Shown one piece after another: positions 1 through 58,991 of a DNA stretch of 58,991 bases. Position 1 is the stretch's first letter. The number at the start of each line of letters is the position of its first letter. The notes below the pieces were generated by a model. It saw only the letters and a program-made list of their open reading frames with translations. It was not told where the DNA came from and made no database searches. This stretch comes from Defluviitalea phaphyphila (GTDB lineage: Bacteria; Bacillota; Clostridia; Lachnospirales; Defluviitaleaceae): the NCBI RefSeq assembly GCF_001466305.1, contig NZ_JWID01000010.1, forward strand, positions 1 to 58,991, given 5' to 3'. A program made the position numbers and the translations under genes.

Positions 1-88
1 GTTCACATTTTCGTGCTACAAAAGGAGCATGAACTACCATAAGTTCCACGGTCTTATTTAATTTTCTCTTATCTAATATTTTATACAT
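1..88 (-). CDS. NfnA/SudB-like FAD/NAD-binding subunit (5' end only)
   Basis: The gene starts with ATG at 88 (minus strand) and runs off the left edge, leaving 29 codons. AGGAGG lies 6-8 bases before the start. The visible residues begin MYKILDKRKLNKTVELMVV and continue with an APFVARK stretch. This matches the N-terminus of the ferredoxin-NADP+ reductase alpha subunit (sulfide dehydrogenase/dihydroorotate dehydrogenase electron-transfer family), where the segment leads into the FAD-binding barrel. In that family the enzyme is cytoplasmic and pairs with a glutamate-synthase-like beta subunit in electron-bifurcating NADPH metabolism. The identification rests on only 29 residues. It is divergent from the AraC-type gene at 371. 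Confidence 0.65.
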   Translation of the reverse strand, partial: MYKILDKRKLNKTVELMVVHAPFVARKCE

Positions 89-185
89 TGTTTCCTCCTT
101 AGATATATTTTTTAATATTTAATAAATTAATAATTTTGTTTAATATTTTTATATAATTTCAAGGACAAGATTTTACCTAATTTAC

Positions 186-214
186 TTGACATAAGATTTT
201 TATTTAGTTATTAT
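186..214 (+). promoter_or_regulatory. sigma-A-type promoter for the AraC-family gene
   Basis: TTGACA at 186-191, a 17-bp spacer and TATTAT at 209-214 (5 of 6 to consensus). The predicted start near 221 would give a leader of about 150 nt before the regulator's start codon. Confidence 0.55.
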
Positions 215-239
215 ATTCTTAGTTAATTATATGTCAATC

Positions 240-349
240 TTTTTAATAAAACTAGCTCATTTTTTTTAAAATGGTATTATTTTTTAAAAATTTTATGATA
301 TTTTTAATGAAATTAGTATTATTTTTAACAAATTTAGTTATATTTTTAA
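240..349. repeat. Phased TTTTTAA tracts upstream of the regulator
   Basis: Six copies of TTTTTAA start at 240, 263, 281, 301, 322 and 343. The last three are spaced exactly 21 bp apart, which is two helical turns, and are embedded in a degenerate longer repeat that includes AAATTTAGT-like flanks. Phased A/T tracts bend DNA. They could also be tandem operator half-sites. They lie between the promoter at 186-214 and the start codon. Confidence 0.5.
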
Positions 350-370
350 CAATAAATGGTGATGATATAT

Positions 371-1225
371 ATGATTAATGACTTAAATGCTCAATTTGAA
401 AATTATAATGGTTATGAAACAGATTATGTAAAATTATATTATTATAACTTACCATTTAAATCTTCTGGTAGATACAGAACTTTTAACTATCCTAGACTTT
501 GTGTTATTCTAAATGGAAAAAAAGAAGTAATATTAGATAATAAAGATAAATTTTCTTATGGGAAAGATAGTTATTTGCTTTTACCTTCTAACTCACTTGT
601 TCATATGAACATAAGTTCAAAAACAACTGCTTTAGCTTTTGAACTTAATGATGAACTGATTAAATCAGTAATAAAAAAAATTGATATACCTGATGAGATT
701 AAGGAAAATATAGATTATACTCAAAATTATTTTTTAGGGAAAAATACTCATAATATTGCTGACGATATAAATAATTTACTTCTTGCTGCAAAACAAAAAG
801 ATATCAACAGTGAATTTTTATTCGACTTATACTCTCAAAAGTTAGTTTTTGATTTGATAAAAAATAGGACTACCTACAGCATTCTGAATACAGAAAATAA
901 CCATCCCATACGTATTGCTATTAAATATATTAATGAAAATCTTGAACATAATATAAACATAGGAAAACTTGCCAAAGATTTAAACATGTCCGAATCAAAT
1001 TTCACTAATCTATTTAAAAAAATAGTAGGCATAAAACCTACTGAGTATATTAAAAATAAAAAATTAGAATTAGCTTTAAAACTACTTAAAACTGAAAGTG
1101 TTACAGATGTCGCTCTTAGTCTTGGTTATTCTAACATTTCATATTTTATAAAATTATTTAAAAATAAATATAATCTTACTCCCAAACAATATCAATTAAA
1201 TTACTTGATTAATAATTCTAAGTAG
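371..1225 (+). CDS. AraC-family transcriptional regulator
   Basis: This 284-residue protein has an N-terminal cupin-like sensing half (about 1-170) and a C-terminal AraC/XylS double helix-turn-helix (about 180-280). The second half shows the family pattern: a LAKDLNMSESNFTNLFKK helix pair, the linker GIKPTEYI, and the VALSLGYSNISYFIKLFK signature ending near TPKQYQ. Several ATG/GTG codons are possible from 356. ATG 371 is preferred because GGTGAT lies seven bases ahead, though the ribosome site is weak. It is transcribed away from the NfnA-like gene, a common arrangement for a local regulator. The effector and targets cannot be read from the sequence. A hairpin at 1254-1280 follows. Confidence 0.85.
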   Translation: MINDLNAQFENYNGYETDYVKLYYYNLPFKSSGRYRTFNYPRLCVILNGKKEVILDNKDKFSYGKDSYLLLPSNSLVHMNISSKTTALAFELNDELIKSVIKKIDIPDEIKENIDYTQNYFLGKNTHNIADDINNLLLAAKQKDINSEFLFDLYSQKLVFDLIKNRTTYSILNTENNHPIRIAIKYINENLEHNINIGKLAKDLNMSESNFTNLFKKIVGIKPTEYIKNKKLELALKLLKTESVTDVALSLGYSNISYFIKLFKNKYNLTPKQYQLNYLINNSK

Positions 1226-1253
1226 TTGAAATTTAATGTCATATAATAAAATA

Positions 1254-1280
1254 AGCTCACCCTATTTTTATGGGTGAGCT
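1254..1280. terminator. Bidirectional hairpin between the AraC gene and trmD
   Basis: Perfect 9-bp stem AGCTCACCC / GGGTGAGCT with a 9-nt loop. Read on the minus strand it is followed by TTATTTTATT, so it best serves as terminator of the trmD operon. It may also stop the convergent regulator transcript. Confidence 0.75.
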
Positions 1281-1340
1281 GTTTACAATTTCTAATACTT
1301 AGATGCTCTTTTTATCATTACTCAAAATATAAATATTATC

Positions 1341-2072
1341 TTACTCATTATTTAATTTCTCTATATACTTTATATCTTTATCAGTTAAATTAGTTTTTTC
1401 TAATAAATCTGGACGTTTTTCTAAAGTTATCTTAAGAGATTGTTCCCTTCTCCACTGTTTTATTTTTTCATGATGACCAGATAATAATACTTTAGGAACC
1501 TCTTTACCTCTAAAAACAGGTGGTCTTGTGTATTGGGGATATTCTAATAAATTATTCGAAAAAGATTCTTCTTCAAAAGATTCTTTTCTACCAAGAACTC
1601 CAGGAACTAATCTTGCTACTGCATCTATAACTACCATAGCAGCTAATTCTCCTCCTGTAAGAATATAATCTCCAATAGAAATTTCATCTGTAACTATTTC
1701 ATCTATTACTCTTTGATCTATTCCTTCATAATGTCCACAAAGAATTATTAACTCTTTTTCTATGGATAATTCTTTAGCAATTTTTTGAGAAAAAGTCTTT
1801 CCTTGAGGAGACATATAGATTACCCTTGGATTAATTTTATATTTTGAAATTATATATTCATAAGCATCATATATAGGTTGTGGTTGCATGACCATCCCTG
1901 GTCCTCCACCATAAGGATAATCATCTACTTGCTTATGTTTACTTTTCGAAAAATCTCTAATATTTATACATTCAATATTTATTTTTTTTGCAGCTTGAGC
2001 TTTCCCTAAAATACTATAAGACATTGTCGATTTAATCATATCGGGAAATAATGTAAGAATATAAAAATTCAT
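1341..2072 (-). CDS. trmD: tRNA (guanine-N1)-methyltransferase TrmD
   Basis: TrmD makes m1G37 in tRNAs that read codons of the CNN/CCN/CGG type, which prevents +1 frameshifting. The 243-residue protein has the full family length. Its SPOUT knot motifs are visible: GGGPGM at 55-60, CGHYEGIDQR at 112-121 and SIGDYILTGGE at 132-142, followed by the helical C-terminal tRNA-binding domain. The start codon shares one base with the rimM stop (TAATG-type overlap), so the two are probably translationally coupled. This is the last gene of the long operon, and the hairpin at 1254-1280 ends it. Confidence 0.97.
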   Translation of the reverse strand: MNFYILTLFPDMIKSTMSYSILGKAQAAKKINIECINIRDFSKSKHKQVDDYPYGGGPGMVMQPQPIYDAYEYIISKYKINPRVIYMSPQGKTFSQKIAKELSIEKELIILCGHYEGIDQRVIDEIVTDEISIGDYILTGGELAAMVVIDAVARLVPGVLGRKESFEEESFSNNLLEYPQYTRPPVFRGKEVPKVLLSGHHEKIKQWRREQSLKITLEKRPDLLEKTNLTDKDIKYIEKLNNE

Positions 2073-2581
2073 TAATCTCTCAATCCTTCTATTAAAAATA
2101 CTGTCATTTTTTTATTATCTATATCAACATCTAATATGCATTGTTTAATTGCTGGAATAAGTATCTCTTTAGCTCCTTCTTTTTTTACAACATAAACATC
2201 ATTGCTTCCTGTAAAAATAATGTCAACAATTTTCCCTAAATATTCATTTTCATTTGTATATACATCTAAATCATATAAATCTCCAATATAATATTCATCT
2301 TTTTCTAAAGGAAGTGCTAATTCTCTAGGAATTTTTATAATACTATTTTTTAAAGTTTCCGCATCATTCATTGAAGATATTCCTTTTAACTTTAATAATA
2401 CAAAATTTTTATGATATCTAACTCTTTCTATTTCATATTCATTTAATATATTTCTATTTTCTATATAAATATAATTTAATAATTCAAAACGTTTTGGGTC
2501 ATCGGTCATAGGAATAACTCTTACTTCGCCTCGGATACCTTGAGTATTTACAATCTTACCAATCTCTATATAACTTGACAA
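2072..2581 (-). CDS. rimM: Ribosome maturation factor RimM
   Basis: RimM helps assemble the 30S subunit head around ribosomal protein S19. The N-terminal barrel begins IEIGKIVNTQGIRGEV, the canonical RimM opening, and the C-terminal PRC-barrel carries the YYIGDLYDLDVY and PAIKQCILDVD segments. A TTG start at 2581 is chosen because AGGAGG sits six bases upstream; the in-frame ATG further upstream would place the ribosome site inside the gene. That gives 169 residues, normal for the family. It overlaps trmD by one base and follows khpA across a small hairpin. Confidence 0.93.
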   Translation of the reverse strand: MSSYIEIGKIVNTQGIRGEVRVIPMTDDPKRFELLNYIYIENRNILNEYEIERVRYHKNFVLLKLKGISSMNDAETLKNSIIKIPRELALPLEKDEYYIGDLYDLDVYTNENEYLGKIVDIIFTGSNDVYVVKKEGAKEILIPAIKQCILDVDIDNKKMTVFLIEGLRD

Positions 2582-2624
2582 TATATATCCTCCTTGCATT
2601 AATTTATAAAATGAATATATATAA

Positions 2625-2645
2625 AAAGACTAGGTTATCCCTAGT
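2625..2645 (-). terminator. Intra-operon hairpin between khpA and rimM
   Basis: Stem AGACTAGG / CCTAGTCT with a 5-nt loop, followed on the minus strand by TTTTATATAT. It looks like a weak intrinsic terminator or attenuator that would lower rimM-trmD expression relative to rpsP-khpA. Confidence 0.55.
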
Positions 2646-2651
2646 CTAAAT

Positions 2652-2882
2652 TTATTGCAAAATTTCAACTACAACTCTCTTATTTTCACGAGTTGCCGCT
2701 GCTTTTATAACTGTACGAATTGCTTTTGCAATTCTACCTTGTTTTCCTATAACTTTTCCCATATCTTCTGGAGCTACTTTTAACTCCAAAATAACGGAAC
2801 GTTCTCCTTCTATTTCATTAACTTCTACTGCTTCAGGATTATCTACTAAAGCTTTAGCAATAACTTCTATTAGTTCTTTCAT
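2652..2882 (-). CDS. khpA: KH-domain RNA-binding protein KhpA
   Basis: This 76-residue protein is essentially one type II KH domain. The GxxG RNA-binding loop is seen in [15 protein letters not shown] (about residues 42-56). KhpA pairs with KhpB/EloR in many Firmicutes and affects cell elongation and sRNA function. It lies just downstream of rpsP (26-nt gap), the usual place for this gene (ylqC in Bacillus). The ribosome site is a clear GAGGTG. Its length and composition are typical. Confidence 0.93.
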
Positions 2883-2908
2883 TATTTACACCTCCTCAAA
2901 CCTTTTGA

Positions 2909-3154
2909 CTACTGGAGTACATTAGCTTTTTTTAATAAAGCTTTTACTGTGTCAGAAGGTTGAGCACCATTTTTTAACCATTTTTGAACAAGCTCTTCAT
3001 CTACTTTTAATTCTACTGGGTCCTTTGTTGGATCATAATATCCAACTTCTTCAATAAATTTTCCATCTCTAGGAGATCTGGAATCAGCAACAACTATTCT
3101 ATAAAAAGGAGCTTTTTTTGCACCCATTCTTTTTAACCTAATTCTAACTGCCAT
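2909..3154 (-). CDS. rpsP: 30S ribosomal protein S16
   Basis: An 81-residue S16 with the conserved opening [20 protein letters not shown] and the [14 protein letters not shown] segment that packs against 16S rRNA in the lower body of the 30S subunit. AAGGAGGTGAAAAATT precedes the ATG, a strong ribosome site fitting a highly expressed protein. It follows ffh by 39 nt and heads the rpsP-khpA-rimM-trmD cluster, an arrangement conserved across Firmicutes. Confidence 0.97.
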
Positions 3155-3193
3155 AATTTTTCACCTCCTTACAAAATTAATCGGTTTAATATA

Positions 3194-4528
3194 TTACATA
3201 AAAGGAAGTTTAAACTTACCCTTTTTGCCTCTACTCATATCTGAAAATTGTTTCATCATTTTTCTCATTTGCTCAAATTGTTTAATAAGCCTATTTACTT
3301 CTTGTAAACTTCTTCCACTTCCTAGAGCTATTCTTTTTTTCCTAGGCCCATTTAAAATGGAAGGATTTCTTCTTTCTTCTTTAGTCATAGATTTTATAAT
3401 AGCTTCTACATGGGCAATTTCTTTTTCATCAATATCAATGTTGCCTAATTTTTGCATATTCATCCCAGGAATCATTCCTAAAAGCTGATTTAATGGCCCC
3501 ATTTTTCTAACTTGTTGCATTTGTTCTAAAAAGTCTTCGAAATCGAATTCCATTTTTCTTATCTTTTTTTCTAAATCTGCAATTTTTTTATCATCAAAAT
3601 TTTGTTGAGCCTTTTCTATAAGACTAAGAACATCGCCCATTCCTAATATTCTTGAAGCCATTCTATCAGGATGAAATGCTTGAAGATCTTCTAATTTTTC
3701 TCCTAAGCCCACATATTTTATAGGTTTATTAGTTACTGAACGTACAGATAAAGCTGCTCCACCTCTGGTATCACCATCTAATTTTGTTAATATAACTCCA
3801 TCTATACCCAACTTTTCATTAAAACTTTCTGCTACATTAACTGCATCTTGTCCAGTCATTGCATCAACTACAAGTAGAATTTCCTGAGGTTTTACAAAAG
3901 CTTTAATATCTGAAAGTTCATCCATTAATTTTTCATCTATATGCAATCTTCCTGCTGTATCAATAATTACTACATCATTATTATTATCTTTTGCATAATC
4001 AAGAGATTTTTTTGCAATTTCAACTGGATTATTAACACCTTCCATAGAAAATACAGGAACATCTACTTGCGATCCTACTACTTGAAGCTGTTTTATTGCT
4101 GCAGGACGATAAACATCACAAGCAACTAATAGAGGAGTTTTTCCCATTTTTTTGATTTGTCCTGCTAACTTACCAGAAGTAGTTGTTTTCCCTGCTCCTT
4201 GCAATCCTACCATCATATATACAGTAGGTGGAACATTAGAAAATGTAAGCTTACTTTGAGTACTTCCCATTAAACTAATTAATTCTTCATGTACTATTTT
4301 TATTACTTGTTGCCCTGGAGTTAAACTCTCTAAAACATCATGTCCTACGGCTCTTTCTTTAATTTTATTAATAAATGATTTTACTACTTTAAAGTTTACA
4401 TCAGCCTCTAATAAAGCCAATTTTACTTCACGTAAAGCAGAAGTAACATCTTTTTCGGTTAATTTCCCTTTGCTTTTAAGTTTTTTAAATACACTTTGAA
4501 GCTTATCAGATAAACTTTCAAAAGCCAT
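3194..4528 (-). CDS. ffh: Signal recognition particle protein Ffh
   Basis: Ffh is the SRP54 GTPase that binds signal sequences of nascent membrane proteins and docks with FtsY. The 444 residues hold an N-terminal four-helix domain, a GTPase domain with the P-loop GLQGAGKTT (about 108-116), the DVYRPAA motif, DTAGRLH and TKLDGD, then a methionine-rich M domain from about 300 whose last helices contain repeated MM pairs for signal-peptide binding. Its gene follows ylxM by only 16 nt, so ylxM-ffh is one unit. Confidence 0.97.
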
Positions 4529-4544
4529 GAACTAAGCCTCCTAA

Positions 4545-4895
4545 TTATTCATTTAAAATTTTATGGGCAATAGCTTTTATTCTATTAATTTTAATTACTG
4601 CTTCTTTAGATAAATCTTTTTCTATACTTTCTACTATATCAAGAATTTCTTTAATATAATTTTTATTAGCAATAAACCGTTTTACTAATTTAAGTTTTTC
4701 CTCATATTGAAATAAAATATGTTCAGATCGTCTTAAAGTATCATAAACTCCTTGTCTACTGATTTTTAATTGTTCGCTTATTTCTCCTAAAGACAAATCA
4801 TTATGATAATATAACTCAAATATATTTTTTTGTCTATCTGTTAATAATTCTCCATAAAAATCATATAATAATGAAATTTCTAATATACGTTCCAT
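4545..4895 (-). CDS. ylxM: SRP-associated helix-turn-helix protein YlxM
   Basis: A 116-residue protein of the YlxM/p13 (UPF0122) family. It has a sigma-region-4-like HTH in the segment LTDRQKNIFELYYHNDLSLGEISEQ and the following KISRQGVYDTLRR helix. Family members bind SRP components in some Gram-positive bacteria. It sits between ftsY and ffh, as in other Firmicutes, and is 16 nt from ffh. The 86-nt gap to ftsY upstream is the largest in this part of the operon. Confidence 0.92.
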   Translation of the reverse strand: MERILEISLLYDFYGELLTDRQKNIFELYYHNDLSLGEISEQLKISRQGVYDTLRRSEHILFQYEEKLKLVKRFIANKNYIKEILDIVESIEKDLSKEAVIKINRIKAIAHKILNE

Positions 4896-4981
4896 AAAAT
4901 CACCACATTTTAAATGGGTGTAAAGTTGTTCTGCTTTACAGAAGTATTCTATAGTAAAATCATTAGTTTGTCAAGAAAATT

Positions 4982-6127
4982 TTAATCATCATAATTCGCA
5001 AATAAAGCTGTGGCAAATTCTTTAGGATTAAATGGTTGTAAATCATCAATTCCTTCTCCTACTCCTATATATTTAACCGGAATATTCATTTCAGAACTAA
5101 TACCAACAATTATTCCTCCCTTAGCAGTTCCATCTAACTTTGTTAAAACAATTCCTGAAATATCTGCAACTTCTTTAAATAATTTTACTTGTTGAAGAGC
5201 ATTTTGTCCTGTCGTTGCATCCAATACTAGAAAAACTTCTTTTTTAGCTTCTGGATATTCCCTGGTTATTATTCTAAATATTTTTTTTAATTCTTCCATT
5301 AAATTCTTTTTATTATGTAATCTTCCAGCTGTATCACATATCAATACATCAATTTTTCTTGACTTAGCTGCTTGTATAGCATCAAATATTACTGCTGCTG
5401 GGTCAGAGTTTTCTTGGTGCCTAATAACATCTACTCCTACTCTATCTCCCCAAACTTCTAATTGTTCAATAGCTGCTGCCCTAAAAGTATCTGCAGCTGC
5501 TAAAAGTACTTTCTTTTTTTGTTTCTTAAAATTGTGAGCTAATTTACCTATGGTTGTAGTTTTACCAACTCCATTAACTCCAATAACTAAAATAACAACT
5601 GGCCCTTCTTCTATATTAACTTCATGGTTTCCTTTTTCAAGAAGTTTTGAAATTTCTTCTATAAGAAGTTGTCTAAGCTCTATTGCCTCTGTAATTTTTT
5701 CTTCTTTTACTCTTTTTCTTAAATTTTCCATGATGTTCATAGTAGTTGAAACTCCTATATCTGCCATAATAAGAGCTTCTTCTAATTCTTCATAAAGTTC
5801 TTCATCTATTTTTTTAAAAGATTTTAAAACTTGATCTATTCCATCCATAATATTACTTCTTGTTTTAGTTAATCCTTTAACTAATTTAGAAAAAAAACTT
5901 TTTTTAGGTTGAGATACTTTTTCTTCTACCATTTCTTCTTTATGCTCTTTATCTTCTTCAATTATTTCTGTTTCTTCTTCTTTCTGTCCTTTATCTTCTT
6001 CTATAACTGTTTCCTCTATACTTTCTTCCATATTTTCTTCTACTATTGCTTTTCCTGCTCTTTCTTGTTCTTTATTTTTTTCTACTTGTTTTTTATCTCT
6101 ATTAAATAAATTCTTAAATATTGCCAT
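4982..6127 (-). CDS. ftsY: Signal recognition particle receptor FtsY
   Basis: FtsY is the membrane-associated GTPase that receives the ribosome-SRP complex. Residues 1-75 are very rich in Glu and Lys, the acidic A region. The N and G domains follow, with P-loop GVNGVGKTTT (about 183-192), DTFRAAA, DTAGRLHNK and TKLDGTAKGG. The C-terminus GVGEGIDDLQPFNP is diagnostic. The total of 381 residues is within the usual range. It begins 17 nt after the smc stop, so the two are co-transcribed. Confidence 0.97.
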   Translation of the reverse strand: MAIFKNLFNRDKKQVEKNKEQERAGKAIVEENMEESIEETVIEEDKGQKEEETEIIEEDKEHKEEMVEEKVSQPKKSFFSKLVKGLTKTRSNIMDGIDQVLKSFKKIDEELYEELEEALIMADIGVSTTMNIMENLRKRVKEEKITEAIELRQLLIEEISKLLEKGNHEVNIEEGPVVILVIGVNGVGKTTTIGKLAHNFKKQKKKVLLAAADTFRAAAIEQLEVWGDRVGVDVIRHQENSDPAAVIFDAIQAAKSRKIDVLICDTAGRLHNKKNLMEELKKIFRIITREYPEAKKEVFLVLDATTGQNALQQVKLFKEVADISGIVLTKLDGTAKGGIIVGISSEMNIPVKYIGVGEGIDDLQPFNPKEFATALFANYDD

Positions 6128-6144
6128 ATCTTTTCACTCCTTTT

Positions 6145-9100
6145 TTAACTTGCCTCTTCATCCTGAACATCAGAAAGTTTTACTGATATTAATTTTGATA
6201 TTCCTTGTTCTTGCATAGTTACACCATATAATGTATCTGCTGCTTCCATAGTCCCTTTTCTATGGGTTATAACAATAAATTGAGTATCTTTAAATTTTTT
6301 TAAATAATTAGCAAACCTGTTTACATTTGCATCATCTAATGCTGCTTCTATTTCATCTAAAACACAAAATGGAGAAGGTTTCATTTTCAATATAGAGAAT
6401 AAAAGGGCAATGGCTGTTAAAGCTCTTTCTCCTCCAGATAATAAAGTCATATTTTGCAATTTTTTCCCTGGGGGTTGAGCAATTATTTCTATTCCCGATT
6501 GCAAAATATTTTTTTCATCTACCAATTGAAGATATCCTTTTCCTCCACCAAATAATTCAACAAAAACTTTATTAAAATTAGATGATATAATGGAAAAATT
6601 TTTAATAAATTGTTTTTCCATAGAAGAAATTAATTCTTTAATAATATTTCTAAGTTTTTTCTCTGCATCTTCAATATCTTTTTTTTGATTTATTAAAAAT
6701 TCATATCTTTCTTTCACTTTTTCATATTCTTCAATAGCATCTAAATTAATATTTCCTAAATTTTTAATTTGATTTTTATAATATTGAGATTTATTTTTCA
6801 TTTCAGATATACTTCCTATATCTTCTTTAAATTTTAAGGCTGAATTATAAGTTTCTTCATATTCTTCCCATATACGATTATATAAATTTTCTTCTTCTAA
6901 CTTTAATTTAGTTTTTTTGTTTTCTATTCTATGAATTTCTTGTTTAATCAAATCAATGTTTTCTCTTGTTTTATTTATGTTATTTTCATATTGTTTGAGT
7001 ATTATGTTTTTTTCTCTTTTTTCTTTTTGTAATTTATTTTGCAGATCAGCATTCGTGCCCAAATTTAAATTTAATTCTCGTATTTTTTCTTTATTTTTTA
7101 TAATTTCTTCTTCTTTTATTTTTATTTCTTTAGAAAGAACTTGTATTTCTTCTTCTTTTTTATTTTTTTCTAAATTTAAATTTTTAATATCATTTTCTAA
7201 ACGTTTTATATCTTCTAAAATATATTGATTTTTTTGTTTTAATGAAGAAATTTCAATTTTTATTTCTGTAATACTAATAGATAAACTTTCTTTCGATGTT
7301 CTTTCTGTTTGTAAATGAGATTGATGAGCTTCAACTTTATTATGTATTTCTTCAATTTCTACTTCAATCTTTTTTAGAATTGAAGTCTCTTTATTTAATT
7401 TTTCTAAAAAATTTTCATATTGAATCTTTAACTGTTCTTCTTCTATTGATAATTGTCTTTTTCTTTCTTCTATTTCTATTAAAAGTTCTTTAGATTGTTT
7501 TATTTTATGGTTTTCCGATATAATTTGCATGTTAATATCTTGAATTTCTTTTTCTTTATTTTCTATTAAAAATATATTTCTATTTTTTTCTTTTTCATAA
7601 GTTTCTAATTCTTGTTGATAACATTCCAGTTTTTTTGAAATTTGGCTTAATTTATGTTTTAATTCTTCTAATTCTCTTGTTCTTGAAAAGAAATTACTAG
7701 ATTTTTGGTATATACTTCCTCCTGTTATTGAACCTCCAGCATTTAAAGCTTCCCCATCTAAGGTAACTATTTTATACTTATAGTCATATTTTCTAGCAAT
7801 TTTTATTCCAAAATTTAAATTCTTTACAATAAATACTCTTCCTAATAAATAAGAAATAATATTTTTATAAATACTATCATATTTAATTATGTCTGAAGCA
7901 ACTCCAAGTATACCTTCTTCTTTTAAAATCTCTTCTTTTTCTCTGCCTAAATAATTTCCTTTTATAGATGTCAACGGTAAAAAAGTTGCTCTTCCTAATT
8001 TATTCTTTTTAAGATATTCAATGATATCTTTAGAAACTTCTTCTGTTGTTGTAACAATATTTTGTAATCTACTTCCTAAAGCTACTTCTATAGCAACTTC
8101 ATATCCTTTAGGAACTTTAATTAACTCTGCTACAACTCCACAAATTCCTTCCCATTTAATAGGATTTTTATTTTTTAATAAAAGAATATTTTTAACACTT
8201 TTACTGAATCCTTCGTATTCCTTTTCCATTTGCTCTATAATTTGCTTTTTAGACTTAATACGATGTTTTTCTTCTGTTAATAAATTTATTTCATTAGATT
8301 TTTTATTTACTACATTAATTATTTTTTTATTTTTATTAATTAAATCATCTATATCTTTTTGTATAATTTCTAATTTATTCTTTTTATCATTCAGTATTTT
8401 TTTAAGCGCATTCAAATGAACTTGCTGATTTTTGTATTGGGTTGCAACTTTTTCCTTCTCATGCTTTATTTGATCTCTTCTATTTTTAATTTGTTCTAAA
8501 TTAGAATTTATTCTTTGAACATTACTCTTTATTTCTGAAGCTTCATTCATTTTTTCAATAATATCAGATTTATATTTTTCAATTTCTGTTTCATTAGATA
8601 ACAATAATTTTGTAAGCTCATTAAAATCTTTTTCATATTTTTCTAAAAGTTCTTCTTTAATTTTTAGTTCTAAATCTATACCATTTTTTTTAACTATTAA
8701 TTTATTTATTTCTTCATCATTCTTAAATATTTTATTTTGAATCTCATTACATTCATTTTGAAGTCTTTTTATGTTTTCATTTAAATGGATAATATCCTGT
8801 TGAATAACTTTATTATCTCCTTGAGATTTTTCAATTATTGTTTTAATATCTATAATTTCATTTTGAAGTTTAAATATTTTTTCATCAAGTTTTTCTATTT
8901 CTTGTTTTACAATTTCATATTGTTCTTTTTGTTTAGTATTAAGTTTTTCTTGATTTAAAAGATTTTCATTATTATTTTCATAAATTTCTTCAAGATCAGA
9001 TATTTGAGATTTTAAATTATCGGCTTCTTTTAAAAATAAATTTAAATCTACCTTTTTTAGTTTATTTTTTATATCTAAATATTTTTTTGTCTTTTCCGCA

Positions 9101-9723
9101 CTTTTAGCTAAAGGTTCTATTTGTTTTTCTAATTCTCTTATAATATCTTCTATACGAATTAAGTTTTGTCTTTCTATTTCTAATTTTTTTTCCGCTTCTT
9201 GTTTCCTATTTTTATATTTAACAATTCCTACTGCTTCTTCAAATAAAAATCTTCTATCTTCTGGTTTACTACTGAGTATTCTATCAATTTGACCTTGTCC
9301 AATAATAGAGTATCCTTCTTTTCCTACTCCTGTATCCATAAATAATTCATAAATATCTTTTAAACGACAGGAGGTCCTATTGATAGAATATTCACTTTCT
9401 CCAGATCTATAAACTCGTCTTGTAATAGTCACTTCTTCAAAAGAAATAGGTATTTTTTTATCTGTATTATCTAAAGTAATAGATACTTCTGCAAATCCTA
9501 AAGGTTTTCTATTTTCAGTTCCTGCAAAAATAATATCTTCCATCTTAGAGCCTCTAAGACTTTTAACTTTCTGTTCTCCTAAAACCCATCTAATGGCATC
9601 TGCAATATTACTTTTCCCACTTCCGTTAGGGCCTACTATAGCACTAATTCCTTTATTAAAATCTAATTTTAAAGGGTCTGCAAAAGATTTAAAGCCTTGT
9701 ATTTCTAATCTTTTTAAATACAT
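6145..9723 (-). CDS. smc: Chromosome segregation protein SMC
   Basis: SMC is the condensin ATPase that, with ScpA/ScpB, compacts and resolves the chromosome. The 1192 residues have the full architecture: N-terminal head with Walker A GPNGSGKS (31-38), a long coiled coil, a hinge around 520-680 (VEVALGSRLQNIV and the glycine-rich GGSITGGS end), a returning coiled coil, and a C-terminal head with the signature LSGGERALTAIALLFS and Walker B FCVLDEIEAALDDANV. The coiled coils are unusually rich in Lys, Glu, Ile and Asn, as expected for the AT-rich genome. It lies 14 nt downstream of rnc. Confidence 0.98.
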   Translation of the reverse strand: MYLKRLEIQGFKSFADPLKLDFNKGISAIVGPNGSGKSNIADAIRWVLGEQKVKSLRGSKMEDIIFAGTENRKPLGFAEVSITLDNTDKKIPISFEEVTITRRVYRSGESEYSINRTSCRLKDIYELFMDTGVGKEGYSIIGQGQIDRILSSKPEDRRFLFEEAVGIVKYKNRKQEAEKKLEIERQNLIRIEDIIRELEKQIEPLAKSAEKTKKYLDIKNKLKKVDLNLFLKEADNLKSQISDLEEIYENNNENLLNQEKLNTKQKEQYEIVKQEIEKLDEKIFKLQNEIIDIKTIIEKSQGDNKVIQQDIIHLNENIKRLQNECNEIQNKIFKNDEEINKLIVKKNGIDLELKIKEELLEKYEKDFNELTKLLLSNETEIEKYKSDIIEKMNEASEIKSNVQRINSNLEQIKNRRDQIKHEKEKVATQYKNQQVHLNALKKILNDKKNKLEIIQKDIDDLINKNKKIINVVNKKSNEINLLTEEKHRIKSKKQIIEQMEKEYEGFSKSVKNILLLKNKNPIKWEGICGVVAELIKVPKGYEVAIEVALGSRLQNIVTTTEEVSKDIIEYLKKNKLGRATFLPLTSIKGNYLGREKEEILKEEGILGVASDIIKYDSIYKNIISYLLGRVFIVKNLNFGIKIARKYDYKYKIVTLDGEALNAGGSITGGSIYQKSSNFFSRTRELEELKHKLSQISKKLECYQQELETYEKEKNRNIFLIENKEKEIQDINMQIISENHKIKQSKELLIEIEERKRQLSIEEEQLKIQYENFLEKLNKETSILKKIEVEIEEIHNKVEAHQSHLQTERTSKESLSISITEIKIEISSLKQKNQYILEDIKRLENDIKNLNLEKNKKEEEIQVLSKEIKIKEEEIIKNKEKIRELNLNLGTNADLQNKLQKEKREKNIILKQYENNINKTRENIDLIKQEIHRIENKKTKLKLEEENLYNRIWEEYEETYNSALKFKEDIGSISEMKNKSQYYKNQIKNLGNINLDAIEEYEKVKERYEFLINQKKDIEDAEKKLRNIIKELISSMEKQFIKNFSIISSNFNKVFVELFGGGKGYLQLVDEKNILQSGIEIIAQPPGKKLQNMTLLSGGERALTAIALLFSILKMKPSPFCVLDEIEAALDDANVNRFANYLKKFKDTQFIVITHRKGTMEAADTLYGVTMQEQGISKLISVKLSDVQDEEAS

Positions 9724-9737
9724 AGATTCACCCCAAA

Positions 9738-10433
9738 TTAACTATTTAATGCATTAAATGCAGCATTTTGTTCTGCTTCTTTTTTACTTTTTCCTTCTCC
9801 CTTTCCAAGAGTAATCCCTTCATGTCTAACTTCAACAAAAAATAATTTATCATGGTCTGGCCCCTTTTCATTAACTATATGATAATCAACAGGAATAGAA
9901 CTTGTTTTTTGAATTTTTTCTTGAAGAAGTGTCTTATAATCCATATACATGTTATTATCTTTTATTGTTTCAATTGATGGAATCAAAACTTTATTTATAA
10001 AATTAACTGCACTTTCCATTTTCCCATCTAAATAAATTGCTCCTAATACAGCCTCAAAAGCATCTGCTAAGATAGAAGTTCTTCTTCTTCCTCCTGACAA
10101 TTCTTCTCCTTTTCCAAGATAAAGAAAATCTCCATAATTCATTTTTGTTGCAATATTAGCTAAAGATGCTTCACATACAATACTAGCCCTTAGTTTAGTT
10201 AATTCTCCTTCTGGCATATTAGGATATTTATGAAAAATAAAATCACTAATAATTAACTCTAAAATAGCATCTCCCAAAAACTCTAATCTTTCATTATTAG
10301 GTATATTATACTTTCTATTTTCATTAGCATAAGAACTATGGGTTAAAGCTTCTATTATCAAATTTTTATTTTTAAAGGTATATCCAATAATTTTTTCAAA
10401 CTTTGATATTTTTTCATCTTTTATATTTTTCAT
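9738..10433 (-). CDS. rnc: Ribonuclease III
   Basis: RNase III cleaves double-stranded RNA in rRNA precursors and mRNAs. The catalytic signature NERLEFLGDAILELI is present near residues 40-54, and the second acidic site, DAFEAVLGAIYLD, near 115-127. A double-stranded-RNA-binding domain occupies the last ~70 residues and ends in GKSKKEAEQNAAFNAL. ATG 10433 is chosen because GGAGGTGATAAA precedes it; upstream in-frame codons have no ribosome site. That gives 231 residues, the normal length. It lies between acpP and smc as in Bacillus. Confidence 0.96.
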   Translation of the reverse strand: MKNIKDEKISKFEKIIGYTFKNKNLIIEALTHSSYANENRKYNIPNNERLEFLGDAILELIISDFIFHKYPNMPEGELTKLRASIVCEASLANIATKMNYGDFLYLGKGEELSGGRRRTSILADAFEAVLGAIYLDGKMESAVNFINKVLIPSIETIKDNNMYMDYKTLLQEKIQKTSSIPVDYHIVNEKGPDHDKLFFVEVRHEGITLGKGEGKSKKEAEQNAAFNALNS

Positions 10434-10465
10434 TTTATCACCTCCATAAATTTGATTACAATAAT

Positions 10466-10489
10466 AAAAGTCCCTTTTAAAGGACTTTT
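10466..10489 (-). terminator. Hairpin between acpP and rnc
   Basis: AAAAGTCC / GGACTTTT stem with an 8-nt loop, directly behind the acpP stop codon and followed by TTTTATTATT on the minus strand. It would let acpP be made in excess of rnc-smc. Confidence 0.65.
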
Positions 10490-10725
10490 TATTCATTATT
10501 AGTTGCATTTTTTATATATTCTACAGCATCTTTTACAGTAATAATTTTTTCTGCATCTTCATTTGAAATTTCCATATCAAATTCTTCTTCTAATGCCATA
10601 ACAATTTGAAATATGTCTAAAGAATCTGCCCCTAAATCATCTTGAAAAGATGTATCTTCTGTAATTTCTGATTCTTGAATATTTAGTTGTTCAGCTATAA
10701 TTTTTTTTACTTTTTCTAGTATCAT
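10489..10725 (-). CDS. acpP: Acyl carrier protein
   Basis: A 78-residue acidic protein. Ser35 in the [18 protein letters not shown] motif carries the 4'-phosphopantetheine arm that holds acyl groups in fatty-acid synthesis. The protein is a single ACP domain from end to end. It follows plsX, whose acyl-phosphate product uses acyl-ACP, which agrees with its role. An intrinsic hairpin directly after the stop probably makes acpP the most abundant product of the downstream part of the operon. Confidence 0.96.
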
Positions 10726-10796
10726 GTAATCACCTCTTCCAGTTTTTATATTTTGATAATAGTATATACTCTTTAAGACGTCAATATGAAAATTTA

Positions 10797-11795
10797 TTAT
10801 TTATTTATTTTTTGTTCAATTTCCTCTGCTATCCTTTGTTCTTTAAACTTAATTGCTTGCTTAATAGCACTACTAATAGCTTTTGCATTAGAGCTCCCGT
10901 GTGCTTTTACAACCAATCCTTTTAATCCTAACATGGGTGCTCCTCCATATTCAGTATAATCAAATCTATTTTTTATGTTCCTAAAAGCAGATTTTAATAA
11001 TAATCCTCCTATTTTAGATATAGCATTGCTCATAATTTCTTCCTTTATTATATCAAATAAAGAAAGACCAAATCCTTCTGTATATTTTAAAATAACATTC
11101 CCTGTAAAAGCATCACATACAACAATATCTGCTTTTCCATAAGGAATATCTCTAGCTTCTATATTTCCTATAAAATTAATATCTGCTTTTTCCATTAGAG
11201 TATAAGCTTCTTTTGTAAGTTGATTTCCTTTTTCTTTTTCTGTACCTACATTTACCAATCCAACTTTGGGGGATGGAATATTCATGATGTTTTTCATATA
11301 TATGTATCCCATTTGAGCAAATTGCAACAAATATTCAGGCTTTGCGTCCATATTAGCTCCACAATCTATAAGCAAAGAAAATCCTTTTTTATTTGGAATA
11401 AGTGGAGCAAGAGCAGGTCTTTTTACACCTTTTATTCTTCCTACTAAAAATGTTCCTCCTGCTAAAAGTGCTCCTGTACTTCCTGCTGATATAAAAGCGT
11501 CGGCTTTCTTTTCTTTCAAAAGATTTAACCCTACTACCATGGAGGAATTTTTTTTACTTCTTATGGCAACAACCGGAGATTCTTCCATTGTTATAATTTC
11601 TGTAGTATGTATAATCGATATTTTAGTTTCATCATAAGAGTACTTATTTAATTCATTCTTAATAGCATCTTGATTTCCTACTAAAATAATATGTATATTA
11701 TTTTGATTTAATGCTTCTATACATCCTTTTATAATTTCATTAGGAGCATTATCTCCCCCCATTGCATCAACTGCAATAATTATATTATTTGCCAT
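10797..11795 (-). CDS. plsX: Phosphate acyltransferase PlsX
   Basis: PlsX converts acyl-ACP to acyl-phosphate, the first committed step of phosphatidic acid synthesis in Gram-positive bacteria. The N-terminus [14 protein letters not shown] is the family signature. The interior has [33 protein letters not shown] and the C-terminal [11 protein letters not shown] loop. ATG 11795 is selected because GGAGGTTGTT precedes it, giving 332 residues; the upstream in-frame ATG has no support. No fapR gene or FapR-like palindrome was seen nearby, unlike Bacillus. It is followed by acpP. Confidence 0.96.
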
Positions 11796-11856
11796 AACAA
11801 CCTCCCCATTCTCCCTATATAAAAATCTATTAAAATTTATATAATTAAATAGAACA

Positions 11857-11878
11857 AAAGACAGCAAAAGCTGTCTTT
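11857..11878 (-). terminator. Hairpin between rpmF and plsX
   Basis: Perfect 9-bp stem AAAGACAGC / GCTGTCTTT with a 4-nt loop. On the minus strand it is followed by TGTTCTATTTAATT. It is a partial terminator that would separate rpmF output from plsX. Confidence 0.6.
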
Positions 11879-11885
11879 AAAAATT

Positions 11886-12062
11886 TTATTCTACATCTAA
11901 TACCACACGTTTATTATATGTTCCACAAGACTTGCATGCTCTATGAGGCATCATTAAATCCCCACATTTAGGACATGAAACTAAATTTGGAGAAGTTAAT
12001 TTCCAATTTGCTTTTCTCTTATTTCTTCTAGCTTTAGATGTTTTTCTTTTTGGTACAGCCAA
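11886..12062 (-). CDS. rpmF: 50S ribosomal protein L32
   Basis: This 58-residue gene begins with TTG at 12062 behind AAGGAGGTGTAGAAA. The protein starts MAVPKRKTSKARRNKRKANW, the L32 hallmark, and carries a zinc ribbon with CPKCG (30-34) and CKSCG (43-47), so it is the zinc-binding C+ form. It ends KRVVLDVE. It lies directly downstream of the DUF177 (YceD) gene, the universal yceD-rpmF pairing, and upstream of plsX. Confidence 0.95.
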   Translation of the reverse strand: MAVPKRKTSKARRNKRKANWKLTSPNLVSCPKCGDLMMPHRACKSCGTYNKRVVLDVE

Positions 12063-12114
12063 TTTCTACACCTCCTTAACCATAAATAGACCCCTTATTT
12101 ACAGCAGAAGATTT

Positions 12115-12615
12115 TTACTTAGAACTATCAAATAATGTTCTTAAAACTGCAAAGCGAGAATCTACTACTTCTTCTTTACAATCACAAGTATCCTCATTTA
12201 AATTTTTTCCACATTGTGGACAAATCCCTTTGCATTCTTCGCTGCATACTACTTTCATGGGTATATTTAATAAAATAGCATTAATTAGTATAGGGGTTAA
12301 ATCAATTTCATTACCACTAATAATGTGAATTTCTTCTTCATCATTTTCATAACTACCAAATTTTTCTTCTATTCTTATAGATAAAGAAGTTGGTACTGGC
12401 TTTGTACATCGGTCACAATGTAACTCTAAAACCGTATTAACATCACCATTTAAATATAACATTTTCCCATCACTAATTAGTTCCCCTTTAAATTTAATAG
12501 GGCTAACTAATTTTATTTTTTCAGCTTTAGATTCTATGAAATTAATATTTTCTTCAAAAGATAATTTCATAGTAGCATCGGGAATCTTCATAATTTTAGA
12601 TATATTTAGTATCAT
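12115..12615 (-). CDS. yceD: DUF177 (YceD) family protein
   Basis: A 166-residue protein of the YceD/DUF177 family, which is almost always encoded just before rpmF and in other bacteria and plastids is linked to 23S rRNA accumulation. Two cysteine clusters are visible: CDRC near residue 90 and CSEECKGICPQCGKN near 130-145, followed by CDC. They suggest a metal-binding ribbon. It heads the operon that runs to trmD, 30 nt behind a perfect-consensus promoter. Its exact molecular role is not established. Confidence 0.9.
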   Translation of the reverse strand: MILNISKIMKIPDATMKLSFEENINFIESKAEKIKLVSPIKFKGELISDGKMLYLNGDVNTVLELHCDRCTKPVPTSLSIRIEEKFGSYENDEEEIHIISGNEIDLTPILINAILLNIPMKVVCSEECKGICPQCGKNLNEDTCDCKEEVVDSRFAVLRTLFDSSK

Positions 12616-12644
12616 TATATCACCCCTGTAAGGCTACTCTTGAT

Positions 12645-12673
12645 ATTATACATACAGGGTTATTATTTGTCAA
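12645..12673 (-). promoter_or_regulatory. Consensus sigma-A promoter of the yceD-rpmF-...-trmD operon
   Basis: On the minus strand TTGACA (12673-12668), a 17-bp spacer and TATAAT (12650-12645): a perfect match in both hexamers. It starts only five bases after the ackA stop. Predicted transcription start is near 12638. Confidence 0.9.
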
Positions 12674-12677
12674 TAAA

Positions 12678-13874
12678 TTATTTTTTAAGCAAATTCTTTG
12701 TTTCATAAGCAATCATTAATTCTTCATTAGTAGGAATTACTAGTGTATGAACTTTTGCTCCTTCTGCTGAAAAATCTCTTTCAACTCCTCTGCAATTATT
12801 TTTTTCTTCATCTACTTTAACTCCTAAAAATTCTACATGTTTACATATATCTCTTCTAATCTCATGATTATTTTCTCCAAGTCCTGCTGTAAATACTATA
12901 GCATCAAGTCCATTCATTGCAGCAGCATAAGCTCCTATATATTTTACAACTGTATAAGTAAATACATCCATTGCTATGTTAGCCCTTTCATTTCCATTTT
13001 TCATAGCAGCTTCAATATCTCTAAAATCACTAGAAACTCCTGATAATCCAAGCACTCCAGACTTTTTATTTAATAAATTATCTACTTCTTTAACAGACAT
13101 ATTTTCTTTTTCCATTATAAAACTTACAATAGCTGGGTCAATATCTCCTGAACGAGTCCCCATAACTAATCCTGCTAAAGGAGTAAATCCCATACTTGTA
13201 TCTATAGATTTCCCATTTTTTATAGCACATACACTAGCACCATTTCCCAAATGACAAGTAACAATTTTTAATTCTTCAATAGGTCTTCCTAAAATATTCG
13301 CAGCTCTATTTGCTACATATTTATGAGAAGTTCCATGAAAACCATAACGTCTTATTTTATGCTTTTTATATAATTCATAAGGAATTGCATATAAATAAGC
13401 TTCTTTAGGCATAGTTTGATGAAATGCAGTATCAAATACAGCAACCATAGGTGTATTAGGCATTAATTGTTCACAAGCTTCAATTCCTATTAAATTTGGT
13501 GGATTGTGTAAAGGTGCTAAATCACTACATTCTTCAATAGCTTTTTTTACTTCTTCATTGATAATAACGGACTCACTAAAATATTCTCCTCCATGAACAA
13601 CTCTATGTCCAACAGCAGATATTTCATCCATATTTTTAATAACTCCATAATCATTATTAGTTAAAGCGTCTATTACTAATTTTACTGCATCTTTATGATT
13701 ATTCATTGGAATTTCATTAATAATAGTTTCTTTTCCTTCTGGAGTATGTTTGATTCTTGACCCATCTATTCCAATTCTTTCACAAAGTCCTCTTGCATAA
13801 ACTTTTTCTTCTTCTATATTAATTAATTGATATTTAAGAGAAGAACTCCCACAATTGATTACAAGTATATTCAT
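12678..13874 (-). CDS. ackA: Acetate kinase
   Basis: Acetate kinase makes ATP and acetate from acetyl phosphate, the energy-yielding end of acetate fermentation. The 398 residues show [15 protein letters not shown] at the N-terminus, the [13 protein letters not shown] motif (His near 180), [11 protein letters not shown], the GTRSGDIDP loop, FTAGLGENN and the C-terminal [10 protein letters not shown]. It lies 60 nt behind pta, so the two are probably co-transcribed and catalyse consecutive steps. Confidence 0.97.
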
Positions 13875-13934
13875 TAATATCGTCTCCTTATTACTTATTT
13901 AAATTATTACAAAATAATTTTAAAAACTTATATT

Positions 13935-14936
13935 TTATTCTTCTGATATTTGAGCTTGAACACAAGTAATTGCTACAACTCCTACTATATCATCAGCACT
14001 ACAACCTCTTGATAAATCATTTACAGGCTTTGCAATCCCCTGGGTAATAGGACCATAAGCTTCAGCTTTCGCTAATCTTTGAGTTAATTTATATCCAATG
14101 TTACCAGCATCTAAATCTGGAAATACAAGTACATTAGCTTTTCCTGCAATATCACTATCTGGAGCCTTACTTGCTCCAACACTAGGAACAATTGCAGCAT
14201 CTAATTGAAATTCTCCATCTAATTTTAAATCTGGAGCTAATTCTTTTGCTATTTTCACTGCTTCTACTACTTTATCTACATCTTCATGACTTGCGCTTCC
14301 TTTAGTTGAGAATGAAAGCATACCAACAATTGGTTCTTCTCCAACTAATTGTCTAAAAGATTTTGAAGAACTAATTGCAATCGCTGCTAACTCTTCAGAA
14401 TTAGGATTTGGAACAAGCCCTGAATCTGCAAAAAGAAATGTTCCATTTGCTCCATATTCACAATTAGGTACCACCATTATAAAAAATGCAGACACTAATT
14501 TTGTATTAGGTGCTGTTTTTAAAATTTGCAATGAAGGTCTAAGTACATTAGCAGTAGAATTTACTGCTCCAGCTACCATTCCATCTGCAACTTCCTTTTT
14601 AACCATCATAACTCCCAAATATAATGGGTTGTTTATAAGTAAATCTGCCGCTTTTTCTTTTGTCATTCCCTTATGTTTTCTTAATTCAACTAATGTTTCA
14701 ATAAAATCCTCCATATTTTCATATGTATTAGGATCAATAATTCTAGCTTTAGAAATGTCTAATCCCTCTGCTTTACTTAATATAGATTTTTCATTGCCAA
14801 TTAATATTATATTGGCCAAATCTTCTTTTAAAATTGTCTCAGTAGCCTCCAATGTTCTTCTTTCTAAAGATTCTGGTAAAACAATAGTCTTTTTATCTGC
14901 TTTTGCTCTTTCTTTAATTGATGTTAAAAAATCCAC
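13935..14936 (-). CDS. pta: Phosphate acetyltransferase
   Basis: Pta converts acetyl-CoA and phosphate to acetyl phosphate. The product is the short, single-domain form of about 333 residues. It carries KTIVLPESLERRTLEA at the start, DGMVAGAVNSTANVLRP, FLFADSGLVPNPNSEELA, and the C-terminal DLDAGNIGYKLTQRL and NDLSRGCSADDIV motifs. GTG 14936 is preferred because AGGGG lies about 8 bases upstream; a TTG further upstream would put that site inside the gene. It lies divergent from tmcAL, an acetate-using tRNA enzyme. Confidence 0.95.
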   Translation of the reverse strand: MDFLTSIKERAKADKKTIVLPESLERRTLEATETILKEDLANIILIGNEKSILSKAEGLDISKARIIDPNTYENMEDFIETLVELRKHKGMTKEKAADLLINNPLYLGVMMVKKEVADGMVAGAVNSTANVLRPSLQILKTAPNTKLVSAFFIMVVPNCEYGANGTFLFADSGLVPNPNSEELAAIAISSSKSFRQLVGEEPIVGMLSFSTKGSASHEDVDKVVEAVKIAKELAPDLKLDGEFQLDAAIVPSVGASKAPDSDIAGKANVLVFPDLDAGNIGYKLTQRLAKAEAYGPITQGIAKPVNDLSRGCSADDIVGVVAITCVQAQISEE

Positions 14937-14968
14937 AGTTCTTACCCCTTTCAATATTTTCTTCTTTT

Positions 14969-14997
14969 ATTATAAACAAATTGCTCATTGTATACAA
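14969..14997 (-). promoter_or_regulatory. Candidate pta-ackA promoter
   Basis: Minus-strand TATAAT (14974-14969) with a TTGTAT -35 hexamer (14997-14992) 17 bp upstream. The -10 is perfect and the -35 matches at three positions. Confidence 0.5.
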
Positions 14998-15096
14998 TAC
15001 TCTTGACCAAAAGTTTATAATTTTTTTTGTTAAATAACATATATTGTAGTAAAATTAAATATAATATTAAAAATAAATGAAATTAGGAGATTTTTT

Positions 15097-16356
15097 ATGA
15101 AAACTGTTGGTATAATAACAGAGTATAATCCTTTTCATAATGGACATTTATATCATTTAAAAAAATCTAAAGAAATTACTCAATCAAATTTTTGTGTAGT
15201 TGTTATGAGTGGTAATTTTGTACAAAGAGGAGAACCAGCTATAATTGATAAATGGACAAGAACTCTTATGGCTTTAAAGGCGGGTGCTGATTTAGTTATA
15301 GAACTTCCCGTTATATATTCAATCTCTAGTGCAGAATTTTTTAGCTTTGGAGCTATTTCTCTTCTTCATAAATCAGGGATTATAGACTCAATTTGTTTTG
15401 GTAGTGAACATGGAAATTTAAAATTATTATCACAAATAGCTAATTTTTTATACAATGAACCAGAAGATTTTAAAATAAATATAAAAAAATATTTATCTAA
15501 AGGGCTTACCTTCCCGAAAGCAAGAAACAAGGCATTATTAGATTCATTACGTCAAAATAATATATTTGAATCAGAGAATGAGTTAAATGAAATTTTATCA
15601 TCGCCTAATAATATTTTAGGAATAGAATATTTAAAAGCTTTAAAAGCTTTAAATAGTTCTATTGTTCCTTTTACTATAAAAAGAAAAGGAGAACACTATC
15701 ATTCTTCTAATATAGAATCTTCTATTGCATCTGCAACAGGAATACGAAAGGCTATTAAAAATAATAAATATGACATTCTTTTTAAAACTATACCTAAAGA
15801 TTGTGCAGAACTATTATTAGAAACTATAAATAAAGGATTAGCTCCAGTGTATCTTAATGATTTTTCTTTAGAACTCAATTATGTACTTAGAACTATTTCA
15901 AAAAAAGAATTAAAAGGATTTATGGGGATTACAGAAGGACTTGAAAATAGAATTTTTGATTTGTCAGCCAATAATTTTTTTATTGATGATTTAGTTAAAA
16001 AAATAAAAACAAAGAGATATACTTTGACTAGTATCCAAAGAAGTTTACTTAATATTATCTTACAAATTAAATCTGAAGATTTCTGGGAATTTCATAAAAA
16101 TGGTGGGCCTCAATATATACGTATATTAGGTTTTAGAAAAAGTGCATCTTTTTTATTAAAAAAATTAAAACAAAATGCTTGTATTCCTATAATTTCAAAT
16201 TTTAAAGATTCATATCAAAGATCTCAAGGATTAATAAAAAAAATGTTGGAAAAAGAAGTGATTTCTACAAACATATATAGTCTTCATTATCCTAATAGTT
16301 TATATAGAATAATTGGAAAAGAATTTTCTTCCCCTGTAATTATTTTAGATCGCTAA
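15097..16356 (+). CDS. tmcAL: tRNA(Met) cytidine acetate ligase TmcAL
   Basis: TmcAL (YlbM) activates acetate with ATP and acetylates C34 of elongator tRNA-Met to ac4C. The 419-residue protein opens with a nucleotidyltransferase fold bearing the HIGH-like HNGH (14-17), then MSGNFVQRGEPAIIDKW and a SIASATGIRKAI (ISSSxIR-like) motif near residue 210. AGGAGA lies eight bases before ATG 15097. It sits divergently beside pta-ackA, which handles acetyl phosphate and acetate; a shared acetate link is appealing but not proven by the sequence. Confidence 0.92.
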   Translation: MKTVGIITEYNPFHNGHLYHLKKSKEITQSNFCVVVMSGNFVQRGEPAIIDKWTRTLMALKAGADLVIELPVIYSISSAEFFSFGAISLLHKSGIIDSICFGSEHGNLKLLSQIANFLYNEPEDFKINIKKYLSKGLTFPKARNKALLDSLRQNNIFESENELNEILSSPNNILGIEYLKALKALNSSIVPFTIKRKGEHYHSSNIESSIASATGIRKAIKNNKYDILFKTIPKDCAELLLETINKGLAPVYLNDFSLELNYVLRTISKKELKGFMGITEGLENRIFDLSANNFFIDDLVKKIKTKRYTLTSIQRSLLNIILQIKSEDFWEFHKNGGPQYIRILGFRKSASFLLKKLKQNACIPIISNFKDSYQRSQGLIKKMLEKEVISTNIYSLHYPNSLYRIIGKEFSSPVIILDR

Positions 16357-16435
16357 ATATATATGTATAAACTAATAATTAATAAATATATATTTATAGA
16401 AGACAGTTTTTTACTATGGTTATGGGGGAAGTTTA

Positions 16436-17638
16436 ATGGAAATAAAAAAAACATCTATAAAAAAATATAAATTTATTTTTATATTTATCGTTATTATAGT
16501 TGTAATTGGAATTCTTATTTTCCCAGAAAAAGTATTTATTGCTTCTAAAAAAGGACTTCTTTTATGGTTTAATACAGTATTTCCCTCTCTATTCCCTTTT
16601 ATGATAGGAGCTTATCTTTTAATAGAATTGGGTGTTGTACATTTTATAGGAGTACTATTCGAACCAATTATGAGGCCTATCTTTAATGTTCCTGGTATTG
16701 GCGCCTTTGCATGGATTATGGGACTTATATCAGGATATCCAGTAGGTGCTAAAATCACTGCAGATTTAAGGTCTAAAAAACAAATTACTCAAGTAGAAGC
16801 TCAAAGACTTATTTCTTTCTCCAATAATAGTGGCCCTTTATTTATACTAGGATCCGTATCAGTAGGTATACTTTCCAGCCCAGAAATTGGTTGTTTTCTT
16901 TTACTAATTCATTATTTATCTTCTTTATCTGTGGGAATTTTATTTAGATTTTATAAAAAAGAAAAATCTCATCAAAAGCCAAAATATAATCATATTTTAA
17001 AACAAGCTATTAATACACTCATAATCAAACAAAAACATCAATCTAAAAAAATAGGCCTTATTCTTAAAGAAAGTATTATGAATTCTATGGAAATGATATC
17101 TCAAATAGGGGGATTTATTATACTTTTTTCTGTTATATCCGAACTACTAAAGTTATTCCACATAATGAAAGTGTTAACTGATATATTTTATACTGTTTTT
17201 TCTATTATAGGATTAGTTTTTGACAATGATCTAATTTCAGGATTTATAATGGGAATAATTGAAATAACCAATGGAATAAATATAATAGGAACAACTTCTG
17301 CTCCTCTTAATCAAAAAATTATACTGATTAATTCTATAATTGCCTGGGGAGGCTTATCAATATTTATGCAAACTATTAGCATGATTAGTTATTCTGATAT
17401 CAATATTTTTATTTATGGATGTTCAAAATTCATACAATCTATATTTGCTTTTATATATACAATAATATTTTATCCATATATAGATAAAATATATTTAAAA
17501 ACTAGTAATGTCTTTAACCTTTTTACCTATTCATCTTCAAATAATATATTTAACAATATATGGCTTTACATCTGTTCACTTTTTTGTATAATATTCGCTA
17601 TAATAACCATTACAAATACAAAAAAAAACGTACTATAA
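16436..17638 (+). CDS. ylbJ: Sporulation integral membrane protein YlbJ
   Basis: A 400-residue membrane protein with about eight to nine hydrophobic segments, from FIFIFIVIIVVIGILIF near the start to the last one at about 375-392. Gate-like (nucleoside-recognition) features include LWFNTVFPSLFPFMIGAYLL and the MGLISGYPVGAKI motif. YlbJ is a sigma-E-dependent protein needed for spore cortex formation in Bacillus. GGGGGAAG precedes ATG 16436. The order ylbJ-coaD-rsmD region is conserved in Firmicutes, though here ylbJ is convergent with that block. Confidence 0.9.
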   Translation: MEIKKTSIKKYKFIFIFIVIIVVIGILIFPEKVFIASKKGLLLWFNTVFPSLFPFMIGAYLLIELGVVHFIGVLFEPIMRPIFNVPGIGAFAWIMGLISGYPVGAKITADLRSKKQITQVEAQRLISFSNNSGPLFILGSVSVGILSSPEIGCFLLLIHYLSSLSVGILFRFYKKEKSHQKPKYNHILKQAINTLIIKQKHQSKKIGLILKESIMNSMEMISQIGGFIILFSVISELLKLFHIMKVLTDIFYTVFSIIGLVFDNDLISGFIMGIIEITNGINIIGTTSAPLNQKIILINSIIAWGGLSIFMQTISMISYSDINIFIYGCSKFIQSIFAFIYTIIFYPYIDKIYLKTSNVFNLFTYSSSNNIFNNIWLYICSLFCIIFAIITITNTKKNVL

Positions 17639-17644
17639 AGTACG
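17629..17644. terminator. Bidirectional terminator after ylbJ
   Basis: Stem CGTACT / AGTACG with loop ATAA that contains the ylbJ stop codon. It is followed by ATTTTTATG on the plus strand and by nine T residues on the minus strand, so it also ends the coiled-coil/coaD/rsmD transcript. Confidence 0.75.
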
Positions 17645-17648
17645 ATTT

Positions 17649-18155
17649 TTATGTGTTTTTGCCTTTTAATTCTTGTCTATTACTTTGAAGCAAATTAATA
17701 GTTTTTCCTAAAGATTCCTCTAATTTTGAAGATTCATTATGTATATTTTCTAAAGTTTGTTTTATTGTATTTTCTACAGCTAATAAAATTTCTTCAACAT
17801 ATTCTATAGCTCCTAAACGCATTTCTCTTGAATTTTTTTTTGCATTTTCTATAATTTCTTCTGCTTGTTCATATGCTTTTTTCGTAACCTCATTTTCATC
17901 TATTAACTTTGAAAGTTTATCATCAGCTTCTTTTATTATATTTTCTGCTTCTTTTTGAGCATCAATTAAAATTTTATTTCTCTCTTCAAGAACCCATTTA
18001 GATTGTTTTATTTCATTAGGCAACTTTAAACGTATGTCTGTTATTATTTCATATAATTCTTCCTTATTTACCATTACCTTTCCTGTAAACGGAACTGCAC
18101 TACTATTATCTAGAATATCCTCCATTAATTCTAACAACTTTAATATACTTTCCAT
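17649..18155 (-). CDS. Coiled-coil protein resembling ATP synthase subunit B/DivIVA
   Basis: A 168-residue, almost wholly helical protein. Residues 50-125 carry an Ala/Glu/Lys-rich heptad pattern (ILIDAQKEAENIIKEAD, YEQAEEIIENAKK) like the peripheral stalk of F-type ATPases and DivIVA-like proteins. There is no membrane segment. Such genes lie downstream of coaD in many Clostridia and are labelled 'ATPase' without proof. ATG 18155 follows GGGGGATTATT just after the coaD stop; a start five codons upstream lacks a ribosome site. A structural or divisional role is possible but unproven. Confidence 0.75.
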   Translation of the reverse strand: MESILKLLELMEDILDNSSAVPFTGKVMVNKEELYEIITDIRLKLPNEIKQSKWVLEERNKILIDAQKEAENIIKEADDKLSKLIDENEVTKKAYEQAEEIIENAKKNSREMRLGAIEYVEEILLAVENTIKQTLENIHNESSKLEESLGKTINLLQSNRQELKGKNT

Positions 18156-18166
18156 AATAATCCCCC

Positions 18167-18643
18167 TCATATATATTTTTTCTTCATATAATCTGAAACC
18201 TTTTGAGGAACTAAAGAATCAACATTCCCACCAAATTTAGCTATTTCCTTAACAAGACTTGAGCTTAAAAAAGAATACTGTACACTTGTTGCTAAAAAAA
18301 TTGTCTCAATATTTTTATCTAAACTTTGATTAACTTGAGCCATTTGTAGCTCATATTCAAAATCAGTTACAGCCCTTAGTCCTCTTATAATAATATTAGC
18401 ATTTTTTTCTTTTACAAAATCAACTAATAATCCTGAAAAAGCTTCAACCGAAACATTATCTAAATCTTCTGTTATGTCTTGAAGCAATTTAATCCTTTCT
18501 TCAACAGTTAAAAGTGGCTTTTTTCTAACATTATTAAGAACTCCAACAATTAAATAATCTACTAATTGAGAAGCTCTTTTTATAATATCTAAATGTCCAT
18601 AAGTAGCTGGATCAAAACTTCCTGGATAAACTCCTATTTTCAT
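18167..18643 (-). CDS. coaD: Phosphopantetheine adenylyltransferase
   Basis: CoaD makes dephospho-CoA from 4'-phosphopantetheine and ATP. Its 158 residues include [13 protein letters not shown], with the nucleotidyltransferase TYGH motif (14-17), the [20 protein letters not shown] segment and the [13 protein letters not shown] motif near residue 125. It overlaps rsmD by four bases (ATGA) and is 11 nt from the coiled-coil gene. It supplies the cofactor arm loaded on the ACP encoded at 10489. Confidence 0.97.
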
Positions 18644-19200
18644 ATATTCCCCTCCAATAATTTTAAAAATGTAATCTTAGTAGTTTTGTACTTTTTTTCT
18701 TTCCACAGTAGAAAATTATCTGGAATTTGTATATCTTTTTTAGAAGAATGTTCAATTATAACGTACCCTTTTTTGTCTAATATACCATATTCTGCGATAT
18801 TGTTTAAAGTTTCTGTAATTATATCTAAAGAATATGGAGGGTCCATAAAAATAATATCAAATATTTCATTATTTTTCTTTAAAATATCCAGCCCTAAATT
18901 TACATTAAGCTGATAAATTACCGCCTTATCTATTAATTTTGTATGTAATAAATTTTCTTTAATAATCTTTTTGCAAATTGGAGACTTATCAATAAATACT
19001 GCTTTTTTAGCTCCTCTACTTAAAGCTTCTATTCCTATTGCCCCTGTTCCACTATATAAATCAAGAAAAGAACATTCATATAAATCTGGTGATATAATAT
19101 TAAATAGAGATTCCTTAATTCTATCTGTGGTTGGACGAGTTTCCATCCCTTTTGGTGCTTTTAAATTATGTCCTTTAGCTATTCCTGCAATTACTCTCAA
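18640..19200 (-). CDS. rsmD: 16S rRNA (guanine-966-N2)-methyltransferase RsmD
   Basis: A 186-residue SAM-dependent methyltransferase that modifies G966 of 16S rRNA. Visible motifs are [17 protein letters not shown] at the start, the [15 protein letters not shown] segment, the SAM loop [18 protein letters not shown] and the catalytic [10 protein letters not shown]. It overlaps coaD by 4 nt; the rsmD-coaD pair is nearly universal in Firmicutes. A promoter with TTGACA lies at 19272-19299. Confidence 0.96.
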
Positions 19201-19271
19201 TATATTTCCTCCAATGTAAATTTATTCTTATTAAAATACTAAAATCAACAAATCTTTTCCCTATAAATATA

Positions 19272-19299
19272 ATTTTATAATAAACAGAATAAATGTCAA
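19272..19299 (-). promoter_or_regulatory. Promoter of the rsmD-coaD transcript
   Basis: Minus-strand TTGACA (19299-19294), a 16-bp spacer and TAAAAT (19277-19272), about 70 bp upstream of the rsmD start. Confidence 0.65.
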
Positions 19300-19389
19300 T
19301 TATTATACACATAATATTATCGAATCATCTCATATTTTCTTTATTTTCCTCTCCCTTTATATATTAATTAGTTTCTTTCTATCTATATT

Positions 19390-19433
19390 TAAATAGAAAA
19401 AGGAATGACTTAAGTCATTCCTTTTTCTATTTA
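19390..19433. terminator. Terminator with 22-bp perfect arms, after the SASP gene
   Basis: A 44-nt perfect palindrome centred on ACTTAAGT, with inner arms GGAATGACTT / AAGTCATTCC flanked by A5 and T5. It is an unusually long and stable rho-independent terminator that works from either side. Confidence 0.85.
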
Positions 19434-19443
19434 TAATAAATAT

Positions 19444-19653
19444 TTATTTAATATTTTGTCCAGCCATTTGTTGTTCTTGTTGTTCTATCATTTTTTTAAC
19501 CATATATCCACCAACAGAACCATTTTGTGCAGAAGTTAAATCTCCGTTATATCCTGGTTTTAAAGGAACTCCTATTTCATTTGCCACTTCATATTTAAAT
19601 TGTTCTAAAGCTGCTCTAGCTTGTGGAACTACTTTTCTATTTCTACTTGCCAT
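19444..19653 (-). CDS. Small acid-soluble spore protein, alpha/beta type
   Basis: A 69-residue DNA-binding protein that coats and protects spore DNA. The family core is present: ALEQFKYEVANEIGVPL, containing the GPR protease cleavage region, then YNGDLTSAQNGSVGGYMVKKMIE. Its C-terminal tail is Gln-rich. ATG 19653 follows AGGAGGG by eight bases; a TTG two codons earlier is too close to it. It is transcribed alone, between a strong terminator and a gap before rsmD. A forespore sigma-G promoter is expected, but I could not fix one confidently. Confidence 0.95.
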   Translation of the reverse strand: MASRNRKVVPQARAALEQFKYEVANEIGVPLKPGYNGDLTSAQNGSVGGYMVKKMIEQQEQQMAGQNIK

Positions 19654-19772
19654 ATTCAAAACCCTCCTATATCGTCAATATATTTTAATACCCTTCTATT
19701 TTAATTTTTTAGTGGGTACACTAATATTATATGCAAATTCTTGTCGAATATAATTGTTAAAATGTAGAAATA

Positions 19773-21827
19773 TTATAATGAAATATTTTTTATTTTTTCT
19801 TCAAAAAATTTATTTATTTTTTCCTTTAAAAATTTATGTTCTTCTTTATCAAGATTAGGATCTATACTTAATATTATCTCGGAAGCCTCTTGTGCTTTTT
19901 TCAAAATAGGAATATCTTTATACAAATTAGCAATTTTTAAATCTGGTAATCCATGTTGTCTAGTACCAAAAAATTCTCCAGGACCTCTAATTTTTAAATC
20001 TGTTTCTGAAATTTTAAATCCATTATTAGTTTTTTTCATTATTTTCATTCTTTCAATTGTTACTTTATTTTTAGAATCTGTGATTAAAATACAATAAGAT
20101 TTAAATTCTCCTCTACCTACTCTTCCCCGAAGTTGATGAAGTTGTGCTAGACCAAATCTTTCTGCATTTTCAATAAGCATAATAGTTGCATTAGGTACAT
20201 TAACTCCTACTTCTATAACTGTAGTAGATACTAATATTTGTATTTTCCCTTCTGAAAAGTCATTCATTATTTTTTGCTTTTCTTTTGGCTTCATTTTCCC
20301 ATGTAAATAACTTACTTTATATCCTTTAAATTCTTTTTGTAATTCTTCTGTATATGAAATAACTGATTTAAGATTTTCTTCCTCTGCTTCTTCAACCATA
20401 GGACAAATAACATAAGCTTGTCTACCATTTATTAATTCTTTTTTTATAAACTGATAAATACGATGCCTATAAGAAGAATTTACAGCATAAGTATCTATAT
20501 TTTTCCTTCCTGGTGGTAATTCATCTATAATAGAGATATCTAAATCTCCGTATAATATTAACGCTAAAGTTCTAGGAATAGGAGTAGCAGTCATAACAAG
20601 AACATCTGGATTATTTCCTTTTTCTGATAGCATATTTCTTTGTCTTACTCCAAATCTATGTTGCTCATCAGTAATTACTAATCCTAAAGATTTAAAAGAA
20701 ACTTTTTCTTGTATAAGAGCATGAGTTCCAAAAACAATATCTATATCTCCATTTTTAATTTGATTTAAAATATTTTCTTTTTGTTTTTTAGTAAGAGAAC
20801 CCGTTAAAAGTCCTGTTTTAATATTAAATTTCTCTAATAAAGGAGTCAATCCTTTGTAATGTTGAGTTGCTAAAACTTCCGTAGGTGCCATCATAACACC
20901 TTGATATCCATTTTTAACAGCTAAAAATAAAGCTAATGCCGCAATTATTGTTTTTCCCGAACCTACATCTCCTTGAACTAATCTATTCATTATTTTATCA
21001 TTTATCATATCCTGCTTAATTTCATTAAATACTCTTTTTTGGGCATTAGTTAATTCAAAAGGAAGAGATTTTATAAAATCATCTAGTTCTTTTATTTCTT
21101 TAAATTTAATTGCCTTCTTATTTTTACCTATTTTATTTTTAATACTCATAAGTCCAGTTTGAAGTAAAAAAAGTTCTTCAAATACTAATCGTTTCCTAGA
21201 AATAAGAAAACTATCCTCAGATTCTGGAAAATGTATATTATGTATAGCATAATTATAGTCAGCTAATTTATATTTTTTTCTAATCCAAAGAGGTAAAAAT
21301 TCAATTAATTGATTTTGTGTTTCTACTAAAGCATTATAAATTATTTGGCGAATCACTTTTTGAGATAATTTATATGTGCTAGGATAAATTGGTATTATTC
21401 TTTTTGTAAAAATATCTTTATCATCTACTATCTTTTCATAATCAGGAGATTCTATTTGAATTTGACCATATTTATATGTAACTTTCCCCGTAAAAATATA
21501 AGTATCGTTTAATTTAAATTGTTTTTTTAAATAAGGTTGTCCAAACCAAACAGCAAAAATACTACCACTATCATCTCTTAAATTAACTTTTGTAATAATC
21601 TTTTTTCCTCTTTTTATATTTTGAGGTAATGTATTTATTTTAGCTAAAATAGTATTTGTTTTATTATACTCTATTTGACTTATTTTTATTATCTTAGACC
21701 TATCTTCATAACTTCTTGGAAAATGATATAAAAGATCCTCCACCGTATATATTCCTAATTTATTAAGTTTTTTTAATGTCTGTTCTCCCACTCCTTTTAC
21801 TACTTCTACGGGATGTGAAAGATCCAT
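19773..21827 (-). CDS. recG: ATP-dependent DNA helicase RecG
   Basis: RecG regresses stalled replication forks and processes Holliday junctions. The 684-residue protein begins with a wedge/OB region (GVGEQTLKKLNKLGIYTVEDLLYHFPR), followed by helicase domain 1 with Walker A GDVGSGKT (286-293), APTEVLA, TDEQHRFGVRQR, and domain 2 with the TTVIEVGVNVPNA and QLHQLRGRVGRG motifs. ATG 21827 follows AGAAGGTGC; the reading frame stays open for 28 further codons upstream but with a hydrophobic AT-rich composition and no ribosome site. Confidence 0.97.
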   Translation of the reverse strand: MDLSHPVEVVKGVGEQTLKKLNKLGIYTVEDLLYHFPRSYEDRSKIIKISQIEYNKTNTILAKINTLPQNIKRGKKIITKVNLRDDSGSIFAVWFGQPYLKKQFKLNDTYIFTGKVTYKYGQIQIESPDYEKIVDDKDIFTKRIIPIYPSTYKLSQKVIRQIIYNALVETQNQLIEFLPLWIRKKYKLADYNYAIHNIHFPESEDSFLISRKRLVFEELFLLQTGLMSIKNKIGKNKKAIKFKEIKELDDFIKSLPFELTNAQKRVFNEIKQDMINDKIMNRLVQGDVGSGKTIIAALALFLAVKNGYQGVMMAPTEVLATQHYKGLTPLLEKFNIKTGLLTGSLTKKQKENILNQIKNGDIDIVFGTHALIQEKVSFKSLGLVITDEQHRFGVRQRNMLSEKGNNPDVLVMTATPIPRTLALILYGDLDISIIDELPPGRKNIDTYAVNSSYRHRIYQFIKKELINGRQAYVICPMVEEAEEENLKSVISYTEELQKEFKGYKVSYLHGKMKPKEKQKIMNDFSEGKIQILVSTTVIEVGVNVPNATIMLIENAERFGLAQLHQLRGRVGRGEFKSYCILITDSKNKVTIERMKIMKKTNNGFKISETDLKIRGPGEFFGTRQHGLPDLKIANLYKDIPILKKAQEASEIILSIDPNLDKEEHKFLKEKINKFFEEKIKNISL

Positions 21828-22350
21828 AAAGCACCTTCTTTCTGATTTATTTATAATTTTTATAATTTTAAAAAATAAAAAACTTTCATATAAAAATATA
21901 AAAAATAACAACTTACTTTAAAAATTATTATAACATTAAATATAAGAAGTAAAAACCATGAATATTACTTAAAAAAATATCTAATAGTTTCTAAATATTT
22001 TTAAGGGAATTTTATTATTTAAAACAATTTAATACTTTTTATTTTTGTATTTTATATAATCATGTTTATTTTGTATTTTATAAAATAATATGTATTAACT
22101 GGAATTATACTTAGTGTTAGTAATTTATTTGTCTATTTAATAAATAAAAATATTCTTAGAAGTTTTTTAAAATGTAAAATATAAATTTAGTCTTAGAAAT
22201 TACAAATACAATAGATTTTCTATATATACAAATATTGATAATATTATTTCTTTCATGAAATTATATTAATTACTTTTTTATGTATATTAGAACTATATCT
22301 AAAAAAAAGAACATAAAATATACTATGATATTTCTACGGTGGTGAATAAA
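21828..22350. other. Gene-free AT-rich gap
   Basis: About 520 bases with no convincing gene, RNA or strong promoter. A 14-bp word starting TTTTGTATTTTATA recurs with small changes at about 22043 and 22069 (26 bp apart). The first ~85 bases continue the recG frame but are probably leader. Confidence 0.5.
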
Positions 22351-22728
22351 ATGAATCTTCAAGAAATAGAAAATTTAAAATCTATTTTAACTCAATTTGT
22401 TATAAAAGGTTATAATATAAAATGTTTTACTCCTCATAATACTACTTCTTCAAAAATTTCTGGGAAAATTATTGGTATAGGATTTAAACCTTTATGGGCA
22501 TCTCCTATAGATTATAAAATAGATCAAATAGAACTAAATTATATTGATCAAAAAGGGAATTTAAAACCTTATTATTTATATAATGTAATAGGGTATGAAA
22601 TTATTTCTTATGATGGTAAAGAACTAGAAAGTTCCAATAATATTAGCTTTAATATTCACTTATATTCTCCTACTAGATCTGCTAATAACAAATCTTTTGA
22701 AAAAATCAGAATAGATATTAGCAAATAA
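22351..22728 (+). CDS. Hypothetical protein
   Basis: A 125-residue protein that I do not recognise. ATG 22351 is preferred because GGTGGTG ends six bases upstream. It has no signal peptide or membrane segment. The N-terminal ~25 residues look helical, and the rest alternates hydrophobic and polar residues with many Tyr and Ile, suggesting a small beta-rich fold. It may form a unit with the small gene at 22791, although a strong hairpin separates them. It could be a spore or regulatory protein, but nothing in the sequence says so. Confidence 0.65.
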   Translation: MNLQEIENLKSILTQFVIKGYNIKCFTPHNTTSSKISGKIIGIGFKPLWASPIDYKIDQIELNYIDQKGNLKPYYLYNVIGYEIISYDGKELESSNNISFNIHLYSPTRSANNKSFEKIRIDISK

Positions 22729-22760
22729 TAATTGGCGAACAACGTTCGCCAATTATTATT
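22724..22760 (+). terminator. Terminator after the hypothetical gene
   Basis: Perfect arms AATTGGCGAAC / GTTCGCCAATT, extended by AT pairs, around a 3-nt loop AAC; the stem tail TTATTATTAATAA serves as the U-rich end. Confidence 0.75.
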
Positions 22761-22790
22761 AATAAATATATAAAGAAAGGAGAACATATT

Positions 22791-23090
22791 ATGTGGAAAA
22801 TATTTTATATAATGTATATGTTTAATAAATTTAAAAATAAAAATCTACACAAATCAAAATTTAGATTAATTAATGAGCCTAAAAATAAAATTATTTTAAA
22901 AAATGTTTTAGAAAAATATATAGGGCAAACTATAACAATTTTTTTAAAAAGTGGTGGATACAGTGGCTCTGGTTATACTGGAATTCTTATAAATGTAAAT
23001 AGAGAATACATATCTATTTATATTAATCCCTTTTGCATAGTAGAAATTCCTATATCCCAAATTATATGTTTTTCTCATAATATTAATTAA
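22791..23090 (+). CDS. Small conserved-looking protein, LSM-like barrel?
   Basis: A 99-residue protein behind AAAGGAGAACATATT. After a basic N-terminal third (about residues 12-40), residues 44-90 read YIGQTITIFLKSGGYSGSG, then a glycine/threonine-led strand and VNREYISIYINPFCIVEIP. This alternation of strands and the SGG/SG turns resembles small Sm/LSM-like barrels found in Clostridia, but I cannot name the family. It has no signal peptide. Its 3' end overlaps the convergent gene at 23083 by eight bases, so both cannot be transcribed through freely. Confidence 0.65.
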   Translation: MWKIFYIMYMFNKFKNKNLHKSKFRLINEPKNKIILKNVLEKYIGQTITIFLKSGGYSGSGYTGILINVNREYISIYINPFCIVEIPISQIICFSHNIN

Positions 23091-23334
23091 ATTCTACAAA
23101 GATAATTTTCCCGTCTCTTGTATTATTTGATTTATATCCTAGTATATTATATTTGTTAATTTTTTCAAAATAAATATATACTATTTCTTCTATAGTATTT
23201 CCTGTAAAGGATATTCTTTTTATTAATCTGTTTTCTGGTATAGTATACATACTCTCTATTATTCTCTTTTTTTTAGTATTTAAACATAATTTAACCACAT
23301 TTCTTCTTTTTGTGTATTTAGTTACATAATTCAT
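23083..23334 (-). CDS. Hypothetical protein
   Basis: An 83-residue basic protein with a strong ribosome site: AGGAGG seven bases before ATG 23334. The N-terminal half is rich in Lys and Arg (TKYTKRRNVVKLCLNTKKKR), and the C-terminal half forms hydrophobic stretches such as IEEIVYIYFEKI. No motif is recognised. It is convergent with, and overlaps, the gene ending at 23090, and lies 93 nt upstream of nothing in its own direction except open sequence, so it is probably monocistronic. Confidence 0.6.
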   Translation of the reverse strand: MNYVTKYTKRRNVVKLCLNTKKKRIIESMYTIPENRLIKRISFTGNTIEEIVYIYFEKINKYNILGYKSNNTRDGKIIFVEFN

Positions 23335-23427
23335 ATTCCCACCTCCTAAGTCATTTTTATGTTTGTCCTAATATAAATATTCATATAAAATAATCTTTAA
23401 AATAGTATTTGTGGGAATATGATATTT

Positions 23428-25263
23428 TTATACAGTTTCTACTACAGGTTTAATCCTCATTGCTTTTTGAAAATGTGACTTATTTACATTTTTTTCTTCT
23501 ATTATAAAATTTCTTTCCATAATATCATTTAAATCATCTTCATTAATAGATTCTTTTAATAAAAGAATTTCTGCTATTTGATTTAAATAAAATTTATTTT
23601 CAATCATAGTTTCTTTAGTTTCATCATATAAACGTTTTATACTTTTACTACACTCTTCTATTAAAGTCTTTTCTACAAATCCTTGAGATTTATTATTAAA
23701 TAATACATCCATATTAAGTAAACCTACTTTTTTACTCATTCCATATTTAATAATATAATCCCTAATAATTTTAGTAGCTTTTTCTATATCATTACTTGCT
23801 CCTGTTGTAATATTATCTTCTCCAAAAATTAATTCTTCTGCTACTCTACCAGCAAGATTTATTTTTATCTGTGCTTCCATTTCTTTTTTAGTATAATACA
23901 TTTTATCTGGTGGAATATTCATACTAAATCCTCCTGCCCCCTTAGTACTAGGAATAATAGTAACTCTAGATACTGTATTATTAGGAGCCACTAATTTAGT
24001 AATAAGCGCATGTCCTGCTTCATGATAAGCTGTAATTTCTCTTTCTATTTTTAGTATAGCATCTCTATTTTTCTTTTCTGAACCTGCTACAACTGCATAA
24101 AAAGCTTTATCAATATCATTCCAATCAATAAATTTTCCATTTCTTTTAGCTGAAATTATAGCAGCTTCATTTAAAAGATTCTCTAACATAGCACCACTAA
24201 AATACACTGTTTGTTTAGCTAATTTTTTTAAATCTACTTGATCAGAAATAGGTTTATTTTTTACATGAAGTTTTAATATATGTTCTCTTCCATTAACATC
24301 TGGAAGCCCAATTTCTACATGACGGTCAAATCGTCCTGGTCTTAAAAGAGCTTCATCTAAAATATCCAGTCTATTAGTAGCTGCAATAACAATAATTCCT
24401 TCGTTTTCTTTAAACCCTGACATTTCAGTTAAAAGAGCATTTAAGGTTTGGTCTCTCTCATCATTTCCTCCAGTAGGATTATTGGCTCTTTTTTTCCCTA
24501 AGGCATCTATTTCATCAATAAAAATTACTGCTTTACCAGCTTTTCTTGCTTTTTCAAAAAGTTCTCTAACACGACTTGCTCCTACCCCTACATACATCTG
24601 AACAAAATCAGAACCTGAAACAGAAAAAAATGGCACTTTTGCTTCTCCTGATATAGCTTTTGCCATCAAAGTTTTACCTGTTCCTGGAGGTCCATAAAAA
24701 ATAATTCCCTTAGGCATTCTAGCTCCATACTTTACGTATTTTTCTGGATTTTTAAGAAAATCTATAATATCTTCAACTTGTTCCTTAGCTTCTTCATTCC
24801 CTGCTACATCAGAAAAAGAAAAATGCTGTATTTTATTAAATTCTAATTCTTTTATATTTAAATTCATAGAGCTCCCTGAATTTTGAGGTGTAATTTTTTT
24901 AGAGGCATATCTAAAAGCTATAAAAAATATACCTAACATTATTAGCCCTTGAAATATATTAGTGGTTGTTATAGAATCAGTTTCTTCTACTTTTATATTC
25001 TTTTTCAATAAAAATTCTTTTAACTCTGGGTTTCTTGGATTATCTGTAATATAAGAAGTATCAAGATCCCCTTTTACCTTTACTTTCATTTTTGAACTTC
25101 CATCAATAACTACTTCTTCAATTTGTCCAGCTTCTACTTTTTCTAAGAATGTAGAATAAGTCATTTCTTCTACTTGATTTTGTTTATATATATATAATCC
25201 AGCCAAAATTAATATCACACAAATAATGGGTATTACCCATATAATTTTTTGTTTTTTCCACAC
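23428..25263 (-). CDS. ftsH: ATP-dependent zinc metalloprotease FtsH
   Basis: FtsH is a membrane-anchored AAA+ protease that degrades membrane and short-lived proteins. The 611 residues have a transmembrane segment at about 8-25, an extracytoplasmic part, a second segment at 103-118, Walker A GPPGTGKT (191-198), the pore motif [24 protein letters not shown] and the zinc site HEAGH (414-418). The C-terminus is short, without the usual charged tail. It stands apart from the tilS-hpt cluster where main ftsH genes usually lie, so it may be a second paralogue, possibly spore-related. Confidence 0.93.
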
Positions 25264-25358
25264 AAAAAAACCTCCTGTATTTTATTTTTTCAATATATAA
25301 GTTTACATAATATATGTTATAATACATTTATAAGAAAGTCCATGGTAGTTGTTTACAA

Positions 25359-25388
25359 CAGAAAAACAGCCTAATGGCTGTTTTTCTG
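25359..25388 (-). terminator. Terminator containing the stop codon of the phage-like gene
   Basis: 13-bp arms CAGAAAAACAGCC / GGCTGTTTTTCTG with a 4-nt loop. The TAG stop of the gene at 25371 lies between the arms on the minus strand. Confidence 0.7.
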
Positions 25389-26072
25389 TGTATCTATTAT
25401 TATAGATGATGTTGGAAGATTTTGAAGTGCAGATATTATTTTACTTGCTTCTTCACTATTCCAATCTTTACTAGGCTTATCCTTTCCTATAACATTTTTA
25501 CAAAAAATTTTTAATTGCTCTTCATCTAAATGTTTTTCTTTTGATAAATTATAAATATATCTTCTTTGCTTTTCTGTACTATATTTTATTGTTTCTTCTT
25601 CTATATTTAAATCTTCTATATCTTGAGTAAATATTCCAGATGAACGAGTTGCTGATAATACAGCATCTATAAAGGCCCTTTTTTTAGCCATTTTTAAAAT
25701 TGTATTCACTATAGTATATGAATCTTGATATCTATATTTTTTTTCTTTTGAATTACAAGATCCAACACCTTGAGCTTCAATTGTGTTGTTTTTCTTATTT
25801 ATAAGAGTCACTTCTACCTCATAATGAAAAAATCCTTTTTCCCAATCTTCAACTCTATTTTTTACCTCTACAATTTTAGAAAATCCATATACGTCACAAA
25901 GTTTTTCTGCTCCTGGCTTTAGTAAAGTTGGCTTTGATACTCCAGCAATTTCTCCATAATCTTCTCCTTTTATCATATATTTTTTTATAAATTCTTGAAG
26001 CATATTTATTCTATGTTCTACTTCTTCTAGTGAAATTACAAAAGAAGGTACAAATGTTTTTTTAGAATCCAT
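25371..26072 (-). CDS. Phage-type DNA recombination-associated protein (tentative)
   Basis: A 233-residue protein. Residues ~35-60 include GEDYGEIAGVSKPTLLKPGA and a KLCDVYGF segment, and 125-150 read TILKMAKKRAFIDAVLSATR followed by SSGIFTQD. This combination is familiar from phage- and element-encoded proteins near single-strand annealing or recombination genes. The C-terminal ~60 residues (STEKQRRYIYNLSKEKHLDEE) look like the small helical tail found on such proteins. Here it stands alone on the chromosome, with no integrase or other phage genes nearby. I cannot assign an activity; a domesticated recombination or ssDNA-handling function is an inference. Confidence 0.6.
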   Translation of the reverse strand: MDSKKTFVPSFVISLEEVEHRINMLQEFIKKYMIKGEDYGEIAGVSKPTLLKPGAEKLCDVYGFSKIVEVKNRVEDWEKGFFHYEVEVTLINKKNNTIEAQGVGSCNSKEKKYRYQDSYTIVNTILKMAKKRAFIDAVLSATRSSGIFTQDIEDLNIEEETIKYSTEKQRRYIYNLSKEKHLDEEQLKIFCKNVIGKDKPSKDWNSEEASKIISALQNLPTSSIIIDTQKNSH

Positions 26073-26229
26073 ATATAATCTCCTTCTTTTTAAAATAAAT
26101 AAATTTATTATATATTAATTTTGAATCAATGATTATATTATAAATAAATCATTTTAACTATGATTTATATATTTATATTTTGAAGAAAAAACAATAAATA
26201 TATTGAAAAATTTTTGGAAATTTTTCAAT

Positions 26230-26356
26230 AAAAAAAAGAAAAACAGCAAATTTGCTGTTTTTCCTGGAGAAGGTATTAAATAACTTTTGGGGGGCAGCAA
26301 ATTACTTGCTGCTTTATATATTAAATCAATTGGGGGGTCTTACAGGGGTTATTATA
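26230..26356 (-). ncRNA. Candidate C-rich small RNA or attenuator leader
   Basis: On the minus strand an extended -10 (TGTTATAAT, hexamer 26356-26351) precedes a ~115-nt segment. It holds a C6 tract (26337-26332), a hairpin GCAGCAA / TTGCTGC, a second C6 tract directly behind it (26294-26289), CCTTCTCC, and a terminator hairpin CAGCAAATTTGCTG flanked by A5/T5 and then CTTTTTTTT. C6 tracts are striking in so AT-rich a gap. The two hairpins share the CAGCAA/TTGCTG arms, so they could exchange partners. It may be an sRNA, the 3' end of the PBP2 mRNA, or a leader for the gene at 25371. The rest of the 26073-26492 gap shows nothing else. Confidence 0.45.
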
Positions 26357-26492
26357 ACAAAAACTTAAATATAAGTGTGCATAAACTTAAGGTTTTTTGA
26401 CATTTTTTTTAGGTGATTTTATATATATGATATCTATTTATTGTATATAATGAAATAAAAATATACAAAATTTGATTTAAAATTATATTTTT

Positions 26493-28955
26493 TTAATATA
26501 AAATATTATCCATGGAAATTTTCTCATTTTCTTCATTAATTCCAAAATATTCTGCTACAATATCTCTAAAAATTTCTGCTGGATAACTAGAAGAATATCC
26601 ATAAGGAATAACTACTGCTATAGCAATTTGTGGATCTTCATAAGGAGCAAATCCAACAAACCATGCATGTTCTCCTCTATTTGATTGTTCTTGAGCTGTC
26701 CCTGTTTTCCCTGCGACTTTAATAGGAAAATCTTTAAATACTCCTCTAACAGTTCCTTCATCACCTTCTGTAACTAAATTCATACCTTTATAAATTGTTT
26801 CTAAATTTTCAGGATCAAAATTAGAAATCTCTTTTATTATTGGTTCTTTTTTTAGTAATAATTCTCCATCAAAACTTTTTACTGAATCAATAATATGCAA
26901 ATCATATAACGTTCCTCCATTAGCCAAAGTAGCTACATATCTCGCCATATGAATAGGTGCAAAATTATGGGTTCCTTGACCAATAGCAGAACGAATAACG
27001 TCCGTATCTGATAATTTAGGAGCATACTCACCAATTTCGATTCCTGTTTTAGAGTCTAATCCAAATTTACTTGCATATTCTTTAAGAATATTAAGTCCAT
27101 TTTCTTCAATTCCAATTTCACCATTATTAGTTTGTGCCATTCTATAAGAAACATCATAAAAAAAGTAATTACATGATACTTCTAATGCCCTACTTATATC
27201 CGTTAATCCATGACCTATATGATAAGAACTATATATCCAACATCTTGCATAAGGAACTCCTGCATCTTTGAATAATCCTGTTGCATTAATTTTTTCTGTT
27301 GGAGTTATAATTCCTTCTTCTAAAACGGCCATTCCTGTAATCATTTTAAATGTAGACCCAGGCGCCATTCTTCCATTCGTTGCTCTAGGAAACATAGGAA
27401 GAGTAGGATCGTCTTGCAATTTTTTGTAATATTTATAATCAATCCCATTAATAAATTTATTATTATCATAACTTGGATAACTGACTAAACTTAAAACCTC
27501 TCCACTATGAACATCTACAACAACTACGGCTCCAGTACTTGGATCTAAACCTAAATTATGAGGTGAAATTTCTCCTTCTTGAATTTTATTTTTTATAATT
27601 TCTAAAGGAGATATTATTCCTTTTTCTAAATTATTTTTCAAAGAGTCATCTACAGTAATTACTCCCTGCTCTATCATTACATTAATAAAATCTTTAAAAG
27701 AAATTTCCTTATTTTTTATCATATCTATTAAAGTTTGTTTTGCTAAAGCTGCTTTATCTTCATCATTTACATCTTCTAATCTATCTTCTAATATTTTTGC
27801 AATTGAATTTTGTGCAGTACCCAAAGGAGCTTCTAATATGTCTTCTATATAAACTGTATTAGTACTTACTAATCCAGCTAACATATCTTCAAGATATATA
27901 GGTGGTTCATTTTTAGAAGGCGATTTTTCAATTCTTGAAAGAATAATATCCTTAAGTTTATTTTCTAAAATATTGCTAACCTTTTCTTGTAATCCTAAAT
28001 CTAAAGTCAAAAAAACTTTTCCTCCTGGAGTAGGGTCTTCTACACTATGAACCTCTTTTCTTTGCCCTAAAGGATCTACTTCAACAAATGTAACTCCATC
28101 TTCACCTCTAAGATAACTTTCCATTTCTTTTTCAATCCCTATTCTTCCAACAATATCGTCTAAACTATATCCTTCATCTTTTAAAACTTCATATTGTTCT
28201 TGTGTTATTTTCCCTGTATAACCTAATATGTGACTTACTAACTCCCCCTCAGGATAATATCTTACTGGTTCTATATCTATATAAAAACCTGGGTACTTAT
28301 CGTAATTTTCTTCTAATTCCGCTATAGTTTTATCTTGAATATCATAAGCAACTGTAATAGGTTGATATTTTTTATATCTCTTTTGATAAAGAGAATATTT
28401 TAAAGAAATAAGTTTTCTTGCTTTTTCATCACTTAAATTTTTATCTATATTAAAAAATTTTCTTAATTCTTCAAAAAAATCATTTCCATCCATATTTATT
28501 TCTTCTTCAGTTAAATTTTCTGTTGATACTCCAAATATTTCCGCTTTCCAACTAAGTTCTTCATTTTCTCCCCCTGTAAATTCAAAGGGTTTATCATCTG
28601 ATAAAGGAAGCTCATCTATCAGCTTTTCATTATTTTTTTCTAATAATTCTATTAAATTTAATAGCACTTCATCTTGATTTTCCACTTCAATACTAGGGTC
28701 TAATTTTATACTCATGGCTATTTTATTTACTGCTAATGGCTTGCCATATCTATCATATATAGTCCCTCTAGGAGCAGATATCGGAAGCTCTTTTAACACA
28801 TTAGTATTTACTTGACTTTTATGTAATTCTCCTTCTATAATTTGCAATTTAAACAAATGTATTCCTAAAATCATAAACATGACAAAAAACCCTATCATTA
28901 AAATAAATAAACGACTTGTAATAAACTTTATAAATTTTTTAAAATTTGAATCCAC
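26493..28955 (-). CDS. Penicillin-binding protein 2 (class B transpeptidase)
   Basis: A class B PBP that cross-links peptidoglycan at the membrane surface. The 820 residues start with one membrane anchor (about 16-36), then the dimerisation domain (APRGTIYDRYGKPLAVN), and the transpeptidase domain with STFK (Ser534), SCN (594-596) and KTGT (750-753). The spacing fits PBP2/MrdA-like elongation or SpoVD-like enzymes; no PASTA repeats are present. Residues ~330-460 form a long, charged, helical insert between the two domains. It appears monocistronic. Whether it serves elongation or spore cortex synthesis cannot be decided here. Confidence 0.9.
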   Translation of the reverse strand: MDSNFKKFIKFITSRLFILMIGFFVMFMILGIHLFKLQIIEGELHKSQVNTNVLKELPISAPRGTIYDRYGKPLAVNKIAMSIKLDPSIEVENQDEVLLNLIELLEKNNEKLIDELPLSDDKPFEFTGGENEELSWKAEIFGVSTENLTEEEINMDGNDFFEELRKFFNIDKNLSDEKARKLISLKYSLYQKRYKKYQPITVAYDIQDKTIAELEENYDKYPGFYIDIEPVRYYPEGELVSHILGYTGKITQEQYEVLKDEGYSLDDIVGRIGIEKEMESYLRGEDGVTFVEVDPLGQRKEVHSVEDPTPGGKVFLTLDLGLQEKVSNILENKLKDIILSRIEKSPSKNEPPIYLEDMLAGLVSTNTVYIEDILEAPLGTAQNSIAKILEDRLEDVNDEDKAALAKQTLIDMIKNKEISFKDFINVMIEQGVITVDDSLKNNLEKGIISPLEIIKNKIQEGEISPHNLGLDPSTGAVVVVDVHSGEVLSLVSYPSYDNNKFINGIDYKYYKKLQDDPTLPMFPRATNGRMAPGSTFKMITGMAVLEEGIITPTEKINATGLFKDAGVPYARCWIYSSYHIGHGLTDISRALEVSCNYFFYDVSYRMAQTNNGEIGIEENGLNILKEYASKFGLDSKTGIEIGEYAPKLSDTDVIRSAIGQGTHNFAPIHMARYVATLANGGTLYDLHIIDSVKSFDGELLLKKEPIIKEISNFDPENLETIYKGMNLVTEGDEGTVRGVFKDFPIKVAGKTGTAQEQSNRGEHAWFVGFAPYEDPQIAIAVVIPYGYSSSYPAEIFRDIVAEYFGINEENEKISMDNILY

Positions 28956-29048
28956 TAACCCAACTCCTTCATCTATACAATTTATATATAATCAATTAAG
29001 AAATATTTAAAATAAATTAAATACTAATCGTTATATAAATAAAAATAA

Positions 29049-29073
29049 AACAGATGGTAAAACACCAACTGTT
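29049..29073 (-). terminator. Terminator after tRNA-Thr
   Basis: AACAG / CTGTT and TGGT / ACCA pairs around a 5-nt loop with one mismatch, followed on the minus strand by TTATTTTTATTTATA. Confidence 0.55.
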
Positions 29074-29088
29074 CTTAACTGATTAATA

Positions 29089-29160
29089 AGCTTCTGGCCG
29101 GATTCGAACCGGCGACCTATTGATTACGAATCAATTGCTCTACCCCTGAGCCACAGAAGC
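29089..29160 (-). tRNA. tRNA-Thr (anticodon CGT)
   Basis: A complete cloverleaf reads on the minus strand: acceptor GCTTCTG / CAGAAGC, a D arm with GGCTC/GAGC, anticodon stem ATTGA / TCAAT with loop TTCGTAA (CGT at 34-36, for ACG codons), and T arm GCCGG TTCGAAT CCGGC. The discriminator base is T at 29089 and no CCA is encoded. It is an isolated tRNA gene between PBP2 and a GNAT gene. Confidence 0.95.
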
Positions 29161-29255
29161 ATTAAAAATAATCTTAGCGAGTATAATATATCAAAAGAAC
29201 TAAATAAGTTCAAGTATTTCTAATTTATTATTTAACTTATTTTTATACAAAAAAT

Positions 29256-29684
29256 TTAATTTATAATTTTTTCCATATAAATATGGGGACAAAATTCTTC
29301 ATAATAAATATCTCCTTTAGCAATATACCCATTTTTCTTATAAAAATCTTGTGCTTGACATTGAGCAGATATTACTATCTTTTTTGCTCCTTCTTTTTTT
29401 GCTTTTGCTTCAAGAATTTCTATAATCTTTTTACCTAATTGTTTATTCCTATATTCTTTAAGAACAGCTATTCGTCCTATTTTATATATTTTACTATCCA
29501 TATCTTTTATATGTAATCTTCCAGTTGCAACAGGTTTTTCATCAATATACAACACCAAATGAATTCCTTTATTATCATAATCATCTATTTCATTTTTAAA
29601 TCCTTGTTCTTCCATGAAAACTTTTTTTCTTATATATAAAGAATCTTTACATGCCTTATTATAAAAAACTTTTTCTATATTCAT
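29256..29684 (-). CDS. GNAT family N-acetyltransferase
   Basis: A 142-residue GNAT protein of the ElaA/YjcF-like type, recognised by IRKKVFMEEQGF near the start, HLVLYIDEKPVATGRLH, the acetyl-CoA loop GRIAVLKEYRNKQLGKKIIE (about 70-89, Q/RxxGxG/K-like) and the C-terminal DFYKKNGYIAKGD. These enzymes acetylate small amines or peptides in the cytoplasm; the substrate is not readable from sequence. No operon partner is present: a tRNA lies downstream and asrC is the next gene upstream, behind a terminator. Confidence 0.88.
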   Translation of the reverse strand: MNIEKVFYNKACKDSLYIRKKVFMEEQGFKNEIDDYDNKGIHLVLYIDEKPVATGRLHIKDMDSKIYKIGRIAVLKEYRNKQLGKKIIEILEAKAKKEGAKKIVISAQCQAQDFYKKNGYIAKGDIYYEEFCPHIYMEKIIN

Positions 29685-29785
29685 TCTTACATTCCCCTAA
29701 CTAAATTATATATTATAATTATATCATATTTTAAAAAATCTTAATACTATCTTAAAATTTATTCATAAAATTTTAATTACATAAA

Positions 29786-29829
29786 AAAGATAAGGAGTAA
29801 ATAATTTTTTAATATTTCTCCTTATCTTT
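29786..29829 (-). terminator. Terminator of the asr operon
   Basis: Arms AAAGATAAGGAG / CTCCTTATCTTT with an AT-rich, partly self-pairing loop, followed on the minus strand by TTTTATGTAATT, immediately behind asrC. Confidence 0.8.
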
Positions 29830-29837
29830 CTTTAAAT

Positions 29838-30800
29838 TTAATATTTTATACCTTTCCAATAAATTGGAGTACAGATTTCTGCTGTACTAGGTAAATTTAC
29901 ATCTTTTAATGCCCATTTTTTAAATTCTTCAAAACCGGTACGGTCAACTATATATCCTATATGTTCTTTACCACCAGGTGCTTCAGGATCAATATATTTT
30001 TTAACATAATCATAGGTATTTAAAATAATCTTTATTATACTATCTTCATCTACCCATTTTATAAAATCTTCACCCATTCTTGGATTTTTCTTTCCTGTTC
30101 TTCCGAAAATAGTTAGTCTGTATAATTTTTCTTGTTTTCTTGTCCAAGCTGCTGTAGGACAGGCAAGAACACATTCGCCACAGCCTATACATTTTTCTTC
30201 ATTACGTTGAACCCTGTAATTAACAGCTTTTAAGGCTGCAACTGATTTTTTCTTGCATTTTTTAACACAAGCTCCACAACTTACACATCTATCCCTATCA
30301 TATCTAGGCTCTGTCATTCCCATAATTCCAAAATCATGCATTCTTACCTTTGCACAATCATTAGGACATCCTGTAAGAGCTATTTTAAAATGTAAATCAT
30401 TAGGAAAGATAGCTTTTTCTATACGTTTTGCAAATTTCGTTGTATCATAACACGCATAAGGACAAACTTTATTTCCTATACACGCCACAACGTTCCTTGT
30501 CCCAGCTGCAGAATATCCTTGTCCTGGTACTTCTTGATTAATATCAAGCCCTTCTATAATTGGTTGGAGAAGTTCATTTACTTTTGGCATATCTTCATAT
30601 TTAATTCCCGGAATTTCAAAGCCCTGTCTACTTGTAATATGAACCGTTCCATTCCCATAAGTATCAGCAATTTTTTGAATCATTGAAAGATATTTTGCTT
30701 CTAAATGTCCTCCTGGAACACGAATTCTTGAAGCTGTTATCCCTCTTTGTTTTGTAACTCTAAATGCATTTTTTTTAAGAACCTTTGTATTTACATCCAT
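29838..30800 (-). CDS. asrC: Anaerobic sulfite reductase subunit C (siroheme subunit)
   Basis: AsrC is the catalytic subunit that reduces sulfite to sulfide. Its 320 residues contain the sulfite/nitrite reductase half-domains (RVPGGHLEAKYL, HITSRQGFEIPGI), the siroheme-[4Fe-4S] ligands in CIGNKVC and TGCPNDC (the C-x5-C ... C-x3-C pattern), and an inserted ferredoxin domain with CVSCGACVKKC and CIGCGECVLACP. ATG 30800 follows AGGGGTGGAATC. It overlaps asrB's end, and the operon runs hsc-like channel, asrA, asrB, asrC. Confidence 0.95.
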   Translation of the reverse strand: MDVNTKVLKKNAFRVTKQRGITASRIRVPGGHLEAKYLSMIQKIADTYGNGTVHITSRQGFEIPGIKYEDMPKVNELLQPIIEGLDINQEVPGQGYSAAGTRNVVACIGNKVCPYACYDTTKFAKRIEKAIFPNDLHFKIALTGCPNDCAKVRMHDFGIMGMTEPRYDRDRCVSCGACVKKCKKKSVAALKAVNYRVQRNEEKCIGCGECVLACPTAAWTRKQEKLYRLTIFGRTGKKNPRMGEDFIKWVDEDSIIKIILNTYDYVKKYIDPEAPGGKEHIGYIVDRTGFEEFKKWALKDVNLPSTAEICTPIYWKGIKY

Positions 30801-30813
30801 GATTCCACCCCTA

Positions 30814-31617
30814 CTAATCAATAAAAGTTTTTCCTTTTACATAATTAAACACAGGTCCATCTAAACAAACATATACATCATCTATTTTACAGTGTCCACA
30901 TTTACCTATTCCACAACACATTTTTCGTTCATGAGAAACCCAAATATTTTCTTCTAAAAATCCAATATCCAAAAGACCTTGTGTTGCAAATTTCATCATT
31001 GCCGGTGGTCCTACTACTATCGCCACTGCCTCTTTAATATTTTCAAACTTAAGATCTGGAATATACTTTGTTACAAGCCCAACAGAATAAGTTCCTTCTT
31101 CATCTCCATCTAAACTATCTACTGTTAAAATAATATTTATATTTTCTTCCCATTTTTTAAAGTCTTCACGAAACAATATATCTTTAGGAGTTTTAAAACC
31201 TGCAATTAAAGTCATATTCTTTACTTCTTTTGAATTATTGGAAAAATAATCTATAACTCCTTTAACTGGAGAAACACCAGTTCCTCCTGCTATAACTACT
31301 AATTCCTTATTTTTATAGATGTCTACATCAAATCCATTTCCATAAGGTCCTCTTAAAAATATTTTATCTCCTACATAATGTTCAAAAATTTCATTGGTAA
31401 CCTTTCCAACCTTACGAATAGTTAAATCAATTAATCCTTCTTGAATACCACTTACAGAAATAGGCGCTTCTCCAAACTTTGGTATAGAAACCTCAAAAAA
31501 CTGTCCAGGTTTTACCTCACCATCATAGGTCATACGAAAAGTATATTCTATTTCAGTGTGTTTTATTATTTCTTTTATTTCAGACATAAAAGGAATGTAT
31601 TCGTTATTACTATTCAT
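30814..31617 (-). CDS. asrB: Anaerobic sulfite reductase subunit B (flavoprotein)
   Basis: AsrB brings electrons from NAD(P)H to the reductase. The ~267-residue protein is a ferredoxin-reductase-like module: an FAD barrel (GQFFEVSIPKFGEAPISVSG), FLRGPYGNGFDVD, the NAD loop VVIAGGTGVSPVKG, and a C-terminal [2Fe-2S] ligand group CCGIGKCGHC. ATG 31617 is preferred to the ATG two codons earlier, which is only three bases from GGAGG. It overlaps asrA by 8 nt or so and asrC follows directly. The split-flavoprotein fold is related to the NfnA-like gene at the left edge. Confidence 0.93.
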   Translation of the reverse strand: MNSNNEYIPFMSEIKEIIKHTEIEYTFRMTYDGEVKPGQFFEVSIPKFGEAPISVSGIQEGLIDLTIRKVGKVTNEIFEHYVGDKIFLRGPYGNGFDVDIYKNKELVVIAGGTGVSPVKGVIDYFSNNSKEVKNMTLIAGFKTPKDILFREDFKKWEENINIILTVDSLDGDEEGTYSVGLVTKYIPDLKFENIKEAVAIVVGPPAMMKFATQGLLDIGFLEENIWVSHERKMCCGIGKCGHCKIDDVYVCLDGPVFNYVKGKTFID

Positions 31618-32626
31618 TACCATTAACCTCCTTTATAGCATCTTCTAATTTATTAATGCAATTAGAAAAAGAAATGTACTCTGGACAGATATCATCACAT
31701 CTACCACAGCCAACACACATATGATAACCAAAACGTTTTTTATAATCATATATCTTATGAAGAACTTTAAATCGCATTCTTTGTCCATTGTTCTTACGAT
31801 AAGAACTTCCGCCAGCTACATCTGTATATCCATCAACCATGCAAGAAGCATGTACTCTACGTCTTTCTCCTACTTTCCCATTATCAGTATAAAAAATATC
31901 TTGCATAGTAAAACAGGTACATGTTGGACATACGAAATTACATCTTCCACAATTAATACAACGACTATCATATTCATCCCACATTTTTGATTTAGCAATA
32001 TCTATGGAAAGTCCTTCTGGAATATTTACATGAATCTTAGTTTCTGTAACATAAGAAGGGTTTACTTCGTCTTGACTTAAACTATTATTTAACAAAAGCT
32101 CTTCCCAGTCTTGACATTTGTTATCCATTACATAGCCATTTTCTGTAGGTTCTAAACTTGCATCGTAAGCATCAATTTTATTAGTATTCATATCTACACA
32201 AAAACAATTTTCAAAAGCACTTTTACATCCTATTAAGATAAATTTACCTTTTTCTCGTATTCTTTTATAATAATAGTCTTCAAAACCATTGCGAAGGTAT
32301 ATTTCATCTAATCTTTTTACTGCATGTAAATCACAACTTCTTAAAAATATTATTGCTCCTTTTTTAGGTCCATCTGCTTCTTTTACCTCATCCTCTGTAA
32401 AGAAAAATAGAGTTTGTGAAATTGGTAAAAGAATTTCTTTAAAAGAAAAGGTTGATTTCACGTTAAATTCTATCTCATCTACTGTATCTATCTTTTCATA
32501 TCTAATAGAATCAGTATCCGAAAAAGCTCCTCCTCCTATTATTCTCTTTGGAGCATATATTATATAATCTTTTGACCATTCCTTAAATACATTATTAATG
32601 CCTTCTTTACTAAAAGAAAAGCCCAT
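31610..32626 (-). CDS. asrA: Anaerobic sulfite reductase subunit A (ferredoxin subunit)
   Basis: AsrA is the iron-sulfur electron-transfer subunit. The 338 residues include a central region with KGAIIFLRSCDLHAVKRLDE and GCKSAFENCFC, and two C-terminal [4Fe-4S] clusters: CINCGRCNFVCPTC (about 222-235) and CVGCGRCDDICP (about 305-316). The layout is typical of the asrA/HydB-like family. It begins 3 nt after the channel gene's stop, so the four genes form one operon. Confidence 0.94.
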   Translation of the reverse strand: MGFSFSKEGINNVFKEWSKDYIIYAPKRIIGGGAFSDTDSIRYEKIDTVDEIEFNVKSTFSFKEILLPISQTLFFFTEDEVKEADGPKKGAIIFLRSCDLHAVKRLDEIYLRNGFEDYYYKRIREKGKFILIGCKSAFENCFCVDMNTNKIDAYDASLEPTENGYVMDNKCQDWEELLLNNSLSQDEVNPSYVTETKIHVNIPEGLSIDIAKSKMWDEYDSRCINCGRCNFVCPTCTCFTMQDIFYTDNGKVGERRRVHASCMVDGYTDVAGGSSYRKNNGQRMRFKVLHKIYDYKKRFGYHMCVGCGRCDDICPEYISFSNCINKLEDAIKEVNGNE

Positions 32627-32629
32627 ATT

Positions 32630-33397
32630 TTACACCTCTTTCTTCTTTGACATTAAAAAATATGGAATAGCTAAACATACAATTCCTCCTATCATATTTC
32701 CTAAAGTTACAATTATAATATTGTAAAAATATCCTCCAAGACTTACAGCAGCCTCAAAAGGAGATATTAAAGCAATTGTTAATAAAGTCATATTGGCAAC
32801 ACTATGTTCAAAACCAGTGGTTATAAAAGCAAATAAACATAAAGATATCATAATCAATTTTCCACTATCTGATTTACAACGAAATCCACTCCATACTGCA
32901 ACGCATACTAAAATATTACAAAGTATTCCTCTTATAAAAAGCGGTATTATATCTATTCCCATTTTGGTAGCAGCCGCAGAAGCGATAAATTCGCCAACAT
33001 TTCCTCTATTAAGACCTGATCCTAAAAATAATAAAGCTAATATTATAGAACCAATCCAATTACCTATATAGCATACAATCCATAATTTAATTACATCTTT
33101 CCAAGAAACTTTTTTGCCCATAGCTCCTACTGCCATAACAAAATTATTTCCTGTAAAAAGCTCTGCTCCTGCAATAATTACAAGACTTAAGGCTATCCCA
33201 AAAGATATCCCCATAACAATTTTAGAATAGGGTTGACCGTTTAATAAGCCTCCTATGGTAAAAATAAGAAGTATTCCAAAGCCAACAAAAACTCCTGCTA
33301 ACACAGAAGCTATAAAATATCCCAATAAATTATTTTTTAAAAATTCTACTTTTGCTTTTGCTGTCTTCATAACAGCCATAATTTCCTCAAAATACAT
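32630..33397 (-). CDS. FocA/NirC-family channel, probable hydrosulfide (HS-) channel
   Basis: A 255-residue membrane protein of the formate-nitrite transporter family with six transmembrane helices. Family motifs are visible: GIALSLVIIAGAELFTGNNFV, the LWIVCYIGNWIGSI helix and the FEHSVANM segment carrying the central pore histidine. In Clostridioides difficile the FNT3/HSC homologue sits in the asrABC locus and conducts HS-. The same placement here, three bases before asrA, suggests export of sulfide made by AsrABC. Formate or nitrite transport is the alternative. A Crp/Fnr-like dyad lies just upstream. Confidence 0.88.
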   Translation of the reverse strand: MYFEEIMAVMKTAKAKVEFLKNNLLGYFIASVLAGVFVGFGILLIFTIGGLLNGQPYSKIVMGISFGIALSLVIIAGAELFTGNNFVMAVGAMGKKVSWKDVIKLWIVCYIGNWIGSIILALLFLGSGLNRGNVGEFIASAAATKMGIDIIPLFIRGILCNILVCVAVWSGFRCKSDSGKLIMISLCLFAFITTGFEHSVANMTLLTIALISPFEAAVSLGGYFYNIIIVTLGNMIGGIVCLAIPYFLMSKKKEV

Positions 33398-33426
33398 AGC
33401 TATCCTCCTTATTTAACATTGTTATT

Positions 33427-33471
33427 ATTATAACTAAGTACAAATAAAAAATCTGTGATTTTTATCACAGA
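33427..33471 (-). promoter_or_regulatory. asr operon promoter with Crp/Fnr-like dyad at -41.5
   Basis: Minus-strand TATAAT at 33432-33427 has no good -35. Instead a perfect dyad TCTGTGAT-TTTT-ATCACAGA (33452-33471, containing TGTGA-N6-TCACA) covers that position. Its centre, 33461.5, is 41.5 bp from the predicted start (33420), the class II activator position for Crp/Fnr-family proteins. The same dyad can act as a terminator stem for the ABC operon. Confidence 0.5.
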
Positions 33472-33491
33472 CTTTTTTGATATGTTTACTT
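33442..33491. repeat. Direct repeat copy A (terminator-type hairpin)
   Basis: About 50 bases nearly identical to 37708-37757 (three substitutions and one indel by eye), with weaker similarity for a further ~20 bases. It contains the dyad at 33452-33471 and is followed by T6. Read on the minus strand it terminates the ABC importer operon. Confidence 0.65.
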
Positions 33492-33540
33492 ACATATTCT
33501 TAATAAATTATTTTTATATAAATATCATAAATTTAAAGCT

Positions 33541-34311
33541 TTATATAAAATTTTTTTTAACTAAATGATAAGAATAAAGAGCTTTCTTAGAATGAGTTTT
33601 CGTTAAACTAATGCCAAAGATTTTTCCAATTTCAACATTTTTATAGAGGTTATCTGGTTTACCTTCTATAACCACATTTCCCCTATCTATAACTTTAATT
33701 TCATTTCCATAAGTAAAAGCTTGAGGTAAATCATGTACTACTATGATTATATTTTTCCCTTCTTTATTAAGTTTAGATATAATCTCCATCATTTCTATTT
33801 GATGACTAATGTCTAAAAAAGTTGTAGGCTCATCTAAAATAATTGTCTTAGCGTCTTGTGCAATAACCATTGCAAGATATACTCTTTGTCTTTCTCCACC
33901 AGAAAGTTCTATAACTTTCTTATTTAAAATATCTTTAGTTGAAGTTATTTCTATAGCATATGAAATCTTATCCTTATCTTCTTGTTTTAAAATCTTCGAA
34001 AATCCTAAATAAGGAAATCTCCCATGTTCAATTAGTGTTTTTACATCAATAGATGGAACTTCTCTTATTTGAGGAAGATAAGCAATCTCCTTAGCTCTTT
34101 CTATTCGTGACAAATTTTTTATGTCAATATTATTTAATAAAATCTTACCACTGTAATTTTTTAGTCCAATAATAGTTTTTAATAAAGTAGATTTCCCACA
34201 TCCATTTTTACCAATTATACAGACAAAATCTCCCTCTTGAAATGTTGTTGAAATATTATTTAGAATGATTTTATTTCCATAAGAAACTGTAAGATTTTTT
34301 AACTCTATCAA
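33541..34311 (-). CDS. FecE-type ABC transporter ATP-binding protein
   Basis: A 256-residue ATPase of the iron-complex/cobalamin/heme importer class. Motifs: Walker A GKNGCGKST (about 35-43), Q-loop LPQIREVPS, signature LSGGERQRVYLAMVIAQDA, Walker B TIILDEPTTFLDI and the switch histidine in IIVVHDLPQ. Its ATG overlaps the permease stop by 4 nt. With the permease and the lipoprotein it forms a complete importer. The C-terminal tail beyond residue 225 is variable, as usual. The cargo is not defined by this subunit. Confidence 0.93.
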   Translation of the reverse strand: MIELKNLTVSYGNKIILNNISTTFQEGDFVCIIGKNGCGKSTLLKTIIGLKNYSGKILLNNIDIKNLSRIERAKEIAYLPQIREVPSIDVKTLIEHGRFPYLGFSKILKQEDKDKISYAIEITSTKDILNKKVIELSGGERQRVYLAMVIAQDAKTIILDEPTTFLDISHQIEMMEIISKLNKEGKNIIIVVHDLPQAFTYGNEIKVIDRGNVVIEGKPDNLYKNVEIGKIFGISLTKTHSKKALYSYHLVKKNFI

Positions 34312-35300
34312 ATCTCTGCCCTCCTTTTTTTATTAAACAATTGATATAAGAAAAAAGGAGCTCCTAGAAATGAAAGAATAATACCTACCGGTATTTCATA
34401 AGGAATAAAAATAATTCTAGCTAAAGTATCACAAAATAAAAGAAATTCTCCTCCAATAAGAGCTGTAAATGGAATAAGCCATTTATAATCTGTATCAAAA
34501 ATATTTCTAACTATATGAGGAACAATTAATCCAACAAAACCAATAAGTCCTCCTATACATACTGCACTAGCTGCTAATAAAGCTCCACACATAATGGATA
34601 AAAAACGGCATAATGTTACATTTAATCCTAAAGAAATAGCCACTTCGTCTCCTAATAACAATACATTTAATCTAGAAGATAATAAAAAAGCTCCTATTAA
34701 TCCAATAAAAATAAATACTACTGTATATTTTATAAGTTCAATATTTACCGTACTAAAACCTCCTATATAAAAAGAGGTTTTATCTATAATCACTTCTGGT
34801 TTTAAAGTAATAACTGCATCTGTTCCTGCAGACATTAAACTTGATATAGCTATACCAGACATAACAATAGTACTTCTATTATTCCCGGTTTTTTTTGCTA
34901 TTCCATAAACTAATAATGCTGTAAATATGGCTCCAATAAAAGCAAAAATAACTTTTGTATAAAATACTGAAGGAAATAATACAGAAGAAATAACAACAAA
35001 AAATCCAGCTCCAGAATTAACTCCAATAACTCCTGGTGAAGCTAAAGGATTATTTAAGGTAACCTGCAAAAGAAGTCCTGCAAGAGCAAAAGCTATACCA
35101 CAAAAATATGCTGCTATTATTCTTGGCAACCTCGCATATAAAATTACATCTGACACTGTGTTATTTGTAGTTCCTCCAAAAGTAAATGATATAATATCTT
35201 TAATATTGATATTAGCAGCTCCCACAAATAAACTTATAATAATCAAAAATACTGTAATAATAAAACATAATAAAAGACTTATTAATTTATTCTGTTTCAT
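34308..35300 (-). CDS. FecCD-type ABC transporter permease
   Basis: A ~330-residue BtuC-like permease with nine to ten membrane helices. Family signatures are RLPRIIAAYFCGIAFALAG, NPLASPGVIGVNSGAGF, the GFVGLIVPHIVR coupling helix and the C-terminal EIPVGIILSFLGAPFFLYQL. Start choice is uncertain: ATG 35300 begins MKQNKLISLLL and overlaps the binding-protein gene by 14 nt; earlier ATG codons lie deeper inside that gene. It is translated between the lipoprotein and ATPase genes of the same operon. Confidence 0.9.
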   Translation of the reverse strand: MKQNKLISLLLCFIITVFLIIISLFVGAANINIKDIISFTFGGTTNNTVSDVILYARLPRIIAAYFCGIAFALAGLLLQVTLNNPLASPGVIGVNSGAGFFVVISSVLFPSVFYTKVIFAFIGAIFTALLVYGIAKKTGNNRSTIVMSGIAISSLMSAGTDAVITLKPEVIIDKTSFYIGGFSTVNIELIKYTVVFIFIGLIGAFLLSSRLNVLLLGDEVAISLGLNVTLCRFLSIMCGALLAASAVCIGGLIGFVGLIVPHIVRNIFDTDYKWLIPFTALIGGEFLLFCDTLARIIFIPYEIPVGIILSFLGAPFFLYQLFNKKRRAEI

Positions 35301-36237
35301 ATATTTCTGGATATATGATTTTAAGTAAATATTCATAGGCATCTCCCCATTTATTATTTGGTTTATAATGAAATAAGTCTTTTGGTAATATAAATACATT
35401 ATTATTTTTAACTGCCTTTAAATTATTCCATGCTGGGTTTGACATTAAAGATTCATTTAATGAAGAAAGTGCTTTTTCTTTATCACTACCCATAGTAGTA
35501 ATAAAAATATAATCAGGATTAGCTTCAATAATTGCTTCCATATTTAAATCTTCCAATATAGCATTATTATTTTTTGCTATATTATTTACTCCTATTTCTT
35601 CTAAAATATCACAAACAATATCATCTCTAACCTTTACACTTACTCCAGAAGAATAACTCCTAAGTACTAAAGCATTTATTGATGAATTTTCTATACTAGG
35701 AAGCTTTGATAATAAAGCACTAACTTTATTTTTTACCTCTTGTCCATTTATTTCATAATATTCTTCTTTTCCTGTTATATATACAAAATTTTTAAGAGTA
35801 AATAAATAATCTTCTAAATTTTCCACTTTACATATATAATATGGAATGTTTGCTTTATCTAAAATTTCTGTCATCCCCATATGATTAGATATATCTTTTG
35901 ATAAAATTACAAGATCAGGTTGTAAAGATAAAACTTTTTCCACATTAGGATTTATTACAGTTCCTATAATATCTACTTCGTCTTTAGAAATCCCTAAATC
36001 CCTTCCTTCAAAAGCATCACTAGATATCCCTACCAATGTTCCTCCAGAAAGCATCCATATTTCTCCAAAAGAAGATGTTAAAGAAACAACTTTTTTAGGA
36101 GATTTTTTAACTGTTACTTCATTTCCTGCACTATCTATAACAGAGATAGTTTCTTCATTTTTTTTAACATTCTTTTCAGAAGAACAACTGGTTAATAATA
36201 AACATAGCACACTAAATAAAAACAAAAATTTCCTCAT
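35287..36237 (-). CDS. Iron-complex-type ABC transporter substrate-binding lipoprotein
   Basis: A 316-residue lipoprotein: a short signal peptide with lipobox LLTSC (Cys18), then a TroA-like fold with IDSAGNEVTVKKSPKKVVSL, LQPDLVILSKDISNHMGM and NPDYIFITTMGSDKEKAL. This class binds siderophores, heme, cobalamin or related metal chelates outside the membrane. The sequence does not reveal the ligand. AAGGAGGAATATAGTAT precedes the ATG. An inverted repeat at 36259-36281 lies upstream. The order lipoprotein-permease-ATPase is standard. Confidence 0.92.
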   Translation of the reverse strand: MRKFLFLFSVLCLLLTSCSSEKNVKKNEETISVIDSAGNEVTVKKSPKKVVSLTSSFGEIWMLSGGTLVGISSDAFEGRDLGISKDEVDIIGTVINPNVEKVLSLQPDLVILSKDISNHMGMTEILDKANIPYYICKVENLEDYLFTLKNFVYITGKEEYYEINGQEVKNKVSALLSKLPSIENSSINALVLRSYSSGVSVKVRDDIVCDILEEIGVNNIAKNNNAILEDLNMEAIIEANPDYIFITTMGSDKEKALSSLNESLMSNPAWNNLKAVKNNNVFILPKDLFHYKPNNKWGDAYEYLLKIIYPEIYETE

Positions 36238-36258
36238 ATACTATATTCCTCCTTCCAA

Positions 36259-36281
36259 AATAGTATTAATTTAACACTATT
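36259..36281. promoter_or_regulatory. Operator-like inverted repeat before the ABC importer
   Basis: AATAGTATTA-ATT-TAACACTATT, pairing 9 of 10. It lies 22 bp upstream of the lipoprotein start and downstream of a possible promoter (TTGGAG-17-TAAGAT on the minus strand), a typical repressor position. It does not match the classical Fur or PerR boxes. Confidence 0.45.
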
Positions 36282-36468
36282 ACTTTACTACAAAAATCTT
36301 ATAATTCCAATATGTTTACTCCAAAATATTTTAATTTTATAAAAATCTCTTTAATTTCATAAATAAAAATATATAATTTTAGGTTTATTTAAGATTAGTA
36401 TGTTATCATTAATTAAATAAACAATAAAAATCTTATTAAATTTATTATTATATATGAGGAGGATAGTT

Positions 36469-37662
36469 ATGATAATAAAAAAAGTAACTTTTATAATTAT
36501 TATAGAAATATTAGTATTAATGATAGGAGGATGTACATCTTTAAAGGTAGATAATGCTGAAAATAACAATATGAATGTTTCTGTAAAATCTACAGAAAAC
36601 GAAGAAACTATAACAACTATAGAAGATTTTTCATCAACGGATTTGCCTTTTGAAAATTCTATTTTCAATAGAACAGAAATGTTTACAGATAGAGACCTTG
36701 AACAAAATCCAAGTTTAGATGAAGCCATTACTTTAAAATTAGAAAGCGAACAAGAAATAGTTATAGATGAGGAAGGAATTTATGTTATAAATGGAGAAGT
36801 AAAAAATTCTACTATCAAAATAGATGCAAATGATGACGCTAAGGTTCAATTAGTATTAGATGGAGTTAATATAATTAATGAAAATCTTCCTCCAATATAT
36901 GTAAAGTCTGCTGATAAAGTATTTATAACTACCACTGAAAGTGAAAACTATATGGAAGTTTCAGGAGATTATTTAAATGATACAGACACTAATTTTAACG
37001 CTGTTATATTCTCAAAATCAGATTTGGTATTAAATGGAGTAGGAAATCTTAAAATAGTATCTGCAAAAGGAAATGGTATTACTTCAAAAGATGATTTAAA
37101 AATCACAGGTGGGGTAATATCTGTAAATTCTTATGCTGATAGTTTGGAAGCAAATGATTCAATTCGTATTTATGATGGAGAAATTAACATTGTTACAAAT
37201 AAAGATGGTTTTCACAGCGAAAATAATGAAGACTCTTCTCTTGGATATATTTATATTCAAAATGGTGTATTAAATATTTCAGCAGTTGATGATGCTATTA
37301 CAGGAAATAGTTTTGTAATAATAGATGATGGAATAATCAATATAGAAACATCTAGTGAAGGAATTGAAGCTCATTATATTCAAATTAATGGTGGTAATAT
37401 TAATATTTACGCTAAAGACGATGGGATAAATGCGACATCTAAAAGTAATTATGATGGAATTATAGAAGTTAATGATGGAAATATAAACATTATTATGGGA
37501 AATGGAGATACAGATGCTTTTGATTCAAACGGCGATTTATATATAAAAGGTGGAAATATAAATATAGAAGGACAATCAGCTTTTGATGCAGATGGAGTTG
37601 CGGAACTAATTGATGGTAATGTTATAGTTAATGGAAAAGTTTTAACAAAAATTAATAATTAG
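36469..37662 (+). CDS. Cthe_2159-like carbohydrate-binding beta-solenoid lipoprotein
   Basis: A 397-residue exported lipoprotein. The signal peptide ends in a MIGGC lipobox (Cys22), followed by a low-complexity linker. From about residue 95 a repeating beta-helix pattern of 20-25 residues appears (VLDGVNIIN, GGVISVNSYADSLEA, GGNINIYAKDDGINA, GGNINIEGQSAFDADG). This matches the DUF4353/Cthe_2159 family, whose founding member binds polygalacturonate and calcium; the many Asp/Asn turns fit calcium sites. ATG 36469 is chosen because GAGGAGGATAGTT precedes it; an ATG at 36454 overlaps that site. It is divergent from the ABC importer and ended by the repeat at 37708. Confidence 0.85.
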   Translation: MIIKKVTFIIIIEILVLMIGGCTSLKVDNAENNNMNVSVKSTENEETITTIEDFSSTDLPFENSIFNRTEMFTDRDLEQNPSLDEAITLKLESEQEIVIDEEGIYVINGEVKNSTIKIDANDDAKVQLVLDGVNIINENLPPIYVKSADKVFITTTESENYMEVSGDYLNDTDTNFNAVIFSKSDLVLNGVGNLKIVSAKGNGITSKDDLKITGGVISVNSYADSLEANDSIRIYDGEINIVTNKDGFHSENNEDSSLGYIYIQNGVLNISAVDDAITGNSFVIIDDGIINIETSSEGIEAHYIQINGGNINIYAKDDGINATSKSNYDGIIEVNDGNINIIMGNGDTDAFDSNGDLYIKGGNINIEGQSAFDADGVAELIDGNVIVNGKVLTKINN

Positions 37663-37707
37663 AATAATATAATTCTATAATCGTTTAAAATAGTATTTTA
37701 TCTTATA

Positions 37708-37757
37708 AAATAAAAAAGTCTGTAATTTTTATCACAGACTTTTTTATATATTTACTT
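37708..37757. repeat. Direct repeat copy B (terminator of the solenoid lipoprotein gene)
   Basis: Near-copy of 33442-33491. The stem AGTCTGTAAT / ATCACAGACT is less symmetric than in copy A and is followed by TTTTTTATATATTTACTT, a good plus-strand terminator 46 bp past the gene. Confidence 0.65.
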
Positions 37758-37894
37758 GTATTTCATCAAATAAATTATTATATGTAATAACATAAAATTA
37801 TATATAAAGTTTTTTAAATAAATAATATATTTAAAAAGTTTTATGAAAATGTTTTTTTAAAATAATATATTCATAAATAAATATTATATATTTA

Positions 37895-38389
37895 TTAAAG
37901 AAAATCTATTTGAGAAAAATCAATATTTCCTTCTGTATCTATGAGTTTTTTATCAGCATGAACATACTCAATTTTTCCAACAAACATTTCATGTGAACCT
38001 GTTACAATAGAATCAACTACCTTACACTCTATATTTACAGGACAATCTGGTAATATAGGTGCATTAACTTTTTTACCATCTACTAATTTAACATTCATAA
38101 CTTCTAATTTATTCTCATCTCGTTTACTATGTTTCCCTAAATATTCAAAAGTTTCTTTATAATTTTTTTCTACAAGATTTACTACAAAACATCCAGATTC
38201 TTTAATCATATGATAGGAATATCTTGTTGGTACAATACCTACCATTACCATTGGTGGGTCGTAACTACAATTACAACAATATGCTACTGCTAACACATTA
38301 TCTTCTCCATCTAGCCCTCTACATGAAACAAGTACTTTAGGGGTAGGCTGAAGACAAGATTTCATATTACTAACTTTACCTTTTTCCAT
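37895..38389 (-). CDS. Flavin reductase family protein
   Basis: A 164-residue FMN-binding split-barrel protein. Recognisable parts are PTPKVLVSCRGLDGEDNVLAVAY near the start, SYDPPMVMVGIVPTRYSYHMI (the FMN-contact loop), FVVNLVEKNY and the CKVVDSIVTGSHEMFVGKIE segment. Such proteins in anaerobes reduce flavin or act in metal or oxygen defence; the exact electron partner is unknown. AAAGGAGC lies eight bases before ATG 38389. The promoter at 38459-38487 overlaps a perfect 18-bp-arm dyad, so it is probably tightly regulated. Confidence 0.88.
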   Translation of the reverse strand: MEKGKVSNMKSCLQPTPKVLVSCRGLDGEDNVLAVAYCCNCSYDPPMVMVGIVPTRYSYHMIKESGCFVVNLVEKNYKETFEYLGKHSKRDENKLEVMNVKLVDGKKVNAPILPDCPVNIECKVVDSIVTGSHEMFVGKIEYVHADKKLIDTEGNIDFSQIDFL

Positions 38390-38426
38390 TTTATCAAGCT
38401 CCTTTAACTAACTTTATTTAATAATA

Positions 38427-38487
38427 AATAATATAGTTATGGGCTTATGCCCATAACTATATTATTACAGTTATTAAGATATGTCAA
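38427..38487 (-). promoter_or_regulatory. Promoter plus perfect operator-like dyad of the flavin reductase gene
   Basis: Minus-strand TTGACA (38487-38482), 17-bp spacer, TAATAT (38464-38459); start near 38452. A perfect dyad with 18-bp arms, centred on ATGGGC-N4-GCCCAT, spans 38427-38466, that is about -14 to +26. It fits a repressor operator or a hairpin at the very 5' end of the mRNA. Confidence 0.6.
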
Positions 38488-38506
38488 TATTGTTAATAAA
38501 AAATAA

Positions 38507-38549
38507 AAAAAGAAGACTAAAAATATTTTTATATTTTTGCCTTCTTTTT
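38507..38549 (-). terminator. Terminator of the DUF134 gene
   Basis: AAAAAGAAG / CTTCTTTTT arms around an AT-rich inner segment, eight bases past the stop codon. On the minus strand the stem runs into TTTTTTATTTTTTATT. Confidence 0.6.
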
Positions 38550-38556
38550 AAAATTA

Positions 38557-39033
38557 TTATTCAATATCTTTTATATGTCTCCAACAATTTTTTCTTTCTA
38601 ACTTTCCATCACAGTTCTTATTGCAACTAACTTTTGTTGAGCCACAAGAATAACATGAGTATTTTTTATCTTTAATAGCTTCTAGATTTTCATATCTTTC
38701 TAACCATTCTTCCCCACATTCCAAACATTTAACAGGACAAATATTACGGGTAAAATTTCCACCTTCTATATGAATAATTTTACCATTTACCAAACTATCA
38801 GCAATTTTTTCTCTCGCAGACAAAAGAATTCGTTGAAAAGTTGAACGAGATATTTCCATTTTTTTAGCACATTCTCCTTGCTCTAAACCATTTAAATCCT
38901 TAAGACGTATTGCCTCTAATTCTTCAAAATTCAATATATTTTCTGGCATTCCATTAACATTTTCTTCAGAAGGAATAAAATACTGTATAGAAGGTATATT
39001 TTCAACCTTTCTCCACTTTATTGGTCTTGCCAA
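38557..39033 (-). CDS. DUF134 family HTH protein
   Basis: A 158-residue DUF134 protein. The opening MARPIKWRKVENIPSIQYF, the LNFEELEAIRLKDLNGL segment and the helix-turn-helix CAKKMEISRSTFQRILLSAR (about 57-76) define the family. The C-terminal part has four Cys clusters (CPVKCLECG, CYSCG, CNKNC, and C150), suggesting metal or redox sensing. The start is TTG 39033 behind GGAG. It lies directly upstream of the flavin reductase gene on the same strand but behind a terminator, and is a natural candidate for the regulator of that gene's dyad (inference). Confidence 0.88.
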   Translation of the reverse strand: MARPIKWRKVENIPSIQYFIPSEENVNGMPENILNFEELEAIRLKDLNGLEQGECAKKMEISRSTFQRILLSAREKIADSLVNGKIIHIEGGNFTRNICPVKCLECGEEWLERYENLEAIKDKKYSCYSCGSTKVSCNKNCDGKLERKNCWRHIKDIE

Positions 39034-39105
39034 TTATATCAACTCCGTTTAAATAATATTTTTATTATATTAAATCTCTATACAATATTTTCTAATTTTA
39101 AGATG

Positions 39106-39133
39106 AAAACACTAGCCTAAAGGCTAGTGTTTT
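39106..39133 (-). terminator. Terminator of rnpB
   Basis: 12-bp arms AAAACACTAGCC / GGCTAGTGTTTT with a 4-nt loop, ten bases beyond the RNase P RNA 3' end. Confidence 0.8.
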
Positions 39134-39143
39134 CATAAATATA

Positions 39144-39491
39144 ATGAGCAAGTCTATAAGCCGAGTTCTGTATTAGACGGTCATCTATCTAGGCGTATAG
39201 TTACCTATACGCTCAAGCAACCTACCCGGGAACGTGACGGGCCGCCACATATGTTCCCCTATACGGTTTTGCTCCAAGTGGGGTTTACAGAGCCTCTTTA
39301 GTCGCCTAAAGAGCGGTGAGCTCTTACCTCACCTTTCCACCCTTACCAGAAAACTGGCGGTTTATTTCTGTTGCACTTTCCTTAGAGTCGCCTCCACTGG
39401 GTATTACCCAGCACCTTGCCCTATGGAGCTCGGACTTTCCTCAAGTACGACCTTTCGGTACTGTACTTGCGACCGTCTGACTTACTCACCA
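39144..39491 (-). ncRNA. rnpB: RNase P RNA (class A)
   Basis: The catalytic RNA that trims tRNA 5' ends. On the minus strand the 5' part carries GAGGAAAGTCCGAGCTCC (P4 and its neighbours), then GGGCAAGGTGCTGGGTAA, GGAAAGTGCAACAGAAA and GGTAAGGGTGGAAAGGTG, and the 3' end ACAGAACTCGGCTTA. GAGTAAGTC near 39487-39479 pairs with GACTTGCTC near 39154-39146 to close helix P1. About 348 nt; the ends are set by P1 and may be off by several bases. Its GC content is far higher than the surroundings. Short reading frames inside it are not genes. Confidence 0.93.
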
Positions 39492-39509
39492 TATTTTTGC
39501 TGTTTTGTT

Positions 39510-39538
39510 ATATTAACATAATTATATCTATTCGTCAA
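39510..39538 (-). promoter_or_regulatory. rnpB promoter
   Basis: Minus-strand TTGACG (39538-39533), 17-bp spacer, TAATAT (39515-39510) with an upstream TG (extended -10). Predicted start near 39503. Confidence 0.7.
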
Positions 39539-39543
39539 TAAAT

Positions 39544-41214
39544 TTAACGAAAACAACTGCCTCCAATAAATTCTCTTATAATAGAATTTTTTGGAACATC
39601 TTCTGTACTTACTCCTAAAAAATAATCTAAAAATTTAATCAATCTTTTTGCCTCTGAATAATATTTAGATTGGTTGTCTATCTTAAATAATAAAGGTTCT
39701 GCATATTGTTTTAATACAGCTAATTCATATACTAAAGCTGAATTAAACATGACGTCTGCTTCTTCTTGAAAAGGAAATATATTTTTTTCTTCTCCTCTCC
39801 TTACAGAAGGCCATAATTCTATAGTTTTTTCTGCACTTATGCCTCTATACTGATTATCCCGCACAATTCTTCTAATAAGTCTTGTATCCGTTGTCGGAAT
39901 TCTATTATGATCATCCAAATTTAATTGAGTTAAAGCACTAATATAAATTTTAAATTTATTTTCTTTAGGAATATCTTTAGTCAACTTTTCATTAAGACCA
40001 TGAATTCCTTCTATTATAAGAACATCATTAACATCCATTTTTATTTTTCTTCCTCTATATTCCCTCTTACCTAACTTAAAATTAAAAGATGGTATTTCCA
40101 CTATTTCGCCATTTAACATTCTATTCAAATCTTCATTAAATTGTTTAATATCAATCGCCTCTAATGCTTCAAAATCATATTCTCCATTTTCATCCCTAGG
40201 AGTAAATTCTCTATCCACAAAATAATCATCTATTGAAATTGCATGGGGACGCATACCATTTACCCTAAGTTGAATGGCAAGTCTTTGTGCAAAAGTAGTT
40301 TTCCCTGATGAAGAAGGCCCTGCTATTAAAATTATTCCAATAGAATCTCTTTTTTGTGCTATTTTATCTGCTATTTGAGCAATTTTCTTTTCATGAAGAG
40401 CTTCCGAAATTCTAATTAATCCTCCTATTCCTTGGTCTGATATTACATCATTTAAAGCACCAACTGTATCAACTTTCATGATTTTTCCCCAATTTTTATA
40501 TTCTAAAAATACTTGAGATAATTTTTTTAAAGGAATATATTCTGGCAATTTTGTTGGTTCTTTTGTTGTAGGAAATTGTAATATAAATCCTTGTGAATGA
40601 GGGATTAAGCGAAATAGATTTAAATATCCTGTGCTTGGAACCATATATCCATAAAAATAATTTTTAAGTCCATCTAAATCGTATAAATTTATCATAGAAA
40701 CTCTTCTATATCTAAATAATTTCTTTTTGTCTTCCATCCCATTTTCTTCAAATATATTCATTGCTTGATCTAGAGGGAGAGAGAGTTTTTTAAATGGAAT
40801 ATCTCTTTCTACAATTTCTTTCATTTTATTTTCAACTTTATTTAATATTTCTTCAGATACTTCATCCATTCCTAATATTTCACAATAAAACCCCGATCCC
40901 ATAGAATGATGTATTATAACATTTCCATCTTTTATTATTTTTCTTACGGCATATATAAGTAAAAAAGATAAACTTCTTTGATAAATTCTCATTCCATCAA
41001 TGTTAGTTAAATCAATAAATTCTATATTACAATTATCATCTATTTTATTCATTAATTCTCTAATTTTATTATTTATTTTTGCTGCTACAATTTTGGCTTT
41101 GTAATGCTTTTGAACATCTTTGGCAATTTCTTCTAAGGTAATTCCTTTTTTATACATTTTTATTTCCCCATTAGGGAAAGTAACTTTTATATTTTGTTCA
41201 TTAAAATTATCCAT
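39544..41214 (-). CDS. TGS-domain nucleoside (uridine-type) kinase
   Basis: A 556-residue protein joining an N-terminal TGS domain (about 8-68, VTFPNGEIKMYKKGITLEEIA), a region like the editing domain of threonyl-tRNA synthetase (HHSMGSGFY at 102-110), and a C-terminal uridine-kinase fold with Walker A GPSSSGKT (299-306), SIDDYFVDREFTPRD and LIIEGIHGLNE. Such fusions are common in Clostridia and are labelled nucleoside kinase. ATG 41214 follows GAGGGGGATGCAT; the frame upstream overlaps nothing useful. It follows nif3 closely. The role of the tRNA-synthetase-like half is unknown. Confidence 0.88.
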   Translation of the reverse strand: MDNFNEQNIKVTFPNGEIKMYKKGITLEEIAKDVQKHYKAKIVAAKINNKIRELMNKIDDNCNIEFIDLTNIDGMRIYQRSLSFLLIYAVRKIIKDGNVIIHHSMGSGFYCEILGMDEVSEEILNKVENKMKEIVERDIPFKKLSLPLDQAMNIFEENGMEDKKKLFRYRRVSMINLYDLDGLKNYFYGYMVPSTGYLNLFRLIPHSQGFILQFPTTKEPTKLPEYIPLKKLSQVFLEYKNWGKIMKVDTVGALNDVISDQGIGGLIRISEALHEKKIAQIADKIAQKRDSIGIILIAGPSSSGKTTFAQRLAIQLRVNGMRPHAISIDDYFVDREFTPRDENGEYDFEALEAIDIKQFNEDLNRMLNGEIVEIPSFNFKLGKREYRGRKIKMDVNDVLIIEGIHGLNEKLTKDIPKENKFKIYISALTQLNLDDHNRIPTTDTRLIRRIVRDNQYRGISAEKTIELWPSVRRGEEKNIFPFQEEADVMFNSALVYELAVLKQYAEPLLFKIDNQSKYYSEAKRLIKFLDYFLGVSTEDVPKNSIIREFIGGSCFR

Positions 41215-41247
41215 ATGCATCCCCCTCTTATATTTATTAATAATCAC

Positions 41248-42039
41248 TTAATACAAAATAAATGGATCTCCATTTATTTTAGAAACTATAATTTCTAATT
41301 TTTTATCTTCTTTATTTATATTTTCTAAATATTTTTTTATAACAGGAATTATTATATTTTCTGTTCCATAATGTCCAGCATCAATAAGGGCTATACCCAA
41401 TTCCTTTGCTTTTTGTGCATCATGAAATTTTACATCTCCTGTTATAAATAAATCAGCTTTTTTATTGACTGCTTCTTGTATATATGATATCCCACTACCT
41501 GTAGTTAATGCAACAATATTAATTACTTTTGTAGGATTTCCTACTACTCGTATATTTGAGATTTTTAATTTTTCCTTAACAAATTTCGCATATTCTTCTA
41601 AAGTACAAGCGTTTTTTAAATTGCCTATTCTACCCATCCCATAATTATCTATTTCTTTTAATACGGATATATTTTCTAATTCTAATAAATTAGCTAAGGT
41701 ATCATTAGTTCCTCCAAAAGCAATATCTAAATTTGTATGTGCTGAATATACTCCGATGTTATTTTTAATAAGAGAATATATGCTTTGGCCTATAGCATCA
41801 TTTTTTGTAATAGATTTTAAAGGTTTAAAAATAAATGGATGATGAGTTATTATTAAATCAACTTTTTCTTTTATTGCTTCTTCTATTACCTCTGGTATAG
41901 CATCTAAAGCAATTAATACTCTATTAACTTCTTGATCTATATCTCCAATCATAAGTCCCACATTATCCCACTCTTCTGCTAAATATTCAGGAGCTAATTT
42001 ATTTAATTCTTCAATAATTTTTTTACATTTTACAGACAT
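41248..42039 (-). CDS. Nif3-like dinuclear metal-center protein
   Basis: A 263-residue member of the Nif3/DUF34 (YqfO) family, forming toroidal hexamers with two metals per site. Metal-binding segments are IITHHPFIFK (about 63-72), SAHTNLDIAFGGTND (about 98-112) and ALIDAGHYGTEN (about 225-236). The Bacillus-type inserted domain is absent, consistent with the shorter length. It overlaps trmK by 10 nt, the conserved trmK-nif3 pair next to sigA. Roles in GTP cyclohydrolase-like or NAD-precursor chemistry have been proposed for the family but are not settled. Confidence 0.92.
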   Translation of the reverse strand: MSVKCKKIIEELNKLAPEYLAEEWDNVGLMIGDIDQEVNRVLIALDAIPEVIEEAIKEKVDLIITHHPFIFKPLKSITKNDAIGQSIYSLIKNNIGVYSAHTNLDIAFGGTNDTLANLLELENISVLKEIDNYGMGRIGNLKNACTLEEYAKFVKEKLKISNIRVVGNPTKVINIVALTTGSGISYIQEAVNKKADLFITGDVKFHDAQKAKELGIALIDAGHYGTENIIIPVIKKYLENINKEDKKLEIIVSKINGDPFILY

Positions 42040-42719
42040 TTTAACACCTCTTCACAATATTTAATTTCTTCTTTTATTTCAAATAGTCTTTTTAACGTAT
42101 TTTCAGTATTAATTTTCTGTAATTTGTTTAAAATATTATGTAAAGTTATTATTCTTTGCTGTATGTATTGTTTTAATATAGGATTTTTATTTAGAACAAG
42201 AATTACTCCAAATAAATATTCTTTTTCATTATTATATTTTTCAATCCCAGGTTCAGCAGTAATCACAAAATAATATTTATTATCTTCATAAATTATTTCT
42301 TCATTTATTATTTTAAAATTAATTTTATGAAGATATTTTCTTACTTCTTTTTGGTCAATCTGTGGCTGAAGTATAATTCTTTTTGCTCCTTTTACTATTT
42401 CAGGCTTTTTGTCTAAAATATCAATAATTAATTTCCCACCCATACCTGCTATGATAATAGTATTTACTTCATTTATTTTTATTGGTTCTAATCCATTTCC
42501 TAATCTTGTTTCTATTATTTGTTCTAATTTATTTTGCTTTATATTTTGTTTTGCTCTTATTAAAGGCCCTTTATTAATGTCTGTAGCAATTGCTTTTTTT
42601 ATAATTTTTCTTTTACATAAATATATAGGAATATAAGCATGGTCTGTTCCTATATCTGCAATAATTGCCTCTTTGGGTACTTGTTTTGCAATACTAAGTA
42701 AACGGCTTGATAATTCCAT
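42030..42719 (-). CDS. trmK: tRNA (adenine-22-N1)-methyltransferase TrmK
   Basis: A 229-residue class I methyltransferase that forms m1A22 in tRNA. It shows the SAM-binding ADIGTDHAYIPIYL motif (about 20-33), KAIATDINKGPL, NTIIIAGMGGKLIIDIL and LQPQIDQKEVRKYL (the NPP-like region). The C-terminal ~70 residues form a helical coil. It lies downstream of sigA behind a strong terminator, so it probably has its own promoter or depends on read-through. It overlaps nif3. Confidence 0.94.
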   Translation of the reverse strand: MELSSRLLSIAKQVPKEAIIADIGTDHAYIPIYLCKRKIIKKAIATDINKGPLIRAKQNIKQNKLEQIIETRLGNGLEPIKINEVNTIIIAGMGGKLIIDILDKKPEIVKGAKRIILQPQIDQKEVRKYLHKINFKIINEEIIYEDNKYYFVITAEPGIEKYNNEKEYLFGVILVLNKNPILKQYIQQRIITLHNILNKLQKINTENTLKRLFEIKEEIKYCEEVLKCL

Positions 42720-42747
42720 AATCTTCTCCTTTATATATAAATTAATT

Positions 42748-42785
42748 GAATAAAAAGAAGTTGATTAATCAACTTCTTTTTATTC
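42748..42785. terminator. Terminator after sigA
   Basis: A 38-nt palindrome with 19-bp arms centred on GATTAATC; it contains the sigA stop codon. It can act in either direction. Confidence 0.8.
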
Positions 42786-43847
42786 CAAATAATCTTTTAA
42801 CTTTTTACTTCTACTTGGATGTCTTAACTTTCTTAGAGCTTTTGCTTCTATTTGCCTTATACGTTCTCTAGTTACATTAAACTCTTTTCCTACTTCTTCT
42901 AGAGTTCTCGCTCTTCCATCATCTAATCCAAATCTAAGTCTAAGGACTTTTTGTTCCCTTTCTGTCAAAGTATCTAAAACATCAATTAATTGTTCTTTTA
43001 AAAGAGTAAAAGCAGCAGCCTCTGATGGTACAGGAACATCTTCATCAGGAATAAAATCTCCTAAATGACTATCTTCTTCCTCTCCTATAGGAGTTTCTAG
43101 TGAAACTGGTTCTTGAGCAATTTTAATAATTTCTCTTACCTTAGCAACCGGCATATCCATTTCTTTTGCTATTTCTTCCGGCTGAGGCTCACGGCCTAAT
43201 TCTTGAAGTAATTGTCTTGAAACACGGATTAATTTATTAATTGTTTCAACCATATGAACTGGTATTCGAATGGTTCTTGCTTGGTCTGCTATAGCTCTTG
43301 TAATAGCTTGACGAATCCACCAAGTTGCATATGTACTAAATTTATAACCTTTACGATAATCAAATTTTTCTACTGCTTTAATTAATCCTAGATTTCCCTC
43401 TTGAATTAAATCTAAAAATAACATTCCACGCCCTACATACCTTTTTGCAATACTAACTACTAATCTAAGATTAGCTTCTGCTAATCTTCTTTTAGCTTCT
43501 GCATCTCCTTGTTCCATTCTTTTAGCTAACTCTATTTCTTCTTCTGCTGAAAGAAGTGGCACTTTCCCTATTTCTTTTAAATACATACGAACAGGGTCGT
43601 CTATATTTATTCCATCAGGTAAACTTAAATCTAATTCATTTTCTGGTTCTTCTTCTATATTTCCTATTACATCAATATTTTGCTTTTCAAGATATTCATA
43701 AATTTTTTCAATTTGTTCTGGTTCTAACTCTAAATCAGAAAAATAATCCATAATTTCTTTATATTCAAGTACTCCTTTTTTTTGCTTTGCTAAAGAAACT
43801 AATTCTTTAACACGAGTCAAAAATTTAGTTTGTTCGCTTGTTTTCAC
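42780..43847 (-). CDS. sigA: RNA polymerase primary sigma factor SigA (RpoD)
   Basis: The housekeeping sigma factor, 355 residues. Region 1.2-2 contains [21 protein letters not shown] and the core-binding/-10 segment [27 protein letters not shown]; region 3 [17 protein letters not shown]; region 4 [19 protein letters not shown] and the [22 protein letters not shown]. It recognises the TTGACA/TATAAT promoters seen in this window. The dnaG-sigA order is the conserved macromolecular synthesis operon, here without rpsU. The gap to dnaG is 34 nt. Confidence 0.98.
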
Positions 43848-43881
43848 AAAAATCCTTCCTTTCTCTCACTTGTCTACTATT

Positions 43882-45690
43882 TTAACCATTTATAATGTTA
43901 ATATACAATTTTTCTAGTTGCTTTTTTTCTTCAATTAAAGTTTGTATTTTATATATATCTGTAGTTGTTCTACTTTTTTTATCAATACTTGCTCTTTTTA
44001 TTAATTTTATTTGGTCATTAATAGCTTTTTCTATATCATAATCTCTATCATTATACTTATTTTTTTCTTTACTATTAAATATTGAAGAAATTTTCTTTTG
44101 TTCTTCTAGACTCTCAAAGTTATTAATAAGAACTGCTGGCTCTATGTTAAGCCCTTTATCATATCTTTCATATATCAACTTTGCTGCTTTCATTAAAGTA
44201 GCATCGTCAAAATCTTCAAAAGATAAATAGGGTCTTATTTTTTCATAAATATGAGGATTATCATATAATAAACTTAAAATATTTTTTTGTGCTTTATATA
44301 ATCCATTTTCTTCATTATTCTCTTGTTTTATTCTTATATTATCTTTAAATGTTTCTGATACTTTTTTGTAATTAATTTGTTTTCTGTTGCTACGTTCTTT
44401 TTCTGCTATAATTTTTCTTATTACTCCAAAAATAGATTCTTTCGAAATACCTATATCCCGTGATAATTCATCAATATATACATCTCTTTCTATTGCATTG
44501 TCTAATTTAGACAAAATTTCTGCTACTTCCATTGTAAATTTAATTTTTTGTTCTGCATCTGATATATCATATTTTTTTCGTAAAATATGAACTTGAAACA
44601 TAATAGCTCCCATAGCTTCATTAAGTAATTTTTGAAAATTTTCTCCTCCATTTTGTTTAATAAATTCATCTGGATCTTTTCCATCTGGAACTTGCATTAC
44701 TTTAACTTTTAATCCAACAGAAGATAAAATAGGAATTGCTCTTATAGCTGCTTTAGTTCCTGCTTCATCACTATCATAAACTAATACAACTTCATCTGTA
44801 TATCGTTTTAATAATAAAGCTTGTCTAGAAGTAAAGGCTGTTCCTAAAGATGCTACTACATTTTTAAATCCTGCTTGATGTAAAGAAATAACATCCATAT
44901 ATCCTTCCACTATTAAAATTTGTTCTTTTCCTGAAACTCTAGCATAATTTAATCCATATAAATTTTTACTTTTATCAAATAAAGGGGTATCTGGAGAATT
45001 CATATATTTAGGTAAACTATCATCTAAAACTCTCCCTCCAAAAGCAATAATCTGATTATGAACATCAAAAATAGGAAACATTATTCTGTTACGAAATCTA
45101 TCAATATGACTTTTTCCATTCTTTTTAGAAATAACTAGTCCACTTTTAAGTATATGTTCTTCATTGTATCCTTTATATAATAAATATTTATATAGGTCAT
45201 TAAAATCTATATTAGAATATCCTATACCAAATAATTTTTGAGTTCTTTTTTGTAATTTTCTTTTTTCTAAATATTCTACTGCTGTTCTTCCTCTAGAAGA
45301 ATGTAAATTAGCATAAAAATATTTCGCAGCCTCTTTATGAATATTAAGTAATATTTTCTTTTCCTCTAGTTTTTTTCTAGTTTCTCCTGAATATTCAGAT
45401 TCAGGCAAATTAATATGAGCTCTTTCAGCTAAATATTTTACAGCTTCTATAAAACTAAAATTTTCTATTTGCATAATAAACGTAAATACATTTCCTCCTG
45501 CTTGACATCCAAAACAATAATACATTTGTTTGTCAGGACTAACAGAAAAAGAGGGAGTATCTTCATTATGAAATGGACACAATCCAAAATATGAGCTTCC
45601 TTTTTTTTTCAATTTAACATATTCGGAAACTACGTCAACCAAATCATTTTGGCTGCGAACTTCCTCTATGATCTCCTCTGAATAATACAT
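43882..45690 (-). CDS. dnaG: DNA primase
   Basis: DnaG makes RNA primers for replication. The 602 residues have a CHC2 zinc finger (Cys38, His41, Cys59, Cys62 in GLCPFHNEDTPSF and MYYCFGC), the TOPRIM polymerase core with VEGYMDVISLHQAG and VLVYDSDEAGTKAA, and a C-terminal helicase-binding domain starting near 435. Length is normal. The sequence PDGKDPDEFIKQ in the core is also conserved. It lies upstream of sigA in the usual order. Confidence 0.97.
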   Translation of the reverse strand: MYYSEEIIEEVRSQNDLVDVVSEYVKLKKKGSSYFGLCPFHNEDTPSFSVSPDKQMYYCFGCQAGGNVFTFIMQIENFSFIEAVKYLAERAHINLPESEYSGETRKKLEEKKILLNIHKEAAKYFYANLHSSRGRTAVEYLEKRKLQKRTQKLFGIGYSNIDFNDLYKYLLYKGYNEEHILKSGLVISKKNGKSHIDRFRNRIMFPIFDVHNQIIAFGGRVLDDSLPKYMNSPDTPLFDKSKNLYGLNYARVSGKEQILIVEGYMDVISLHQAGFKNVVASLGTAFTSRQALLLKRYTDEVVLVYDSDEAGTKAAIRAIPILSSVGLKVKVMQVPDGKDPDEFIKQNGGENFQKLLNEAMGAIMFQVHILRKKYDISDAEQKIKFTMEVAEILSKLDNAIERDVYIDELSRDIGISKESIFGVIRKIIAEKERSNRKQINYKKVSETFKDNIRIKQENNEENGLYKAQKNILSLLYDNPHIYEKIRPYLSFEDFDDATLMKAAKLIYERYDKGLNIEPAVLINNFESLEEQKKISSIFNSKEKNKYNDRDYDIEKAINDQIKLIKRASIDKKSRTTTDIYKIQTLIEEKKQLEKLYINIING

Positions 45691-45843
45691 TTTGATCCCC
45701 TTATCTTTAAATATTATTCTATAGAAATCTACCTTAATTATTTCGACATAATACCTTTTAATCCTTCAACAATTTTAATATTTTTCATCTTTATAAAAAT
45801 TACATAAAAAAATATATATTTATTTTAATTTTTAATATATTTC

Positions 45844-46302
45844 TCATAGTAAATTTTGAGTATCTTCTATAAGTCTTATTAAATTTCTTTCAAAATTAAT
45901 ATTATCTTTTCTATTTCTTTTGTGATTTCCTTTGATTTTTCCTCCAGCTTTTCTTATCTCTTTATTTAAATGTCTATTATATAACAATATATCTATACTT
46001 TCATTTAAGTAAATTTTCCCATTAGGAGAAATTGCTCTTGCTCCTTTAGATAAAACAATGGATGCCAACCCATAATCTTGAGTAACTACAATATCTCCGT
46101 TTTTTATATCATTTATAATAGCTAAATCCACTGCTTGTGGATATGAATCAACAATACAATATTTTATATTACTTTTTTTATTTGGTACATGACAATAACT
46201 ACAAAATAAAATAGCAGTAATATTATATTTTATTGATATATCTTCGATAATTTTTATTACTGGACAACTATCTCCATCTATAACAATTCTAATGTTCTTC
46301 AT
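45844..46302 (-). CDS. DUF188 (YaiI/YqxD) family protein
   Basis: A 152-residue protein of the YaiI/YqxD family: IVIDGDSCPVIKIIEDI at the start, the SYPQAVDLAIINDIKNGDIVVTQDYGLA core and the basic GGKIKGNHKRNRKD C-terminal stretch. The fold is PIN-like with conserved acidic residues (Asp9, Asp59, Asp75-type), suggesting a nuclease, though activity is unproven. It lies 11 nt behind dgt and upstream of dnaG, a common Firmicute arrangement. Confidence 0.9.
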   Translation of the reverse strand: MKNIRIVIDGDSCPVIKIIEDISIKYNITAILFCSYCHVPNKKSNIKYCIVDSYPQAVDLAIINDIKNGDIVVTQDYGLASIVLSKGARAISPNGKIYLNESIDILLYNRHLNKEIRKAGGKIKGNHKRNRKDNINFERNLIRLIEDTQNLL

Positions 46303-46313
46303 ATTTTCCCCTC

Positions 46314-47324
46314 TTAATAAATATTCCAGGAAGAAGGTACATATATTTCACAATATTTTTTTATAGCATATCTATCCGTCATCCCTGCTATATAATCACA
46401 CACTATTCTTTCTTTTGTTTTATTTTCTTCTTCATAAATAGAATAAAATTCTTTAGGAATCTTTTCAGGATGTTTTACAAAAAATTTATATAACTGTTTT
46501 ACAATATGTTGAGCTTTTTTTTCTTCCTTTTTTGCTAAAGAACCTATATACACATGTTCAAACATAAATTTACGTAATTTTTTCATACTTCTTTCTACTT
46601 CTTTGCTCATAATAATATCAGGTTTCCCTATACTATTTTTAATTATATCTCTAATCATAGTATTAATTCTTTTGCTAAAATTATCTCCTAAAATTTCAAT
46701 ACAATCTTTAGGTAGATCTTCTTCTTTTATAATTTTTCCTCTTATTGCATCATCTATGTCATGATTTATATATGCAATTTTATCTGATAATTGAACAATT
46801 TTCCCTTCTAAAGTACTAGGAGTTCCTTTAGTTGGATGATTAATAATTCCATCCCTTACTTCCCATGTAAGATTCAATCCTCTCCCATTTCTTTCTAATA
46901 TATCAACAACTCTAAGACTTTGTTCATAATGTTTAAATCCTAAAGGAGATATTTCATTTAAAACTTGTTCTCCCGCATGGCCAAAAGGAGTATGCCCAAG
47001 ATCATGACCTAGGGCAATAGCTTCAGTTAAATCTTCATTTAATGATAAAGCTCTCGCTATAGTTCTTGCAATTTGAGAAACTTCTAATGTATGAGTAAGT
47101 CTAGTTCGGTAGTGATCTCCTTCTGGAGAAATAAAAACTTGAGTTTTATGTTTTAATCTTCTAAAAGTTTTGCAGTGAATAATTCTATCTCTATCTCTTT
47201 GAAAATCTGTACGTACATCACATTTTTTTTCTTCTATTTTTCTGCCTCTACTATTTTTACTTTTAACTGCATAAGGACTTAAAAATTCTTCTTCTCTTTT
47301 TTCTTGTATCTCTCTGAGATTCAT
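46314..47324 (-). CDS. dgt: Deoxyguanosinetriphosphate triphosphohydrolase-like protein
   Basis: A 336-residue HD-domain dNTPase that splits dNTPs to deoxynucleosides and triphosphate. The HD metal ligands appear as His78 in [12 protein letters not shown], His107-Asp108 in [11 protein letters not shown], and a distal Asp in DIDDAIRG. The N-terminal [17 protein letters not shown] is typical of the Bacillus-like type. It heads a dgt-DUF188 unit near dnaG, which fits a role in nucleotide quality control during replication. The ribosome site is GGTGGTGAAAT-like. Confidence 0.93.
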
Positions 47325-47585
47325 CTATTTCACCACCTATCTAACATCCTTAGAAACCCTTTTATCTTATATATACTACACTTTATTTCAAAATCCTTCA
47401 AATCTATCAAAAAAGAATAGGATTTTAAACATATTTATTATATTAAACTTAATTTTATTTATATGAATTTTATTTATTAAAATATATCATATATCAAAAT
47501 TTATACAAAATTCTTTCCCTTTTGGTAACATAAAAGTTCTTATTTCATATAATATTGTAGAAAATAATTAGGAGGTGTCATATTT

Positions 47586-47999
47586 ATGGCAGATATTATT
47601 CAAGAATGTAATTGTACTCCTCATGAAAACTTAAATTGTTGTGGCTCTATAAATGGTATTTCAGTAGCGCAACCTAAATGTCAAACTATTCCAGATGGTC
47701 GAGTAGTTAATAACCCCTGTTTTGACCCTGAAAGTGGAAAATCTTACTGGAGTTATAAATTTTTAACCGACTGTGATCAAGATACTAGTGCAATTAGTAA
47801 TATTCTAATTCCTATTTGCTCATCTATTCCTATTGAAAACATTATTGTAAGTGAAAAAATTGATGGCTGTGGAGAATTTACAGAAATAGAATTTGAATTG
47901 ATTACAGATGACCCTAACTTCGGTCTTGCTCCTGAAGGATTTAAATGGTTAAAAATTGAAACAAACGATCGCTTTGATAAAGGGGTTTGTGAGAGATAA
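47586..47999 (+). CDS. Cys-rich surface/spore protein, N-terminal part (frameshifted)
   Basis: A 137-residue reading frame behind AGGAGGTGTCATATTT. It has no signal peptide and is rich in cysteine (CNCTPHENLNCCGS at 10-23). The body resembles the N-terminal domain of clostridial DUF11-type proteins (KFLTDCDQDTSAISNILIPI, GCGEFTEIEFELITD). The frame stops at 47997 after DKGVCER. The -1 frame continues at once with EINGNFPVATQPIDVKAS and joins the gene at 48056. Removing one GA unit from GAGAGA at 47991-47996 restores one frame of about 460 codons. Assembly without a signal peptide suggests a spore-surface protein, which is inference. Confidence 0.7.
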   Translation: MADIIQECNCTPHENLNCCGSINGISVAQPKCQTIPDGRVVNNPCFDPESGKSYWSYKFLTDCDQDTSAISNILIPICSSIPIENIIVSEKIDGCGEFTEIEFELITDDPNFGLAPEGFKWLKIETNDRFDKGVCER

Positions 48000-48055
48000 A
48001 TGGAAATTTCCCTGTTGCTACTCAACCAATAGACGTAAAAGCATCTACAGATTTA

Positions 48056-48967
48056 TTGATTTTTGACTGTAATGGTGGATTTTTAGTACCAGAATGTAAT
48101 CCACAAGGAACTTTAAGTATTTCTAAAAATTGCAATTATACTATTCAAAATAATGAAGCTATATTAAATTATCAATTAACTGTAAGTAATATTGGTAACG
48201 CAAGATTAGACAATGTTCAATTTAGGGATGTTTTAACCATTCCTAATAACTTTACCTTGGGCAATATTATTGTTACTCCCGGTAATTTGACTGTTAACAC
48301 TCTTTTACCTGGCGAAATTATTATTAGTGGAAATTTAGGAAATATTGATCCAAGTCAAGTTGTAAATATTAACTATATTATTCCTATTACAGCTATTGAA
48401 GTTCCTGGAATATATCGTATATCTAATACAGCACAGGCATCAGCAACTGACACAGAAGCTACTGCCACATGTACAACTACATTAAATGCTGTACAAATTA
48501 ATACTACAAAATGTTGCCAAATAACTGATACTAATACTGGAGAATTCCAAGTTACCTTATCATCTGTTGGTCAATCTCCTTCTACTACTGTAGATATAGT
48601 AGATAATATCTTTATTCCTAGTGGCGTCACCCTTAGATTTACCAGTTTTGACGGATGTACAGCAACCTTTGCTAATAGCCAAGAAATAGTTCCTGTAAAT
48701 ACCGATCTAGTTGGTCCATTAAGAATTAATATTGTTTGTAATAATATTTCTATACCTTCTGGTGGATCCATTAAAAAAACAATTAAATTTACTGTAGTGT
48801 CTACTTCCGTATTTAATCAAGTATCTATACAAAACACCGTAGAATCCGTTACTCCTACCTCCTCTGACAATCAAATATTCCTAGGAGCAGGAGTTTTCCC
48901 TATAGAAGCAGATATTACAGTAGAAGCTTCTTTAGGATGTACAACACCTTGTTCTTTAGAATTGTAA
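48056..48967 (+). CDS. DUF11-type repeat protein, C-terminal part (frameshifted)
   Basis: A 303-residue frame that continues the preceding gene in another phase; its listed start, TTG 48056, is only the first start-like codon, and coding really extends back to about 47993. It contains two immunoglobulin-like beta-sandwich modules: residues ~20-135 (YQLTVSNIGNARLDNVQFRD, LPGEIIISGNLGNIDPSQVV) and ~150-290 (QVTLSSVGQSPSTTVDIVDN, SGGSIKKTIKFTVVS), each followed by Cys residues. This is the DUF11/conserved-repeat pattern of surface and spore-envelope proteins. A terminator at 49015-49060 ends it. Confidence 0.7.
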   Translation: MIFDCNGGFLVPECNPQGTLSISKNCNYTIQNNEAILNYQLTVSNIGNARLDNVQFRDVLTIPNNFTLGNIIVTPGNLTVNTLLPGEIIISGNLGNIDPSQVVNINYIIPITAIEVPGIYRISNTAQASATDTEATATCTTTLNAVQINTTKCCQITDTNTGEFQVTLSSVGQSPSTTVDIVDNIFIPSGVTLRFTSFDGCTATFANSQEIVPVNTDLVGPLRINIVCNNISIPSGGSIKKTIKFTVVSTSVFNQVSIQNTVESVTPTSSDNQIFLGAGVFPIEADITVEASLGCTTPCSLEL

Positions 48968-49014
48968 TTATAAATATAATTTAATTAAAAATTCACTTAA
49001 TTATATTTTATAAT

Positions 49015-49060
49015 AAAAAAGAGTATTTTCCTTAAAAATAAAGGAATAATACTCTTTTTT
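49015..49060. terminator. Terminator after the DUF11-type gene
   Basis: AAAAAAGAGTATT pairs with AATACTCTTTTTT with an inner TTCCTT / AAGGAA stem. It works in both directions. Confidence 0.8.
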
Positions 49061-49128
49061 GTTTTTCTATTATGCTATATTTTAAAATTATTAATAATGT
49101 ATTAAACAATAATTTTTTGCAAATAAAT

Positions 49129-49162
49129 AGGTATTGTCTTTTATAAACAAAAGACAATACCT
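49129..49162 (-). terminator. Terminator of ppdK
   Basis: 14-bp arms AGGTATTGTCTTTT / AAAAGACAATACCT around a 6-nt loop, 18 bases past the ppdK stop, followed on the minus strand by ATTTATTTGC. Confidence 0.75.
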
Positions 49163-49180
49163 AGCAACTTATAAAAATAA

Positions 49181-51808
49181 TTAATTTTTATTTTTAACAG
49201 CTGCTTGTGCTGCTGCTAATCTTGCAATAGGTACTCTAAATGGTGAACAAGATACATAATTTAATCCTATTCTATGACAAAATTCAATAGAAGAAGGATC
49301 TCCTCCATGTTCTCCACAAATACCTAATTTTATATCTGGTCTTGTTGAACGACCTTTCTGAGCTGCCATTTCAACTAATGCTCCTACTCCTGTTTGGTCT
49401 AATCTAGCAAATGGATCAAATTCGTAAATTTGTTTTTCATAATAATCTTCTAAGAATTTACCTGCATCATCACGAGAAAATCCAAAAGTCATTTGTGTTA
49501 AGTCATTAGTTCCAAAGGAGAAAAATTCAGCTTCTTTAGCAATTTCATCTGCAGTAACTGCAGCCCTTGGAATTTCAATCATTGTACCTATTTTATAATT
49601 TAAATCTATTCCTGATTCTTTAATTACTTCATCAGCTGTTTTTACAACAACAGATTTAACATACTCTAATTCTTTTATTTCTCCTACTAATGGAATCATA
49701 ATTTCTGGTACTATATCATATCCTTTATCTTTTTTAACTTTAATAGCAGCTTGAATAATTGCTTTTGTTTGCATTTCTGCAATTTCAGGATAAGATACTG
49801 CCAAACGACATCCACGATGACCCATCATTGGATTAAACTCATGTAAAGATTCTACAGTATTCTTTAATTCTTCAAAGGATACTCCCATATCTTTAGCCAA
49901 TTCTTTAATATCTTCATCTTCTTGTGGTAAAAATTCATGAAGAGGTGGATCTAAAAGTCGTACAGTCACTGGGCGTCCTTCCATAGCTTCATAAATTCCA
50001 ATAAAGTCTTCTCTTTGTAATGGAAGAAGATCTTCTAAAGCTTTTCTTCTTTCTTCTTCTGTTTTAGAAAGAATCATTTTACGAACCTTTGGAATACGAT
50101 CTTCTTCAAAAAACATATGCTCTGTACGAGTTAATCCTATTCCCTCTGCTCCAAATTCAACAGCTTTTTTAGCATCTTTTGGTGTATCTGCATTAGTTCT
50201 AACTTGAAGTGTTCTTGTTTTATCAGCCCATGCCATAAATCTAGCAAAATCTCCTGAAATCTTAGGTTCAACTGTAGGAATATCTTCTCCATAAACATTA
50301 CCAGTAGAACCATCTAATGATATGTAATCGCCTTCTTTAATAATTTTTCCACCTAATTCAAAGTATTTTTCTTCTTCATTCATTTTAATTTCGCCTAGTC
50401 CAGATACACAACAAGTTCCCATTCCTCTAGCTACTACAGCAGCATGAGATGTCATTCCTCCACGAACAGTTAAAATACCTTCCGCAGCTGCCATTCCTTC
50501 AATATCTTCTGGAGATGTTTCAAGGCGAACTAAAATAACTCTTTCTCCAGCTTCTTTTGCAGCTTTTGCATCTTCAGCAGTAAAATATACTTTTCCAGCT
50601 GCAGCTCCTGGAGATGCTGGAAGTCCTCTTCCAATTGGTTTTGCAGCTTTTAAAGCTTGCATATCAAACATTGGATGAAGTAATTGGTCTAATTGTTTTG
50701 GATCAACTTTTAGTAATGCTTCTTCTTCTGTAATAAGACCTTCATCAACTAAATCTACTGCTATTTTTAATGCTGCAGCAGCTGTTCTTTTACCATTACG
50801 AGTTTGAAGAAAATATAATTTTTTATTTTCAATAGTAAATTCCATATCTTGCATATCTTTATAATGTTTTTCAAGTTTATTAGCTATTTCTAAGAATTGC
50901 TTGTATACCTCTGGCATATCTTCTTCTAAAGTTTTAATTGGTTTTGGAGTGCGAATTCCAGCAACTACGTCTTCTCCTTGTGCATTAATTAAATATTCAC
51001 CATAAATTGCTTTTTCTCCTGTAGCAGGATTTCTTGTAAATGCAACTCCTGTTCCTGATGTATTTCCCATATTCCCAAATACCATCATTTGAACATTAAC
51101 AGCTGTTCCCCAACTATTTGGAATATCATTCATTCTTCTATATACAATGGCACGAGGATTATTCCAAGAACGAAATACTGCCGTAACTGCTTCCATTAAT
51201 TGAATCTTTGGATCTTGCGGAAAATCTTCTCCCTTTTCTTGTTTATATAATTCTTTGAATTTAACAACAACATTTTTCATATCTTCTGCTGTTAAATCAG
51301 TATCAAATTCTACTCCCTTTTCTTCTTTTATTTCATCTAAAACTCTTTCAAATTTAGATTTAGAAATACCCATAACAACATCCGCAAACATTTGAATAAA
51401 TCTTCTATAAGAATCATAAGCAAATCTTGGATTTTGTGTAGCTTCTGCAAATCCTTCAACTGCTTTATCATTTAATCCTAAATTTAAAATTGTATCCATC
51501 ATTCCAGGCATAGAAACTCTTGCACCAGAACGAACAGAAACTAATAATGGATTTTTAATATCTCCAAATTTTTTGCCTGAAATTTCTTCTAACTTTGATA
51601 AAGCTTTTTCTATTTGCTCTACAATATCTTTAGAAATTTTTTGGTTGTTTTTATAATATTCATTACATGCTTCTGTTGAAACAGTAAAACCTTGTGGTAT
51701 AGGAAGCCCTAATCTTGTCATTTCTGCTAAATTAGCACCCTTACCACCAAGTAAATTCCTCATTGATGCATTTCCTTCACTGAACATGTAAACAAACTGT
51801 TTGCTCAT
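49181..51808 (-). CDS. ppdK: Pyruvate, phosphate dikinase
   Basis: PPDK interconverts pyruvate, ATP and phosphate with PEP, AMP and pyrophosphate in glycolysis or gluconeogenesis of anaerobes. The 875-residue protein has the ATP-grasp domain (LLGGKGANLAEMTRLGLPIPQGFTVS; SVRSGARVSMPGMMDTILN), the phosphohistidine domain (GGMTSHAAVVARGMG, the His donor) and the PEP/pyruvate barrel (GHRGCRLAVSYPE, FSFGTNDLTQMTFGFSRDD, GICGEHGGDPSS). ATG 51808 follows AGGAGGTAATTTCA; an upstream in-frame start is inside the leader. The structured leader at 51842-51925 lies just upstream. Confidence 0.98.
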   Translation of the reverse strand: MSKQFVYMFSEGNASMRNLLGGKGANLAEMTRLGLPIPQGFTVSTEACNEYYKNNQKISKDIVEQIEKALSKLEEISGKKFGDIKNPLLVSVRSGARVSMPGMMDTILNLGLNDKAVEGFAEATQNPRFAYDSYRRFIQMFADVVMGISKSKFERVLDEIKEEKGVEFDTDLTAEDMKNVVVKFKELYKQEKGEDFPQDPKIQLMEAVTAVFRSWNNPRAIVYRRMNDIPNSWGTAVNVQMMVFGNMGNTSGTGVAFTRNPATGEKAIYGEYLINAQGEDVVAGIRTPKPIKTLEEDMPEVYKQFLEIANKLEKHYKDMQDMEFTIENKKLYFLQTRNGKRTAAAALKIAVDLVDEGLITEEEALLKVDPKQLDQLLHPMFDMQALKAAKPIGRGLPASPGAAAGKVYFTAEDAKAAKEAGERVILVRLETSPEDIEGMAAAEGILTVRGGMTSHAAVVARGMGTCCVSGLGEIKMNEEEKYFELGGKIIKEGDYISLDGSTGNVYGEDIPTVEPKISGDFARFMAWADKTRTLQVRTNADTPKDAKKAVEFGAEGIGLTRTEHMFFEEDRIPKVRKMILSKTEEERRKALEDLLPLQREDFIGIYEAMEGRPVTVRLLDPPLHEFLPQEDEDIKELAKDMGVSFEELKNTVESLHEFNPMMGHRGCRLAVSYPEIAEMQTKAIIQAAIKVKKDKGYDIVPEIMIPLVGEIKELEYVKSVVVKTADEVIKESGIDLNYKIGTMIEIPRAAVTADEIAKEAEFFSFGTNDLTQMTFGFSRDDAGKFLEDYYEKQIYEFDPFARLDQTGVGALVEMAAQKGRSTRPDIKLGICGEHGGDPSSIEFCHRIGLNYVSCSPFRVPIARLAAAQAAVKNKN

Positions 51809-51841
51809 TGAAATTACCTCCTGTAAAGTATTTATTTTATA

Positions 51842-51925
51842 GATAGGCAAAACTATTTTTATTGGGGGACATATCTATCTATTTTTATCTATATGTAAGT
51901 TTTGTCTATCCAATTCTTGATTATA
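51842..51925 (-). promoter_or_regulatory. ppdK promoter -10 and structured leader
   Basis: Minus-strand TATAAT at 51925-51920; start near 51913. The leader opens with a long hairpin: GATAGACAAAACT (51910-51898) pairs with AGTTTTGCCTATC (51854-51842) with one A-C wobble-type mismatch. Inside lie ACATAT / ATATGT pairs and a C5 tract (51868-51864). It ends 30 nt before the ribosome site. Confidence 0.5.
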
Positions 51926-51965
51926 TCATAAATATTTAAAATTTATAGGGGTTTTAAAAAATTTT

Positions 51966-53348
51966 TTAAAAATATAATTTCTCTTTTAAATAATTTTCTA
52001 AATCATCAATTTTTACCCTTTCCTGTTCCATAGTATCTCTATTTCTAATAGTTACTGCACCATCTGTCTCAGAATCAAAATCATAAGTAATACAAAATGG
52101 TGTTCCTATTTCATCTTGTCTTCTATATCTTTTACCAATACTTCCACTTTCATCGAATTCTACATTGTATAATTTACTTAATTTTTCATATATTTTAAAT
52201 GCTTGTTCAGAAAGCTTTTTAGAAAGTGGGAAAACTGCAGCTTTTACAGGGGCTATTGCAGGATGAAATCTAAGAACTTTTCTTACTTCTCCCTTTGATA
52301 CTTCTTCTTCATCATAAGCTTCGCAAAGAAAAGCTAAGGTTACTCTATCTGCACCTAAAGAAGGTTCAATACAATAAGGAATATATTTTTCATTAGTATT
52401 AGGGTCAAAATAACTCATGTCTTGTCCTGAATGCTCTTGATGTTGTTTTAAATCAAAATCTGTTCTATCTGCTATACCCCAAAGTTCTCCCCATCCAAAA
52501 GGAAATAAATATTCTATATCAGAAGTAGCATTACTATAATGGGACAACTCTTCTTTAGAATGGTCTCTTATTCTAATGTTATCTTCTTTAATTCCTAAAG
52601 ATAAAAGCCATTGTTTACAAAATTCTTTCCAGTAATCAAACCATTCTAAATCTTTACCCGGTTCACAGAAAAATTCTAATTCCATTTGTTCAAATTCTCT
52701 AGTACGAAATATAAAATTTCCTGGAGTAATCTCATTTCTAAAAGATTTTCCTATTTGTCCTATACCGAAAGGTATTTTTTTTCTACTAGTTCTTTGTACA
52801 TTTTTAAAATTAATAAAAATACCTTGGGCTGTTTCCGGACGTAAATAAACAACGTTTTTAGAATCTTCTGTAACTCCTTGAAAAGTCTTAAACATAAGGT
52901 TGAATTGTCTTATATCTGTAAAATTATGAGCTCCACAATTTGGACAATTTATATTATTTTCATCAATATAATTTTTCATCTTATCATTATCCCAACCATC
53001 TACAGAGCCTTCTATATTATTTTCTTTCATATAATTTTCTATTAACTGATCTGCTCTAAATCTCTCTTTACAGTCTTTACAGTCCATAAGAGGGTCATTA
53101 AATCCTCCTACATGTCCTGAAGCTACCCATACCTGAGGATTCATTAAAATGGCACAATCCACGCCTACATTATAAGGATTTTCTTGAATAAATTTTTTCC
53201 ACCAAGCCTTTTTTATATTATTTTTAAGTTCTACTCCTAGAGGTCCATAATCCCATGTATTAGATAATCCTCCGTAAATCTCTGACCCTGGATAAATAAA
53301 TCCTCTTGACTTAGATAAAGCAACAATTTTTTCCATGTTTTTTTCCAT
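51966..53348 (-). CDS. glyS: Glycine--tRNA ligase (dimeric, class II)
   Basis: A 460-residue alpha2-type glycyl-tRNA synthetase. Class II motifs are visible: [20 protein letters not shown] near the start, motif 2 [45 protein letters not shown], and motif 3 [16 protein letters not shown]; the anticodon-binding domain is at the end ([10 protein letters not shown]). ATG 53348 follows AGGAGGTTTAAAT. It is controlled by the T-box leader at 53387-53585 and lies after recO in the era-recO-glyS cluster. Confidence 0.97.
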
Positions 53349-53386
53349 ATTTAAACCTCCTGCTTTGCATTTTAATATTTGCATAA

Positions 53387-53585
53387 ATAAAAAAACCTAT
53401 TCATCCCTTCTAAATAAGGGACGAAAGGTTTTACTTCCGCGGTTCCACCCTTTTTGATGCAATGCATCCACTTTAATAATCATTCTGCTCAAAAGTGCCC
53501 TTCACTAAGCAATTTTATCAGGCTCCCACCATCCCTGACTCGCTTTGTAAAATTAACTTAGTTACTCCTCTTTATCATCGCAGTA
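53387..53585 (-). promoter_or_regulatory. Glycine T-box leader
   Basis: A T-box riboswitch sensing uncharged tRNA-Gly. The antiterminator T-box sequence GGGTGGAACCGCGG is near 53453-53440. The terminator AACCTTTCGTCCCTT ... AAGGGATGAATAGGTT followed by T7 lies at 53431-53387. A GGC (Gly) triplet in AAGGGCAC at 53499-53497 is the likely specifier, followed by A. The 5' end, near 53585, has the usual GATGATAAAGAGGAGTAAC opening. Confidence 0.93.
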
Positions 53586-53619
53586 TCTTTATTTTCATTA
53601 TTTAAAATTATCATTAATC

Positions 53620-53648
53620 AATCTAACAAATTCATTAAATTTTGTCAA
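53620..53648 (-). promoter_or_regulatory. Promoter of the T-box/glyS transcript
   Basis: Minus-strand TTGACA (53648-53643), 17-bp spacer, TAGATT (53625-53620), eight bases past the recO stop. Predicted start near 53613. Confidence 0.65.
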
Positions 53649-53655
53649 TATAAAA

Positions 53656-54408
53656 TTAACCATAAAAATCTTCTATCTCTTTTAAAAAATCTAAAGTGTT
53701 GAATTTTCTTTCTATATGATATGACATATAGTTTTTAGTTATTTTTTCTAATTCCTCTAATGTGGAATCGTTAATAGTAAATTTAAATAAATTATTTAGA
53801 TCAGAAAACAATATGTATTGAATAGTATACCATGTAGTCTTAGACATTTTATGTGGATATTCATCTTGTTTAACACAATTATTACAAATAACTCCTCCTA
53901 ATTTAGAGCTAAATCTATATATATTTTCTTTATTTCTACAACTTACACATTGTATAACTTCTGGCATATAACCTATTAAAGACATTAGTCTTAATTCGTA
54001 AATTCTAGCAATTAATTTAGGATTTATACTAGTTTTTTCTAAAGCATATAAAGTTTTTAATGTAAGTAAAAGAAGCTCTTTATTTGGCTGATTTTCTTCT
54101 GTAACTCCATCTAATAATTCTAAAAAATATGAGGCATACGTTAATTTTATTATATCCTCTCGTATGCCATGAAATATATTAATTACTTCTAACTGCTGTA
54201 TAATATTATAATTTTTCCCTTGATAAATCAAAAAATCACAATACGAAAAAATTTGAGTTCCTGCAATTAAATGACTCTTTTGTTTTCTTGCTCCTTTTGC
54301 TGAAGCTGATATTTTCCCTATATCTTTAGTAAATATTTTAATAATTTTATCTGATTCTCCAACATTAATTTCCTTTATAACTAATCCTTTTACACTAATA
54401 TGTTTCAT
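53656..54408 (-). CDS. recO: DNA repair protein RecO
   Basis: RecO loads RecA on SSB-coated single-stranded DNA with RecR. The ~250-residue protein has an OB-fold N-terminus (VKGLVIKEINVGESDKIIKIFT, GKISASAKGARKQKSH), a helical middle and a zinc-binding CVSC ... CNNC group near 150-177. ATG 54408 is preferred to an ATG three codons earlier that lies within the yqzL stop region, though the ribosome site is weak for both. Coupled translation with yqzL is likely. Confidence 0.93.
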   Translation of the reverse strand: MKHISVKGLVIKEINVGESDKIIKIFTKDIGKISASAKGARKQKSHLIAGTQIFSYCDFLIYQGKNYNIIQQLEVINIFHGIREDIIKLTYASYFLELLDGVTEENQPNKELLLLTLKTLYALEKTSINPKLIARIYELRLMSLIGYMPEVIQCVSCRNKENIYRFSSKLGGVICNNCVKQDEYPHKMSKTTWYTIQYILFSDLNNLFKFTINDSTLEELEKITKNYMSYHIERKFNTLDFLKEIEDFYG

Positions 54409-54409
54409 A

Positions 54410-54577
54410 TTATTCATCTTTCTTTATATCTTTTCTATATATTTCACTTTTTATATTAGGAAATACTTCCTTAGAGATTTCTAAATCATAATCATTATGC
54501 TCACATTCCTTAGAAGCAAGATAAGCTTCTATACTACCTGTTTTTTGAAAAACATCCCAAAATATTTTTTTAAGCAT
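54410..54577 (-). CDS. yqzL: YqzL family small protein
   Basis: A 55-residue protein with ATG 54577 behind GGGGGAACTCAT. Its start MLKKIFWDVFQKTGSIEAYLASKE matches the YqzL family (an FFWKVF-x-TGSVDAYLLYK-like block) found between era and recO in Firmicutes. The C-terminal half is charged. Function is unknown. The stop codon lies at the recO start region, so translation of recO is probably coupled. This one is longer than the ~47-residue Bacillus version. Confidence 0.8.
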   Translation of the reverse strand: MLKKIFWDVFQKTGSIEAYLASKECEHNDYDLEISKEVFPNIKSEIYRKDIKKDE

Positions 54578-54610
54578 ATGAGTTCCCCCTATCTTTAAAT
54601 TTATACTATT

Positions 54611-54620
54611 AGGGTACCCT
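54611..54620. promoter_or_regulatory. Short palindrome upstream of yqzL
   Basis: AGGGTACCCT, a perfect 10-bp palindrome in an AT-rich gap between mgtE and yqzL, 34 bp upstream of the yqzL start. It may be an operator half, or chance; no convincing promoter hexamers surround it. Confidence 0.25.
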
Positions 54621-54694
54621 CTTAACTGCTTTATATACTACAAAAAACTTACCAGTACTATATCCCTTGACAAAATAATTAATAAATATTTAAT

Positions 54695-56044
54695 TTATGT
54701 CATTAATTTTACTAAAGTAAAATAAATAATATTTCCTGTAATATCAATAGTAGTTGAAATAAATGGTGCCGATGCAACTGCAGGATCAATACCAACATTT
54801 TTAAAAATTAATGGTGCTAAAGTTCCTATTATGGAAGCAGTAAGCATATTTGCAATCATAGCTATCCCTACAATTGACCCCAACTGAGGTTGATTAAATA
54901 CAAATCCTGCAAAAAGACTAATAGCGATTCCGCAAACAATTCCTATAGCTATCCCAACTAAAGCCTCCCTAAATAGATTTTTAGAAATTTCTTTACTATT
55001 TATTCTTCCTGTTGCAATTCCTCTTACTGTAAGAGTAGAAGACTGAGTTCCTATATTTCCACCCATCCCTGTTAAGGCAGGCATAAACTTTACTAATGCA
55101 GCATTATTGCTTATTTGAGATTCAAATCCTGTAATAACTGCACCAGTTATAAAACTTCCAGCTAAAGTTATCATAAGCCATGGAAGTCTCGATTTCACAG
55201 AAGATACTAAATGATTAATATTAGTATCATTTTCATTATATTCGATTTCACTAGTACCTGCTATTCTATAAATATCTTCTGTAGCTTCCTCTTCCATAAC
55301 ATCTAAAATATCATCAACAGTAATAATTCCTTGAAGAATTGTATCATCATCTACTACAGGAATTGCAAGCAAATCATACTTTGCTACTGACTTTGCTACT
55401 TCTTCTTGGTCCATATTTACATTAACGTATATTACATTACTTTGCATAACTTCAGATACAAGTAAATTGGGGTTACTAATAATAATTTCTCTAAGAGATA
55501 AAACTCCCACTAAAGTTCCAATATAATCTGTAACATAAACATAATAAATCGTTTCTGCTTCACTTGCCATATTCCTAAGTTCTTCTATAGCCTGAGATAT
55601 AGTCATATCTTCTTTAACAGATACAAACTCTGTGGTCATAATACCACCAGCTGTATCTTCACTATAATGCATTAAATCTCGGATGTCAGTAGCATCTTCG
55701 TGGTCAAATAACTTTATAATTTTGCTTTGTTCATTTTCTGATAATTCTCCAAGAATATCTGCTACATCATCTAAAGACATTTCATCTAGAATTTCTGTAG
55801 TTTTTTCTTCTGTTAAAACTTCAAGAATTGATGAAAATGTATCTCCATCCACCTCATTTAAGACTTCTGCTGCTATATCATGGGGAAGAAGTTTAAAAAA
55901 ATATTTTTGACTTTCTTCATCTAAATCGAGCAGAATTTCTACAATATCTGCTGGATGAAGGTCTTGTATTATATCTATTAGTTCTCTATTTTTATTACCC
56001 TCAATTAAATTTTTAATTTCATCCAACAATTTTATCTGCTCCAT
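54695..56044 (-). CDS. mgtE: Magnesium transporter MgtE
   Basis: A 449-residue Mg2+ channel: an N-terminal helical domain (about 1-125, repeated DIVEILLDLDEES-type helices), two CBS domains (about 130-255, MTTEFVSVKEDMTISQAI and VVDDDTILQGIITVDDILD), and five membrane helices from about 285 with PALTGMGGNIGTQSSTLTVRG and the pore-lining TASIIGTLAPLIFKNVGIDP. GGGGTGAAAAA precedes ATG. It is an unusual insert between era and yqzL. No Mg2+ riboswitch was seen; the space to era is only 56 nt. Confidence 0.95.
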   Translation of the reverse strand: MEQIKLLDEIKNLIEGNKNRELIDIIQDLHPADIVEILLDLDEESQKYFFKLLPHDIAAEVLNEVDGDTFSSILEVLTEEKTTEILDEMSLDDVADILGELSENEQSKIIKLFDHEDATDIRDLMHYSEDTAGGIMTTEFVSVKEDMTISQAIEELRNMASEAETIYYVYVTDYIGTLVGVLSLREIIISNPNLLVSEVMQSNVIYVNVNMDQEEVAKSVAKYDLLAIPVVDDDTILQGIITVDDILDVMEEEATEDIYRIAGTSEIEYNENDTNINHLVSSVKSRLPWLMITLAGSFITGAVITGFESQISNNAALVKFMPALTGMGGNIGTQSSTLTVRGIATGRINSKEISKNLFREALVGIAIGIVCGIAISLFAGFVFNQPQLGSIVGIAMIANMLTASIIGTLAPLIFKNVGIDPAVASAPFISTTIDITGNIIYFTLVKLMT

Positions 56045-56100
56045 TTTTTCACCCCATTTTTAAGTTCACGATTTTATTGTAATACAGCCCTTATGGTTTT

Positions 56101-57006
56101 TCAAATAGATTTTGTATCAAATCCAAAATTTTTTAATTTAATCAAATCATTTCTCCAATTCTTTTTCACCTTTACCCATAATTCTAAAAATACTTTTGAT
56201 CCTAAAAGTCTTTCTATATCTTTTCTTGCTCTACTTCCAATTTGCTTTAACATAGAACCTTGTTTCCCAATTATAATTGCCTTATGAGAATCTCTTTCAC
56301 AATATATAACTGCTTGAATATCAACTATATCCTTATTTTCTCGACTATTCATACTTTCTATTTCTACTGCAATTCCATGAGGGATTTCTTTTTGTAATAA
56401 ATGAAGAGCTTTTTCTCTAATTAACTCTGCCACTAACTGTTTTTCTGGTTGATCAGTAATCATATCTTCTGGAAAATATTTAGGCCCTTGCGGAAGCATT
56501 TCACTAACTACTTTTAATAATCTATCACAATTTTCTCCTGTATATGCTGAAATAGGAACTATATGAGCAAAGTTATAAAGATCCTTATATGAATCTATTA
56601 TTTCTAATAATGTTTCTTTTTCTACTGTATCAATTTTATTGATAACTAAAACCACAGGAGTTTTAATATTTTCTAATTGAGAAATTATAAATCTGTCTCC
56701 TTGTCCTATAACTTTAGAAGGTTCTACAAGCATTAATACTATATCCACTTCATTTAAAGTGTTTGAAGCAACTTTTACCATATATTCTCCTAATTTATGC
56801 TTAGGTTTATGAATACCTGGAGTATCAATAAATACTATTTGAAAATCATCTTTAGTTAAAATACTTTGTATTCTATTTCTTGTAGTTTGAGGTTTATCAG
56901 ACATAATAGCTATTTTTTCTCCTACAAGAGTATTCATCAATGTGGATTTCCCTACATTAGGTCTTCCTATTAAAGTTACAAATCCTGAACGAAATTCTTT
57001 CTCCAA
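56101..57006 (-). CDS. era: GTPase Era
   Basis: Era is an essential GTPase for 16S rRNA 3'-end maturation and 30S assembly. The 301 residues have P-loop GRPNVGKS (14-21), the KPQTTRNRIQ switch, DTPGIHKPKHKLGEYM, NKID and a C-terminal KH domain (IIIGKQGSMLKQIGSRAR, near 240) that binds the 3' end of 16S rRNA. It is the first gene of this minus-strand cluster, divergent from cotJA. Confidence 0.97.
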   Translation of the reverse strand: MEKEFRSGFVTLIGRPNVGKSTLMNTLVGEKIAIMSDKPQTTRNRIQSILTKDDFQIVFIDTPGIHKPKHKLGEYMVKVASNTLNEVDIVLMLVEPSKVIGQGDRFIISQLENIKTPVVLVINKIDTVEKETLLEIIDSYKDLYNFAHIVPISAYTGENCDRLLKVVSEMLPQGPKYFPEDMITDQPEKQLVAELIREKALHLLQKEIPHGIAVEIESMNSRENKDIVDIQAVIYCERDSHKAIIIGKQGSMLKQIGSRARKDIERLLGSKVFLELWVKVKKNWRNDLIKLKNFGFDTKSI

Positions 57007-57249
57007 TTCTATTCCTCCTTGTTTTTTTTATAGATAAATTGAAATTTATACTTAATTCAACAATTTCATTAAATAAAATTATCTATAAATAGTATGTCTA
57101 TTATACATTAAAATAACAATCAATCATTATTATATAGTGTTAAATTTATAGTTACAACATATTTTATATCTTAAAAATCATATAATTTTTTCACATTTAT
57201 TCCTATTTATGTATAAAATATTATAAAAAAATAAAGGAGTGTGCGTTTA

Positions 57250-57438
57250 ATGAATACATCTAATAATATGCCAAAACACATGCCTTTTCCCATGATGCCT
57301 GTAATGCCAAAAAATATTCAACTCGCTAGGACTTATATTCTAGATCAACCTTATGATAATTTATTCCCATTAAATGAAGCATTAAAAAAAGGAACCTTAT
57401 TTCCTAATCTTTATCAACCATATTCAAAAAATAAATAA
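57250..57438 (+). CDS. cotJA: Spore coat-associated protein CotJA
   Basis: A 62-residue Pro/Met-rich protein with the CotJA pattern: a PFPMMPVMPKNIQLARTYILDQ stretch (PMPPMP...LARAYVPFQ-like) followed by PYDNLFPLNEALKKGTLFPNLYQPY. ATG 57250 is chosen with AAGGAG ten bases upstream; the GTG three codons before would overlap that site. In Bacillus cotJABC is a mother-cell, sigma-E-dependent operon for inner coat proteins. CotJB follows 12 nt later. Confidence 0.92.
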   Translation: MNTSNNMPKHMPFPMMPVMPKNIQLARTYILDQPYDNLFPLNEALKKGTLFPNLYQPYSKNK

Positions 57439-57450
57439 AGGAGGATATAT

Positions 57451-57753
57451 ATGGATATAATGCATAGGGAACAATGCTTAAGAAAAATACAAGAATTAGA
57501 ATTTGCAGTAATTGAACTTAATTTATATTTAGATACCCATCCTACCCATCAACAAGCTCTTATGGACTATAATAAACTTACTCAAGAATTAATGAACGCT
57601 AAGATTATGTACGAAAGACAATTTGGCCCATTAACTAATTTCGGATATGCTCCTAGCCAATATCCTTGGCAATGGATAGAATCTCCTTGGCCTTGGGAAA
57701 ATGAACATACATGTAAGGAGGATATGTCATGTGGATCTATGAAAAGAAATTAG
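57451..57753 (+). CDS. cotJB: Spore coat protein CotJB
   Basis: A 100-residue protein with the CotJB features LRKIQELEFAVIELNLYLDTHP, QALMDYNKLTQELMNAK and the Trp-rich tail YPWQWIESPWPWE. AAGGAGGATATAT precedes the ATG. It overlaps the cotJC start by 25 bases, as the operon usually does. It acts with CotJA and CotJC in the spore coat. The last ~14 residues (CKEDMSCGSMKRN) arise from the overlap. Confidence 0.93.
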   Translation: MDIMHREQCLRKIQELEFAVIELNLYLDTHPTHQQALMDYNKLTQELMNAKIMYERQFGPLTNFGYAPSQYPWQWIESPWPWENEHTCKEDMSCGSMKRN

Positions 57754-57935
57754 AATATCCAGTTAAAGTTGATAGTTGCAACCCTACTCTTGCAGCTATG
57801 ATTTTAGAACAATTTGGAGGTCCTGATGGAGAATTATCAGCTGGAATAAGATATCTTACCCAAAGATGGACCATGCCTACTAATCAAGCTAAAGCTATTC
57901 TTACAGATATTGGAACTGAAGAATTAGTACCATAA
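57729..57935 (+). CDS. cotJC: CotJC, 5' part cut off by an inserted element
   Basis: CotJC is normally a ~190-residue manganese-catalase-like coat protein. Here only about the first 66 residues match: MWIYEKKLEYPVKVDSCNP, LAAMILEQFGGPDGELSAG, IRYLTQRWTMPTNQAKAIL and the conserved TDIGTEEL, where the next family residues are AHLEMI (metal ligands). The frame instead reads VP and stops. The following DNA has higher GC and foreign genes, so the gene is interrupted at about 57927-57930. AAGGAGG precedes ATG 57729. It could be restored if the element excises during sporulation. Confidence 0.9.
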   Translation: MWIYEKKLEYPVKVDSCNPTLAAMILEQFGGPDGELSAGIRYLTQRWTMPTNQAKAILTDIGTEELVP

Positions 57936-57961
57936 TGTTATAAGTGATAGCCAATAAAATA

Positions 57962-57994
57962 CCCGCAACCCCTTGGAATTAAAGGAATTGCGGG
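57962..57994 (-). terminator. Terminator near the element's left end
   Basis: CCCGCAA / TTGCGGG outer stem and CCTT / AAGG inner stem; on the minus strand it is followed by TATTTTATTGG. It ends the small gene at 58016. Confidence 0.75.
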
Positions 57995-58015
57995 CGTTTA
58001 TGCTTATGTATATTA

Positions 58016-58252
58016 TTATTGCTCCGCTGCTACTGAAAAGTGCTCCTGTGCTTTGCGGGCTATACTAGCTAAGATATCCTCAATGTCTTTATCGCTGCGA
58101 TTATAGCAATAATCATCACATATCTTTATACGGGTATTGCCTATCTTAAACTCCTCTACAACATTATTCTTTTTTCTTTCCTTATTCTTCTCAGCCACGC
58201 ATACACCACCTCTTGGTAATGTATATGCTACTGCTGATTGTCCTCTTGCCAT
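58016..58252 (-). CDS. Small element-encoded protein of unknown function
   Basis: A 78-residue protein read towards the cotJC junction. Two starts are possible: ATG 58252 behind GGGGGTATATCA, or GTG 58198 behind AGAGGTGG, which gives a 60-residue protein beginning VAEKNKERKKN. The core VVEEFKIGNTRIKICDDYCY resembles small proteins seen beside recombinase genes in Firmicute prophages and integrative elements (from memory, not searched). It is charged, with no membrane segment. Being nearest the junction, it could be an excision accessory factor, but that is inference. Confidence 0.6.
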   Translation of the reverse strand: MARGQSAVAYTLPRGGVCVAEKNKERKKNNVVEEFKIGNTRIKICDDYCYNRSDKDIEDILASIARKAQEHFSVAAEQ

Positions 58253-58420
58253 TGATATACCCCCAATAAACTCGTTTTTATGGGGTGTTTTATGAATGGC
58301 CTGATTTTGCGGGGGATTTTACTAATAAAAAATGCGAGTGTTCTTTATCGTCCTAAGATATTTAGCACAGGTAAGACTGGCCTAATGTGTGTAGTATGTG
58401 TTAAAATCTGCGTAGAGGAG

Positions 58421-58991
58421 GTGATAGGCATAGCTCGACTAACTGAAAAGCAAAAGAAAATCCAAGAATATCTAAAAAACGCTTGGGAACTGTCCGATAG
58501 AAGCGTCGCTCGTGCATTGGGTGTTTCTCATTCCACGGTCGGTAGGGTGCGTCAAGAAATGATTCAAAGTGGTCGATTCGACCATCTGTCTAATGAGGAC
58601 GAGGAGTGGATGAACCACCCGTATATACAAGCAAATAAAGGCTTATTGGAAACTTTGAATCCACGAGGACTGCGCGCTATTAAAAGGCTTGATGTGCTTG
58701 ACTATATGATGACACACCCACAAATAAAAAGTCCTTGTGTCGCACAGGCTTACCTTGAAAGAGAGAAAAGGCAAAAACGTAAGGATGCAAGAGTAGTTTT
58801 GAACATAAATGACGTAGATATCAGGGTTGCTGACGTCAGGCAGGTTGGACAGTTTGACTGGATAAGGGATAATAGCGTTGATTTATGTATATGTGACCCG
58901 CCGTGGGGTAAATCGTCGCCTGAGGTGTGCGAAGGTATAAGTAAAGTTGCTGCCAGTAAACTCCGTGATGGAGGCAATTTACTTGTTCTTG
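58421..58991 (+). CDS. HTH-DNA methyltransferase (partial, runs off the right edge)
   Basis: An open frame to the window end. Residues near the start read ARLTEKQKKIQEYLKNAWEL followed by a helix-turn-helix, DRSVARALGVSHSTVGRVRQ, then a linker and, near the end, a methyltransferase motif with DLCICDPPWGKS (DPPW, N6-adenine type) and KLRDGGNLLVL. Such proteins occur in phages and mobile elements. The start is uncertain: AGGAGG (58416-58421) is ideally placed for an ATA codon at 58430; GTG 58421 overlaps the site. The frame stays open upstream to ATG 58292, but that stretch has an unlikely composition. Confidence 0.7.
   Translation, partial: MIGIARLTEKQKKIQEYLKNAWELSDRSVARALGVSHSTVGRVRQEMIQSGRFDHLSNEDEEWMNHPYIQANKGLLETLNPRGLRAIKRLDVLDYMMTHPQIKSPCVAQAYLEREKRQKRKDARVVLNINDVDIRVADVRQVGQFDWIRDNSVDLCICDPPWGKSSPEVCEGISKVAASKLRDGGNLLVL

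Follow-up and report, generated by a model that had tools for sequence, protein, structure and literature searches.

The window, i.e. the whole stretch of 58,991 bp studied here, comes from a draft genome of Defluviitalea phaphyphila in 76 contigs (G000). Its right end carries the cotJ genes, which have a role in the mother cell. The following features were located there:

57250–57438, plus strand: cotJA, intact (PF11007, E=5.5e-13)
57451–57753, plus strand: cotJB, intact (PF12652, E=3.7e-30)
57729–57923, plus strand: cotJC piece 1, codons 1–65 (PF05067, E=4.6e-24, profile positions 1–67 of 284)
57919–57924, plus strand: attL core AAGAAT (AAGAA at 57919–57923), common in register with ...TGGAACCAAAGAACTTGC on contig C15
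57960–58000, minus strand: terminator-like inverted repeat CCCGCAA...TTGCGGG downstream of the small ORF, read from the sequence
58016–58198, minus strand: small ORF, candidate recombination directionality factor (RDF), 60 aa from the GTG at 58198, core NVVEEFKIGNTRIKICDDYCYNRSDKDIEDILASIARKAQEHF, assigned by co-occurrence of its HMM family
58219–58243, minus strand: promoter-like signal GGACAATCAGCAGTAGCATATACAT upstream of the small ORF, read from the sequence as a variant of the consensus
58421–58991, plus strand: helix-turn-helix and adenine DNA methyltransferase (DPPW) gene of element 1, cut by the window end (weak HTH matches; PHROG 67, DNA methyltransferase, 3.5e-6)

Past codon 65 the cotJC frame runs into the inserted DNA as TDIGTEEL-VP-stop and ends at 57935, and the GC content changes from 27.3% (1–57926) to 41.4% (57927–58991). 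All this agrees with an earlier note made from the sequence alone, which described cotJA and cotJB as intact and cotJC as truncated after TDIGTEEL at a shift in GC content. The note further suggested that cotJC is interrupted by foreign DNA, a candidate sporulation intervening element. This suggestion is supported by the analysis below, which favours a restorable gene, excision itself being untested. Beyond the view of the note were a second interruption of cotJC in the same genome and the wide occurrence of split cotJC genes.

The contig of the window (C2) reaches only position 59598. Just past the window end it has one N and then an exact 88-bp copy of the window end (C2:58992–59080), probably an assembly gap at a repeat common to contig C22. 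Therefore element 1 is not available in one assembled piece. A Pfam search of the contigs of the same genome retrieved the second piece of cotJC at C15:7696–7340 on the minus strand, 44 bp past the stop codon of a gene for a 538-aa large serine recombinase (LSR1) that reads towards it. The 3' part whose absence would have refuted the earlier note is thus present, and the recombinase that the note expected near an element end lies beside it; the remainder begins with AHWEII rather than the predicted AHLEMI. It ends with FGET-NR-stop, while relatives from the same family run on for about 14 residues, hence cotJC is cut a second time, at codon 175. A degenerate search of the genome for the third piece using QEYMDSKR gave no match, the actual residues being QEYVDSKK, and therefore this piece was located through synteny. 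The order in the uninterrupted relative G001 is era(−) cotJA cotJB cotJC(+) cdd(−), which predicted the last piece beside cdd. The last 15 codons were found there, at about 13350–13290 of C22, reading FGETSRILQEYVDSKKYY-stop; the 507-aa LSR2 gene ends about 40 bp away, and cdd follows on the piece. The contig order C2-C15-C22 is thus backed by the era-cotJABC-cdd synteny of G001.

Joined in silico at the two att cores, the three pieces yield a 190-aa CotJC without a stop, and neither junction contains a frameshift or a stop; disabling mutations in the remainder, which would also have spoken against the earlier note, were looked for and none were found. The joined protein has E35, E65, H68, E136 and H169, which in the alignment to 1jku, 4r42 and 6j42 coincide with the five residues that are known to bind the metal in 1jku. 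The criterion of insertion within the coding region of a mother-cell sporulation gene is met by the cotJC pieces and synteny; that of short end repeats, by AAGAA and GAAACT, since recombination across both restores the frame in silico; and that of an end-encoded serine recombinase, by the LSR1 and LSR2 genes, about 40–60 bp from the right junctions. The direct repeat which the earlier note placed near 57920–57930 corresponds to AAGAA at 57919–57923. The split of cotJC, its attachment sites and its association with LSRs are firmly established.

The central dinucleotide GA of the attL core falls in the codon of the conserved Glu65, equivalent to a metal ligand. For each element attP was deduced by joining its two ends, and both sites are strong palindromes. 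In element 1, the 24-nt arms match at 19 of 24 positions around AAGAAT (at most 16 in shuffles), and in element 2, at 21 of 24 around TGGTGAAACT (at most 15 in shuffles). Located by the attP centres, the crossovers fall on the GA dinucleotide within the codons of Glu65 and Glu175. For 46 breakpoints with both flanks available, the longest in-register common run averages 7.1 nt vs 2.9 nt in shifted registers (90 per breakpoint). The joins are in frame by construction, thus only the run length counts as evidence. Joining at the longest common word had placed the G000 crossover at TGGAAC and would have put a stop into cotJC of G150; the palindrome analysis moved the crossover to AAGAA. A symmetry scan with narrow offsets did not pick up the site-B palindromes.

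The small ORF had no match in Pfam or PHROG. Its HMM family, with the core HIVxEFxIGNTRIKICDDYCRDKTPEDVQxILxRIA, was found at about 60 of the loci examined, mainly in site-B elements and mostly divergent from the LSR gene. Of 80 viral contigs with this LSR, 57 encode a member, usually on the other strand from the LSR gene, and members are retained in elements of about 2.7–3.5 kb; beside some site-B LSRs no small ORF was detectable. The ORF probably encodes an RDF, a function inferred from co-occurrence and promoter-like motifs. Regular expressions for sigma-E, sigma-K and sigma-A promoters were not enriched upstream of the LSR genes. Upstream of the small ORF the sigma-K expression alone was enriched (10 of 99 regions vs 1.1 expected), which led to a motif centred on GGACAA. 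The family consensus is GTMATAGGACAA-N9-(C/G)AATAAA-T. Within the signal in the window, the SpoIIID box GGACAA is at 58243–58238 and the sigma-E/K-like −10 at 58228–58219. GGACAA forms the core of the SpoIIID box, and the hexamers that flank it are similar to sigma-E promoters. The strict composite motif occurs in 19 of the 99 upstream regions vs 6 times elsewhere in 2.6 Mb, and the composite signal is enriched about 2000-fold over the other sequence examined. Element 2 (C22) has the same signal upstream of a small ORF that is unrelated and lies next to the distant LSR2; it looks as if the LSR/RDF pair had been exchanged and the control region kept. In the skin element of Clostridioides difficile, control by sigma-E and SpoIIID acts on the RDF CD1234 and not on the LSR (PMC5025042).

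Both recombinases contain the Resolvase, Recombinase and Zn-ribbon domains and are only 24% identical. The best NCBIfam match of LSR1 is XisF (1e-25); membership in this family (NF041201) was not supported, with 90.6 and 134.3 bits against the cut-off of 375 bits. Element 2 carries an 82% identical copy of the methyltransferase gene found at the window end. The region L008:13365–15927 (C22) is 82% identical to window positions 58176–58991, covering the control region and this gene; the similarity begins at the 5' end of the small ORF, and the small ORFs and LSRs differ. This pattern suggests a possible exchange of modules between the elements. The G000 elements encode C5 and N6 methyltransferases, a FokI/BpuJI-like nuclease and small resolvases. 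The restriction-modification genes (C5 methylases and the FokI/BpuJI-like nuclease) were observed at L007:2271–4884 and 11389–13503. It is possible that these are defence islands hidden inside a sporulation gene. The largest element considered here, 53 kb in G032, contains terminase, portal, major head, sheath, tape-measure and baseplate genes and is a myovirus-like prophage, and the smallest, of about 2.7–3.5 kb, consist of the LSR gene, the small ORF and one to three further genes. A different LSR lineage was noted in L151 (G059), where a 2.2-kb insert at codon 62 with the core TAGGTA carries an aminotransferase-like gene and a shortened 288-aa recombinase.

The presence of full prophages such as that of G032 is compatible with excision unrelated to development, by prophage-like induction or at random, so that the population would be mixed and selection would act on cotJC via element-free cells. 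The yin element of Clostridium botulinum was indeed found in both forms, integrated and excised, at every time point (PMC10747680). Against such excision stand the SpoIIID/sigma-E-like signal upstream of a conserved small ORF, the retention of the LSR and the small ORF in elements of about 3 kb without obvious phage genes, and the choice of a mother-cell gene as the target, and we regard it as improbable.

As long as the elements are integrated, the detached 3' pieces lack a start codon and a promoter of their own, and their frames are open to the natural end or the next att site. For 44 pairs with finite dS, the median dN/dS of these pieces is 0.074 and the maximum is 0.143, vs 0.05 for intact genes. 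If the insertion were merely recent, the LSR would be younger than the divergence of the gene. The ratio of LSR dS to 3'-piece dS was 0.20/0.21, 0.79/0.84 and 0.71/0.59 in Caproiciproducens and a related metagenome-assembled genome, 1.00/0.98 in Oscillibacter and 0.95/1.12 in Clostridium, with the dN/dS of the pieces in these clock-matched lineages equal to 0.03–0.10. Since the two dS values are similar in three lineages, the cotJC pieces there have been conserved while disconnected. The simplest reading is that cotJC was split in the common ancestor of each clock-matched pair and that the need for its product has persisted ever since. Mobility of the elements has not ceased, as is seen from the recent transfer in L064/L065 (LSR dS 0.03 vs cotJC dS 0.55), and in pairs where the element has recently moved the conservation is uninformative about excision. 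Selection was measured in relatives; the genome of the window has no close pair, and dS is saturated. With this qualification, restoration of cotJC is strongly supported, and given the selection on the detached pieces in relatives, cotJC is very probably rejoined at sporulation.

These data also bear on the possibility that cotJC is permanently dead, i.e. that prophages or islands inserted by LSRs destroyed the gene and left decaying remnants. Elsewhere cotJC can be dispensed with: mutants of cotCB and cotD in C. difficile lost catalase activity without a significant coat defect, as cited in PMC11222575. Further fragmentation was observed in G068, G084 and G093, and stops occur in a few pieces. 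Decay is nevertheless at odds with start-less 3' pieces that remain open, with their low dN/dS over a divergence equal to that of the LSR, and with the absence of frameshifts and stops at both G000 junctions. We therefore consider a dead gene very unlikely.

Among the 294 genomes of the order, 182 had a match to the CotJC profile (A2), and in 68 of these 182, about a third, cotJC is split. The latter number was counted by hand and requires at least two abutting pieces and no intact copy, some pieces being on different contigs; genomes without full-length cotJC were re-searched at a relaxed threshold. The 182 include genomes with only a paralogous manganese catalase. As a control we used era instead of sigK, given that the latter has too many paralogues; its matches were strong and for the most part full-length, with the exception of about 10 of the 294 genomes. 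Where the pieces of one cotJC share a contig, they follow one another in order on the same strand. The split is seen in a closed genome or on a single contig in G032 (53 kb), G109, G150, G206, G223 and G278, and across two contigs in G166. That the G000 structure merely joins three unrelated contigs through misassembly or misbinning can practically be dismissed, despite the 76-contig draft and the N with the 88-bp repeat, because identical structures lie within single contigs of closed genomes, G001 has the same flanking synteny and both junctions bear palindromic att sites.

The breaks cluster near codons 29–32, 62–65, about 99, about 130, 136 and 175. These sites are mostly metal-ligand motifs; several are at codons of the manganese site (GA of the Glu65 and Glu136 codons) or at the invariant QYGG and FGE. 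LSR genes end 20–90 bp from most breaks, and up to three elements are stacked in one cotJC. In a phylum-wide sample, split cotJC genes were fewer outside this order. Tandem partial cotJC copies, e.g. codons 98–190, were seen on one contig each in G084, G179 and G217 (L172, L174, L176); perhaps these are remnants of successive insertions with captured 3' ends.

We fetched 80 relatives of LSR1 from the genome collection. About 50 of them directly adjoin a cotJC piece starting or ending at codons 61–68; relatives at cotJC occur in Clostridium carboxidivorans P7, C. thailandense, Sedimentibacter acidaminivorans and Caproiciproducens galactitolivorans. In C. carboxidivorans P7 (NZ_CP011803.1) the cotJC pieces are located at about 2159556–2159750 and from about 2163307 onwards, and the LSR gene at about 2161689–2163290; in L096 the small ORF is at 8193–8378 on the minus strand. 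On the tree of 126 LSRs (FastTree, with long branches), the enzymes of site A group in a single clade, and the clustering of labels by site is strong, none of 200 shuffles reaching a value as low. Away from cotJC, relatives were found in asparagine synthetase and GH18 (SleL/YaaH type) genes and at some sites that were not identified, hence the targeting is not exclusive to cotJC. Asparagine synthetase is split at SGECADE/IFGGYPW in L089, L104, L107, L112, L120, L123, L127, L130 and L133. A sister LSR clade (L125, L132, L134) resides in GH18 genes resembling those of spore cortex-lytic SleL/YaaH, with the break after MTYEWGY; in L132 a divergent small ORF stands behind the same GGACAA signal. 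These GH18 genes may also be sporulation genes.

Taken together, it is highly likely that a system similar to skin and gin rebuilds cotJC in the mother cell, with the RDF function, the mother-cell timing and excision itself being inferred; no reads, junction PCR or expression data were involved. Two site-specific mobile elements interrupt cotJC, at codon 65 (left end in the window) and codon 175; in each, an LSR gene adjoins the right attachment site, and a small ORF probably encodes the RDF. Vegetative cells would keep the split gene, of which only the first third could be translated. In the mother cell, sigma-E with SpoIIID would switch on the small ORF, whose product would turn the recombinase from integration to excision, so that both elements would be released as circles and the cell could make the full 190-aa CotJC manganese catalase for the spore coat. 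The mother cell would then die and the split copy would stay in the forespore; for this reason the insertion would be cheap for the host and the element would be inherited. Full-length SpoIVA is retained in the genome of the window.

We also incline, with less assurance, to a broader interpretation, in which cotJC is a general developmental docking gene of Clostridia where different recombinase clades occupy distinct sites and the elements, be they whole prophages, islands of defence genes or remnants of about 3 kb, all rely on an excision factor under mother-cell control that belongs to a small-protein family not yet described. If cotJC is rebuilt as proposed, sporulation in Clostridia commonly involves developmental excision of DNA, and cotJC is often wrongly annotated as a pseudogene or as missing. 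How phages are domesticated into elements excised during development would be open to direct tests in the series that leads from a 53-kb prophage to elements of about 3 kb with the LSR and the small ORF, and the many sets of LSR, attB and candidate RDF could be used as genetic tools.

Interrupted sporulation genes are known as scattered cases: sigK (skin), spsM (SPbeta), spoVFB (vfbin), gerE (gin) and yabG (yin). SPbeta and vfbin are removed from spsM and spoVFB, respectively, by serine recombinases. In cyanobacterial heterocysts, a terminal cell type, the fdxN element is excised during development by the large serine recombinase XisF, to which LSR1 is most similar among the NCBIfam families; the phylum and the gene are different, and LSR1, far below the cut-off, is outside the XisF family. 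Full-text searches of the open-licence literature found no paper on cotJC as a target of intervening elements, although an earlier report is not excluded. What comes closest is a homologue of CotJC that PMC11222575 mentions downstream of attR of the C. difficile phage phi027. Diverse LSRs were described in PMC10083194 as converging on common attB sites within conserved genes, and the cotJC LSRs likewise converge on sites in a conserved gene; the main text of that paper, outside the reference list, mentions neither catalase nor spores.

The gin element in gerE of Bacillus cereus ATCC10987 is not a phage and encodes restriction-modification genes, several serine recombinases and the 42-aa RDF GirX (PMC5595907). 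The G000 elements resemble it in having a small mother-cell gene as the target, a short common core, restriction-modification genes and small resolvases, and differ in the gene and in that cotJC hosts two elements and has several att sites across species. With the sigK element of C. difficile (PMC5025042) they share the LSR accompanied by a small ORF with a SpoIIID/sigma-E-like signal, but cotJC encodes a structural coat enzyme and not a sigma factor, hence its excision has no gating role in the sporulation programme. Like yin, SPbeta and vfbin, they are intervening elements in a sporulation gene with removal by a serine recombinase, which for cotJC is inferred. However, yin in yabG of C. botulinum V73 was reported to be unique to one strain (PMC10747680), whereas the interruption of cotJC recurs in many genera and at several sites. 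Relative to the known sporulation intervening elements, the frequency, the several sites within one gene and the stacking are notable.
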